This document shows, piece by piece, positions 1-46,561 of a DNA stretch of 46,561 nt. The stretch lies in NCBI GenBank assembly GCA_945861465.1, contig CAMAVB010000027.1, forward strand, positions 1 through 46,561, read 5' to 3'. Source of the DNA: Candidatus Kuenenia stuttgartensis. GTDB taxonomy: Bacteria; Planctomycetota; Planctomycetia; Planctomycetales; Planctomycetaceae. Positions within the stretch are counted from its first letter, which is position 1. The number at the start of each line of letters is the position of its first letter. The translations under genes and the position numbers were made by a program. Below the pieces are notes generated by a model. That model did no database searches, was not told the DNA's origin, and saw only the letters and a list, made by a program, of their open reading frames with translations.

Positions 1-83
1 TTGATGTGTGGATCGGAGAATTGCGTTCACTCATAACGCGGCGACATGATGGAGTCATGCGCTGATTGGTTGCAGCCGGATCC

Positions 84-501
84 CACGGCGATTCGGCCCC
101 TGCCGACCCCGCGTCGGTAGAGCCGCGGTTTGGCAACTACACACGCCCCCACACGCAACTCGGCCCCTGCCGGCTTTACGCCGGTAGAGCCCCGGTTTGA
201 CGACTTGGCTGTGCGAGTTTTCAAACCGTCGTACCCCCGGCATGAAGCCGGGTGGGGACGAAGCGCCGTGGTGTTTTCCGTTGTAGTTTCCAAACCCTGG
301 CTCACCCGGCGTGGGGCCGATGGGGCTGACGTGTTGCTTTGTAGTTCTCAAACCCAGACGACACCAACTATTGAAAACTCAGTGTTTTTGCAGAACTCGC
401 TGAAAAAATGTGGGTAACGACAAGGCGTGAAGCCGGTGGAACGAAGGTCTGACAACGATAAGCCTTTGATACGTCGCAATGAGTTGTCAAACCCGCAGTC
501 C
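84..501. repeat. cluster of imperfect inverted repeats
   Basis: This stretch has no believable gene. A short motif of the form GTAGTTnnCAAACC recurs in both orientations: near 119-139 and 186-207 in reverse, and near 212, 286, 342 and 483 forward. GC-rich arms of the kind CCCCGGC..GCCGGGG lie beside several of these copies. Short open frames exist on both strands here, but they are repeat-derived, lack ribosome binding sites and resemble no known protein. I read it as a block of decayed palindromic repeats, function unknown. Confidence 0.55.
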
Positions 502-518
502 ACTGGCACAGGCGGTCT

Positions 519-626
519 GTTGATTTAGTGGTCTTTATGGCTCATGATCATACCAACCCGAAGCGCCAGCGAGGAATTCAGCCATTTCAGCCTCGCTGGC
601 GCTTCGGGTTGGTATTAAATCAACAC
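519..626. repeat. 108-bp palindromic element, copy 1
   Basis: The element starts GTTGATTTAGTG and ends with the near-complement TTAAATCAACAC. Inside, two arms beginning ACCAACCCGAAGCG and ending CGCTTCGGGTTGGT form a stem of about 23 bp around a short AT-richer loop. A second copy of exactly the same length lies at 14505-14612. Equal length, shared ends and dispersed position suggest a miniature mobile element. I recall similar palindromes being common in planctomycete genomes, which I cannot check here. Confidence 0.8.
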
Positions 627-868
627 ACCGCAGGGCCAGTGGGGCCAATCGATGGTCGGTTTCTGCCTCGTTCTCAGCAACGTTTGAAACGGCGATCCCC
701 AAGGGGGAGAGTTGGCGAGCCGATCTGAAATACTGGCGGATGCTGAGCGAACATGCAGGAGTACACCGGAGTCAGGCTTTGACGTGGGGTGAAAATGTTC
801 GTACGGTGCGGACAATTCACAGGCAGAATAGAATCAAAACGTTCGAAATCGTAAAATACGAGCAGCGC

Positions 869-1831
869 ATGAATCACAATCCGGACTTCGTCATTCAGAC
901 GACCGATGTCTCGAAGACATATCGCAGCGGATTATTTGGCCGTAAGTCTTTTCAGGCATTGAAAGGCGTTTCGCTGAATGTCCCGCGCGGAACGATCTAT
1001 GGGCTGCTGGGACCAAACGGTGCCGGCAAGACGACACTGATCAAGATCCTGCTCGGGATTGTGCGCAAGACAGGTGGATCGGCCTCAGTTCTGGGACAAG
1101 TGGCAGGCTCACGAGCCGCACGACGTGAAGTCGGATACCTGCCAGAGAATCATCGCATTCCCCGGCATCTCACCGCAAACACGGCCTTGGAATACTATGG
1201 TGCGTTGAGTGGACTGTCGATGTCAGAGATTCGACAACGTCGTCAGCCGCTGCTGGAATCAGTCGGATTGCAGGGGCGCGAAAATGATCGCGTGTCCGGC
1301 TATTCGAAAGGTATGCTGCAGCGACTCGGGCTGGCTCAGTCGATGATTCACAAACCGCAGCTGATTGTGCTCGACGAACCCACGGACGGCGTCGATCCGG
1401 TCGGGCGGCGTGAAATCCGCGAAGTGCTGCAGCGACTTGCTGCCGAAGGCCATTCGGTGTTTCTCAACAGTCACCTGCTGCAGGAAATCGAACTGGTCTG
1501 CGACAGTGTGGCGATTCTAAATCACGGGCAATGTCTGCTCACGGGCACTGTAAAAGACCTGAAGGCGGCGCTGACTGATTCTGCCGTATTTCTGCAGTTA
1601 CGAGGACCGGAAGTCGCGGTCCGCAAAGCCACCAGTTCTCTGGCCGGAGCGGTCGTGCGTGCCGTTGCGGAAAATGCGTTCGAAGTGGAAGTCGCCATTC
1701 GATCTCAGGCGGAACTCGACAAACTGATCGACACACTGCGCGGCGAGCAGGTCAGTATCTGGCAGATCGCACGTCGCGAAAAGACTCTGGAAGAAGTGTT
1801 CATGAATATTGTGGGAGCCGATCGTCGATGA
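869..1831 (+). CDS. ABC-2 type transporter ATP-binding protein
   Basis: The cytoplasmic ATPase subunit of an ABC exporter, 320 residues, in the NatA/CcmA-like subfamily. Visible motifs in order are Walker A (GPNGAGKTT), the subfamily's usual variant signature (YSKGMLQRLGLAQ), Walker B (LIVLDEPTDGVDP) and the H-loop (LNSHLLQE). About 90 C-terminal residues follow the nucleotide-binding domain, as usual for this group. The frame stays open upstream to 740, but homology begins just after the ATG at 869 (VIQTTDVSKTYRSG), so that start was chosen. The stop overlaps the next gene's start by 4 bp (ATGA), indicating translational coupling with the permease. The substrate cannot be read from sequence. 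Multi-subunit export of a drug, lipid or ion are all possible. Confidence 0.93.
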   Translation: MNHNPDFVIQTTDVSKTYRSGLFGRKSFQALKGVSLNVPRGTIYGLLGPNGAGKTTLIKILLGIVRKTGGSASVLGQVAGSRAARREVGYLPENHRIPRHLTANTALEYYGALSGLSMSEIRQRRQPLLESVGLQGRENDRVSGYSKGMLQRLGLAQSMIHKPQLIVLDEPTDGVDPVGRREIREVLQRLAAEGHSVFLNSHLLQEIELVCDSVAILNHGQCLLTGTVKDLKAALTDSAVFLQLRGPEVAVRKATSSLAGAVVRAVAENAFEVEVAIRSQAELDKLIDTLRGEQVSIWQIARREKTLEEVFMNIVGADRR

Positions 1832-4167
1832 AAGCCTACTTTGCCATTCTGAAGGATTCACTCCGTGAAGCCGCCGCGTCGATGGTGTTGTGGCTGGCTC
1901 TGGGCGGGATTCTGCTTCTGCTGCTCGCACTCCTTCCCTTCGGATTGCTCAACGCTGCAAATACAGCATTACGCCATCAAGAGCTGATGGATCCGGAAAA
2001 ATTTGCCAAGGCACTTTCCGACGGACAGGCTGACCCGCAAACACCTGAAGGGCACATCTGGTCGCTGCTGACCGTTAAGCAACAGGAGCAGTTTGTCGAA
2101 TTCACAAAGTCGGAGGACGAGTCCGACGGACGTCGTGGACAACGTGGCGGCGGAGGGCGTCATTTTGTGGTCAACGCAGTGAACGAACTGCTGAAGAAAC
2201 CTGAATTCTACAACGTGACAGCATTTGAAAAAGTTGAGATGGACGACGAACTGCGTCCGCCCGATGCGGAATCACTTGCCGTCAATGAGCGGTCAAATCG
2301 AAATCTGCGACGCCTGGAGAAGGCATTTGCACGTTACATCAGTGTCAGCGAAAGAACGGCATTGTCACTCACCTACGCCGGATTCGATATTACTGGTCCG
2401 CTGCCAATTCTGCCTTCTCAGATGAAGCAGGCGATCGACGGAATTATTACGATCGTGCTGGGATTCTTTCTGGGTATTGTCGGAGTCTTTGCATCGTTAC
2501 TGTTCACTGCGACACTGATTCCCCGGACTTTTGAACCCGGTGAGATTTCTCTATTGCTCAGTAAGCCCGTGTTTCGGGCGATGCTGTTTCTCACGAAGTT
2601 TCTGGGCGGTTGCGTTTTTACCCTGATCTGCGCGACACTGCTGGTGACGGGCATCTGGTTACTCCTCGGGGTTCGACTTGAAATGTGGCGTCCGGAGTTG
2701 CTGTGGTGCATTCCGCTGTATGTGTTTCTGTTTTCCATTTACTTTTCTGTCTCGGCTCTGACCGGAGCAATCTGGCGGAATGCCGTTGTGTCCCTGATTC
2801 TGGTGATCCTCTTCTGGCTGGGAGTGACTCTGATCGGTCTGGCTCACAACTCCATGAATGAGCTCATCGTCAAAGCGCGACGAGTCAGTGAAATCTCTGC
2901 GAACGGCGGTGAAGTGTTTGGTGTGGACGGTGGACGAACTGTTCATCGCTGGGACCAGAAAGCCAGCGATTGGGAGCCCGTGCCTCAGGCAGACAGCAGC
3001 GACCGGCTTCCCGCGTTTTTACAGCGTCTCGTTTTTTCGGGGCATCGATTTCGGATTTCCGTGAGCAGTGATGGAAAACGTATTATGGCTTTGCAGCCGA
3101 CGATGAGTCGGGTGGGCGGGATCGGGCCTTCTACGATTCTTGACGGCAATGTGGATGAGAAGTTTGAACTGCAGGCAGAGTCTCAGACGCCTGAGTCAAT
3201 GTTTGGGATTTTTCAGACCACGGATGGTGACGTCATATTGCCCGGCTCACGCGGAATTTATCGATTTGTCGGTCAGACAGACCAGGAGCGGAAGGCGCAG
3301 ACGTTTATCAAGGGCATCTTCGGCGGACTGTTGTCGTCTTCGTCTGCCAAGGCATTTGAGAATCTGACAGAAAAAGGATTTCCGGCAATCGCTGCGGGCT
3401 CGTCGGTTGCCTTCAATCCGTCGGACAATTCATTCCTGGCACTGAACGCCGGGGAACTTCGTCGAATCAACCGAACCGCCGACGGCAAGTATGTGGCCGG
3501 TGAAACCAGGGATCTCCAGTGGAAGGAGTCTGCGATTCTGGCTGGGGGCGGTAACATCGCGATCATCGCTCGTGCGGACGGCAAGGTGCTTGCTGTCGAT
3601 GCCACAATTTTTGAAGTCATCGCGGAATCCAGGCTGCCTGAAGGTCAGAAGCCGCGCGTTGCCGAATGCGCTCCGGACGGCAGCAGTGCGGCGGTGCTGA
3701 CGCATCACGGTACCGTCCTGGTCTTTGATGGAGCGAGCCGACAGTTTTTGTCCTGGGCGCCACGCGAAAGCGGCTATGCCTCCGCCATTGCGTACAATGA
3801 TAAATCTCAATTGATGGTGGTCGATCATCATCGCAGTGTCAGACTTTACGACGTTGCGACGCAGACATTTGCCGCGCAACTCCCTGGCAGTGTTGATCTG
3901 CCTTGCCGAATCTATGACTATGTGGTCGCCCCATTGCACACGATCCTGCCAAAACCCAGTGATCTAGACAACGCTGTGCAATGGATTGTGACCGGAGAGA
4001 AATCCGTCGAAATCAACAACAATCCCAATCAGGAAGGCAACGCGCGGGCCAATCTCGAAGCAGAGCGCGTGACGTTCGATGTGTGGAACGCGATTTTCAG
4101 CAACCTGGCGTTCATCGTCGTCATGCTGGGGCTGGGATGTCTGTACATCGCGCGGAGTGATTTTTGA
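1828..4167 (+). CDS. ABC transporter permease with embedded beta-propeller-like domain
   Basis: The membrane partner of the ATPase just upstream, 779 residues. Hydrophobic segments appear near residues 18-42, 208-236, 253-280, 288-312, 316-336 and 752-775. Between the last two lies a soluble stretch of about 380 residues with repeated WD/YVTN-like strands, for example GGRTVHRWDQ, GVDGGRT, APDGSSAAVLTHHG and HHRSVRLYDVATQ, consistent with a beta-propeller. Another soluble segment of about 160 residues follows the first helix. Counting helices from a cytoplasmic N-terminus places both soluble parts outside the cytoplasm (inference). Ordinary ABC-2 permeases are much shorter and lack such an insertion. 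The 4-bp overlap with the ATPase gene indicates one operon. The pair probably exports or remodels an envelope component, but the substrate is unknown. Confidence 0.85.
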   Translation: MKAYFAILKDSLREAAASMVLWLALGGILLLLLALLPFGLLNAANTALRHQELMDPEKFAKALSDGQADPQTPEGHIWSLLTVKQQEQFVEFTKSEDESDGRRGQRGGGGRHFVVNAVNELLKKPEFYNVTAFEKVEMDDELRPPDAESLAVNERSNRNLRRLEKAFARYISVSERTALSLTYAGFDITGPLPILPSQMKQAIDGIITIVLGFFLGIVGVFASLLFTATLIPRTFEPGEISLLLSKPVFRAMLFLTKFLGGCVFTLICATLLVTGIWLLLGVRLEMWRPELLWCIPLYVFLFSIYFSVSALTGAIWRNAVVSLILVILFWLGVTLIGLAHNSMNELIVKARRVSEISANGGEVFGVDGGRTVHRWDQKASDWEPVPQADSSDRLPAFLQRLVFSGHRFRISVSSDGKRIMALQPTMSRVGGIGPSTILDGNVDEKFELQAESQTPESMFGIFQTTDGDVILPGSRGIYRFVGQTDQERKAQTFIKGIFGGLLSSSSAKAFENLTEKGFPAIAAGSSVAFNPSDNSFLALNAGELRRINRTADGKYVAGETRDLQWKESAILAGGGNIAIIARADGKVLAVDATIFEVIAESRLPEGQKPRVAECAPDGSSAAVLTHHGTVLVFDGASRQFLSWAPRESGYASAIAYNDKSQLMVVDHHRSVRLYDVATQTFAAQLPGSVDLPCRIYDYVVAPLHTILPKPSDLDNAVQWIVTGEKSVEINNNPNQEGNARANLEAERVTFDVWNAIFSNLAFIVVMLGLGCLYIARSDF

Positions 4168-4459
4168 CGTTCAAGGTACATGCAACTGTTCCGTCGTGTC
4201 GTCATTCGATTGCAACCAGTGATCCGGTTGTGGTCGGTACCGATGACAACACCGAGGTAGTTCACATGATTTCGGACTGCGTTCGACTCTTGAAGGCAAT
4301 GTAAACTGAACGGTCGAAAAGCCGAAAACATCGAAAAAAATGTGCAGAGTTCAAAATTGATTGTGGTAGTGCGAAACCGCGTCGGTTCGAATGCAACAGA
4401 GCTGCTTTTCGTGTAGTATCTAACAACGATTGCCTGGCTCTGCTTGAAAGGCATTGACG

Positions 4460-7063
4460 ATGTTCGAAGTGCTGATGATTTTCCTGCTGCTGTTGCCGCT
4501 CTATCTGCAGGTTCGTCAGCTGCGGAAGAAGCACGATGAGACATCTACCCGGCTCACCAGGCAGATGCACGCCATTTTTGACACGCTGAATCAACAGCGC
4601 ACGTTGTTGGGCCAGGTGTTGAAATCTGGCGCAGCATCGCAGAGCGGAGTGGCTGGCGAAGCGTCCCCCGTCGAATCCTCAATGGAGGCTCCAATACCGC
4701 CGGTGACCGCGGCGAATCAGATTCCGACCCTCGGCGAGTTTGCCCGGTCGAGTGATGTGACTCAAGCGGCAAGACCAAAAGGTGTTGCTCAAATTCCGCC
4801 CGTGCAGGCATCCACAGAATTGCAGGCCTCAATGAGGCACGCTGCAACACCGCGACCAGCGGAACGCACGCCGCCGGTTCCACGGGTTCCCAATCGTTTC
4901 GAGGTTGCCGCGAAGGACGTCCTGCAGCGAATCTGGAACTGGATCATCGTGGGCGAAGACAACATTCCCGAAGGCGTCTCTGTGGAGTTCGCGATTGCCA
5001 GTCAATGGTTGCTGCGGATCGGGATCATGTTACTTGTCATCGGGATCGGCTTCTTCCTCAAGTATTCAATTGAGCACGGGCTTATTTCCCAGACGGCCCG
5101 CGTGGCACTGTCGGTTGCCGCTGGTCTGGTCATGTTGATCACGGGGACCAGAATCCTGGGCGGAAAATTCCATGTGATGGGCCAGGGTCTGTTGGGAGGC
5201 GGCATTGCGACGCTGTACTTCAGTGCGTTCGCCGCCGCCAACTTTTATCACCTGATTGAGATGCCTGTGGCATTTGCGGCGATGATTGCGGTGACAGCGC
5301 TCTCCGGGTTTATTGCCGTTCGATTTCATTCCATCCTGACCGCAGTCCTTGGTGTGATCGGCGGTTATGGAACGCCTGTGATGCTCGCGACCGGGCAGGT
5401 GAATTTTCCTGGCCTGTACGGATACATGCTGGTCCTGGGTCTGGGAGTGCTGGGAATCTGTGCCTGGAAGCGCTGGCCGCTCCTGAACTACCTGAGTTTC
5501 ACAGGTAACTTCTTTCTGGTTGGCGGATCGCTGCGAGATTACCAACCTGCCCTGCACTTCTGGCAGGTCATGCCATTCCTGATTGCGTTCTTCGTTTTGT
5601 TTTCCACGATGGTCTTTGTGTACAACCTGCGCAACCGCACAAAGTCAAATCTGCTGGATGTGCTGGTGCTGTTCCTGAACGCGGCGGTTTTCTTCTGTCT
5701 GAGTTACTGGCTGATCGAAGAATCGTACGGCGAGAAATGGGTTGCTGCCGTCACGCTTGGCCTGACCGCGTTTTATGTAATTCACGTCTGGTTTTGCCTG
5801 GTCCGCAGAATGCTCGACCGCGAACTGATGCTCAGCTTTACGGCGTTGTCGGCATTCTTCCTGGCGATCACCGTTCCGTTGTTATTGTCGCGTGAATGGA
5901 TCACTGTGAGTTGGGCCGTTCAGGCGGCCGTCATGCTGTGGGTCGCCGGGAAACTCAGCAGTGAATTCCTGAGACTCGTGGCCTACTGCCTGTATGTCAT
6001 TGTTCTCGGACGGTTCATGTTTATGGACCTGCCGTCTCAATATGGCAAACCCAGTCTCGCGGACCTGCCGCTGATGGACTACCTCGCAGAACTGGTCGAA
6101 CGCCTGGTGATGTTTGGAGTCCCGATAGCATCTTTGGCGCTGGGTTATCGGATGCTGGTAAAACCAGGACAGACGGCTTCGCTGGCGGTCGATAAAGCCG
6201 CCGACATCAGCGGCTGGATCGGCGAGCGAGCGGCCGCGAAAACGGCGGTGTTCGTGATGTTCGGAATGCTGTTTTTGTACATGCATCTTGAACTCAATCG
6301 TACTCTCGGAGCCTTGTTTCCTCCGCTTCGACTGCCGATCCTTACGCTGCTGTGGTTAAGCGTCTGTTTGCTGCTGATCCTTGAGTTCTCACGAACTTCA
6401 AGTCGAGTGGTGCTTGTCTTTCTGGGACTCTTCGTCACGGCTGTGCTCGTTAAGCTGATCGTTTTCGACCTTCGGTACTGGTCGGCCACAAGCCGGTTTC
6501 TGTACGATGGTGACTACGTGTTTTACGATGCCGGATTCCGCCTGCTGGATTTCGGGGCCATCATTGTCTTTTTTGCATTTGCTACGCGACTGCTGATGAG
6601 ACAAGCCACCGCTGATCGGGCGCTTGCCCGGGACGCAGGGACTGTGATGGGCATTGCCGGCATCGGCATGTTGTTTCTGTATTCCACTTTGGAACTGAAT
6701 TCGTTTCTGAAGTACTATGTGGAGAACCTGCGATCCGGTGGGATTTCGATCTTATGGACTCTGTTTGCTCTGGCGTTCCTTATCAGAGGCATCGGCAGGG
6801 ACATCAAGCCGATGCGGTATGCCGGACTTGCTCTGTTTGTGATCGTCACGTGGAAAGTGTTCTTTGTGGATCTGTCCCGATTGGATCAGCTGTATCGGAT
6901 CGTGGCGTTCATCATTCTGGGAGTGCTCGTCCTCTGCGGATCGTTCCTGTATCTGCGGTCTCGAAAAACGTTTGAGACAAAGGTCAATGAACCAAACCCC
7001 TTCGTCGCTGCGGAGCCAGGACAAGGTCCAGCAGACACTGAACAAGAAGGAGACGCCACATGA
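4460..7063 (+). CDS. DUF2339 family polytopic membrane protein
   Basis: A membrane protein of 867 residues. A hydrophobic N-terminal anchor (FEVLMIFLLLLPLYL) is followed by a charged, coiled-coil-like stretch, then a Pro/Ala/Thr-rich linker to about residue 145. From about residue 178 nearly all of the protein is transmembrane helices, with short loops such as GQGLLGGGIATLYFSAF and GYGTPVMLATGQ that are typical of DUF2339. The open frame starts with TTG at 4454, but the ATG two codons later is the better start. It overlaps the following DUF3999 gene by 4 bp. DUF2339 and DUF3999 genes are commonly neighbours in bacteria, which supports both calls. The biochemical function is not established, and an envelope role is only inferred. 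Confidence 0.88.
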   Translation: MFEVLMIFLLLLPLYLQVRQLRKKHDETSTRLTRQMHAIFDTLNQQRTLLGQVLKSGAASQSGVAGEASPVESSMEAPIPPVTAANQIPTLGEFARSSDVTQAARPKGVAQIPPVQASTELQASMRHAATPRPAERTPPVPRVPNRFEVAAKDVLQRIWNWIIVGEDNIPEGVSVEFAIASQWLLRIGIMLLVIGIGFFLKYSIEHGLISQTARVALSVAAGLVMLITGTRILGGKFHVMGQGLLGGGIATLYFSAFAAANFYHLIEMPVAFAAMIAVTALSGFIAVRFHSILTAVLGVIGGYGTPVMLATGQVNFPGLYGYMLVLGLGVLGICAWKRWPLLNYLSFTGNFFLVGGSLRDYQPALHFWQVMPFLIAFFVLFSTMVFVYNLRNRTKSNLLDVLVLFLNAAVFFCLSYWLIEESYGEKWVAAVTLGLTAFYVIHVWFCLVRRMLDRELMLSFTALSAFFLAITVPLLLSREWITVSWAVQAAVMLWVAGKLSSEFLRLVAYCLYVIVLGRFMFMDLPSQYGKPSLADLPLMDYLAELVERLVMFGVPIASLALGYRMLVKPGQTASLAVDKAADISGWIGERAAAKTAVFVMFGMLFLYMHLELNRTLGALFPPLRLPILTLLWLSVCLLLILEFSRTSSRVVLVFLGLFVTAVLVKLIVFDLRYWSATSRFLYDGDYVFYDAGFRLLDFGAIIVFFAFATRLLMRQATADRALARDAGTVMGIAGIGMLFLYSTLELNSFLKYYVENLRSGGISILWTLFALAFLIRGIGRDIKPMRYAGLALFVIVTWKVFFVDLSRLDQLYRIVAFIILGVLVLCGSFLYLRSRKTFETKVNEPNPFVAAEPGQGPADTEQEGDAT

Positions 7064-8457
7064 TGACAATGCGATGGATCTGCTGCGTGCTGGGGATTGC
7101 CGTCATTCTACCTGGATCAGGGGTCGCTGAAGAGGCTGTGTTGTTCAGGTTTTCGCGGCCGATTAAGGTGGTCGGACAGGCACAGGAAGAATTGTTTTCG
7201 GTCCTGCTGGACAGTGATGTCTATGCGGCGACCAGAGACAGTTTTCCGGACCTGCGGGTTCTTGACGCTGGTGACAGGCTGGTTCCATTCCTGATCCGAC
7301 GAGTCTCTGAACCACGAACTGAACAAGTTCGGAAGATTTGGACTGCAGTAAATCCCACCCTGATGCCACTGGACAACAACGGCATGGAAATCCGCATCAT
7401 TCTGAAACCAGAGGACCCATCGCCGCTGGCGCTGAACTTTGTAACGCCTCTGCAGAATTTTGAACAACAGGTGCGAGTCTTCTCGACAGCGGAAGGAACG
7501 GAATCGATGCTGGTCGATGGAGTCTTGATTTTTGATTATTCGCAGTTCATGGATGTTCGCCGCACTGAGGTTGTTCTACCCCCGACAAGCGCTCGGGAGT
7601 TTCGGATTGTGATCGATGCGTTGACTTCGGATCAGGAATCTCAGTTGCTCGAATTGACTCGTTCGCTTCGCGGTGACGCGGAAGACATCCGGACCGAGAA
7701 GACGACGATCCAGCGACGTCCGTTTCGCATCGACCGCATTGATCTCTGGACGGAGCAGGCGGACAAGATCGTTCACGCAGACAAAGTTCAACCGTGGCCT
7801 GTGACGGATCTGAAAGTCACTCAGGATTCCGAGGAAAACCAAACTCTGGTCGAATTCGTCAGTCGCCGCGAACCGCTGACGGAGTTGACGATTGTCACCG
7901 GCAGCCGAAATTTCAGCCGACACGCAGTGCTACAGATTTTCGACGATAAGTCCGCGAATCATGCAGATCTGGAGACAATTGCAGACACGACGATTTCGCA
8001 ATTCCAGTTGCGGGACTTTCAGGAGGAGCACCTCACAATCCGCCTTCCGGAGACCCGGCGTGATTCTCTGCGGCTGGTCTTAGACAATGGTGATAGTCCG
8101 GCACTGTCGATTGACGCCGTGAATGCGTTCGGGCATCAGGATGAAGTTGTGTTCCTGGGCAAACCGGATCAGAATGTTCGATTGGTTTATGGCTCCGAAA
8201 CAGCTCAACCGCCGAACAGCGATACGGTTGCTCTCATGACCGCATTGGCAAGGGGAATTCAGCCTGTCACAGCCACGCTGGGAGTCCAGTCAGCAATTGC
8301 AGGATCTGGTGCCCAAAAACCGGTTGATGTGAAAAGCCTGCTGAACAACCCGTTTTTGATGGGATCCGTGATCGGCATCCTCGTGATTCTGCTCGGCTGG
8401 GGCCTGTATCAGGCCAGTCGCCGGATTGACCAGATGCCGCATGGCGATGCGGAATAA
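7060..8457 (+). CDS. DUF3999 family protein
   Basis: An envelope protein of 465 residues whose start overlaps the DUF2339 stop (ATGATGA), so the two are translationally coupled. The N-terminus is a Sec-type signal peptide (ICCVLGIAVILPGSGVA, likely cleaved before EEAVLF). The body is soluble and beta-rich, with the DUF3999 hallmark of a conserved N-terminal region reading SFPDLRVLDAGDRLVPFLI. A single C-terminal helix at about residues 430-452 (FLMGSVIGILVILLGWGLY) anchors it to the membrane with a short cytoplasmic tail. Its conserved gene neighbour suggests it acts with DUF2339, perhaps as the periplasmic half of one complex. No catalytic motif is recognisable. Confidence 0.85.
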   Translation: MMTMRWICCVLGIAVILPGSGVAEEAVLFRFSRPIKVVGQAQEELFSVLLDSDVYAATRDSFPDLRVLDAGDRLVPFLIRRVSEPRTEQVRKIWTAVNPTLMPLDNNGMEIRIILKPEDPSPLALNFVTPLQNFEQQVRVFSTAEGTESMLVDGVLIFDYSQFMDVRRTEVVLPPTSAREFRIVIDALTSDQESQLLELTRSLRGDAEDIRTEKTTIQRRPFRIDRIDLWTEQADKIVHADKVQPWPVTDLKVTQDSEENQTLVEFVSRREPLTELTIVTGSRNFSRHAVLQIFDDKSANHADLETIADTTISQFQLRDFQEEHLTIRLPETRRDSLRLVLDNGDSPALSIDAVNAFGHQDEVVFLGKPDQNVRLVYGSETAQPPNSDTVALMTALARGIQPVTATLGVQSAIAGSGAQKPVDVKSLLNNPFLMGSVIGILVILLGWGLYQASRRIDQMPHGDAE

Positions 8458-8529
8458 TGCAACCTGAATACATGTCTTCCTGGAAGTCTTCGGGGCGTGC
8501 TGGCAGGCTGTCGTTTGCTTGCTGGTTGC

Positions 8530-8666
8530 GTAACCGTTCACGCATCAGAACGAAACCTGCGAAAACAACCACAGATTCACACAGATAGACATCAACAATC
8601 AATCTGTGTTCATCCGCGTCCATCTGTGGTTTAAACTGCCATTCTCGAAATGTCGTGAACGGTTAC
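8530..8666. repeat. long imperfect inverted repeat between convergent genes
   Basis: The outer arms GTAACCGTTCACG and CGTGAACGGTTAC are perfect complements. Inner arms built from ACCACAGATTCACACAGAT and its near-complement ending ATCTGTGGT lie between them. The repeat fills the gap between the convergent DUF3999 and YihY genes. It could serve as a bidirectional transcription stop, though neither side has a clear U-tract, and it may simply be another dispersed palindromic element. Confidence 0.7.
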
Positions 8667-8668
8667 AT

Positions 8669-9580
8669 TTATTCGCGCTTCCTCACGTCGCTTTGCGGTT
8701 TGACCTGGACTGCAATGCGATCTTTGTTACGGCAGACACACTGGATGTATTCGGCACCCAGAAAAAGAACCGTGACGGCGTAGTAAACCCACAGCATGAC
8801 GGCGATGAACGAACCTACGACGCCATAGGCGTTCGAGTACCGTGTGCCGATCAGGAAATGAGTGAGCAGAAAACGGCCAATCTCCCAGATGATGCTTGCA
8901 AAAATTCCGCCGCGAATGGCTTCTGACCAGCGGACGTGAACTTTGGGGAGCCAGCGGTAGGTGAGTGTAAACACGCCAGCGTCGAGGACCATCGGGAGAC
9001 ACAGGCGGACCACCGCCCACAGGCGATCCGTCATTGGCAGAATGGTCGTGGAATATGCTGTCGCAGCGCTCAGCGCAATGCCGAGAATCAAGATCACGAG
9101 AAGCAGCACACCCAGACCGCAAAGCATCAGAAATGCCAGCCCGCGATGAAAGATCACACGCCAGACGGCTGCCAGTATTCCTCGGGATTCCGGTGGTTCG
9201 ACATTCCAGATGACATCGAACGCCGTCTCAAACTGCACGAAGATCGCCATCGCTCCGAACAACAGCGTGATCAGACCGATCGGCCCCGTCGTCTGTGCCC
9301 CGCTGCGAACCTCGTCCAGTGCCGCTGCCACATGAACCTGTAACGCCGGAGATAACTGACTTCCCACAGCGTTGAGCAGTTCTGTCTCCGCATTTCTTCC
9401 CGCAGAGGTAAACTCCAGCAGCAGTCCGACGCCGGAAATCAAGGTCAATATCAATGGAAAGAACGACAACGCTCCGTAATAGGCGACACCCGCAGCCAGG
9501 AGACTTCCGTTGTCGTCCGTCCATCGTTTCCAGATACGTTGTACATTATTGACAAGCGTGCTGAAGCGGAAAGAAATCAT
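8669..9580 (-). CDS. YihY/virulence factor BrkB family membrane protein
   Basis: An inner-membrane protein of 303 residues with the size, order of six or so helices and motifs of the YihY/BrkB family. The N-terminal segment DDNGSLLAAGVAYYGALSFFPL is the family hallmark. Further signatures are FETAFDVIWNV, then GVFTLTYRWLPKVHVRW, and the C-terminal GSFIAVMLWVYYAVTVLFLG. The family was once annotated as ribonuclease BN, which is now known to be wrong, and its real function is uncertain. The ATG at 9580 fits the family start. It is transcribed alone, convergent with DUF3999. Confidence 0.92.
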   Translation of the reverse strand: MISFRFSTLVNNVQRIWKRWTDDNGSLLAAGVAYYGALSFFPLILTLISGVGLLLEFTSAGRNAETELLNAVGSQLSPALQVHVAAALDEVRSGAQTTGPIGLITLLFGAMAIFVQFETAFDVIWNVEPPESRGILAAVWRVIFHRGLAFLMLCGLGVLLLVILILGIALSAATAYSTTILPMTDRLWAVVRLCLPMVLDAGVFTLTYRWLPKVHVRWSEAIRGGIFASIIWEIGRFLLTHFLIGTRYSNAYGVVGSFIAVMLWVYYAVTVLFLGAEYIQCVCRNKDRIAVQVKPQSDVRKRE

Positions 9581-9911
9581 GTTTGTGGCTCTGGGTTATC
9601 GAAGGGGAATCTTAAGCCACACGATTTACGAATCGCTTCAGAAATCTGACCATCGCCAACTAACCCGGCGATTCGAAAAGTGTCTGCGCGAGTTCACCCG
9701 TCGTGGACGCAGGCTCAACCCGCGAATCGTAGAGACATTCCTTCTCATGACATCTGTGGCTGTGCCAGAATCTTCTGACGAAAACAAAACTCTTAACGAT
9801 TGCGGAGCAGACAGGGGAAACTCCATGTCTGCGTCCGAGGTTCAGAGTAGCGAAGAGCCGCCACGATGGTAGAAGACCAGCCGTGTCGACTGCACGCGGT
9901 TGGCATTGGTT
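9581..9911. other. intergenic, no supported gene
   Basis: An open frame on the plus strand runs through here to 9872, but it has arginine-rich, low-information content, no ribosome binding site and no recognisable family, so I do not call it. The promoter of the divergent YihY gene should lie near the left end. I cannot place its -10/-35 boxes with confidence. Confidence 0.5.
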
Positions 9912-10130
9912 CGTTTTACCGCGTGCCCAGGGGACGGCGATTGTTCAATTTGAGATTTGAAATTTGAGATTTCGTATTTGAGATTTGAAACTTGAGATTT
10001 GAAATTTGAAATTTGAGATTTGAGATTTGAAATTTGAGATTTGAAATTTGAGATTTGAAATTTCGTATTTGAGATTTGAGATTTGAGATTTGAGATACAA
10101 ATCGCGGGGCCTTGCCCAAGCGGTTAAACG
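9912..10130. repeat. terminal-inverted-repeat element with heptanucleotide core, copy 1
   Basis: The left end CGTTTTACCGCGTGCCCA is matched at the right by the reverse complement of CGTTTAACCGCTTGGGCA. Between them are about 20 degenerate copies of a 7-bp unit, GAGATTT or GAAATTT, interrupted by TTCGTATT. Related copies lie at 39610-39695 (few core units) and 42186-42376 (pure core). Ends conserved while the core changes in unit number suggest a small mobile element carrying an unstable satellite. Confidence 0.8.
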
Positions 10131-10260
10131 ATTGTGCCATCCTCAACCACCTGAGGTACAGTCGCCCGATCCACGATGCCAGTACCGCCCCAATCCACGT
10201 CCGAGACCGTTCCGCGGATCTCATCTGCGGCGAACCGGGAATCAAGCACTGAAGGAGCAC

Positions 10261-10368
10261 TAAGGACCGTTCGAGAAATAATTGACCGCATCCTCCTCTC
10301 CCCTGGCAAGGGGAGAGCGTAGGGTGAGGGGTATAAAAAGGAGACAGTTATTTCTCGAACGGTCCTAA
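10261..10368. repeat. palindromic element with TAAGGACCGTTCGAG ends, intact copy
   Basis: The 108-bp element begins TAAGGACCGTTCGAGAAATA and ends with its complement ATTTCTCGAACGGTCCTA. An inner hairpin CTCTCCCCTGGCAAGGGGAG and the sequence GGTGAGGGG lie inside. Two further, interrupted copies lie near 45752-45809 and 46000-46257. It occupies the upstream region of the DUF1080 gene, nearly 200 bp from its start. Confidence 0.8.
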
Positions 10369-10560
10369 CCGGCGGTTTTCCCTGTGTTTTCACCACGCAT
10401 TAGCGATGGCCAGCGCGATTCCGGTCACTCAGTCGATAGAGCTGCACTTGCGTTCGGTTTTCGTCGCTGAAAAAATTCGTTACCGTACGCAATGCTTGTC
10501 ACTCAATGGACTTTGTCGAGCGTGTTTCCCACCTTTACCAACCTGCCTGGAGCCACTCAT

Positions 10561-11874
10561 ATGCTGTTCAAAGCGATTTTTCTTTCTTCGCTTCTGTTTG
10601 CGATTATTTTCAACCAGTGCAACGTCAGTCATGCTGCCGAAGTGCCGGAAGGTTTTCATGCCATTTTTAATGGAAAGAATCTGACGGGTTGGCACGGAAT
10701 GCCTCATTTCGATCCGCGTGATCTGGCAAAGATGACACCTGAAGATCGTGCGAAACAAATCGCGGAATGGACGGCGGATGCAAAACTGCACTGGTCCGTT
10801 GAAAACGAAGAACTGATCAATGACGGACATGGTGCCTATCTGGCGACGGACGGCGAATACACCGACTACGAATTGCTCATTGATTACAAGACGGTCCCGC
10901 TGGCGGATAGTGGAATCTATCTCAAAGCGAATCCACAGGTACAAATCTGGGACTCGACGGAAGAATCCAAGTTCAACCTTGGTGCAAACAAAGGCAGTGG
11001 CGGACTGTGGAACAACAGTGCGGGTGCCGAAGGCAAGGATCCTGCCGAACTCGCCGACAAGCCGTTCGGAGAATGGAACAGCTTCCGGATTCGTCAGATT
11101 GGTGCGCGGACAAGTGTCTGGCTGAACGGCAAGCACGTCGTGGACAACGCGATTATGGAGAGTTATTTTGATCGCGAGAATCCATTGTTCCGCAGTGGCC
11201 CGATCTGCCTGCAGACTCATGGTGGAGAAATTCGCTGGCGCAACATTTTTCTGCGGGAGATTCCGGCAGAAGAAGCCAATCAGATTCTGGCGGGGAGTCA
11301 CGCTGACGGGTTTGAATCCAGTTTCAACGGCACTGATCTCACCGGCTGGAGTGGCGCAGCGAACAACTATGAAGTCGTCGATGGAGCGATTCGTTGCAAA
11401 GCTGGTCACGGCGGCATTCTGCATACAACGGACGAATACGCCAACTTTGTCGTTCGCCTGGAATTCGCGGTTCCTCCGTCAGGCAACAATGGTCTGGCGA
11501 TTCGCACCGACGGCACTGGCGATCCGGCCTACGCCGCGATGTGCGAACTTCAGGTGCTGGATTCAGAACATCAGAACTATGCGAAACTTGATGCACGTCA
11601 ATACCACGGATCCGCGTACGGCATGGCGGCTGCAGAACGGGGTTTCCTGAGACCTGCGAACACTTGGAATTTCCAGGAAGTCACAGTGAATGGCAGTACG
11701 ATCAAAGTGGAACTGAATGGCAATCTCATTCTGAACACTGATCTTGCAAAGGTCACTGAATACATGGCAAATTCACCGCACCCCGGCAAGGTTCGAACCA
11801 GTGGATTCTTTGGATTCGCAGGTCACAACGATCCTGTCGCGTTCCGAAACATCAGCATCAAACGTCTGCCGTAA
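10561..11874 (+). CDS. secreted protein with two DUF1080 domains
   Basis: A protein of 437 residues with two DUF1080 (3-keto-disaccharide hydrolase-like, concanavalin-like fold) domains. The first spans about residues 27-240 and opens with GFHAIFNGKNLTGWHG. The second spans about 250-437 and opens with FESSFNGTDLTGWSG. Both carry the family pattern of a conserved NG.LTGW opening and an internal LNG or VELNG strand, with YELLIDYK near the start of the first. The frame is open from 10492, but the ATG at 10561 starts directly with a signal peptide (MLFKAIFLSSLLFAIIF, cleaved after SHA), so it was preferred. The protein is probably periplasmic or surface exposed and acts on carbohydrate. DUF1080 genes are strongly expanded in planctomycetes. 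The exact substrate is unknown. Confidence 0.9.
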   Translation: MLFKAIFLSSLLFAIIFNQCNVSHAAEVPEGFHAIFNGKNLTGWHGMPHFDPRDLAKMTPEDRAKQIAEWTADAKLHWSVENEELINDGHGAYLATDGEYTDYELLIDYKTVPLADSGIYLKANPQVQIWDSTEESKFNLGANKGSGGLWNNSAGAEGKDPAELADKPFGEWNSFRIRQIGARTSVWLNGKHVVDNAIMESYFDRENPLFRSGPICLQTHGGEIRWRNIFLREIPAEEANQILAGSHADGFESSFNGTDLTGWSGAANNYEVVDGAIRCKAGHGGILHTTDEYANFVVRLEFAVPPSGNNGLAIRTDGTGDPAYAAMCELQVLDSEHQNYAKLDARQYHGSAYGMAAAERGFLRPANTWNFQEVTVNGSTIKVELNGNLILNTDLAKVTEYMANSPHPGKVRTSGFFGFAGHNDPVAFRNISIKRLP

Positions 11875-11903
11875 AATGCGACGGACGTGAAAGTCCATCC
11901 TGG

Positions 11904-12008
11904 TAAGGACTGAGACAGAAATAAGTGGGGCACGATTCCATCGTGCCGGGCACGTTAAAAACGTGCCCCACGTCCGAAAGATGACCGTTGTTTCTTCGCC
12001 GGTCCTAA
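11904..12008. repeat. 105-bp palindromic element, family 1, copy A
   Basis: The ends are TAAGGACTGAGACAGAAATA and, in reverse complement, TTAGGACCGGCGAAGAAAC. The centre holds two hairpins: GGGGCACGATTCCATCGTGC and GGGCACGTTAAAAACGTGCCC. Nearly identical copies lie at 17694-17798 (inside the helicase gene) and 36995-37099 (inside the TPR-redoxin gene). This copy is intergenic, between the stop codons of the convergent DUF1080 and DUF1559 genes, where its hairpins could also end transcription. Confidence 0.88.
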
Positions 12009-12030
12009 AGTCGATTCCGGCGGAATCGAC

Positions 12031-12927
12031 CTACTCCAGATCGTATAATTCATCGCGTTTCGATGGATCTTCCAGGCTCCCGGCGGAGATGAAGCCAAGG
12101 CGTTTTTCTTCCATCAGCCTCACTTGTTCGTCTGACAAAAGATTGTCGCCGGGAATTTCTACGTACGTGGCATACGACATACTCTCGACATGCCCATCAA
12201 CAAATGCGACGTTTGCGGAATCCAGATGACGGAAGTGGACCGTGGGAAAATTCTGACTGGGCGGATCCAACAACCAGTTCTCTTCAAAACTGAAAGTCAG
12301 CGGAGAAAATCCAACGAGCTTCACTGCTGCGCTGTCGGCAAAGACGACAGTCCGCCCGGATTCGCGGACGTCGCGGAACTTGCGGCAGACTGGTCGAGGA
12401 CTAAACTGCGCGTCATAGCTCGGTGGCAACCATTCAATTCCGGCCGCGCGCGACAGATAGTGTCCGTTGTAGCCAAATCCGGTCGCTGGTTTTCCAAAAC
12501 GGACTGCATCCATTTGCGGCGGACCAAAGTTCGGACACTGAAATGATTCGTAGTTTGCTTCCATAAATGGGCTTAACGCACCGGTTGCAAAATCCAGCTG
12601 TTTCGTCGGGTCGGGCTCGTTGTAATTCACGGTTCCAAACCAGAATCGTGCGGAACCAGGACTGCCGGAGAACGTCTGCAAATAATTCAATCGTGCCTGA
12701 TCTTCGATCACGTATGGCACGAATGACTCCTGATAGACGTCTGCATAGTTGTGCATCGCCAGGACCAGTTGTTTCAGACTGTTTTTGCACTGAGTGCGAC
12801 GAGCTGCCTCTCGTGCCTGCTGAACTGCTGGGAGCAGCAGAGCCACAAGGATTGCAATGATCGCAATCACGACCAGTAATTCGATGAGCGTAAAGCCGCG
12901 AAGACGGCGACGAGTGTTTTCAGCCAC
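12031..12927 (-). CDS. DUF1559 family pseudopilin-like protein
   Basis: A protein of 298 residues with a type IV prepilin/pseudopilin N-terminus. The short basic leader ends RRRLRG and is followed by [20 protein letters not shown], with the mature Phe and Glu+5 in place, then the typical planctomycete segment [24 protein letters not shown]1559 body follows and ends with [17 protein letters not shown], the usual C-terminal motif. A TTG at 12951 extends the frame, but a GTG at 12927 has AGGAG nine bases upstream and gives a normal leader, so it was chosen. DUF1559 proteins are hugely expanded in planctomycetes and thought to be exported by type II/IV pilus-like machinery, with functions largely unknown. 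A cobalamin riboswitch lies about 200 bp upstream on the same strand, so this gene is likely repressed by B12. Confidence 0.92.
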
Positions 12928-13018
12928 GATGCACGACTCCTGAACGTACAAGGAATGCGGTCAGAGTCGCAGGCTGAAGACGGCTGGCATTTGTTGTAGT
13001 GCGACCGAACGCCGATGA

Positions 13019-13038
13019 ACGAGTCGGGAGACTCGTTT
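13019..13038. other. hairpin in the leader between riboswitch and DUF1559 start
   Basis: ACGAGTC-GGGA-GACTCGT forms a perfect 7-bp stem with a 4-base loop. On the minus strand, the direction of the riboswitch transcript, it is not followed by a U-tract, so it is not a classic terminator for that transcript. On the plus strand it is followed by TTTTA, but no plus-strand gene precedes it. It might act in riboswitch read-out or mRNA stability. Confidence 0.45.
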
Positions 13039-13125
13039 TACGGACAGGGCGCAGTGATCAGGGCACTGCCAGCGCTGTTCATGCCGACAACACCTTTCCG
13101 CGAAGGGGACGTCTGCAAACTGTTC

Positions 13126-13305
13126 AGGCAGGTCTTCTGGCTCTCGGATCGTCCCGAAGCTGCTCCTTCCCATCGAAAACGCTCATCGGTCGCTACCGAC
13201 AGGATTCAGCGTTTCCACAGTGGATCATTGCAGTTTCAGTCCCCGATTACAGCGGCGGGACCGCGACGGAATCCTGATGTCAATGCCATCAGCCACCGTC
13301 TTCCC
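13126..13305 (-). promoter_or_regulatory. cobalamin (AdoCbl) riboswitch
   Basis: Read on the minus strand, the conserved blocks occur in the right order. First comes GGGAAGACGGTGG near 13305. Next is the core CGGTCCCGCCGCTGTAATCG with GGGGA after it, then CCACTG, then GATGGGAAGGAGCAG. The B12-box end is GAGCCAGAAGACCTGCC at about 13126-13142. Total length is about 180 nt, which fits the family. The only gene downstream on this strand is the DUF1559 gene starting at 12927. The plus-strand argB gene on the other side is oppositely oriented and cannot be its target. In this family, binding of a cobalamin normally lowers expression of the downstream gene. Confidence 0.93.
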
Positions 13306-13543
13306 TTTTCACTCGCATCCGTGTTTTCAACATCAAAAGCTGACGTTTAGAACACCCGCGAGCACCCAAACAGTGTCAATCGCACTATCATGCGATCGGC
13401 GGTACGAAGCTTAATCACCGACAATCTGAACGCAACACCCGTCCGGCACGTTGATTCAATTTCCCGCATTCGTAGAATCCAGCATTTGGAATTCTACTCT
13501 CCCCGATTCGCGATTCATTGGCCAACCTGCTCACGGAATACTC

Positions 13544-14419
13544 ATGGACGAAGCAATTCGTAAGGCGAAAGTACTGATCGAAGCTCTCAGTTGGATTCAG
13601 CGATTTCGTGGACGTTATGTGGTGGTGAAGATCGGCGGCAGCACTCTGGATGATGTTGCCGCTGTCGATAGTCTGCTCACCGATGTCGTGTTCATGGCGA
13701 CTGTGGGCATGAAACCCGTGATCGTGCATGGAGGTGGCAAAGCGATCAGCGCGGCCATGAGTGCCGCAGGGATTGAGCCGAGGTTCGTGGCAGGCCGCCG
13801 CTTCACCGATCCACAGACACTGCAAATCGCTTCGCGAGTGTTGGTTGAGGACATCTGTCAGTCGATTGTGGATCGCATCAACAGCAACGGCGGTCGATCC
13901 ACGGGTCTGCATTTCAGAACAGAGAATGTCCTGACCGCAGAGAAACTGACGCTCAGCGACGACCATGGCAATCCAGTCGATCTGGGGCACGTGGGCCATG
14001 TGACGGAAGTGGACATCGACACGCTGATTCGCGTGTGTTCCATCGGTGCGATTCCGGTCATTCCGAGCATTGCGTTAAGTCGTGTCGGGCATCGGCTGAA
14101 TGTGAATGCTGACACGGCAGCTGCCGCAGTCGCTCGCGCATTGTCTGCGGAGAAGCTGATCTTTCTGAGCGATATCCCCGGCATATTGACAAACATCAAG
14201 GATCCGTCCTCGCGGCTGTCGCATGTCACTGCGGCTCAGGTACGTGCCTTGATTGCAGACGGCACGATTGCTGGGGGAATGGTTCCAAAAGTTGAAGCCG
14301 CACTGGAATCGCTCGATGCCGGCGTCCGCAAAGTCCATATTGTCGATGCCTCAATGCTGCATTCCGTACTGTTGGAAATTTATTCGGATACAGGCGTCGG
14401 GACGGAAATCGTGCCGTAG
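13544..14419 (+). CDS. argB: acetylglutamate kinase
   Basis: Phosphorylates N-acetyl-L-glutamate with ATP, the second step of arginine biosynthesis in the cytoplasm. At 291 residues it has the usual length. The N-terminal motif [11 protein letters not shown] carries the catalytic Lys and Gly-rich loop. [11 protein letters not shown] and [13 protein letters not shown] form the acetylglutamate site. [14 protein letters not shown] and [11 protein letters not shown] belong to the nucleotide site, followed by [11 protein letters not shown]. The frame is open from 13451, but the ATG at 13544 gives the standard start ([15 protein letters not shown]). argD follows about 460 bp downstream, with repeats in between, so a single transcript is possible but not assured. 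Confidence 0.96.
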
Positions 14420-14504
14420 GAATTTGTCTGAATGCCGCTGTTCTGGTGAGCTGCAAGGCGCTAGTCGCCGTTTTTGTAGGAGAAATACCGGCAGCGAGCG
14501 GTCA

Positions 14505-14612
14505 GTTGAATTAGTGGTTTTTATGGCTCATGGTCACACCAACCCGAAGCGCAGGCGAGGAATTCAGCCATTTCGGCCTCGCTGGCGCTTCGGGTTGGTA
14601 TAAAATCAACAC
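14505..14612. repeat. 108-bp palindromic element, copy 2
   Basis: Same length, ends (GTTGAATTAGTG and AAAATCAACAC) and central hairpin (ACCAACCCGAAGCGC to GCGCTTCGGGTTGGT) as the copy at 519-626, with scattered substitutions. It lies 85 bp after the argB stop. The hairpin could influence the transcript running from argB to argD. Confidence 0.8.
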
Positions 14613-14779
14613 CCCGCTAGCGCATTTGCGGCTCACAGTTCTGGAGGATCAGGACAGACGCCTTGGTGGCTGGCGGATCACATCGGAGAATGGGAATCTC
14701 AGTCGGCGGAGCGACTGAGCTACGGGTGAACTTCGCACAATCCGGCGTGTCAAATAAACTTCCGCAATCCAACTGAAAT

Positions 14780-14856
14780 CCTTCATCCTTCATCCTTCAT
14801 CCTTCATCCTTCATCCTTCATCCTTCATCCTTCATCCTTCATCCTTCATCCTTCAC
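14780..14856. repeat. heptanucleotide microsatellite in the argD leader
   Basis: Ten perfect head-to-tail copies of CCTTCAT and a final CCTTCAC occupy 77 bp and end 25 bp before the argD ATG. Perfect short tandem repeats of this kind can gain or lose units by slipped-strand mispairing. That would change the leader length of argD but not its reading frame. Confidence 0.97.
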
Positions 14857-14881
14857 GCCATTTCTCCCCGGAGATTGTTCA

Positions 14882-16090
14882 ATGACACAGGTTGCCATTT
14901 CAAAGAGTCAGGCCATCATTGATCTGTTTGATGAATACGTCATCCCGAATTATCGTCGCTACCCGGTGGCACTGGTGCGAGGCCAAGGGTCGCATGTCTG
15001 GGACGCTGACGGGCGACGATACCTGGACTTGTTTCCCGGCTGGGGCTGCAACATTCTGGGATATTCACCGCCTGCGGTCGTCGAAGCGATCCAGGAACAA
15101 GCGGCTCAACTGATCCATGTTCCGAATACGTGGTACACTGAACAGCAGGGACGATTTGCAGAATTTTTGTGTACTCGCAGTTTCGGAAAAGCGTTCTTCT
15201 GCAACAGCGGAGCTGAGGCGAATGAAGCAGCCATCAAACTCGCAAGGCTCCACGGATCGGCTCAAGGGCGTTACCGCATCATCACGTTTGAGCACGGCTT
15301 CCACGGTCGTACGTTCGGCGCGCTTACGGCAACGGCTCAGCCCAAGTACCATGAAGGGCTAGGGCCGATGCTGGCTGGTTTCCGCTATTCGAAGATGAAT
15401 GATATCGACGGCGTACGCAATCTGATCGACCACGAAACCTGCGGAATCATGATTGAACCTGTGCAGGGCGAAGGCGGCGTCCGAATTCCGGAACCTGGTT
15501 TTTTGCAGGCGCTGCGGGATCTCTGCGATGAACACGGTCTCCTGCTGATCTTCGACGAAGTGCAGACAGGCATGGGCCGCACGGGAACATGGTTCGGCTA
15601 TCAGCAGTCCGGTGTTCAGCCGGACGTCATCACGATGGCAAAGGGTATTGCCGCCGGCGTGGCCTGCGGTGCCATGATTTGCCGGGATGAGTTTGCCGGT
15701 GACCTGCGTCCCGGAATGCACGCCAGCACGTTTGGAGGAAACTCACTGGCAATGGCAGCTGGTCTGGCAACCGGATTGACAATTGAACGCGAAGGTCTGC
15801 TGGATCACGTCGAGCAACTGGCCGTGGATGTGCGGATGCAACTCGAAGCTCTGCAGCAGCGACTTCCCATCATCCGGGAAATTCGTATCTGCGGCATGAT
15901 GATCGGGATCGATCTCAGCATCGAGTCCGCGCCAGCGGTTGCGAAGTGCATGGAACGCGGAGTCCTGATCAACGCCACCAACGGCACTGTCGTCCGACTC
16001 CTGCCTGCGTTGAATGTGAAGGCCGCTGATCTGACGGAAGGCCTGCAAGTGATCGCCGAAGTTCTGGAAGAAATGGCCAACGAAGCATAG
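14882..16090 (+). CDS. argD: acetylornithine aminotransferase
   Basis: A class III, PLP-dependent aminotransferase of 402 residues. It converts N-acetylglutamate 5-semialdehyde to N-acetylornithine in arginine biosynthesis, and related enzymes also act in lysine synthesis. The order of motifs is standard: [20 protein letters not shown] at the N-terminus, [15 protein letters not shown] and [16 protein letters not shown] for cofactor binding, EPVQGEGGV, then [13 protein letters not shown]. The PLP lysine is in MAKGIAAG (K254), followed by [15 protein letters not shown]. Position next to argB supports argD rather than a GABA or ornithine aminotransferase. The ATG at 14882 follows the microsatellite leader, with a GGAG eight bases upstream as a ribosome binding site. 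Confidence 0.95.
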
Positions 16091-16149
16091 ACGACAGAGG
16101 TCAGGCCAGCGGCATGCGTCAGCTTCGGAAATGTCCCGAAATAACTTTC

Positions 16150-16208
16150 GTACGACGGACATCCTTGTCCGTCGCGACAGTCTCGACGGACACGGATGGC
16201 CGTCGTAC
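16150..16208. repeat. palindromic repeat
   Basis: Arms beginning GTACGACGGACATCC and ending GGATGGCCGTCGTAC pair with few mismatches across the GTCGCGACAGTCTCGACGG centre. It sits between the convergent argD and helicase genes. I recall very similar 'acgacggacatccttgtccgtc' palindromes in planctomycete genomes. It may help end transcription, but no U-tract follows. Confidence 0.75.
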
Positions 16209-16365
16209 AACGCGGGAAACTATTTCGCGACAATTCCTTACCGGTTTGCACTCGCGGGCAGTCAGCCTTCAGTTGGCGGTTGGCAGGGAACTGGGGGGGG
16301 CAGGAAATTGAGCGAGTCGGGCTCGACTCGGAGAGTCAAGTTACGGGGACGGGAAAAGGATAAGT

Positions 16366-19300
16366 TCACACGTCTGCGGTCGCCGTCAACAGGAGGGTTG
16401 ATTCCGTCGGCAGGAGTGAGAACTGACGAAGGCGGGTTAACGCAGTCGTGAGTTGCTCTTCACGGGCAGTTTCCATGATCTCTGCGTTCCCGCCACGCAG
16501 GACAGCGATCGGGAGACCGTCAAGGTACGCGATACGATTGCTCGCAATCCTCGGAACGCGATCGTGTTTTGACAGCACGCCCACGAGATTCAGCGGGTCG
16601 GCGGCCGTGATCAGAAGGAGTTCCTCCTGTGGCCCCTCGTCTCGAATTTGTCGCATCTTCTGAACCGTGTCGGCCAGAGCAAATTGTTCCCCGGCAACGC
16701 CCGTAATGAATCGACCGCCGCGAATTTCACCACGTGCTTCCAGTTTGCGAAATACCTGCAGCAGTTCAAACCACGCCGGCGCGCCGTCTTCGTTGGTCAA
16801 CAGATCGCGGAACACAATCCCCCAACGACGAAGAAGCTGCCACGCCCATTCTGCGTTGACATCGTGCCTGAGATTCTCCGAATTCCCTGCCTCATCGGAA
16901 GGCACCGGCTGCCGCGTGACCGACCACCGTCCGACCGCAGGCCGAACGACTCGTATACGTTCGGCTCGCCCACGATTCGATCGACGCGATGTCGTCGGCT
17001 TTTCAGCGACCAGTCCGCGCAGACCCGAAAATCCATCCGCCGTAATCAGGCCACGCGAAACAAGTTCGCCAAGCGCATCATCCAGATGGTCACGTAACAT
17101 GCGAGTTTCCACCTGCAGATCCGTCCCGAACGTGGCTCCGCTGGATGTCAGGATTTCCAGAATCTGGGTGCCGGGACTGCTGAGTCCTTCGACCTCAAGT
17201 GTTGGCGCGCGAGTGGCCAGCCACGGAAGGTCTTCGCGAAGAAAAATCGAAACCGGGGCGATGCGAGTCAAGCTTGCCATCGGACGCGATTTGTCCGGAT
17301 TCCGTGGCGGCGGAAAAACTCGTGCCCAGCCAATCTCACCCGTCAGACACAACTCATCCAGCCATTCGGATTGATATCCCGTGACTCGCAACGGAAGCAG
17401 ATCGCGTTCCCATGCCACGGATGGAATATCGAGCCCCTGCAGCTGGCCAATCACCTCAAACAGGCCATTCGATCCTTCACGGCGATGAGACTCGACGATA
17501 CCATGATGGCGAAACAAAAATCGCATAAACACATCGACTGAGACCGGTTCAATCTGCCGTCGAAGTCCGTCCATCGTCAGCCGATGAATGCGGGACAGTA
17601 ATCGGCGATGACACCATTCTGTGGTGCGGGCCATGTCGCCTGAATCACGAGTTCCACTGGAACGGTGTTCCGTGTCGCAGCCGATATGAGATCTAAGGAC
17701 CGGCGCAGAAATAACTATCGACTTCCGGACGTGGAGCACGTTTTTAACGTGCTCGGCACGATGGAATCGTGCCCCACTTATTTCTGTCTCAGTCCTAAGT
17801 GCAGATGCATCATCCGACATTTTTGCAGCAGGCGGCGTGAATCTGCCGCGCAACACGATGCCTTCGCCTTCCAGAGCCTCCAATGCGGCATCTGTTTGAC
17901 TCACCGTGATTCCGATCCGCGCTGCTGCGGCTTCCGTCGTCACCGGCCCGCAGATTTCCAGCAGCCCGCGGACCATGGCGACTCGGGCGTCTGTCGATTC
18001 CCAGTCGGTTTTCACGCCATGCGGCACAGTCACGCTGGGCGCGAGGATTGCATCCGGGAATGCCGCGACGACGGCGGGCGCGCGTTCCGTTGCCACCCAG
18101 GCTCGCACGAAACATACGATTTCTTCGGGCACAACCTGCGTTTCAGATGTGACCTGCGTTTCAGATGTGACCTGCGTTGCTCGGCCCTGGTTCACCAGTT
18201 CATGGAACCAGCCCGACCATTCAACTCCTTCATCGACCGGCAGCAGAATTCTGCTCAGCAACGTGTCGTGCAGTTCATCCGCATTCCGGATCAGCGGCTG
18301 AGCGTCCGCAACAACCTGAGCAATGGCCGTCGCGTCGAGTCGGCCAAGGTCGCGCACGTCATCGACCGACAGCGAACGTCGCGTCGTGACTGCCCGGGCT
18401 CGGCGTTCGGCGGCCTCACCGCCATCCAGAAACGCATACTGATTGGCATTCAATAATTCATAACTGAATGGCGACGGCTCGCGGGTATCGCGCGCGATGA
18501 ATTCGATTTCTCCACGTTCGACCGCTGCGAATACTTCTTTGAGTGCTTCCATGTCATGAGCTTCGTGCAGGCAGTCATCCATCGTTTGCTGAACCAGCGG
18601 ATCATCGGGAAGTTCGATATCTCCCACGACATTTTCCTGACAACCCGTCAGCTTCGGGAAGACGGCTGTGAGAAGATCTTCACTGCGAAACCGCTGTAGC
18701 GCGGGGGGAACTTTCTTTCCATTCCGGGAACGCGGGATCTGCAGCGCGCGAGTTGCGTTCCAGCGCCAGCGATTCAGAAAAATCGGGACGATCAGAATCG
18801 CCTGCTCAAACAGGGCCTGCACGTTGCGACAGTTGAGCATTGGAAACATGCTTTCCAGCGGAAAGCTGTGCTGCGGTCCCAGGGACAGCACAATCCCGTC
18901 GTCGTCAGCGTTTGCCTGAAGCTCAAAATCGAACGAACGACAGAATCGCTTTCGCATCGCCAGCCCCCAGGCGCGCGTGATCCGCGTGCCGAAAGGAGCG
19001 TGGATGACCAGCTGCATTCCGCCACTCTCGTCGAAGAATCGTTCAAACACGACTCGGCGGCATGTGGGCAGTAATCCAATCGCAGCCTTCTGTGCGGCAG
19101 CGTACTCAACTGTCTGCCGCGCCGCGTTCGGCGTCACACTGGCCTCTGCGATCAGCCAGTCCTGTGCCGCAGCCCGATCAGCGACGCGCTGCTCGAGTTC
19201 TTCACGCAGCTGTGAAACTGCTGCGGAAAGTTCGGCTGTCCGACCCGGCGCTTCACCCTGCCAGAAAGGAATCGAAGGAGGTGCACCGCCGGCATCAGAG

Positions 19301-20952
19301 ACGAACAGATCGCCGCCTCGTAGATATCGCACCCTCCACGATGTGTTTCCCAGAACAAAAATATCGCCCGCCTGAGTCTCGCTGCCGAAATGTTCATCGA
19401 CGGTTCCGACGGTTGTACGATCTTCTTCCGTAATCACGCGGATCGAAAACACTTCTGGAATGGCACCTGCATTGGCAATCGCCGCCATCCTTGCGATGGG
19501 ACGAGCCCGCAGTCGGCGTTGCACCTGATCGTGATGCAGAAAGACCCGGCCCCGACCGGCGGAAGGTGTCAGTCCTTCGCTCAGGAATCCCACGACACGG
19601 TCAAATGTCGCACGCTCCAGATTCCGATAGGGTGCAGCCCGCCGACACAACGCGAATAATTCATCGGAACTCCATTCCTGACACGCCACTTCCGCGACGA
19701 TCTGCTGAGCCAGGACATCAATGGGCGCGACGGGAATGGGAATAATGTCGAGATCCCCCTGTCGGATCGCCCGAATCATCGCCATACATTCGATCAGTTC
19801 ATCGCGAGTCAATGCGAACACTCTGCCTTTCGGGGTCAGTCCCAGCGCATGGCCCGAACGTCCGATCCGTTGCAGAAATGTCGAGATGTTGCGCGGCGAA
19901 CCGATTTGCAGTACAAGATCGATGTAGCCGACATCGATCCCCATTTCGAGCGAAGCCGTGGCGACTACGGCTTTCAGTTGCCCTGATTTCAGGCGTTGTT
20001 CTGTGTCCTGCCGATGCTTGTAAGCCAACGAACCGTGATGACTGCTGATCGCGTCTTCACCCAGGATTTCACTGAGCTGATGAGTCAATCGTTCTGCCAG
20101 CCGCCGTGTGTTCACAAAGATGAGCGTGGCCCGATGCGAATTGATGAGTTCCACGATTCGCGTGTTGACTTCCGCCCATTGTTCGTGCATACAGACCGCA
20201 CCGAGGTCGCTCGACGGCGTTTCGATTCCCAGGTCGAGTTGCCGTTGATAACCGATATCAATGATCACTGGCATTGCGACAGTCGATCGATCTTCTGGCA
20301 CACCCACGAGGAATTGGGCAATCTGATCGATGGGCCGCTGAGTGGCCGACAAACCGATTCGCTGCAGGCGGCTCGGGCAGATTTCCGCGAGACGTTCGAG
20401 TGACAGCGCCAGATGCGATCCTCGTTTGTCGCGAACCAGCGCATGAATCTCATCGACGATGACCGTATTCACGGTCTTGAGCACGTCACGACTGCGTGTG
20501 CTCGTCAGCATCAGGTACAAGGATTCCGGAGTAGTCACCAGTATGTGCGGAGGCCGCTTGACGATCGCCGCCCGTTTCGAGGCTGTCGTATCACCCGTCC
20601 GCAAGCCGACACGAATTGGTGGAATCTGCAGTCCGGATTGTGCGGCGAGTGCCAGAATCTCGTCCAGCGGCTGCTGCAGATTGCGGTGCATGTCATTCGA
20701 CAAGGCACGCAGCGGCGAGACATAAACAACATGGATCTCGTCCGACAGTTCTCCAGCTTCCGCGAGTCGCAGTAACCGGTCGATCGCCGACAGGAATGCG
20801 GTCAAAGTCTTTCCGCTTCCGGTCGGTGCCGCGATGAGAATATCCAGACCTGCATGAATATGCGGCCAACCCTCTACCTGCGGCTCCGTCGGCCCGGTAA
20901 ACCGGGACTGAAACCATTGAACAACGACAGGATGAAAAAGCTGGAGCGACAT
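16366..20952 (-). CDS. Lhr-family large DEAD/DEAH-box helicase
   Basis: A superfamily 2 helicase of 1528 residues, the usual size of full-length Lhr (core plus C-terminal part). The helicase core is near the N-terminus: Q/motif I (AAPTGSGKT), Ia (YVSPLRALSNDM), DEIH box (VDEIHALV), motif III (LSAT), motif IV/V (TASLEMGIDVG) and motif VI (QRIGRSGH). Winged-helix and Lhr-specific regions follow, including RYLRGGDLFV and EWCHRRLLSRIHR. Lhr proteins unwind RNA:DNA or DNA duplexes in repair. Two oddities are in the linker before EWCHRRL: an 18-bp tandem repeat (TSETQV repeated) and, at residues about 1052-1086, a 105-bp palindromic element inserted without breaking the frame. The gene appears monocistronic. 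The name lhr is avoided because subfamily assignment needs a tree. Confidence 0.93.
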   Translation of the reverse strand: MSLQLFHPVVVQWFQSRFTGPTEPQVEGWPHIHAGLDILIAAPTGSGKTLTAFLSAIDRLLRLAEAGELSDEIHVVYVSPLRALSNDMHRNLQQPLDEILALAAQSGLQIPPIRVGLRTGDTTASKRAAIVKRPPHILVTTPESLYLMLTSTRSRDVLKTVNTVIVDEIHALVRDKRGSHLALSLERLAEICPSRLQRIGLSATQRPIDQIAQFLVGVPEDRSTVAMPVIIDIGYQRQLDLGIETPSSDLGAVCMHEQWAEVNTRIVELINSHRATLIFVNTRRLAERLTHQLSEILGEDAISSHHGSLAYKHRQDTEQRLKSGQLKAVVATASLEMGIDVGYIDLVLQIGSPRNISTFLQRIGRSGHALGLTPKGRVFALTRDELIECMAMIRAIRQGDLDIIPIPVAPIDVLAQQIVAEVACQEWSSDELFALCRRAAPYRNLERATFDRVVGFLSEGLTPSAGRGRVFLHHDQVQRRLRARPIARMAAIANAGAIPEVFSIRVITEEDRTTVGTVDEHFGSETQAGDIFVLGNTSWRVRYLRGGDLFVSDAGGAPPSIPFWQGEAPGRTAELSAAVSQLREELEQRVADRAAAQDWLIAEASVTPNAARQTVEYAAAQKAAIGLLPTCRRVVFERFFDESGGMQLVIHAPFGTRITRAWGLAMRKRFCRSFDFELQANADDDGIVLSLGPQHSFPLESMFPMLNCRNVQALFEQAILIVPIFLNRWRWNATRALQIPRSRNGKKVPPALQRFRSEDLLTAVFPKLTGCQENVVGDIELPDDPLVQQTMDDCLHEAHDMEALKEVFAAVERGEIEFIARDTREPSPFSYELLNANQYAFLDGGEAAERRARAVTTRRSLSVDDVRDLGRLDATAIAQVVADAQPLIRNADELHDTLLSRILLPVDEGVEWSGWFHELVNQGRATQVTSETQVTSETQVVPEEIVCFVRAWVATERAPAVVAAFPDAILAPSVTVPHGVKTDWESTDARVAMVRGLLEICGPVTTEAAAARIGITVSQTDAALEALEGEGIVLRGRFTPPAAKMSDDASALRTETEISGARFHRAEHVKNVLHVRKSIVISAPVLRSHIGCDTEHRSSGTRDSGDMARTTEWCHRRLLSRIHRLTMDGLRRQIEPVSVDVFMRFLFRHHGIVESHRREGSNGLFEVIGQLQGLDIPSVAWERDLLPLRVTGYQSEWLDELCLTGEIGWARVFPPPRNPDKSRPMASLTRIAPVSIFLREDLPWLATRAPTLEVEGLSSPGTQILEILTSSGATFGTDLQVETRMLRDHLDDALGELVSRGLITADGFSGLRGLVAEKPTTSRRSNRGRAERIRVVRPAVGRWSVTRQPVPSDEAGNSENLRHDVNAEWAWQLLRRWGIVFRDLLTNEDGAPAWFELLQVFRKLEARGEIRGGRFITGVAGEQFALADTVQKMRQIRDEGPQEELLLITAADPLNLVGVLSKHDRVPRIASNRIAYLDGLPIAVLRGGNAEIMETAREEQLTTALTRLRQFSLLPTESTLLLTATADV
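17694..17798. repeat. 105-bp palindromic element, family 1, copy B, inside the helicase gene
   Basis: Ends TAAGGACCGGCGCAGAAATA and TTATTTCTGTCTCAGTCCTA, with the same two central hairpins as copy A (11904-12008). It lies wholly inside the helicase coding sequence, and its length of 105 bp (35 codons) keeps the frame open. On the coding strand it is read as residues such as LRTETEISGARFHRAEHVKN and VLHVRKSIVISAPVL, which have no counterpart in the Lhr family as I know it. Confidence 0.9.
18134..18180. repeat. 18-bp tandem repeat in the helicase linker
   Basis: Two perfect copies of ACCTGCGTTTCAGATGTG followed by a partial third. On the minus strand they encode repeated TSETQV within the variable linker of the helicase. 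In-frame unit length (18 bp) means copy number can change without breaking the protein. Confidence 0.9.
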
Positions 20953-21046
20953 GTTGATTCAGAATACATCGGGAAGCCAGGACTGGCAATGATGAAGGCT
21001 GACAGTGACATCACCGTGGGGTGAATCCGTTCGACTTCAGAGAATG

Positions 21047-21134
21047 TAGGGTGGGACCAGCGGCGGTTAAGCCGCGTCGGCCCACCAATTTTTAATCAAA
21101 TGGTGGGCCTGCGCTGTCGCTGGTCCCACCCTAC
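21047..21134. repeat. palindromic repeat with GTAGGGTGGGACCAGCG ends
   Basis: The outer arms GTAGGGTGGGACCAGCG and CGCTGGTCCCACCCTAC are perfect complements. Inner arms GGCCCACCA and TGGTGGGCC flank an AT-rich centre. It lies in the 318-bp gap between the start of the helicase gene and the stop of the propeller gene, where I see no gene. A related layout with different inner sequence lies at 24882-24959. Confidence 0.88.
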
Positions 21135-21270
21135 GAACCTGAATACTGCGACCGCGTTTGGTTAACATCTCGGACATGAATGTCCAAGCTACAGGAATCA
21201 CAGCCCAAGGCACGGAGTCTCGCCCTCCGCCACATCCGACGAATCTGCCCGTGCCATGTTGTCGGTGAAT

Positions 21271-22920
21271 TTACTCGTTTCGAAGCACTTTCACAGCATT
21301 CAGCAGCGGCACGCCCTGTTTTGCCACCAACGTGATTCTGAGATTGTCGGTCACGTTCACATCCTTCACGTCGTGTACAATTGCTGCGGCTGCTTTACCA
21401 TTCGTGCTGGTCAGAGTGACATCGGTCAGAACTGTCGTACCGTTGAACTGAACATCAAAAATCGACACGCCCGTCGCTGCTTCTCGTGCATCTGCAAAGT
21501 GCAGCTGAACTGAAAACGTTGCAGGCTGGTCGTCTTTACCCAGCAACGGCAGCGTGAGTTCATTCAGTCCCTGAGCCCATGACGTGTACAGCCACGGAGT
21601 CTGGGTGTTGCTCACTCCCGTAGAGTTTTCGTTAACGTTCTGGTAACCGCCTCCGTCGCTGAACTGTGGCCGCAGGTCCAGTTTGACGTCGAGCGAAGTT
21701 TCCTGGTACGCTGTGTAACGAGGGTATGACAACCAGACCGTTCCATGTGCGTCCTTGCGGTCGCCGGGTGCGCCCAGATTCAGGGCGAGTTGTTGAACAG
21801 GAGTTGTCGTGCCGACGGAACTGTAGATTGCCCATGGACGACGTGCTTCTCGTGGTTCGAGGACAATCGTCGAGGCGATCGAAAACAAGCACACGCAGCC
21901 AGCACTCGCTTCCGGAATCATCACGAGGCCATTCGCGGGCACCGCATTCACCCAGCAACCCAGACGATGGCCGGCGAAATGTCGCACTCCAGCATCCTGT
22001 TCCAGATCCATAAACCCTGTGAATCCGGATCGGAACATGATCATGCCAGAATCAGCGCCTGTCAACATGCCACAGTGGTGCCCGGTGCGCATGATGGACC
22101 ATGGGACGTCCTCCCCGGTGATCGGATGTTTTCGAGTTTGCTGCGTACCGGTTTGCAGATCGAACATCCACGGTTCTGCCAGCACTTTATTCCCCACGAG
22201 GATCGGGCGGTGCCGGTAATTCGCGTCTTTGGCCCACAACTTGTAACCGTCACCAGCTGAGAGAGCGACCAACCGACGTCGGGAGAATTCGCCAGCGACA
22301 AACTGCTTCCAGTAGTGACCGTTGGCGTTGGCTCCGCACAGAATCAGCGTATCGTTCTGATACATCAGCGTCAACATGCCGCCGCCGATGCCGATTTCAC
22401 TGCAGTCCGTGACATCGACCGGATTGGACCAGAGTTGTACGCCGGTTCGGGCGTCAATCGCAACGGCACGACGCAGATCGGTCTTTTTCAATCGATCTTC
22501 GGCGATCTCACGGTCCTTTCCAGTCAGCGTCTCCAACGCACTTTTGTCCTGACGAAGGATCTCGGCGCGTTGCTCGCTGGTAATGGTACTATCGACGAAA
22601 AACACACGATCGGGTCCCAGCGCGATGGTGCGGTGAGAAATACTCTGTCCCTGATATTCCCACAGATGTTTTCCGGTCTTCAGATCAATTGCGAAGATGG
22701 CATCCGTCGCATCTGTTGTCTTTCGACCGCGACGTCGCTCCCGAGCATCAATCGCATCCATGACCGTGGCTGTACCGAACAGGATGTCGTCCTGTACCGC
22801 AAGGTAGGCCCATTGATGCTTTCCGTCGTCACGAGTCGCCGGCAGTCGATGGACTCGAAGTGTGGCACCCGTCGCGGCGTCCAGTTCGAAGCATTCCCCG
22901 TGACAGCATCGCCCAGCCAT
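21271..22920 (-). CDS. PQQ-like beta-propeller/malectin-like protein, C-terminal part after a frame break
   Basis: A frame of 549 residues that looks like the second half of the gene upstream (22829-24844). It begins within what resembles a propeller strand (CFELDAATGA) and continues with further PQQ-type repeats such as AIFAIDLKTGKHLWEYQG and AVAIDARTGVQLWS. It ends with a malectin-like carbohydrate-binding domain of about 150 residues (FSDGGGYQNVNENSTG, VQLHFADAREA, DVQFNGTTVL, LLNAVKVLRNE). It has no signal peptide and no ribosome binding site before its first Met, and overlaps the upstream frame by 92 bp. Intact homologues, as I remember them, are single polypeptides. I therefore read this as the 3' part of one broken gene rather than an independent gene. 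Confidence 0.7.
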   Translation of the reverse strand: MAGRCCHGECFELDAATGATLRVHRLPATRDDGKHQWAYLAVQDDILFGTATVMDAIDARERRRGRKTTDATDAIFAIDLKTGKHLWEYQGQSISHRTIALGPDRVFFVDSTITSEQRAEILRQDKSALETLTGKDREIAEDRLKKTDLRRAVAIDARTGVQLWSNPVDVTDCSEIGIGGGMLTLMYQNDTLILCGANANGHYWKQFVAGEFSRRRLVALSAGDGYKLWAKDANYRHRPILVGNKVLAEPWMFDLQTGTQQTRKHPITGEDVPWSIMRTGHHCGMLTGADSGMIMFRSGFTGFMDLEQDAGVRHFAGHRLGCWVNAVPANGLVMIPEASAGCVCLFSIASTIVLEPREARRPWAIYSSVGTTTPVQQLALNLGAPGDRKDAHGTVWLSYPRYTAYQETSLDVKLDLRPQFSDGGGYQNVNENSTGVSNTQTPWLYTSWAQGLNELTLPLLGKDDQPATFSVQLHFADAREAATGVSIFDVQFNGTTVLTDVTLTSTNGKAAAAIVHDVKDVNVTDNLRITLVAKQGVPLLNAVKVLRNE

Positions 22921-24844
22921 CGACTGATTTCTGTATCGATTCCGTTGCCGTCAGATCATTCGATTCACCTGCTTTTGCCACGAAGTCAGCGGCACCGGCA
23001 GTGTCGCTCGTCTGTGGTTGCCCGAGACACATGACACCGCCGCATGGTTTCAGATGGCGGACGACCAGCGCCGGATCTGTCAACGTCTCGCCGGTCTTCA
23101 CGAATCGGTCACTGACAATCAGGTTCGCGAAGTAGTTGGAATATGGAATATCGGCGACGTCAAACTCGTGTACTGTGACTCGACTTCCGTAGATACCCGC
23201 TTTGGTCAGATTTGCACGAGCTGTGGCAACTTTCTCCGGGTCTGACTCAACCACGTAAATCTTCAGTTCGCTTTGACGGGACAGTTCGTACGCCAGCTGT
23301 CCTTCCTCACCATCAATGACCAGACAAAACCCGCGTTTCACGCCCGTTTGCGCCAGGATTTCCTTTGCGGCCTGCTGGTAGAATTCTGAAGACGGAAACG
23401 CTGCAATGGATTGATTTGGCACGCTGGTCGGCTCGCCGTTGGCGAACACATAAATCCGGCCTGTGTCCGTGCTGACGACCAGATTGCCGTCGGCGACAGC
23501 GAGTCCGCTCACCAATCCCTCGACCGCCGCCTGCCACACGCTTTCGCCGCTCAGTGCCGAGTACGCTGTCACCTGATTTTGACCACCGAGGAAAACGACG
23601 TCGGGTGTCGCCAGCAGCGCGGCATCGTCAGCCGTTTCTTTCTGCCAGGTCACGCCGATGTCCGCGATCCTCTTGATTTCCAGACTGGCGTCCGCAATTT
23701 TTTGTCGATACCCACCTGCCGTCTCTTTGTTTTTTTCAGAACGCAGCTTTCCTGACAGATCATAAATTTCCATTTCCAGGTTGTGTCGAACGCGGCTGTT
23801 GACGGCATATTCCTGCCGGTCAAGCCGGGCGACGACGGTGCCGGTTGCTACGTACGCAGCGTCGCCGGCGACGGCCATCTGGTGCCCTGCAAACCACCCG
23901 AATCCAACATCCCCCTTTTGTTGATCCATCGCCAGCAGATGATGTTCTCCGCCTGAGTAGATCTGTGCGTCAGCCAGCAGAGCATTGGTGCCACCTACGA
24001 CTCCGCCAGCCGCTGAACGCCAACCGTGTGTTCGTTTATGAACCAGCTTGCCCGTTTTGCGATCAAAGGCCGCTGGCAGCGAACGACCTGACGGGACAAA
24101 CAGCAGGTCGTCGCTGGCCAACAGATATCCCTGCGGTGACAGATCGTTCCGTCCTGCGTCTTCGTCGCTCAGACTGTCCTGTTTCCAGATGACCGAGCCA
24201 TCGTCTGCATTGACTGCATACAGATAGACATCTTCGTGCGGGAATACTCCCGCTCCAAAGTACGCGACGCCATTATCAACAAGCACACCCGTGCGAACCG
24301 GCCACCGGGAAACCAGTTCGCCGCGAGCGATCAGCCAATCTTCTTCCGGGCCAGCGCGAAACTGCCAGTGCGACTTTCCAGTGGCTGCATTGACGCAGTA
24401 AACATGCCCATCATCTGAACCAAAGTAGACGCGACCGTTCACGACTGAAGGTGCAAGACGAATCGGAGCACCGGTGAAGTATGTCCATTCCGTCGCACCG
24501 GTTTTCAGATCCATGCAGTGCAACTGATGATCCGTTGCTCCAAAAAACAGCTTGCCGCCCACGACGACCGGATGAAACACATCGTCAAACTTGACTCGAT
24601 TTCCAAGCAGCTTTTCTTCGATCACGCGACCTGTTCCATCGGACCATGCCATTTTTGGCAACGCCGGCGATTCGTATTTCCATGCAACATTCAGAGGAAA
24701 AGTAACCTGCTCGCTGCTGAACGCTGTTCGCGAATTGTTACCTCGAAAGGTTGGCCAGTCTGCCGCATACGTTGATCGGCATTCAACATCAGGCAAAGCG
24801 ATCAGTACGATGAGGACAGCGTGGAACCTGGTGAGGGAAGGCAT
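22829..24844 (-). CDS. PQQ-like beta-propeller protein with methyltransferase-like domain, N-terminal part of a broken gene
   Basis: A frame of 671 residues from an ATG at 24844 with GGAG six bases upstream. It has a signal peptide (FHAVLIVLIALPDVEC region). A PQQ-type propeller starts WPTFRGNNSRTA and continues with LHCMDLKTGATEWTYFTG, VYCVNAATGKSHWQF and LYAVNADDGSVIWKQD. From about residue 490 it has a SAM-methyltransferase-like Rossmann domain (GFCLVIDGEEGQLAYELS, IYVVESDPEKVATARANL, NLIVSDRFV). After SVDGWAMLSRG the frame runs into unrelated sequence and stops at 22829, while the next propeller half continues in another frame from about 22900. The likely history is an internal deletion plus frameshift, or a sequencing error. 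Secreted or periplasmic, function unknown. Confidence 0.75.
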   Translation of the reverse strand: MPSLTRFHAVLIVLIALPDVECRSTYAADWPTFRGNNSRTAFSSEQVTFPLNVAWKYESPALPKMAWSDGTGRVIEEKLLGNRVKFDDVFHPVVVGGKLFFGATDHQLHCMDLKTGATEWTYFTGAPIRLAPSVVNGRVYFGSDDGHVYCVNAATGKSHWQFRAGPEEDWLIARGELVSRWPVRTGVLVDNGVAYFGAGVFPHEDVYLYAVNADDGSVIWKQDSLSDEDAGRNDLSPQGYLLASDDLLFVPSGRSLPAAFDRKTGKLVHKRTHGWRSAAGGVVGGTNALLADAQIYSGGEHHLLAMDQQKGDVGFGWFAGHQMAVAGDAAYVATGTVVARLDRQEYAVNSRVRHNLEMEIYDLSGKLRSEKNKETAGGYRQKIADASLEIKRIADIGVTWQKETADDAALLATPDVVFLGGQNQVTAYSALSGESVWQAAVEGLVSGLAVADGNLVVSTDTGRIYVFANGEPTSVPNQSIAAFPSSEFYQQAAKEILAQTGVKRGFCLVIDGEEGQLAYELSRQSELKIYVVESDPEKVATARANLTKAGIYGSRVTVHEFDVADIPYSNYFANLIVSDRFVKTGETLTDPALVVRHLKPCGGVMCLGQPQTSDTAGAADFVAKAGESNDLTATESIQKSVDGWAMLSRGMLRTGRRDGCHTSSPSTAGDS

Positions 24845-24881
24845 CTCGTCTCCTTGTGAATGCGAAACAAGGCGGGGTTGC

Positions 24882-24959
24882 GTAGGGGGTGACAAGCAAC
24901 GCGCAGGCACACCGAATCGCAGACATGGTGTGCCTGCGCTGGCGCTTGTCACACCCTAC
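24882..24959. repeat. palindromic repeat upstream of the propeller gene
   Basis: Arms GTAGGGGGTGACAAGC and GCTTGTCACACCCTAC flank inner arms GCGCAGGCACACC and GGTGTGCCTGCGC. It starts 38 bp upstream of the propeller start codon, so it lies in the promoter region of that gene and within the divergent 270-bp gap before the gene at 25115. Confidence 0.85.
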
Positions 24960-25114
24960 AAATTCACAAACTGGCCAGCCGTGGTCCGCTCAACGCCAAG
25001 GTTGAATGGCGGGACGACTATCCATACACTCTAACAGCCTTCCTTCGTGTGTCCTACCATTTGCGAAAAGTTTCGCCTTTCATCACATTCTGCGCCAGCA
25101 ATACGAGATCAGCC

Positions 25115-26401
25115 ATGCGACTTCGCACAATCGCCACGGCGACGTTGATTCTGGGAGCCACTGCTTCGCTGGCGATCGCCTGTTCGGTTCCGGTATTCCG
25201 TTACGCCCTTGAACACTGGCGTCCGGACCCATATATCGTTTTCGTCTTTCACAAAGAAGAACTCACGGTCGATCAGCAGTCCATCATCGATTCAATGCAA
25301 CCTACAGGCGAACATGGAAATCCTTTCGCAAACGTGCGTGTGAAAGTTGTTGATGTCGATCTAGACAGCGATCCGGTTACACAGGCGATCCGGCGCGACC
25401 ATCAATCCGAAAAGCTGCCGTGGATGGTCGTTCTCTCCCCGCCAAAATGGGGCCCGGCGCAAACCACGTGGCAGGGTGAATTCACTGGAGACAACGTTGG
25501 GATGGTGATGGATTCGCCAACGCGGACGGACATCAGTACTAAGCTGATTGATGGAGACTCCGTCGTCTGGATCCTGCTGGAATGTGGTCGGAAGGAAGAG
25601 GACGACAGAGCATATGACGTGCTGACCACAGAACTCAGGAAGCTGGAATCTACGATTAAGCTGCCGGAGATCGATGTGGCCGACCTCGGTGATTTGTCGG
25701 TCGCGCCGGAAGCTCTGAAAGTTGCTTTTTCATCGCTCCGGATTTCACGCGATGATGAGAAAGAACGGGCGCTGGTGGAGATGCTGCTGCGCGTCGAGTC
25801 TGACCTGCTGGAAGAACCTCAGGTCAGTCAGCCAATGGCGTTTCCGGTGTTTGGACGCGGTCGAGTTTTGTATGCACTGGTTGGAAATGGCATCGCCCCG
25901 GACGTCATTAAGGAAGCGTCTGAGTTTCTGATAGAGGGTTGTCAATGCACGGTGAAGGCTCAGAATCCCGGCGTGGATCTGATCATGAATGTCGATTGGG
26001 AAGGGTTAGTCATTCCCACCGAATCACTTGACAAAGACTTACCTCCACTGGCCGGCTTCTCCGGTTTCGGACGACCGGACGACGGACTCGACAGTAAAGA
26101 TGCCGAAGGCGATGCATCAGTTGTTGAGAGGAAGCAGGGAGGATTCATGGCCGAACCAACGAAGGCATCGGTTTCATCGGACACTGTCAGTCCAGAGCTG
26201 GCAATGATGCACGTCGATGAAAGCAGCAGTGCGTCGCATGCAGAAGTCGCAACGTCCGGCGTGGATGGTTCAGAAGATCATCATGCCGAAGCGAGCGACA
26301 TACCATCGGCTGGCATTGGAAAGAATGTGCTGCTGGTCCTGTTGTTCCTTCTGATTGGCGCAGTGGTCGCAACGTGGTACTTCATGCCGCGCGCGAATTG
26401 A
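25115..26401 (+). CDS. hypothetical lipoprotein-like protein with C-terminal membrane anchor
   Basis: A protein of 428 residues of no family I can name. The ATG at 25115 was preferred because it opens directly with a signal sequence (MRLRTIATATLILGATASLA). The sequence IAC-SVPVFRYALEHWRPDPY follows, so Cys may be a lipidation site. The mid region is soluble and contains EELTVDQQSIIDSMQ and PWMVVLSPPKWGP. A charged, low-complexity stretch follows, and a helix near the C-terminus (NVLLVLLFLLIGAVVATWYF) ends the protein. I recall planctomycete proteins with the same ACSVPVFRYALE opening next to FtsX-like ABC permeases, which matches the next gene 13 bp downstream. An accessory role to that transporter is likely but unproven. 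Confidence 0.75.
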   Translation: MRLRTIATATLILGATASLAIACSVPVFRYALEHWRPDPYIVFVFHKEELTVDQQSIIDSMQPTGEHGNPFANVRVKVVDVDLDSDPVTQAIRRDHQSEKLPWMVVLSPPKWGPAQTTWQGEFTGDNVGMVMDSPTRTDISTKLIDGDSVVWILLECGRKEEDDRAYDVLTTELRKLESTIKLPEIDVADLGDLSVAPEALKVAFSSLRISRDDEKERALVEMLLRVESDLLEEPQVSQPMAFPVFGRGRVLYALVGNGIAPDVIKEASEFLIEGCQCTVKAQNPGVDLIMNVDWEGLVIPTESLDKDLPPLAGFSGFGRPDDGLDSKDAEGDASVVERKQGGFMAEPTKASVSSDTVSPELAMMHVDESSSASHAEVATSGVDGSEDHHAEASDIPSAGIGKNVLLVLLFLLIGAVVATWYFMPRAN

Positions 26402-26414
26402 AACGAGACAAAGT

Positions 26415-27767
26415 ATGACTGTCTGGCGACTTGTGATTCGTGAAATCTGCCATCGAAAACTTAGTTTTCTGATGGGCGTCCTTTCCGTGACGACTGCCGT
26501 CGCCTGTCTTGTCGGCGCGCAGACCCTGCTGCGAGCCGACCGCGTCATCACCGGGCACGTGCTCGAGCAAAAGCAGTCGCAAGTTGCACAGGCCATTGCC
26601 GCGCGAGAAGAGGCCGTCAAACAAGCGGGTGCCGATCTTGAGGACGCCATGCGGAAACATATGCTGGGCCTGGGCTTTAACATCCTGATCCTGCCGAAGG
26701 AGCAGTCCCGTTCAGAGCTGTTGTTGAACGGCATGACGGCCACAATGCCGGAAAGCTACGTCGATAAACTGGGGCAATCCGATATTGTCACCGTTAACCA
26801 CTTGCTGCCCAGCGTGACTCGGCGAGTTCTCTGGCCGGAACAGGACCGGGAGGTCATTCTGATCGGCACCAGAGGCGAAGTTCCGATTCAGCATCGAGAG
26901 TTAAAGAAGCCTCTGCTGGCAGAAGTCGCCGAAGGTAGAATGGTTGTCGGCTACGAAATCGGGAAAGATCCTGGGTTGAAGGTCGGCGATACGGTGACAT
27001 TTCAGAAACAGGAGTTCACGATCTCCGCGATCCATCCCGAGCGTGGCTCGACCGATGACGTCACAGTCTGGATCAACCTGCGGCAGGCTCAGGAACTTCT
27101 GGGAATGCAGAACCTGATCAACGCGATCCTGGCCCTCGAATGCGACTGCGCCGGCGATCGCATTTCCGCGATTCGTGCCGAGATCGAAGCGATCCTGCCC
27201 GGGATACAAGTGATTGAGAAGTATTCGCAGGCCCTTGCTCGAGCCGAAGCCCGAACCAAAGCAAAAGAAGTTGCCGAATCCGCCCTCGAACAGGAACAGG
27301 AATCCGGTCAGGCCACGATTCTGCGAGAAGAACAGGGACGCCGCCAGTTGGAACAGCAGCACGCCGGATTTGCAGCCGTCATGGTCCCCCTGGTGCTGGT
27401 TGGTTCGGCAGTGACAATCTTCCTGCTGGCACTTGCGAACGCTCGCGAGCGAACAGAAGAGATTGGCATTCTGCGAGCCATCGGACTGAAGTCGCGGCAG
27501 ATTATGCTCGTCTTCCTGTCCAAGGCAACCGTCATCGGCTGCGTGGGAGCACTGCTCGGTATCGGTCTTGGTTTTTGGGTTGGCTGGTCGCTCGGTGGCT
27601 TATCGGGAGACCGGCTCGTATCGCCACAACTGTTTATCTCCGGCGATCTGATGTTCACGATCGCCACAGCACCGGTCCTCGCGATTGTACTCACCGGAAT
27701 CGCCAGTTGGATACCTGCGCTGCTGGCAGCTCGACAGGACCCCGCCCTTGTGCTGCAGGGAGCGTGA
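26415..27767 (+). CDS. FtsX/MacB-like ABC transporter permease
   Basis: A membrane protein of 450 residues. An N-terminal helix (FLMGVLSVTTAVACLVGAQTLL) is followed by an extracytoplasmic region of about 300 residues with a MacB-type periplasmic core, ending in a charged coiled coil rich in Glu and Arg (about residues 275-320). Three helices then make the FtsX domain: VPLVLVGSAVTIFLLALANA, the ATVIGCVGALLGIGLGFWVG segment and VLAIVLTGIASWIPALLAA. The motif RTEEIGILRAIGLKSRQI is diagnostic for the FtsX permease family. The ATG at 26415 gives the natural N-terminus. It needs an ATPase subunit, but none follows in this window: 14 bp after its stop begins a transposase relic. It may pair with an ATPase encoded elsewhere. 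Confidence 0.9.
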   Translation: MTVWRLVIREICHRKLSFLMGVLSVTTAVACLVGAQTLLRADRVITGHVLEQKQSQVAQAIAAREEAVKQAGADLEDAMRKHMLGLGFNILILPKEQSRSELLLNGMTATMPESYVDKLGQSDIVTVNHLLPSVTRRVLWPEQDREVILIGTRGEVPIQHRELKKPLLAEVAEGRMVVGYEIGKDPGLKVGDTVTFQKQEFTISAIHPERGSTDDVTVWINLRQAQELLGMQNLINAILALECDCAGDRISAIRAEIEAILPGIQVIEKYSQALARAEARTKAKEVAESALEQEQESGQATILREEQGRRQLEQQHAGFAAVMVPLVLVGSAVTIFLLALANARERTEEIGILRAIGLKSRQIMLVFLSKATVIGCVGALLGIGLGFWVGWSLGGLSGDRLVSPQLFISGDLMFTIATAPVLAIVLTGIASWIPALLAARQDPALVLQGA

Positions 27768-27780
27768 TGGTTACTCGGCA

Positions 27781-27945
27781 ATGGTGACGACGGTGCCTGA
27801 GTCGGAGAAGAGCATCGAGGAAATCTTCTCTCGTTACCGACTTCAGAATTATGTGGAACATGCGAATCATCTGTTCAAGGGGCCGTTGGCCATTCGTCCG
27901 TTGTTTCTGCATTCTCCGAAGCGTGTGGAGTCGCTCGATGGCTAA
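27781..27945 (+). pseudogene. IS1634-like transposase remnant
   Basis: A frame of 54 codons ending TAA at 27945. It contains YRLQNYVEHANHLFKGPLA followed by IRPLFLHSPKRVES, which matches the C-terminal pattern of IS1634-type (IS4-superfamily) transposases: a Q..VE...F.KGPL...P.FL..P.R.E run. Only this short 3' region remains, the sequence stops where the family would continue, and no terminal repeats are visible. I read it as a scar of an old insertion directly behind the permease gene. Confidence 0.55.
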
Positions 27946-28380
27946 ATCTATGAAATAATTCAAACCACAGGATTTCCCCAAAATCTCCCTCCGCAAGGGA
28001 GTGCGGAAAACAATGTTAAACGAATTGGGTTGTAATTCATCGGAAATAAAGCCTCTGCAATCCCAGCAATGAAGCGGTACGTTGATAAAAAAGATGTGAG
28101 TAAAACGTCACGGGTTCACGCCCGTGGCGACGCCCTGCCGCTCGACGATGTAAAAACGCTGCCAAAATGCATCACACCGATTTATTGATGCCATCAGAGC
28201 TTTCGGATTCCTGTGCGCGATTACAACGGATTGAAAGTTCGTAGATCAGGAAAATCTGGTCTCAACGCCTATGAAATAAGGTGCTATGTGACAATTTGTG
28301 TTAGATTGCGTAGTCTGGGCCGTCGGAATCGTCCCCTTTAAATAGCAGAAGCTTACCATTCAACTCTCTAAGGCACGACA
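27946..28380. other. intergenic, upstream of the giant secreted protein
   Basis: No gene is supported here. A small hairpin CTCCCTCCGCAAGGGAG lies near 27985-28001 and could end the permease transcript, though no U-tract follows. A second hairpin CACGGGTTCACGCCCGTG lies near 28110-28127. The promoter of the gene at 28381 is presumably near the right end. Only an AGG seven bases before its ATG is visible as a ribosome binding site. Confidence 0.45.
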
Positions 28381-31300
28381 ATGCTGATTCGGGAATATTT
28401 GAAGTCTCTGACCTGTCGTCGTAAATCCGATTCACGAAGACGTTTACAGCGTCCACACGGTCCCTCAGAACGTTTGGAATCGCGAGCACTCCTGACTGGG
28501 AATGTTCAAGTCTCGCTTTCGGGGGCGAATGCGCAACTGACAGGAGATACGGCGAATAACGAGATAGAAGTTGTCGTGGACAATGGTTCGGTCGTCGTTC
28601 GAGGGCTAAATGGGACGACCATCAATCAGGGTACGACGGCGTTCACTTTGGTGACGGGTGCGACGACGCTACAGGGCAGTTTGAATGCGTCGTTAGGCGG
28701 CGGCGACGACATTGTGACGATTCGCTCGGGGATTACATTCACAGGAAATGTGTCCCTGTCAGGTGATGGCGGTGCTGATACTTTGCAGGTTCTCACCGGA
28801 ACTTATCGAGGCAATTTGACGTTGAACGGTGGCAATGGAGCCAGTTCGTTCGTTGTTGATGGCGCGACGGTCAGCGGGAATCTTGGCGTGAGTGGCGCGG
28901 GAGCAACGCTGGCCAGCATCAGCAATTCGACACTGCGAGGCCGTCTGGACGTTCGGACCGGCGATGGTGCCGACAGCGTGGTGGTTCAAACTACGACAGT
29001 CGATGGCGTAACGGCCATCCATACGGGAAATGGCGACGACAATGTTGTGCTCCAGAATTCAACATTGCACGGGCGGCTGTGGATTGAAACCGGAGCTGGA
29101 AATGATGTGGTCTATGTGAATTCCAGCAGCGTGGCTAAGGCGGCTCGCCTTGCTCTTCGCCGTGGCAACGACACAGTGCAGGTACTTGGGAGCAGCAGTC
29201 TTGACAGACGATTGGTGATCGTTGGCGGTCGCGGAAGCGATGCGGCCAGTATCGCGGCAGACACGACAGCGCATCGTATCGTCAGGCGTGGCATCAATTC
29301 CAGTCAAGTGAATGCGGCTTTGATTTCATCCCGCATTACAGACCCGACAACCGGAGCGATTGCGCGTGCGAATGCACTCCTCACAGCAGCAGTGCCGATT
29401 TTGACGGCGAGCGTCAGTCCGGCGACGATTTCAGAAAATGCAGGCGCATCGGCTTCAACGCTGACTGTCACCCGCACGGGCTCGACAGCAGCAGCGCAGA
29501 TCGTGACGCTGACGTCATCCAATACGAACAAGGCGACGGTTCCCGCGACGGTCACAATTCTGGCGGGCCAGACCACAGCCACAGCGACGATCGCGGCGAT
29601 TGACAACGACACCGTCGATGGGGCCGCCACGGTCACGATCACCGCTTCAGCGACGGGATTTGCCAACGCGACGACCACACTGACGATCAACGACAATGAA
29701 ACGGCCCTGAGCCTCAGCGCCAGCCCTCCCACATTTTCGGAGAACGCAGGCGCATCCGCATCGACGCTGACTGTCACTCGGACAGGCCCGACGACTGCAG
29801 CGCAGATCGTGACACTGACTTCATCCAATACGAACAAGGCGACGGTTCCCGCGACGGTGACGATTCTGGCGGGTCAGACAACAGCAACAGCGACGATCGC
29901 CGCGATTGACAACCCGACCGTCGATGGTGCCGCCACGGTCACCATCACTGCTTCAGCGACGGGCTTCGCCAACGCGACAACCACGCTGACGGTCTTTGAT
30001 AATGAAACGGCCCTGAGCCTTAGCGCCAGCCCTCCCACATTTTCAGAGAACGCAGGCGCATCGGCATCGACACTGACTGTCACCCGCACGGGCTCGACCA
30101 CGGCAGCGCAGATCGTGACACTGACTTCATCCAATACGAACAAGGCGACGGTTCCCGCGACGGTGACAATTCTGGCGGGTCAGACCACAGCAACAGCGAC
30201 GATCGCGGCGATTGACAACGACGCCGTCGATGGGGCCACAACGGTCACGATTACCGCTTCAGCGACGGGATTCGCCAACGCGACGACCACACTGACGGTC
30301 AACGACAATGAAACAGCGCTGAGTCTGAGTGCCATCCCTGCCACATTTTCAGAGAATGCGGGCACAACGGCATCTACGCTGACGGTGACGCGCACAGGCC
30401 CGACGACAGCAGCGCAGATCGTGACGCTGACGTCATCCAATACAAGCAAGGCGACGGTTCCCGCGACGGTCACAATTCCTATCGGGCAGACGACAGCCAC
30501 AGCGACGATCGCCGCGATTGACAACGGTACCGTGGATGGTGCCACAACGGTCACGATTACTGCTTTAGCGACGGGATTTGCCAACGCGACGACCACGTTG
30601 ACGATCTTTGACAATGAAACGGCCCTGAGCCTTAGCGCCATCCCTGGCACATTTTCAGAGAATGCGGGCGCATCCGCATCAACACTGACTGTCACTCGCA
30701 CAGGTCCGACGACTGCGGCGCAGGTCGTGACACTGGCGTCATCGAATACCAGCAAGGCGACGGTTCCCGCGACGGTCACAATTCTCATCGGCCAGACCAC
30801 AGCCACTGCGGCGATTGCCGCGATTAACAACGATACGGTCGATGGTGCCACAACGGTCACGATTACCGCTTCAGCGACGGGATTCGCCAACGCGACAACC
30901 ACACTCACGGTCAACGACAATGATATCCCACTGACGGCAGTATTCACCGCCGCCGATGCGGTGCAGTCGAATGGCACAAAGATCACCCGCGATGCCACTT
31001 CGCAGGTCACTGGTACGACAGTTGCCGGAGCGACGATCACTGTGGACAGTAACGGAGATGGGCTGTTTGACAACGGAAGTGCCACCGCCGGAAACGACGG
31101 AAGTTACACGGTGGATGTGACACTGTTGCACACTGCAACAAATCATGGAGCAAACCGACTGGTCGTGAAATCGGTTTTAGGGACGAGTTCCGCAGAAACC
31201 GCCGTGAATGCACATCTGGCCGTCGGCACGGTAGTGCATTTTGCCACGAACCTGGGTGCGTATGATGTCGAACTTCTGAACACTGAGGCTCCATTGACCG

Positions 31301-32019
31301 TGGCGAATTTCCTGAGCTACGTGAATTCAGGAGCTTATCAGAACATGTTCGTCCATCGAACGAACGCCGGGAGTGCCAGGTTCATACAGGGCGGCGGATT
31401 CAAAGTGCTGAATGGTCAAGTCAGTTCTGTTGTGACAACGGCCCCGGTGACGAACGAATTCCTGCCGGCAAATTCCAATGTCAGCGGAACGCTCTCGATG
31501 GCCTTGCTGGGGAACGGTTCCGGTGGAAGTCAGCCAAACAGCGGAACAAGTCAGTGGTTCGTCAATACGACGAATAATGGAGCTGGGTTTGATCCGGGAC
31601 AGTATACGGTCTTTGGCCGTGTCATTGGCGACGGCGTTACAGTCGCCGCACAGATCAGCAATCTGACACAGCGAAATCTGAATACGCTGTATGCGTCGTC
31701 GGCACTTGGAGAAGTCCCGGTTAATGCATTTAACCCGGCGAACACGCCGATCACCGGAACTGCCGCGATCACCTTGAACAGTGCTGTGGTCACGGGAACC
31801 GGTACTTTGTTCACATCAGAGCTGGCAGTCGGGCAATCGATTGTGATCGGCAGCGGACGCGCCTACTTCGTCGCTTCGATTCAGTCAAACACATCGCTGA
31901 CTCTGACGACAGCTGCAGCGTCCACGGGCTCGACTCTGGCAGTCACAAAGAATGTGGTGCCAAACGACGCCGACTTCGTCGTCTTCAGCAGCATTGGCAA
32001 GATTCTGGATACGATCTAA
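28381..32019 (+). CDS. giant secreted protein: LEPR motif, Calx-beta-like repeats, cyclophilin domain
   Basis: A protein of 1212 residues. The N-terminus is basic and then reads PSERLESRALLTG, the LEPR-type motif seen at the start of large exported planctomycete proteins. Residues about 45-320 form beta-rich repeats (GGGDDIVTIRSG, GNGDDNVVLQNS) of beta-helix character. Residues about 339-848 are five near-identical 102-residue Calx-beta-like units (FSENAGASASTLTVTRTG to TTTLTVNDNE). Near residue 950 begins a cyclophilin-type peptidyl-prolyl isomerase domain (VVHFATNLGAYDVELL, FVHRTNAGSARFIQGGGF, QPNSGTSQWFVNT) that keeps the catalytic Arg and the Gln of the active site. Its tail is interrupted by a beta-rich segment (GTGTLFTSELAVGQSIVIG). 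Probably surface bound, perhaps calcium binding. Start at ATG 28381. Confidence 0.88.
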   Translation: MLIREYLKSLTCRRKSDSRRRLQRPHGPSERLESRALLTGNVQVSLSGANAQLTGDTANNEIEVVVDNGSVVVRGLNGTTINQGTTAFTLVTGATTLQGSLNASLGGGDDIVTIRSGITFTGNVSLSGDGGADTLQVLTGTYRGNLTLNGGNGASSFVVDGATVSGNLGVSGAGATLASISNSTLRGRLDVRTGDGADSVVVQTTTVDGVTAIHTGNGDDNVVLQNSTLHGRLWIETGAGNDVVYVNSSSVAKAARLALRRGNDTVQVLGSSSLDRRLVIVGGRGSDAASIAADTTAHRIVRRGINSSQVNAALISSRITDPTTGAIARANALLTAAVPILTASVSPATISENAGASASTLTVTRTGSTAAAQIVTLTSSNTNKATVPATVTILAGQTTATATIAAIDNDTVDGAATVTITASATGFANATTTLTINDNETALSLSASPPTFSENAGASASTLTVTRTGPTTAAQIVTLTSSNTNKATVPATVTILAGQTTATATIAAIDNPTVDGAATVTITASATGFANATTTLTVFDNETALSLSASPPTFSENAGASASTLTVTRTGSTTAAQIVTLTSSNTNKATVPATVTILAGQTTATATIAAIDNDAVDGATTVTITASATGFANATTTLTVNDNETALSLSAIPATFSENAGTTASTLTVTRTGPTTAAQIVTLTSSNTSKATVPATVTIPIGQTTATATIAAIDNGTVDGATTVTITALATGFANATTTLTIFDNETALSLSAIPGTFSENAGASASTLTVTRTGPTTAAQVVTLASSNTSKATVPATVTILIGQTTATAAIAAINNDTVDGATTVTITASATGFANATTTLTVNDNDIPLTAVFTAADAVQSNGTKITRDATSQVTGTTVAGATITVDSNGDGLFDNGSATAGNDGSYTVDVTLLHTATNHGANRLVVKSVLGTSSAETAVNAHLAVGTVVHFATNLGAYDVELLNTEAPLTVANFLSYVNSGAYQNMFVHRTNAGSARFIQGGGFKVLNGQVSSVVTTAPVTNEFLPANSNVSGTLSMALLGNGSGGSQPNSGTSQWFVNTTNNGAGFDPGQYTVFGRVIGDGVTVAAQISNLTQRNLNTLYASSALGEVPVNAFNPANTPITGTAAITLNSAVVTGTGTLFTSELAVGQSIVIGSGRAYFVASIQSNTSLTLTTAAASTGSTLAVTKNVVPNDADFVVFSSIGKILDTI
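29395..30924 (+). repeat. five tandem 306-bp units encoding Calx-beta-like domains
   Basis: Units begin at 29395, 29701, 30007, 30313 and 30619, with perfect 306-bp spacing (102 codons). Later units share long stretches of nearly identical DNA, such as ACGGCCCTGAGCCT near the unit start and GACGGTTCCCGCGACGGT inside. Similarity at the DNA level, not only the protein level, points to recent duplication or ongoing gene conversion among units. An antisense open frame through this region is a by-product of the repeats. Confidence 0.95.
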
Positions 32020-33455
32020 CCCCGTTCAAACAGCCCACACGCAACATGGCCGCCAAAGCCCAATGACAGCTTGGCGGCGAGTTGCATTTGAGGCATTTTA
32101 CGAGCATCGGGCTGCAGTGGAATCCGGCAGCGTTCATCAACGCAGGTCAGATTCGTCGTGCCGGGGATTTGTTGATGTTGCAGTGCGAGCAGTGTCAGCA
32201 CAGCTTCCACGCTGCCAGCCGCGCCCAGCAAGTGTCCAATCGCGCCTTTTATACCAAAACACTGTGGCATGTTGGCTCCGAACGCCATTTGGATGCCACG
32301 TGCTTCAGCAAGATCGTTCGATTCCGTTCCTGTCCCGTGCAGGCTCAGGACATCCGGGCGGCGACCGTTGAATGTCACCGTGCGTTTAAGAATCTCACTG
32401 ACTACGGCACCGCTTTCATCGACCTGCGTCATTCCGGTGGGATCGTTGAGCCATCCTCCAGCGAGTATTTTTGCAATCGACCTCGCACGGCGGGAACTGG
32501 CATGGGCACGAGATTCCAGCACGGCGACGCCAGCACCTTCGCCCACGACAAATCCGTCACGGGACTTGTCGAACGGACGGCAGGCTGTGGCAGCATCCCA
32601 ATGGCGGGATGTGACGCGCAGACGGTGAAAGGAGGCCAACACCGATGCCCTGAGACCGGCATCTGCGCTTCCCACAATGCACACGTCACATTCACCGCGA
32701 TGGATCATGGCGGCACCCTGCAACAATGCAATCAGTCCAGTGGCACATGCCGCGATCGGACATGAACTGGCGACGGTCGATCCAGTCAGTGCCGTGATGG
32801 CACGCATCGCGCTGTCGGGCTGCACGCCCCAGTTCCACAAATCCTCAGATTCGTCGTGAATTTGGATCACAGGCTGGGACATTCTTTCCTCCGCGTCGTC
32901 GTCCGTTCCCACCGTTGCCATTTGAGGTTTACGCGTGTGACGAGTTGCCAACGCCTCCACCATCCGCTCGGTAGATCTCAATCCGCCCTTGCTGCTGCCG
33001 AAGACAATGGCCGTCCGTTCAGGCTTCAGGTCACGGCACCGCAGTCCGGCATGCGACATTGCTTCAGCGAAAGCCACGAGTGACATGGCCACCATCGGTT
33101 CCGATCGCCACGGGCCGCTGAGCTTTGATGGAACTGTTTCCAGCAGCTTCGAACGCTCCAGTCGCATGGAGACTGCCGCATAGTCCATCGCCGCCCCGTG
33201 CAGAGCCAGTCCAGGCATTGCCGACAAATGATCGAAGTGATCGATCTCGACGCACGTCAGACTGCGGCCCGCCCTTTGACCATTCATGACGGCCTCCCAG
33301 GTCTCACGGGCGGAGCAGCCAAGAGGCGTAACAAGTCCCAGGCCGGTAACCAGCACGTCATCGTTGCGATTTTGATTTGAGAATTCAAACACGTCGGGTC
33401 GGCCGAGGGTCTCGAGCGTAGGCAATGTTTCCGTATCGATCAGAATACAGTCCAC
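32016..33455 (-). CDS. beta-ketoacyl synthase (FabF/KAS II-like)
   Basis: A thiolase-fold condensing enzyme of 479 residues. The family opening is VLVTGLGLVTPLG at about residue 34. The nucleophile Cys237 is in PIAACATGLIAL, the first catalytic His in LHGTGTESND, the structural Lys in GIKGAIGHLLGAAGSVEAV with the second His, and LSLGFGGHVACGLF closes the fold. KAS enzymes extend acyl-ACP by condensation with malonyl-ACP. The protein is longer than FabF because of an N-terminal extension and an insertion around residues 175-210 (ERMSQPVIQIHDESEDLWNW region). The start is a GTG at 33455 with GGGAG 15 bases upstream, so it is uncertain. It overlaps the giant gene's stop by 4 bp, convergently. 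No acyl carrier protein or reductase is nearby, so a specialised lipid or polyketide role is possible. Confidence 0.88.
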   Translation of the reverse strand: MDCILIDTETLPTLETLGRPDVFEFSNQNRNDDVLVTGLGLVTPLGCSARETWEAVMNGQRAGRSLTCVEIDHFDHLSAMPGLALHGAAMDYAAVSMRLERSKLLETVPSKLSGPWRSEPMVAMSLVAFAEAMSHAGLRCRDLKPERTAIVFGSSKGGLRSTERMVEALATRHTRKPQMATVGTDDDAEERMSQPVIQIHDESEDLWNWGVQPDSAMRAITALTGSTVASSCPIAACATGLIALLQGAAMIHRGECDVCIVGSADAGLRASVLASFHRLRVTSRHWDAATACRPFDKSRDGFVVGEGAGVAVLESRAHASSRRARSIAKILAGGWLNDPTGMTQVDESGAVVSEILKRTVTFNGRRPDVLSLHGTGTESNDLAEARGIQMAFGANMPQCFGIKGAIGHLLGAAGSVEAVLTLLALQHQQIPGTTNLTCVDERCRIPLQPDARKMPQMQLAAKLSLGFGGHVACGLFERG

Positions 33456-33842
33456 GCGACAGAAACACGTCTCCCGAAAGCGTGGAGTTCAAAAGTCGGA
33501 GAAAACGCGGGCCACTCGTGAACATTTGGTTCACCGATTAACGCAATTGCAGGGATTGGTTTAGTCTTGCCGCTGACAAAACCTCAAATCTGACCGCGCG
33601 GAGTCGAGTGCCAGCAATTTGTGGCGATTTTCCATCGCGGATTCATCCTGAGACGACTACTATCGATAGCCCTCAAAGTTTCCTTATGCATTGCGTTGTC
33701 ATCGCTTCGGAACGTGTTACGATTTGAGGCGGTCTGCCGCTCAGGACGATTCCTGAGCGGTGGAATCGATTTTGCGTTGGGATGATCTCAATGCTGAATT
33801 TCGCAGTTCTGCGAAGTCAGATCGATCCTCGGGACGCCTTTC
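33456..33842. other. divergent intergenic region with a perfect hairpin
   Basis: No gene is supported between the divergent ketosynthase and kinase genes, so both promoters should lie here. CCGCTCAGGA-CGAT-TCCTGAGCGG (33737-33760) is a perfect 10-bp stem about 80 bp before the kinase start. It could be an operator or a leader hairpin. There is no U-tract behind it, so a terminator is unlikely. Confidence 0.5.
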
Positions 33843-35354
33843 ATGCTTCAAACTGCAACACTGACAGCTGCAGAATTCCGCAACCGTAAACAAGTCGATA
33901 CACGGTCCATGCCGCAGATTAAGTCTAAAGATGGACTCAAGTCCTTCCTCCTGACGTCGCGACTGCTGTCGCCTACGGATTGGAATTCTGTAGAAGGCCA
34001 GGTGGATGGCTCAAGCAGTGTCGAGACGATTCTGCAGCTGCTGGAACGTCGGCAATTGCTGACGCCGCTTCAGACAGGTCGGATCCTGAAAGGTGAAACG
34101 GAAGGGCTGGTACTGGGCCATTACAAATTACTTTATCGAAATGCATCCGGAAGCTTCGCACGCGTATTTCGGGCAGCCTCGGTAGAAAACAATCGTGTCG
34201 TGGCCCTCAAACTGCTTCGCGAACGCTGGGCCGACGACCCCAGAACCGTTGCGAGCTTTGAACGGGAAGCACACATCTGCCAGAAATTCGTGCATCCCAA
34301 TATTGTTCCAATCTATGAGATCGGCAACGAAGGGCGATTTCACTACTTCACGATGGAATTTGTTGAGGGCGGCAACCTGCGCGACTTCATGAAGATCCGC
34401 CGCACTCTGTCGCCGCATGAAGCGACACGCTGCATTCTGCAGGTCTGTCAGGGATTGGAATATGCGCTGAAAATGGGCGCGTCGCATCGCGATCTGAAAC
34501 TGACAAACGTGTTGATGAGCAGCACCGGCGTCGCCAAGCTCGTGGACTTCGGGTTGGCCGGAGCCGAATCGGCGAGTCAGGCTGGAACCAGCGACGACGT
34601 GCAGCGGGCACTGGAATACGCATCGCTCGAACGCGGCACCAATGCGCCTCGCAATGATCCTCGCAGCGATTTGTTTTTCGCCGGTGCGATCTACTACGAG
34701 CTGCTCACCGGCGAAGGGCCCTGGTCGCGTACGAAGGATCGTGAAGAGAAGATGCTGCTGAGTCGATACACGAACACGCGGCCGGTCGAAGCGATACGTC
34801 CGGACTTGCCCCAGTCGATCGCGCGAATCTGTGGTCGACTCATGGAAATCAGCCCTTCCGCGCGATATCAGACGGCGACCGAAGTTCTGCGGGATCTTCG
34901 CGCCGTCATGTCGGAGCTTGGTCAGACGATCGAAGCTTCGCCCCTCGAAAAACAACCAATGAGGATTGAGCTCAAGCCGGATTTTCGGCTGCTGGTCGTT
35001 GATACGCTGAAGAAACGCTGTGTAAAAGTGAAGGAATATTTTATCAGCAAAGGATTTGACGTCGCATTCATGCAGTCGCCGGAAAATGCTTTGGCACTGC
35101 TCAAGTCCAAACCGCCGGACGGCATCCTGTTTCTGGCTGACCATAACACGGCTGAGGTGCTGCAGATTTTTCCTCAGATCCAGGCATACGCCCGTTCACA
35201 AAAAGTCCCGTGTCTGGCTGTTTTTGCGGCGGAAGACGAAGAGTCCGTGAAAAAGAAGATCATGTCCACGCGTTTTGGCACCACCATGTTCCAGCCAGCC
35301 ACGCTGCGGGACATTTGCATGCACTTCGAAGACATCGGTGCTGTGACCAGGTAG
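33843..35354 (+). CDS. Ser/Thr protein kinase with C-terminal degenerate receiver-like domain
   Basis: A cytoplasmic protein of 503 residues. Before the kinase is the short helical region common in planctomycete kinases (LLERRQLLTPLQTGRILKG). The kinase domain covers about residues 95-360: a weak Gly-loop (NASGSFARVF), the ATP-binding Lys in VVALKLL, a Glu in FEREAHI, the catalytic loop SHRDLKLTNVL, and VDFGLAG as the DFG motif. All catalytic residues are present, so it should be active. From about residue 378 a receiver-like fold begins LLVVDTLKKRCVKVKEYF, but the expected phospho-Asp position in PPDGILFLAD is not an Asp, and only part of the acidic pocket is kept. No transmembrane helix is visible. 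ATG 33843 is used, and ATG 33909 (MPQIKSKDGL) is an alternative. Confidence 0.9.
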   Translation: MLQTATLTAAEFRNRKQVDTRSMPQIKSKDGLKSFLLTSRLLSPTDWNSVEGQVDGSSSVETILQLLERRQLLTPLQTGRILKGETEGLVLGHYKLLYRNASGSFARVFRAASVENNRVVALKLLRERWADDPRTVASFEREAHICQKFVHPNIVPIYEIGNEGRFHYFTMEFVEGGNLRDFMKIRRTLSPHEATRCILQVCQGLEYALKMGASHRDLKLTNVLMSSTGVAKLVDFGLAGAESASQAGTSDDVQRALEYASLERGTNAPRNDPRSDLFFAGAIYYELLTGEGPWSRTKDREEKMLLSRYTNTRPVEAIRPDLPQSIARICGRLMEISPSARYQTATEVLRDLRAVMSELGQTIEASPLEKQPMRIELKPDFRLLVVDTLKKRCVKVKEYFISKGFDVAFMQSPENALALLKSKPPDGILFLADHNTAEVLQIFPQIQAYARSQKVPCLAVFAAEDEESVKKKIMSTRFGTTMFQPATLRDICMHFEDIGAVTR

Positions 35355-35587
35355 GCACCTGTAAAGTCCAGCACCAGATCCTCAATTCGCTGACCCCTTT
35401 TCCAGGTCACCGCCGCGAAACAGCGACGAAGTTGGCCCGCTGCCTTGACCTGAAGCCTTTCTGAGGTCACTCTGTAAGCATTGTTTGCGATTGCTGGATG
35501 ATCGGCATGCTCATCTTGTGCCGATCAGGTTCCCAGCCGCGACTTCCCGCCGTCAATAATTCCCGCCTCATTTTCTCAAGGTGGCAC

Positions 35588-36904
35588 ATGATGCAAACCA
35601 CTCCGTTACAGACTGAATCATCCCGACGCAATTTTCTGGCAACATCCGCAGCAGGGGCTGTCACGTTAGCTGCCATTTCCAGGCCGCTGCATGCCGGGGC
35701 TTTCGCAGCAGGCAGCGATCTGTTGAAAGTGGGGCTCGTCGGTTGCGGTGGTCGAGGCCTCGGAGCCGCAGAACAGGCATTGAATGCTGATCCTGGTACT
35801 GAACTTGTCGCGATCGGCGACATTTTTGAAGATGCCGCTGAACGTGCGCGTCGTTCTCTGACACGGACGTACAACAAAGAGGGTGCCGCACCGCGCGTGA
35901 CGGTTTCCGATGACACATGCTACTCAGGCTTCGACAACTACCTGCGCGTGATTGAAAAGTCGGATGTGGTGCTGCTGGCCACAACACCTCATTTTCGCCC
36001 TCAGCATCTGCGTGCCGCTGTCGAAGCCGGCAAGCACGTGTTCTGCGAAAAGCCCGTCGCTGTCGATGCGCCTGGCGTACGCTCAGTGATGGAATCGTCG
36101 GAAATGGCAAAGGCCAAAGGACTAGTGCTCGTGTCCGGTCTGTGCTGGCGATATCACCCCGGCAAGTTGGCCACGTTTGAACAGATCAAAAACGGTGCAA
36201 TCGGTGACATCGTAACCATGCAGTGCTGTTACATGGCGGGAGGCGTCTGGGATCCGCGGCGCACGCGAGACAAATGCGACAGCGAAATGGAATACCAGAT
36301 TCGCAACTGGTACTACTACACATGGCTCTCGGGCGACTTCAATGTGGAACAGCACATCCACAGCCTGGATAAGATGATGTGGGCGATGAACGATCAGGTG
36401 CCGGAAACAATCAGTGGTTCCGGTGGTCGTCAGGTTCGCACCGATGCCAAATACGGCAATGTTTTTGATCACTTTGACATCGTCTATACATGGCCAAACG
36501 GAGTGAAGGCTTTCGCACGCTGCCGTCACTGGCCAAATTGCGAAAACGAAGTCGAGGACTATATCTTCGGCACAAAAGGCCGCGTCAATGTGATGAGTCA
36601 TAAGATCGAAGACTTTGCCGGCAATGTGATCTGGAAGTATGACGGCCCGGACGGCGACATGTACCAGATCGAACACAATGAACTCTTCGCCAGCATTCGC
36701 AGTGGTCAGCCAATCAACAACGGCGACTACATGTGCAAGAGCACATTGATGGCGATTGCCGGACGTATGGCGGGTTACACCGGTCAGCGACTGACCTGGG
36801 ACGCGGTGCTGAATTCCAAAGAAGACCTCAGCCCGAAAGCCTACGAATGGACCGACAATCCGGTGCCGCCGGTGGCGATCCCAGGAAAAACTCCGTTTGT
36901 CTGA
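35588..36904 (+). CDS. Gfo/Idh/MocA family oxidoreductase, Tat-exported
   Basis: An NAD(P)-dependent oxidoreductase of 438 residues. The twin-arginine signal SRRNFLATSAAGAVTLAA lies at residues about 12-29 and suggests export in folded, cofactor-bound form. The Rossmann motif VGLVGCGGRGLGAAEQAL follows. The family's EKP motif is in VFCEKPVAVDAPGV, with the catalytic Lys in place. The C-terminal region, about residues 160-430, is the usual substrate domain and includes NWYYYTWLSGDFNVEQHIHS. Such exported sugar dehydrogenases are very common in planctomycetes, and the substrate is not predictable. The frame is open to 35498, but the ATG at 35588 places the Tat motif properly, with AAGG seven bases upstream. 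Confidence 0.92.
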   Translation: MMQTTPLQTESSRRNFLATSAAGAVTLAAISRPLHAGAFAAGSDLLKVGLVGCGGRGLGAAEQALNADPGTELVAIGDIFEDAAERARRSLTRTYNKEGAAPRVTVSDDTCYSGFDNYLRVIEKSDVVLLATTPHFRPQHLRAAVEAGKHVFCEKPVAVDAPGVRSVMESSEMAKAKGLVLVSGLCWRYHPGKLATFEQIKNGAIGDIVTMQCCYMAGGVWDPRRTRDKCDSEMEYQIRNWYYYTWLSGDFNVEQHIHSLDKMMWAMNDQVPETISGSGGRQVRTDAKYGNVFDHFDIVYTWPNGVKAFARCRHWPNCENEVEDYIFGTKGRVNVMSHKIEDFAGNVIWKYDGPDGDMYQIEHNELFASIRSGQPINNGDYMCKSTLMAIAGRMAGYTGQRLTWDAVLNSKEDLSPKAYEWTDNPVPPVAIPGKTPFV

Positions 36905-36954
36905 TTCGAAATTCCACTTGGCGTCGTCGAACAATGACTGAATAGGTTGTGATC

Positions 36955-39498
36955 ATGCTTCACTGCATTGCTTTCCGGTGTTCGCGCTGGCACGTGAGGA
37001 CCGGCGTAGAAACAACTGTCGTATTCCGGACGTGGGGCACGTTTTTAACGTGTCCGGCACGATGGAATCGTGCCCCACTTATTTCTGTCTCAGTCCTTAC
37101 GTCCATCGCTTTAATTGCGATGAATTTGATCGGATCACAACGTGCTGCCGCTTCCCAGGAAGCGGCACTTCCCGTTGTCGCGGTCGAGAAGCCGACGGAG
37201 CCCACCCCCGCCGAAGCGACGCCTTCTGATGAATTACCGAAAGAAGGACATTCCTTCCACGGCGAAGTCTTTAACGAAGGACCGCGTCAGTCGGCCTATC
37301 TGATGGGCGGCTGCGGTGTTGTAAAATTCCCGGTGACGACGGCCAACGCCGAAGCCCGGAAGTTCATTGAGCAGGGTGTGGCTCAGTTGCATGGGTTCTG
37401 GTACTTCGAATCAGAACGCTCCTTTCGCCAGGCCGCCATGCTTGACCCGGACTGCGCGACGGCCTACTGGGGTATGGCAATGTCAAACCGCAGTAATGAC
37501 AAACGGGCCAGGGGCTTCATCGCCGAAGCCGTAAAGCGTAAGGACAAAGTGGAAAAGCGGGAACGGACGCTGATCGAGGCATTTGACCGGTTTATCAACG
37601 CCAAGACCGAAAACGACGAACAGAAAAAGCAGCGGGCTGACAAGTACGTCAACGATCTGGAAGACATCCTGCTCGAATTCCCGGACGACCTTGAGACGAA
37701 GGCGTTTCTGTGCGAGTTCTTCTGGTCCGGAAAACGCGACGGCCTGCACATGGCATCCAATCTGAGCATTGATGCCATGATCCAGCAGGTGCTGGATGTT
37801 GAACCTCTGCATCCGGCGCATCATTATCGGATTCATCTGTGGGACAGCAAGAAGCCTGAACTGGCGTTGAAATCTTCCGCACTGGGTGGACTGGCGTCGC
37901 CGTCAATCGCTCACATGTGGCACATGCCGGGGCATATCTATTCGAAACTGCACCGCTATCACGACGCCGTGTATCAGCAGGAAGCGTCGGCTCGCGTAGA
38001 CCATTTTCACATGATGCATGATCGTGTCCTCCCGGATCAGATCCACAACTTCGCGCACAATAATGAATGGTGCATTCGCAACATGATCTCGATCGGGCGT
38101 GCCCATGATGCAGAGGCGTTCGCGCGAAACATGCTGAGCCTGCCGCGTCATCCAAAATACAATTCGCTCGGCAAATCCGGCAGCTTCAAGTACGGACGCG
38201 ATCGGCTGATCAACGTGCTGCTGAGTTTCGAAATGTACGAAACGCTTGCTGCCTTGAGCGGCACGTCGTGGCTGGAAGATACCGGTGATGCTGACGAAGA
38301 TCTGCGTCGCGATCGAGCCATCGGTTCAGCGTTCGCCGCGACTGGCAACGATCCGAACGCCGCTGTTTACCGGGACCGCCTGCAGAAACTTATGGATGAA
38401 GAGAAACAAAAGCAAACGACAGCTGTCGCAGAAGCGGAGTCGAAAGCCCGTGAGGCAAAGTCTGACGACAAGGCGATTGAAAAGGCTAAGCAGGACGCTG
38501 AAAACAAGTTTAAGGGAAAGATCGAGGGCCTCGAAAAGGCTACGTTGGAAATCGACGCTCGTGTCGCAGCACGGAAGGGGGAGCACGAAAAAGCACTGGA
38601 TCTGTTGACCAAAGCCGGTGTCTCCAGCGACGAACTGATTGCTGCGATGATCCGAGCCGGAAAGTCCGAAGACGCCGTGACGAAAGCGGCTGAGAATGTG
38701 AAATCCAATCCCGGCGAAGTTCGTGCACTCGGCAGTCAGATTGAAGCGTTTTATGCGGCAGGAAAGAAAGATGAGTCAAAGGCGGCGTTTGAACAGCTTC
38801 GGAAGATTTCCTCCACGATCGATCTCGACGTGGCACCGATGATGCGACTGGCACCGATCGCTGCAGAATTCGGCTATACGGCGGATTGGCGACTGCCGCA
38901 TGAGGTTCCTGCCGACATCGGTACTCGACCGAATCTGGATTCGCTGGGACCGTTTCGCTGGTCGCCACGCGATGCCCCGGAATGGGCGCTGCCTGATCCC
39001 GATGGGAAGACTCGTTCGCTGGGCGACTATCATGGCCGTCCGGTGATGGTGGTGTTCTATCTGGGCTACGGATGTCTGCATTGTGCGGAGCAGCTGCAGG
39101 CGATCGCGAAGAATCATGCTGCCATTCGCGCTGCGGGATTTGAAGTGATCGCGGTGAGCACCGATAAGCAGGAAGACCTGAAACGTGCGTGTGAAAATCT
39201 GGAAACGGTACTTCCATTTCCGCTCGTGGCCGATCCGGAAATGGCGATTTTCCGCGAGTACCGCTGCTACGACGACTTTGAAAAAGCTGCGCTGCATGGT
39301 ACGTTCGTGATTGATGGGCAAGGCAAAATCCGCTGGCAGGACATCAGTTACGAGCCGTTTATGGACACAGATTTTCTGATCAAGGAAGGCCAGCGACTGA
39401 TTTCGTTCGATCATTTGTATCCCGCATCGAGCCTGCTGCAAGCGACCACGACTGGAGGCCATTCTGCTCCACAGGAGTTGAGAGTATCCGATTTCTAA
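36955..39498 (+). CDS. exported TPR protein with C-terminal redoxin (AhpC/TSA-like) domain
   Basis: A protein of 847 residues. A hydrophobic stretch (LTSIALIAMNLIG) ending near AAASQEA is the core of a signal peptide. A region of about 450 residues with TPR-like helices follows (ATAYWGMAMSNRSNDKRA and further pairs), then a charged helical linker rich in Lys, Glu and Ala around residues 480-550. From about residue 670 a thioredoxin-like domain reads APEWALPDPDGKTRSLGDYH, then VVFYLGYGCLHCAEQLQAI with a CxxC pair, and HGTFVIDGQGKIRW. It probably acts in the periplasm as a thiol oxidoreductase or peroxiredoxin on proteins bound by the repeats (inference). Oddity: codons about 14-48, ahead of the signal core, are a 105-bp palindromic element, so the signal n-region is unusually long. 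The start is uncertain (GTG 36949 or ATG 36955). Confidence 0.82.
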   Translation: MLHCIAFRCSRWHVRTGVETTVVFRTWGTFLTCPARWNRAPLISVSVLTSIALIAMNLIGSQRAAASQEAALPVVAVEKPTEPTPAEATPSDELPKEGHSFHGEVFNEGPRQSAYLMGGCGVVKFPVTTANAEARKFIEQGVAQLHGFWYFESERSFRQAAMLDPDCATAYWGMAMSNRSNDKRARGFIAEAVKRKDKVEKRERTLIEAFDRFINAKTENDEQKKQRADKYVNDLEDILLEFPDDLETKAFLCEFFWSGKRDGLHMASNLSIDAMIQQVLDVEPLHPAHHYRIHLWDSKKPELALKSSALGGLASPSIAHMWHMPGHIYSKLHRYHDAVYQQEASARVDHFHMMHDRVLPDQIHNFAHNNEWCIRNMISIGRAHDAEAFARNMLSLPRHPKYNSLGKSGSFKYGRDRLINVLLSFEMYETLAALSGTSWLEDTGDADEDLRRDRAIGSAFAATGNDPNAAVYRDRLQKLMDEEKQKQTTAVAEAESKAREAKSDDKAIEKAKQDAENKFKGKIEGLEKATLEIDARVAARKGEHEKALDLLTKAGVSSDELIAAMIRAGKSEDAVTKAAENVKSNPGEVRALGSQIEAFYAAGKKDESKAAFEQLRKISSTIDLDVAPMMRLAPIAAEFGYTADWRLPHEVPADIGTRPNLDSLGPFRWSPRDAPEWALPDPDGKTRSLGDYHGRPVMVVFYLGYGCLHCAEQLQAIAKNHAAIRAAGFEVIAVSTDKQEDLKRACENLETVLPFPLVADPEMAIFREYRCYDDFEKAALHGTFVIDGQGKIRWQDISYEPFMDTDFLIKEGQRLISFDHLYPASSLLQATTTGGHSAPQELRVSDF
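36995..37099. repeat. 105-bp palindromic element, family 1, copy C, inside the TPR-redoxin gene
   Basis: Ends TGAGGACCGGCGTAGAAAC and TTATTTCTGTCTCAGTCCTT. The centre GGCACGTTTTTAACGTGTCC and GGCACGATGGAATCGTGCC is nearly identical to copies A and B. It is read through in frame by the gene at 36955, in the opposite orientation to the way copy B is read by the helicase gene. The encoded residues include TTVVFRTWGTFLTCPARWNR. Confidence 0.9.
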
Positions 39499-39609
39499 GA
39501 AGAATTCAGGCGATTGCGCCACTGCGTTGCCGGTTCAACGGGCCGGCCATTCGACGCACACTGGAGGCGAACTGCCTGCCCCGTTGGGCCAGGCTCTATG
39601 AAATGCTGG

Positions 39610-39695
39610 CCCTGTGGGCCGCGATTGTTCAATTTGAGATTTTAGATTTGAGATTTCAAATCCGAAGCGAGGGGCGTTGCCCACACGGTTAAACG
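39610..39695. repeat. terminal-inverted-repeat element with short heptanucleotide core, copy 2
   Basis: The right end GTTGCCCACACGGTTAAACG matches the ends of the copies at 9912-10130 and 42186-42376. The left end CCCTGTGGGCCGCGATTGTT is diverged. The core has only three to four degenerate units (GAGATTT, TAGATTT). Beyond the right end it shares GTGCCATCCTCAACC with copy 1, so homology with that copy extends past the inverted repeat. It lies in the 300-bp gap before the pectate lyase gene. Confidence 0.7.
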
Positions 39696-39800
39696 AATGT
39701 GCCATCCTCAACCGCGTGCCATATATTCGCTCGGGTGTTGTTTGCGAGTCAGGGGTTTACTGGCCACAAAGAGGCACAAAAATCTCAAAAGGAGCTTTCC

Positions 39801-41222
39801 ATGATCCGTTTCCTGACGTTACTCGTGGTACTTGTCCCGCGCGTCGTTTCAGCTCAGGACGATCTCTCGGCGCAATCGTTGCGGGCCATGAAGAAGGCTG
39901 CGGAATTTTTTCATCAGAAAGTTGCTGTCAACGGTGGCTATGTCTACGAGTATTCTCTCGACCTGCAGCAGCGACAGGGCGAAGGAAAGGCTACTCCGAC
40001 TGAAATCTGGATCCAGCCGCCGGGAACGCCGACCGTTGGCATGGCTTTTGTCAGTGCATTTGAAGCCACTGGCGATGAACAGTTCCTGACAGCCGCGATT
40101 GATGCAGCTCAGGCACTGATGTACGGGCAATTAGAATCAGGAGGCTGGAACGCCAGTATTGATTTCGATCCGAAAGCACCCCATGCCGATCGTTATCGCA
40201 ACGGCAAAGGCCGTGCGAAGGGTAAAAATGTTTCATCACTCGACGACGACAAGACCCAGTCTGCGATCTGTCTGTTGATGCGGGTTGACAAGGCGCTCGG
40301 ATTCAGAAACGGCGAGATTCACGAAGGCACGACGCTCGCCCTGAACTCTCTGCTGACCGCGCAATTTCCCAATGGCGGCTTTCCACAGGGATGGAGAGAA
40401 CCGGTGTCGCCGCAACCGGTGAAGAAAGCATCGTATCCGGACTATGAGTGGCGCACGGAGAATCGTATCAAAGAGTACTGGGACTACTACACTTTGAACG
40501 ATGGTCTGGCCGGAACGGTCGCACGCACGCTGCATCTGGCTCATCAGACGTATGACGATGCCAGGTACAGGGACGCCTTGCTGAAGCTCGGTGACTTTCT
40601 GATTCTGGCACAGATGCCGGAACCGCAGCCCGGGTGGGCTCAGCAGTACAACTTCGACATGCAACCCATGTGGGCCAGAAAGTTTGAACCGCCTGCGATT
40701 TCCGGCCGCGAATCCGAAGACGCCATGGAAACACTGCTTTTCCTGAATGAAATCACAGGCGACGCAAAGTTCCTGGCCCCGATCGAACCGGGAATTGCGT
40801 GGCTGAAGCGTTCAGTTCTTGTCGATGGTCAGATCTCGCGATTTTATGAGATGCAGACAAACCGACCATTGTACTTTGTTCGCGACACGTACGAACTGAC
40901 GTACGATGACAGCAATCTGCCGACGCATTATGGATTCAAGGCAAAGCCGCGGATCGACAGGATTGAAAAGCGGTATCAGGAACTCAAGCAAACCGGCAAG
41001 GTTCGTAAGTCCGTCAGCAATCTGAAGACGCTGGCGCGCGACGCCGAGCGAATTGTTGCTGAGCTCGATTCCGAAGGCCGCTGGCTGTCTGACGAAAAAG
41101 GCAAACCAGTCACCGCTGCGACACATCTGAAAGGCGCAGCGCCAGTCATTTCCAGCGAACTCTTCAGTCGCAACATGCAACGCCTGAGCGAGTATCTGAC
41201 GGTCGTGAAAATGGGCAGATAA
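39801..41222 (+). CDS. pectate lyase, PL10-type
   Basis: A secreted polysaccharide lyase of 473 residues, expected to cleave polygalacturonate by beta-elimination. A signal peptide (MIRFLTLLVVLVPRVVSA) is followed by QDD. Family features of PelA/PL10 with an (alpha/alpha) toroid include GMAFVSAFEATGDEQFL, ALMYGQLESGGWNASIDFDP, LDDDKTQSAICLLMRVD, AQFPNGGFPQGW, YYTLNDGLAGTVARTL and WAQQYNFDMQPMWARKFEPP. The residues DDD in LDDDKTQ fit the usual calcium-dependent catalytic region. The ATG at 39801 has AAAAGGAG seven bases upstream. The C-terminal 100 residues are charged and helical. The enzyme fits the degradation of plant or algal polysaccharide common in this group. Confidence 0.9.
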   Translation: MIRFLTLLVVLVPRVVSAQDDLSAQSLRAMKKAAEFFHQKVAVNGGYVYEYSLDLQQRQGEGKATPTEIWIQPPGTPTVGMAFVSAFEATGDEQFLTAAIDAAQALMYGQLESGGWNASIDFDPKAPHADRYRNGKGRAKGKNVSSLDDDKTQSAICLLMRVDKALGFRNGEIHEGTTLALNSLLTAQFPNGGFPQGWREPVSPQPVKKASYPDYEWRTENRIKEYWDYYTLNDGLAGTVARTLHLAHQTYDDARYRDALLKLGDFLILAQMPEPQPGWAQQYNFDMQPMWARKFEPPAISGRESEDAMETLLFLNEITGDAKFLAPIEPGIAWLKRSVLVDGQISRFYEMQTNRPLYFVRDTYELTYDDSNLPTHYGFKAKPRIDRIEKRYQELKQTGKVRKSVSNLKTLARDAERIVAELDSEGRWLSDEKGKPVTAATHLKGAAPVISSELFSRNMQRLSEYLTVVKMGR

Positions 41223-41265
41223 TCAATGCGAGACTGGTGCCCTCTCAGTGGTGCATTGATCGGTT

Positions 41266-41329
41266 GTGTGCCACTGGCTCTGCCAGTGCTGCATGCATGT
41301 CAACAACACTGGCAGAGCCAGTGGCACAC
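41266..41329. repeat. palindrome with perfect 23-bp arms
   Basis: The arm at 41266-41288 (GTGTGCCACTGGCTCTGCC then AGTG) is exactly complementary to the arm at 41307-41329, with an 18-bp loop. It lies between the pectate lyase stop and the SGNH gene start. The upstream extension of that gene's open frame through this palindrome is therefore not used as coding sequence. It could stop transcription or be one more dispersed element. Confidence 0.93.
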
Positions 41330-41371
41330 TTCAAAGCACGGTTTACAGAGCACCAGGAGTCTCCAACAGCG

Positions 41372-42136
41372 ATGAACACACAGGACGTTGTGCTGCTGGG
41401 AGCCAGCAATCTGGTGCTGGGCTGGCAGGCTGTAATAACCGCGATCAGGCAAGTAACAACGGCACCCATCAATCTCAACGTCGCGCTGGGGATGGGACGT
41501 TCTTACATCAAGACCAGCGCGTTCTGGTTTCGTCGGTTACCGGCGATCAGCAGATGTGGACTGTGGGACCAGTTGCCGCGCGATTCGGACAATCCACCGC
41601 TGGTGCTGATCACAGATCTTGGGAACGATATTGTGTATCAGTTTGAACCCGATCAGATCGCTGCCACTGTTCGCGATTGTATCAGACAGATTCTCGACTG
41701 GCGATCCGATGCGAAGATCGTGATCACCGGACTACCGCTGGCCTCGCTCACAGGTGTTGGAAAACTTCGATTTCAGATCGCAAAAACGATCCTGTTTCCC
41801 GGCTGCCCACTGTCGCGAACATCGATCCTTGAACGCTCGCTGTCCCTTGATCTTCTCGTGCGGCAAATGGCCGCAGAGTTTGGCATTCCCTTAATCGAAC
41901 CTGAACCGCGCTGGTACGGTTTCGACCCAATCCACGTCCTGCCGAAGTTTCGCGCAGCAGCGTTTCAGAAATATTTTGCCGCATTTGAACTGGCGATCCC
42001 TGGTATGAACTCCCGAACATCTTCAAATGTCCGGCTCGACCTGCCCACAGCTGCAGCAAGAACGGTTTTCGGGCGGAACAGGATCGTGGAACAGCCGGTG
42101 TTTCGTTCCCGCGAAATTGTGGTCTCGGCGTGGTGA
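41372..42136 (+). CDS. SGNH/GDSL-like hydrolase family protein
   Basis: A protein of 254 residues with the layout of an SGNH hydrolase: block I as VVLLGASNLVLGW (Ser in GASN in place of GDSN), a block like DLGNDIVYQFEPDQI resembling the Gly-Asn motif, and a C-terminal FDPIHVLPKF with the Asp-x-x-His pair. SGNH enzymes are esterases or lipases, but the substrate is unknown. The open frame reaches back to 41237 through a palindrome. The ATG at 41372 is preferred because similarity begins immediately after it, and AGGAG lies about 12 bases upstream. The function is inferred only from these blocks. Confidence 0.72.
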   Translation: MNTQDVVLLGASNLVLGWQAVITAIRQVTTAPINLNVALGMGRSYIKTSAFWFRRLPAISRCGLWDQLPRDSDNPPLVLITDLGNDIVYQFEPDQIAATVRDCIRQILDWRSDAKIVITGLPLASLTGVGKLRFQIAKTILFPGCPLSRTSILERSLSLDLLVRQMAAEFGIPLIEPEPRWYGFDPIHVLPKFRAAAFQKYFAAFELAIPGMNSRTSSNVRLDLPTAAARTVFGRNRIVEQPVFRSREIVVSAW

Positions 42137-42185
42137 ATATGGCAGGAACATTCGGATGGCATTTCATTTTCGCAGGCAAAGTGTT

Positions 42186-42376
42186 CGTTAAACCACGTGC
42201 CCATCGGGCCGCGATTGTTCTATTTCGTATTTGAGATTTGAGATTTGAGATTTGAGATTTGAGATTTGAGATTTGAGATTTGAGATTTGAGATTTGAGAT
42301 TTGAGATTTGAGATTTGAGATTTGAGATTTGAGATTTGAAATACTGGGCGCGGAGCGATGCCCACGCGGGTAAACG
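42186..42376. repeat. terminal-inverted-repeat element with pure heptanucleotide core, copy 3
   Basis: Ends CGTTAAACCACGTGCCCA and, in reverse complement, CGTTTACCCGCGTGGGCA. The core from 42229 to 42340 is fifteen perfect ATTTGAG units plus a final ATTTGAA, far purer than in copies 1 and 2. Because 7 is not a multiple of 3, the minus-strand translation is a seven-residue repeat, which produces misleading open frames. It lies between the SGNH gene and the livF-like gene. Confidence 0.92.
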
Positions 42377-42485
42377 AACAGATTCTTCGAGTACCGGGAT
42401 ATTTTGCCACACCTCATGCGAGACTTGATGCATTGCACATTTGTGCGTCCAGCATTCATCAGCTAGATTACTGTTCGAGAAAACT

Positions 42486-43199
42486 ATGGCACTCTTGGAA
42501 GTTGACAACCTGTCGGTGAACTACGGCGCGATCGAAGCGATCCGGGGTTGTTCGCTGCGCGTGGAGCAAGGTGAGATCGTCACGCTGATTGGCGGCAATG
42601 GTGCCGGAAAATCGACGACGCTGCGGACGATTTCGGGGCTTCTGACGCCGAAGAGCGGAACGATTCGGTTTGACGGTAAGACTATTCATGGGCAACCGCC
42701 TCATACGATCACGCAAAGCGGTCTGATTCATGTGCCTGAGGGACGAGGGATTTTTGCCAATCTGACGGTTGAGGAAAACCTGATGCTGGGGGCGTATTCG
42801 CGAAACAATTCGGGGGAAATTCTTGCAGATCGCGAGATGGCCCTGAATTTGTTCCCTCGCGTCCGTGAACGCCTCAGCCAAGCGGCTGGCACATTATCCG
42901 GAGGCGAACAACAAATGCTCGCAATCGCTCGAGCCTTGCTGGCGCGGCCAAAGCTTTTGATGCTTGATGAACCGTCGCTGGGACTTGCACCTCAGATCGT
43001 GCAGACGATATTCCAGGTGATCCGGCAGATCAATCGCACGGGGGCGACGATCCTGCTGGTCGAACAGAACGCCGCGATGGCGCTGCAGGTCGCTCATCGA
43101 GCCTATGTGATCGAAGTCGGCTCCATCGAAATGGAAGGCCCTGCTGCGGAGCTTGCCGCCAGCGACGAAGTCCGCAAGGCGTATTTGGGTGCTCATTAA
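42486..43199 (+). CDS. livF: branched-chain amino acid-type ABC transporter ATP-binding protein (LivF-like)
   Basis: An ATPase subunit of 237 residues, the size of LivF. Visible are Walker A (GGNGAGKST), the Q-loop (HVPEGRGIFANLTVEENL, the LivF hallmark), the signature LSGGEQQMLAIARAL, Walker B (LLMLDEPSLGLAP) and the switch region LLVEQNAAMALQVAHR. LivF works with LivG, two permeases and a binding protein to import branched-chain amino acids or, in related systems, urea. None of these partners is in the window upstream or downstream, so the substrate cannot be confirmed. The ATG at 42486 gives the standard start (MALLEVDNLSVNYG). It is followed by folP after 10 bp, so the two are likely co-transcribed. 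Confidence 0.88.
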   Translation: MALLEVDNLSVNYGAIEAIRGCSLRVEQGEIVTLIGGNGAGKSTTLRTISGLLTPKSGTIRFDGKTIHGQPPHTITQSGLIHVPEGRGIFANLTVEENLMLGAYSRNNSGEILADREMALNLFPRVRERLSQAAGTLSGGEQQMLAIARALLARPKLLMLDEPSLGLAPQIVQTIFQVIRQINRTGATILLVEQNAAMALQVAHRAYVIEVGSIEMEGPAAELAASDEVRKAYLGAH

Positions 43200-43209
43200 G
43201 GTCTGAACT

Positions 43210-44079
43210 GTGACTGTTGATTCAAACCGTCGGACGTTCGCATGGTCCTTGTCGCGGCGGAGTATTCCCAAATCCCGTTTGCCCGCTCTGATGGGAATTC
43301 TGAACGTCACGCCGGACAGTTTTTCGGACGGCGGCAGATTCACCACAATCGACGTTGCCGTAAATCGCGCACTCGAGATGGCCGAAGACGGGGCTGAGAT
43401 AGTCGATATCGGCGGTGAATCAACGCGGCCGGGTGCGGAACCTGTTTCGCTGGAAGAAGAACTTCGCCGCACGATCCCCGTAATTCAGAAGCTGGCGACT
43501 CAGCTGCGCGTGCCCATGTCGATTGATACCACCAAGGCCGAAGTAGCGCGCCGGGCGCTGGATGCCGGTGCCGAAATCGTCAACGACATTTCCGGCCTGA
43601 CGTTTGATCGCGACATGCTGGAAGTTTGTCGCAAAGCTGACGCGGGAATCTGCGTCATGCACATTCAGGGGACTCCGCAAACGATGCAGCAGAATCCGCA
43701 GTACGGAAACGTGGTGAGCGAAGTGATTGAGTTCCTGCAACAGCAGGTTGATCGCTGTCTGCTGGCCGGAATTCCAGCCGAACGTATGTGCGTCGATCCG
43801 GGAATCGGTTTTGGCAAGACGACCGATCACAATCTGGAACTCATGTCCGCCGTGCCGAAAATCCAACAGGCCCTGCAGCGACCGGTACTGATCGGCCACT
43901 CCCGCAAACGCTTTCTGTCAAAGGTTTCTGGCCGAACAGTGGAGGAACAATCTGCGGGCACCATCGGCGTCGCAGTGGCATTGGCGGAACTCGGCACCGA
44001 TGTCCTCCGCATCCACGACGTCAGAGCAGTTCGCGATGCGCTTGTCGCGTGGGATGCGATTCGTCGAGTTGAACTATGA
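43210..44079 (+). CDS. folP: dihydropteroate synthase
   Basis: Condenses 4-aminobenzoate with a 6-hydroxymethyl-dihydropterin diphosphate to make dihydropteroate in folate biosynthesis. 289 residues, TIM-barrel fold. The family motifs are all present: [82 protein letters not shown], and [13 protein letters not shown]. The start is a GTG at 43210, ten bases after the livF-like stop. Its stop overlaps the bioA start by 4 bp (ATGA), so the two genes are translationally coupled. Confidence 0.95.
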
Positions 44080-45470
44080 CCGCTCCGGAATTCAACGCGG
44101 TGTCACCCCAGCTTCTTCGGCAGTGGGACAACGACCATGCCTGGCATCCGTTTACGCCGATGTCGTTGTGGGCCGATGAATGTGCGCCGATTATTTTGAG
44201 GGGCGAGGGATTCGAGCTGATTGATGTCGATGGTCAGCACTATCTGGACGGCATTTCGTCGTTATGGTGTAACGTCCATGGCCATGCGGTTCCGGCGATT
44301 GATCGTGCGATTTCCGCACAACTGCAGAAGGTCGCGCACAGCACACTGCTGGGACTTGCGAGTGAGCCGTCGATTCGGCTGGCTCGGGCGCTCGTGGAAC
44401 GGGCTCCGGCGGGACTGACGAAAGTCTTCTTTTCGGACAGCGGTGCGACATCGGTTGAAGTCGCCCTAAAAATGGCATACCAGTATCATCGCCAGAAACC
44501 CGAAGGTCCGGAGGACCGTGACACGTTTTTGTGCGTGGGCCAGGCCTATCATGGCGATACCCTGGGGACCGTCAGCGTCGGTGGGATTGATTTGTTTCAT
44601 CGCTGTTACAGGCAGTTGTTGTTTGCGACGCTTTCGACGCCGTCGCCGGTAGCGACGCGCGTTCCGACAGGGCACACGAAAGAAACATGGCTGGCGTTTT
44701 GTTTTGAAGAAGTCGGGCGTTTGATTCGCGAAAACCAGTCTCGCATCGCCGGAGTCGTGCTGGAGCCGATTGTCCAGGGGGCGGCGGGGATTCTTGTGCA
44801 TCCGCCCGGCTTTCTGCGACAGGTGCGCGAATTGTGTACAGAATTTGATATCCCGTTGATTGCAGATGAAGTGGCTGTCGGTTTCGGCCGCACTGGGACT
44901 CTGTTCGCATGTGAGCACGAAAGTGTGAATCCAGATTTTCTGTGTCTGGCCAAGGGCATCTCCGGAGGCTATCTGCCGATCGCCGCAACACTGACGACGG
45001 AACGTATCTATGCGGCATTTCTTGGTCATCCGTCCCAAGGCCGCACGTTCTTTCACGGTCATACGTATACCGGCAACGCGCTGGGCTGCGCAGCGGGTCT
45101 GGCGTCGCTGCAATTGTTTGAAGAAAACCGCGTGTTGGAAAATGTTCAGGTCACATCCATGCGGATCGCCAGGCGTCTCACGGTTTTGCAGGATCATCCG
45201 CACGTCGGCGAAGTGCGTCAGAAGGGAATCATGATCGGCATCGAACTGGTGCGAGACCGTGACGGCCTGATTCCGTATGAAGCCAAACTGCGACTCGGAC
45301 ACCAGGTAACGCTCGCCGCTCGGCGGCGCGGCGTCATCCTGCGACCATTGGGCGATGTCGTCGTACTGATGCCCGCACCAGCCATGCCCGTTGAGCTAGT
45401 GGATCGGCTGTGTGACGTGGCGCTTGAGTGTATTGATGAAGTGACAGCAAACGCGGGCAGGGATCAGTAA
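44076..45470 (+). CDS. bioA: adenosylmethionine-8-amino-7-oxononanoate aminotransferase
   Basis: A PLP enzyme of 464 residues that uses S-adenosylmethionine as amino donor to make 7,8-diaminopelargonate in biotin biosynthesis. BioA-type motifs include [12 protein letters not shown] at the N-terminus, [76 protein letters not shown], and the PLP lysine in [11 protein letters not shown] (K293), followed by [26 protein letters not shown] and ACEHE separate BioA from ArgD-like enzymes. No other bio genes are in the window. It overlaps folP by 4 bp. Confidence 0.95.
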
Positions 45471-45516
45471 TCGTCAGGTCGTCGCGAATCGACCTTAATT
45501 GGACAGCGCCACTTTG

Positions 45517-45608
45517 CCCCCTCTCCCCCGATTTGTTTGCGGAGATTGCGTGGTTTTTCTTTGCAGTGTGGTCGCAAACAAATTGAGGGAAAGGGCTGGG
45601 GTGAGGGG
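45517..45608. repeat. palindromic element, partial
   Basis: Arms CCCCCTCTCCCCCGATTTG and GCAAACAAATTGAGGGAAAG with a GATTTGTTTGCGG/CGCAAACAAATT inner stem. The right side ends GGTGAGGGG at 45608 and abuts the next element directly. This is a different palindrome family from those on either side. Confidence 0.7.
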
Positions 45609-45751
45609 CAACGCCGTTAAGGATTTATCGTCGTGTTTTCACCGAGTTTCTCGAAGTCCCTTCTCCCCCTGGTAAGGGGGCGAAGGTGGCCGAAGGCCGG
45701 ATGAGGGGGTTATTCGCTGGATCTGACGCTACCAAATACTTAACGGCGTTG
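45609..45751. repeat. 143-bp inverted-repeat element, copy 1
   Basis: Ends CAACGCCGTTAAGGATTTA and, in reverse complement, CAACGCCGTTAAGTATTTGG. An inner hairpin CTCCCCCTGGTAAGGGGG and GGCCGAAGGCCGG lie inside. The copy at 46070-46212 has the same length and is inverted relative to it. Flanks differ between copies: left GGTGAGGGG and right CCCCTCACC here. Confidence 0.88.
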
Positions 45752-45809
45752 CCCCTCACCCTTACAGGGGAGAGGAGGATGCGGTCAATTATTTCTCGAA
45801 CGGTCCTAA
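45752..45809. repeat. half copy of the TAAGGACCGTTCGAG palindromic element
   Basis: The sequence CCCCTCACCCTTACAGGGG to ATTTCTCGAACGGTCCTA is one arm of the element found intact at 10261-10368, in reverse orientation. It stops where the 143-bp element begins, and the other arm of this copy is not present on the left. Confidence 0.8.
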
Positions 45810-45817
45810 CCGACCGC

Positions 45818-45999
45818 CTATTGCACCGCAGCAGCTGGCTTCCAGTCGATCAGATGCAGCTCCACTTTATTGAAGCCATTGAAGGTGTTGATCACCGGTG
45901 CGAAGGTGACCGAGATTGGCCCGACCGTTGATTTCAAAAGCAATGGCCTGGACTTTTTCGGGTGGCAGCGGGGCAAGTAGTTCATGGGGTGTCTGGCAG
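45818..45999 (-). pseudogene. relic resembling the 3' end of recJ
   Basis: On the minus strand one frame gives HELLAPLPPEKVQAIAFEIN, and a second frame, after a shift near 45900, gives VTFAPVINTFNGFNKVELHL with IDWKPA before a TAG stop. Together these resemble the C-terminal domain of the single-strand exonuclease RecJ, whose tail has an AxxF.... segment followed by xVAFTPxxNxWNGxxxxxLxxxDI. Only about 60 codons remain, frameshifted and cut off by the repeat at 46000. Identification is from memory of the family pattern. Confidence 0.42.
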
Positions 46000-46257
46000 T
46001 AAGGACCGTTCGTGAAATACTTGACCGCATCCTCCTCTCCCCTTTAAGGGGAGAGGGCAGGGTGAGGGGCAACGCCGTTAAGTATTTGATAGCGTTAGAT
46101 CCAGCGAATAACCCCCTCATCCGGCCTTCGGCCACCTTCTCCCCCTTACCAGGGGGAGAAGGGACTTCGAGAAACTCGGTGAAAACACGACGATAAATCC
46201 TTAACGGCGTTGGGTGAGGGGTATAAAAAGAGACAGTTATTTCTCGAGCGGTCCTTA
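46000..46257. repeat. TAAGGACCGTTCGAG palindromic element interrupted by a nested element
   Basis: The outer ends TAAGGACCGTTCGTGAAATA and ATTTCTCGAGCGGTCCTTA match the intact 108-bp copy at 10261-10368. The two halves (46000-46069 and 46213-46257) are separated by the 143-bp element. The sequence GGTGAGGGG, single in the intact copy, appears on both sides of that element. Confidence 0.9.
46070..46212. repeat. 143-bp inverted-repeat element, copy 2, nested, with 9-bp target duplication
   Basis: Begins CAACGCCGTTAAGTATTTG and ends AATCCTTAACGGCGTTG. It is flanked by perfect direct repeats GGTGAGGGG at 46061-46069 and 46213-46221, as expected from a transposition that duplicates 9 bp. No coding capacity, so it would need a transposase from elsewhere. 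Confidence 0.92.
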
Positions 46258-46370
46258 TTCAAAAGATGTTATTCGGGCTCGGAGTCTGCTGTGTGCTCGG
46301 TTGTGGTTGCGCAGCGCCTTTTCGTCCGCCAGGATGGATTTGTTACGAGATGTCATGCAGTGACTCTCAG
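46258..46370 (-). pseudogene. transposase C-terminal remnant (IS5-like)
   Basis: On the minus strand the frame reads TSRNKSILADEKALRNHNRA then HSRLRARITSFE before a stop in the neighbouring element. The pattern K.LRN.NR..SR.RAR(I/V) is typical of the C-terminal region of IS5-type transposases, where it continues EHVFG. Only about 35 codons remain. Confidence is limited by the short length. Confidence 0.4.
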
Positions 46371-46371
46371 T

Positions 46372-46561
46372 CCATGGAATACTGCTCTGTTCGCCCACAA
46401 CGGTCGCGAAGCAATTGATCTCTTTGAACGTGAACGCTTTGACGTCATTTTGATGGATGTTCAGATGCCGATTCTGAATGGTATTCAAGCCACGAAGGCG
46501 ATCCGCGATCTGGAAAAGGTGAGCGGAAAGCGAATTCCCGTCGTCGCGATGACAGCGCATT
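46372..46561 (+). pseudogene. truncated response-regulator receiver domain, runs off the window
   Basis: The frame reads FAHNGREAIDLFERERFDVI then LMDVQMPILNGIQATKAIRD and VVAMTAH at the window end, a clear receiver domain of the type found at the end of hybrid sensor kinases. The phospho-Asp codon is 46456-46458. The first half of the domain (beta-1 with its acidic pair, and helix 1) is missing: upstream sequence is transposase-like, not receiver. The 3' part is outside the window. It is therefore a 5'-truncated gene, probably disrupted by insertion. Confidence 0.72.

Follow-up and report, generated by a model that had tools for sequence, protein, structure and literature searches.

The putative signal peptide of a redoxin (AhpC/TSA) protein encoded in the window (the whole 46,561-nt stretch of DNA analyzed, contig C27 of the source genome G000, an 8.22-Mb draft in 474 contigs) is interrupted in frame by one copy of a 99-bp repeat. 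We consider it highly likely that this feature represents a tolerated in-frame copy of a non-autonomous MITE that was moved in trans, and that the protein is still exported. According to the mechanism we propose, the element would be a high-copy MITE with 18-bp terminal inverted repeats, a two-hairpin core and a TNA (mostly TAA/TTA) target that is duplicated over 3 bp; a transposase acting in trans on ends of the type GGACYG(N5)GAAATAA would have moved it; insertion would have added 99 + 3 = 102 bp, or 34 stop-free codons, absent at this site in the closest relatives; and the insert would be carried as a tolerated passenger of a still-exported protein, such insertions surviving in signal peptides and interdomain linkers. 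The relevant features of the window are as follows:

36949..39498, + strand: redoxin (AhpC/TSA) gene with the in-frame element; PF00578 at 675-796; likely start ATG 36955
36955..37155, + strand: extended signal peptide, end approximate, by eye and hydropathy
36995..36997, + strand: left 3-bp flank TGA, interpreted as a TAA/TTA target duplication that has diverged
36998..37096, + strand: 99-bp MITE-like element GGACC...GTCC, matching the family consensus at 95/99 bases
36998..37015, + strand: left terminal inverted repeat GGACCGGCGTAGAAACAA (family consensus GGACCGGCGCAGAAATAA)
37032..37078, + strand: internal two-hairpin core, GTGGGGCACG-7-CGTGTCCGGCACG-ATGGAAT-CGTGCCCCAC
37079..37096, - strand: right terminal inverted repeat GGACTGAGACAGAAATAA, as read on the - strand
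37097..37099, + strand: right 3-bp flank TTA, from the flank analysis
17697..17795, + strand: second copy read in frame, within the gene for the Lhr-type helicase, flanks TAA/TAA
16366-20952, - strand: Lhr-type helicase gene holding the second copy
11907..12005, - strand: third copy, between ORFs 10492-11874 and 12031-12951, flanks TTA/TTA

The boundaries of the redoxin-gene copy were set by flank analysis of the element copies. In a repeat search of the window, positions 36997-37097 paired directly with 17696-17796 (92%) and positions 36992-37100 paired in inverted orientation with 11903-12011 (93%). An earlier reading of the sequence alone (the sequence-only reading) had given the unit as 105 bp, a figure that holds for the element together with its two 3-bp flanks but not for the element itself. 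The terminal inverted repeats are alike at 14/18 positions when the consensus GGACCGGCGCAGAAATAA is compared with GGACTGAGACAGAAATAA, and the element region treated as single-stranded DNA folds more favorably than most shuffled versions (z score -2.5), with 4/200 shuffles being equally good.

A search of G000 with the core pattern, tolerating up to 3 mismatches, yielded 281 forward and 279 reverse matches, and the reversed control yielded 0 and 0, so that chance does not account for the repeat. The core is near-palindromic, such that a typical copy matches its own other strand with one mismatch; as a typical copy is therefore hit on both strands, these matches correspond to about 280 copies rather than 560. 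From fetched stretches of the genome we extracted 162 distinct copies, of which 143 measure exactly 99 bp (median identity to the consensus 96%, n = 143) and the remainder 80-146 bp, the right end of the long copies L002, L016 and L296 having apparently been misplaced by the extraction script. Some long copies, such as L082 and L089, carry the internal hairpin unit in tandem, with extracted lengths of up to 146 bp. Identical 3-bp flanks border 102/162 copies (49 TAA, 48 TTA, 5 others), as opposed to 0, 4 and 6 copies with equal flanks in three shifted registers; the others, among them the redoxin-gene copy, have non-identical flanks. Hallmarks of a MITE that are found in this family are terminal inverted repeats, a fixed 3-bp target-site duplication, and a short, high-copy unit that is too small for a transposase gene. 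REP/RAYT repeats, by definition, have no terminal inverted repeats with a target-site duplication. An assignment of the element to this type of palindromic repeat, instead of to a TIR/TSD transposon, would be compatible with its nested GGCACG palindromes, with its high copy number and with the presence in G000 of a Y1_Tnp (RAYT-like) gene that itself holds a copy (L302), but it conflicts with the inverted termini, the equal flanks of the 102 copies, the fixed length of 99 bp and an exact 3-bp overlap at the element-free DUF1501 site described below, and we attach only a minimal probability to it.

Element-free orthologues document the insertion at several loci; they are available for four of the genes with in-frame copies, at 76-94% protein identity. 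The two closest orthologues of the redoxin gene (L020/L049 and L021/L050; 82-87% protein identity) are devoid of the insert. The L020/L049 protein, 87% identical by tblastn, starts MHCCFICRWHVIAIALVALHSSVVQRAANAQ, and the window protein has the N-terminus MLHCIAFRCSRWHV-(RTGVETTVVFRTWGTFLTCPARWNRAPLISVSVL)-TSIALIAMNLIGSQRAAASQ, in which the bracketed part is the insert, so that an ancestral start-RWHV/IAIALVAL has turned into start-RWHV-[34 aa]-TSIALIAM. At the DNA level, L049 reads CACG-TAA-TAGCCATCGC and the window CACG-TGA-[99 bp]-TTA-CGTCCATCGC, with the register set manually and the right-hand alignment to the orthologue being weak (69.7%); the element-free site accordingly shows TAA where the window copy has TGA/TTA. 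The clearest element-free site is that of a DUF1501 gene, where the orthologue L376 can be aligned on either side of the element (81% and 83%), the two alignments overlapping by exactly 3 bp, TAA. The DUF1501 protein, which has a twin-arginine-like leader, begins MSI-[34]-NTRRHW in G000 versus MSI-NTRRHW in the congener. In the Lhr gene, the copy occupies a variable linker; orthologue L203 (G014) lacks the element, and its linker is shorter by approximately the element length. The DUF4129 orthologue L378 (G011) is without the element and 34 residues shorter over the aligned span. The proposal that a member of a repeat family had inserted in frame into the signal peptide is borne out by these orthologues and by the copy number in G000; the comparison with orthologues that the sequence-only reading had suggested came out in its favor as well, neither of the two closest ones showing a repeat-like extension of the n-region.

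The frame from GTG 36949 or ATG 36955 is open through the element to 39498 (849 aa). In-frame starts upstream of the element are a GTG, an ATG and a GTG at 16, 14 and 1 codons before it, and the ATG is conserved in L049, where the stretch from ATG to insertion site shows a 9-bp difference, equal to three codons. The upstream ORF, encoding a GFO/IDH/MocA protein, ends at 36904 and therefore leaves little room for another start. Translation from any start ahead of the hydrophobic core, be it ATG 36955, GTG 36949 or the GTG immediately preceding the element, passes through the element, and the copy itself offers no ATG, GTG or TTG in the reading frame, which speaks against the earlier suggestion that it might supply a new start. 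Counted from the ATG, the signal peptide comprises 14 codons up to the element and the 34 insert codons, followed by what remains of the hydrophobic core and by an Ala-rich end. Inspection by eye and hydropathy place the element where the n-region meets the hydrophobic core of a Sec-like signal peptide: it directly precedes TSIALIAMNLIG, as had been noted from the sequence, and about 27 insert residues lie before the core and the last seven (LISVSVL) form its first part. The sequence-only reading had predicted a lengthening by about 35 residues, as against the 34 added, and had overlooked the contribution of the insert to the core. The best 15-residue hydrophobic window, LISVSVLTSIALIAM, has a hydropathy of 2.38 and is about half element-derived.

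We infer that the protein is still exported, because positively charged RWNRAP followed by the strong hydrophobic stretch LISVSVLTSIALIAM has been retained; its signal peptide would then be about 34 residues longer, and the insert would probably be removed together with it. The opposite outcome, in which the long n-region or initiation at ATG 37120 impairs export, so that the redoxin stays in the cytoplasm or anchored in the membrane while its gene heads for loss or a new role, has to be considered since about 41 residues now stand ahead of the core compared with about 11 in L049, and since past the element an ATG and a TTG occur inside the hydrophobic core (codons +41 and +43 from the first element codon), initiation at this ATG leaving no full core. 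However, loss of export is not predicted because the hydrophobic core persists, with RWNR in front of it; moreover, the 799 codons downstream of the element are free of stops, and five other genes were found by eye to carry an in-frame copy ahead of the hydrophobic core of their leader. Impaired export is thus improbable in our estimation.

Since 99 + 3 = 102 bp amounts to 34 codons, the insertion preserves phase. Among 78 copies of 99 bp, frames +2, -2 and +1 are open in 69, 76 and 43, and frames +0, -0 and -1 in 1, 5 and 5, respectively; in the consensus, one frame per strand is open. The redoxin and Lhr genes use frames +2 and -2, the Lhr gene on the - strand reading the other strand of its copy, in agreement with what had been noticed from the sequence, namely an orientation opposite to the copy in the helicase and at least two open frames. 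A census that required 80 codons of stop-free, coding-like sequence on either side retained 8/131 copies, and 8/8 could be read across the element without a stop (7 in -2, 1 in +2). If all six frames were equally likely, the share expected to be open would be 199/468, and 8/8 would arise about once in a thousand; given that re-paired flanks as the null produced a mean of 2.7 matches and a maximum of 8, this result is supporting but not conclusive. With 60 codons, 6 copies qualified and all were open (null mean 3.4, maximum 8), and with 40 codons 5 copies qualified, 4 open and 1 with a stop (null mean 5.6, not exceeded). A stricter first census (threshold 5, both flanks) retained 1/141 copies and was judged too strict.

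Copies occur in frame in several unrelated genes, as is characteristic of protein-embedded repeats of the RPE type: redoxin, Lhr, DUF1501, DUF4129, DUF6702, PSCyt, DUF1549/DUF1553, PQQ and others, with several further in-frame readings devoid of domain support. When the spanning frames of 147 distinct copies (those flanked by 500 bp or more in both directions) were inspected by eye, eight copies were judged to lie within signal peptides, although some of these readings may be spurious. Six of these are ahead of the hydrophobic core, in the genes for redoxin, DUF6702 (L209), PSCyt (L296), PQQ (L314), DUF1549/DUF1553 (L337) and DUF1501 (L144), an alternative start being possible for the last four (GTG inside the element or TTG/ATG shortly after); two are within or just past it, in DUF4129 (L304) and in the L299 protein, whose squalene-hopene-cyclase-like matches are near the cut-off. 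Where a protein has Pfam matches, the element falls outside the best-scoring part of each family listed. The copy in L302 (contig C202) is in frame near the N-terminus of the Y1_Tnp gene mentioned above, and it constitutes a doubtful domain case, the match starting only at profile position 30.

In a more far-reaching view, a codon-neutral cassette (34 codons from 99 + 3 bp, with a single open frame on each strand) recurrently remodels signal peptides in one lineage: it would extend n-regions and, when inserted in one of its orientations, provide a basic-plus-hydrophobic segment ready for use, so that transposition would rewire the export of many proteins. We regard this view as unlikely. The idea that the inserts are selected for, as a mobile codon-neutral cassette tuning signal peptides, could invoke their repeated presence in signal peptides and the fact that the element in frame +2 ends basic-then-hydrophobic (RWNRAPLISVSVL or close variants), but a comparison of the share of synonymous changes between in-frame and other copies gave no indication of purifying selection on the inserted peptide: 12/83 versus 87/501 in frame -2 (p=0.64; the in-frame set, n = 18, was picked by locus name and takes in a few extra copies from the same loci) and 7/18 versus 124/530 in frame +2 (p=0.16). 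As the synonymous share is not higher in in-frame copies, there is no sign of a selected inserted sequence, and the locations are accounted for by tolerance, leaving selection a slim chance. The simplest explanation, and to us the best one, is that n-regions and linkers tolerate the insert.

Regarding the source of mobility, the ends GGACYG(N5)GAAATAA are common to a sister family of about 100 bp (GGACCGTTCGAGAAATAA), so that movement in trans by a shared transposase is likely. Sister palindromic elements are also present in the window at 10261-10368, 45789-45809 and 46000-46257, with ends GGACCGTTCGAGAAATAA or close variants, a CTCTCCCC core and TNA flanks as in the family studied here. IS5-family elements and related MITEs have a 3-bp TNA duplication and inverted repeats starting with GG, and the present family resembles such MITEs in its TNA duplication and GG-starting ends; it differs in that no transposase with these ends was encountered among 15 PF01609 loci of G000. 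These loci, at least three of which are situated at contig ends, were scanned for element ends, with up to 3 mismatches allowed, and for inverted repeats bordered by the same 3 bp on both sides. None has element ends at both transposase borders, the end-like matches in L118, L123 and L129 sitting away from these borders, and none has equal 3-bp flanks among its best 8 inverted repeats. The TNA target agrees with the IS5 family, but ends shared with an IS of this family were not found among the PF01609 loci. PF13586, the other family searched, gave one sub-threshold match in G000. ORFs beside lone ends (L173, L174, L177, L184, L187, L189, L191 and L396-L403), inspected by eye, included no recognizable transposase.

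A DNA search found the element in none of 17 other genomes of the same genus, and among 58 relatives short partial matches were confined to two (G023, G051). As for the end pattern, 11 of 170 genomes of the order have a match, G000 included; leaving aside G000 and the congener G014 (13 matches), each of them has one or two, which approximates chance level by our own estimate. The congener G011 has one end match. In G159, a member of another genus of the same family, a lone left end identical to the first 24 consensus bases (L401:1504-1527) adjoins a different palindromic core and is again readable as RTGAEITV in a long frame. Rfam yielded no match to window positions 36900-37200 at E values up to 1, the element was unmatched in plasmids and phages, and an exact 33-base segment of it had 0 matches in viral contigs, where the end pattern occurred in 77 stretches with one match each, which we took as chance.

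In-frame palindromic repeats have precedents. Excerpts of a review (PMC10969869) describe the Rickettsia palindromic elements (Ogata et al. 2000, 2002) as short palindromic repeats, many of which sit in frame within unrelated protein genes; for R. conorii, 44 integrations (about 150 bp; ten families) are given. The present family is likewise short and palindromic and interrupts unrelated genes without breaking their reading frame, which stays open across the element, but it has defined terminal inverted repeats and a 3-bp TNA duplication resulting in a 34-codon unit, about 280 copies as opposed to 44, and a planctomycete host. The ERIC-type units RU-1, RU-2 and RU-3, according to the excerpted text of Delihas 2007 (PMC2759123), are MITE-like and translated within genes, one of them in a predicted signal peptide, where RU-2 covers protein residues 1-30. 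Our family shares with them the translation of a MITE-like repeat within genes; it belongs to a different host phylum, the planctomycete element follows a native start, and element-free orthologues are known. Literature searches retrieved no publication joining MITE, in-frame insertion, signal peptide and bacteria, and none joining Planctomycet-, MITE, transposon and target site duplication; the available portion of PMC6461901 contains no word starting with 'MITE'. The family and its recurrence in planctomycete signal peptides therefore appear new in literature and database searches, although the kind is already known from in-frame RPE and ERIC units: this is a new family of a known kind, and the redoxin gene is a clear but not unprecedented example of mobile DNA becoming protein sequence. 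Its value lies in providing a clean natural experiment, in which an insertion absent in close relatives has converted mobile DNA into protein sequence at a known position and one genome offers several parallel cases. It makes directly testable how much n-region a signal peptide can take, and it illustrates how a transposon can survive within genes when element and duplication together add up to a multiple of three and each strand has one open frame.

The window contains further repeats. Two 14-bp tandem-repeat arrays (9919-10159 and 42186-42405) are up to 85% alike between the sites, and a 154-nt inverted repeat (45609-45762 and 46059-46212; 98% complementary) has its arms 296 nt apart. A 120-nt direct repeat at 512-631 and 14498-14617 (92% identical) was listed separately from the family studied here. 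Finally, ORF 28381-32019, encoding a large protein with a cyclophilin domain, includes five tandem 306-bp (102-codon) repeats at 29409-30933 that are 83-91% identical to the first.
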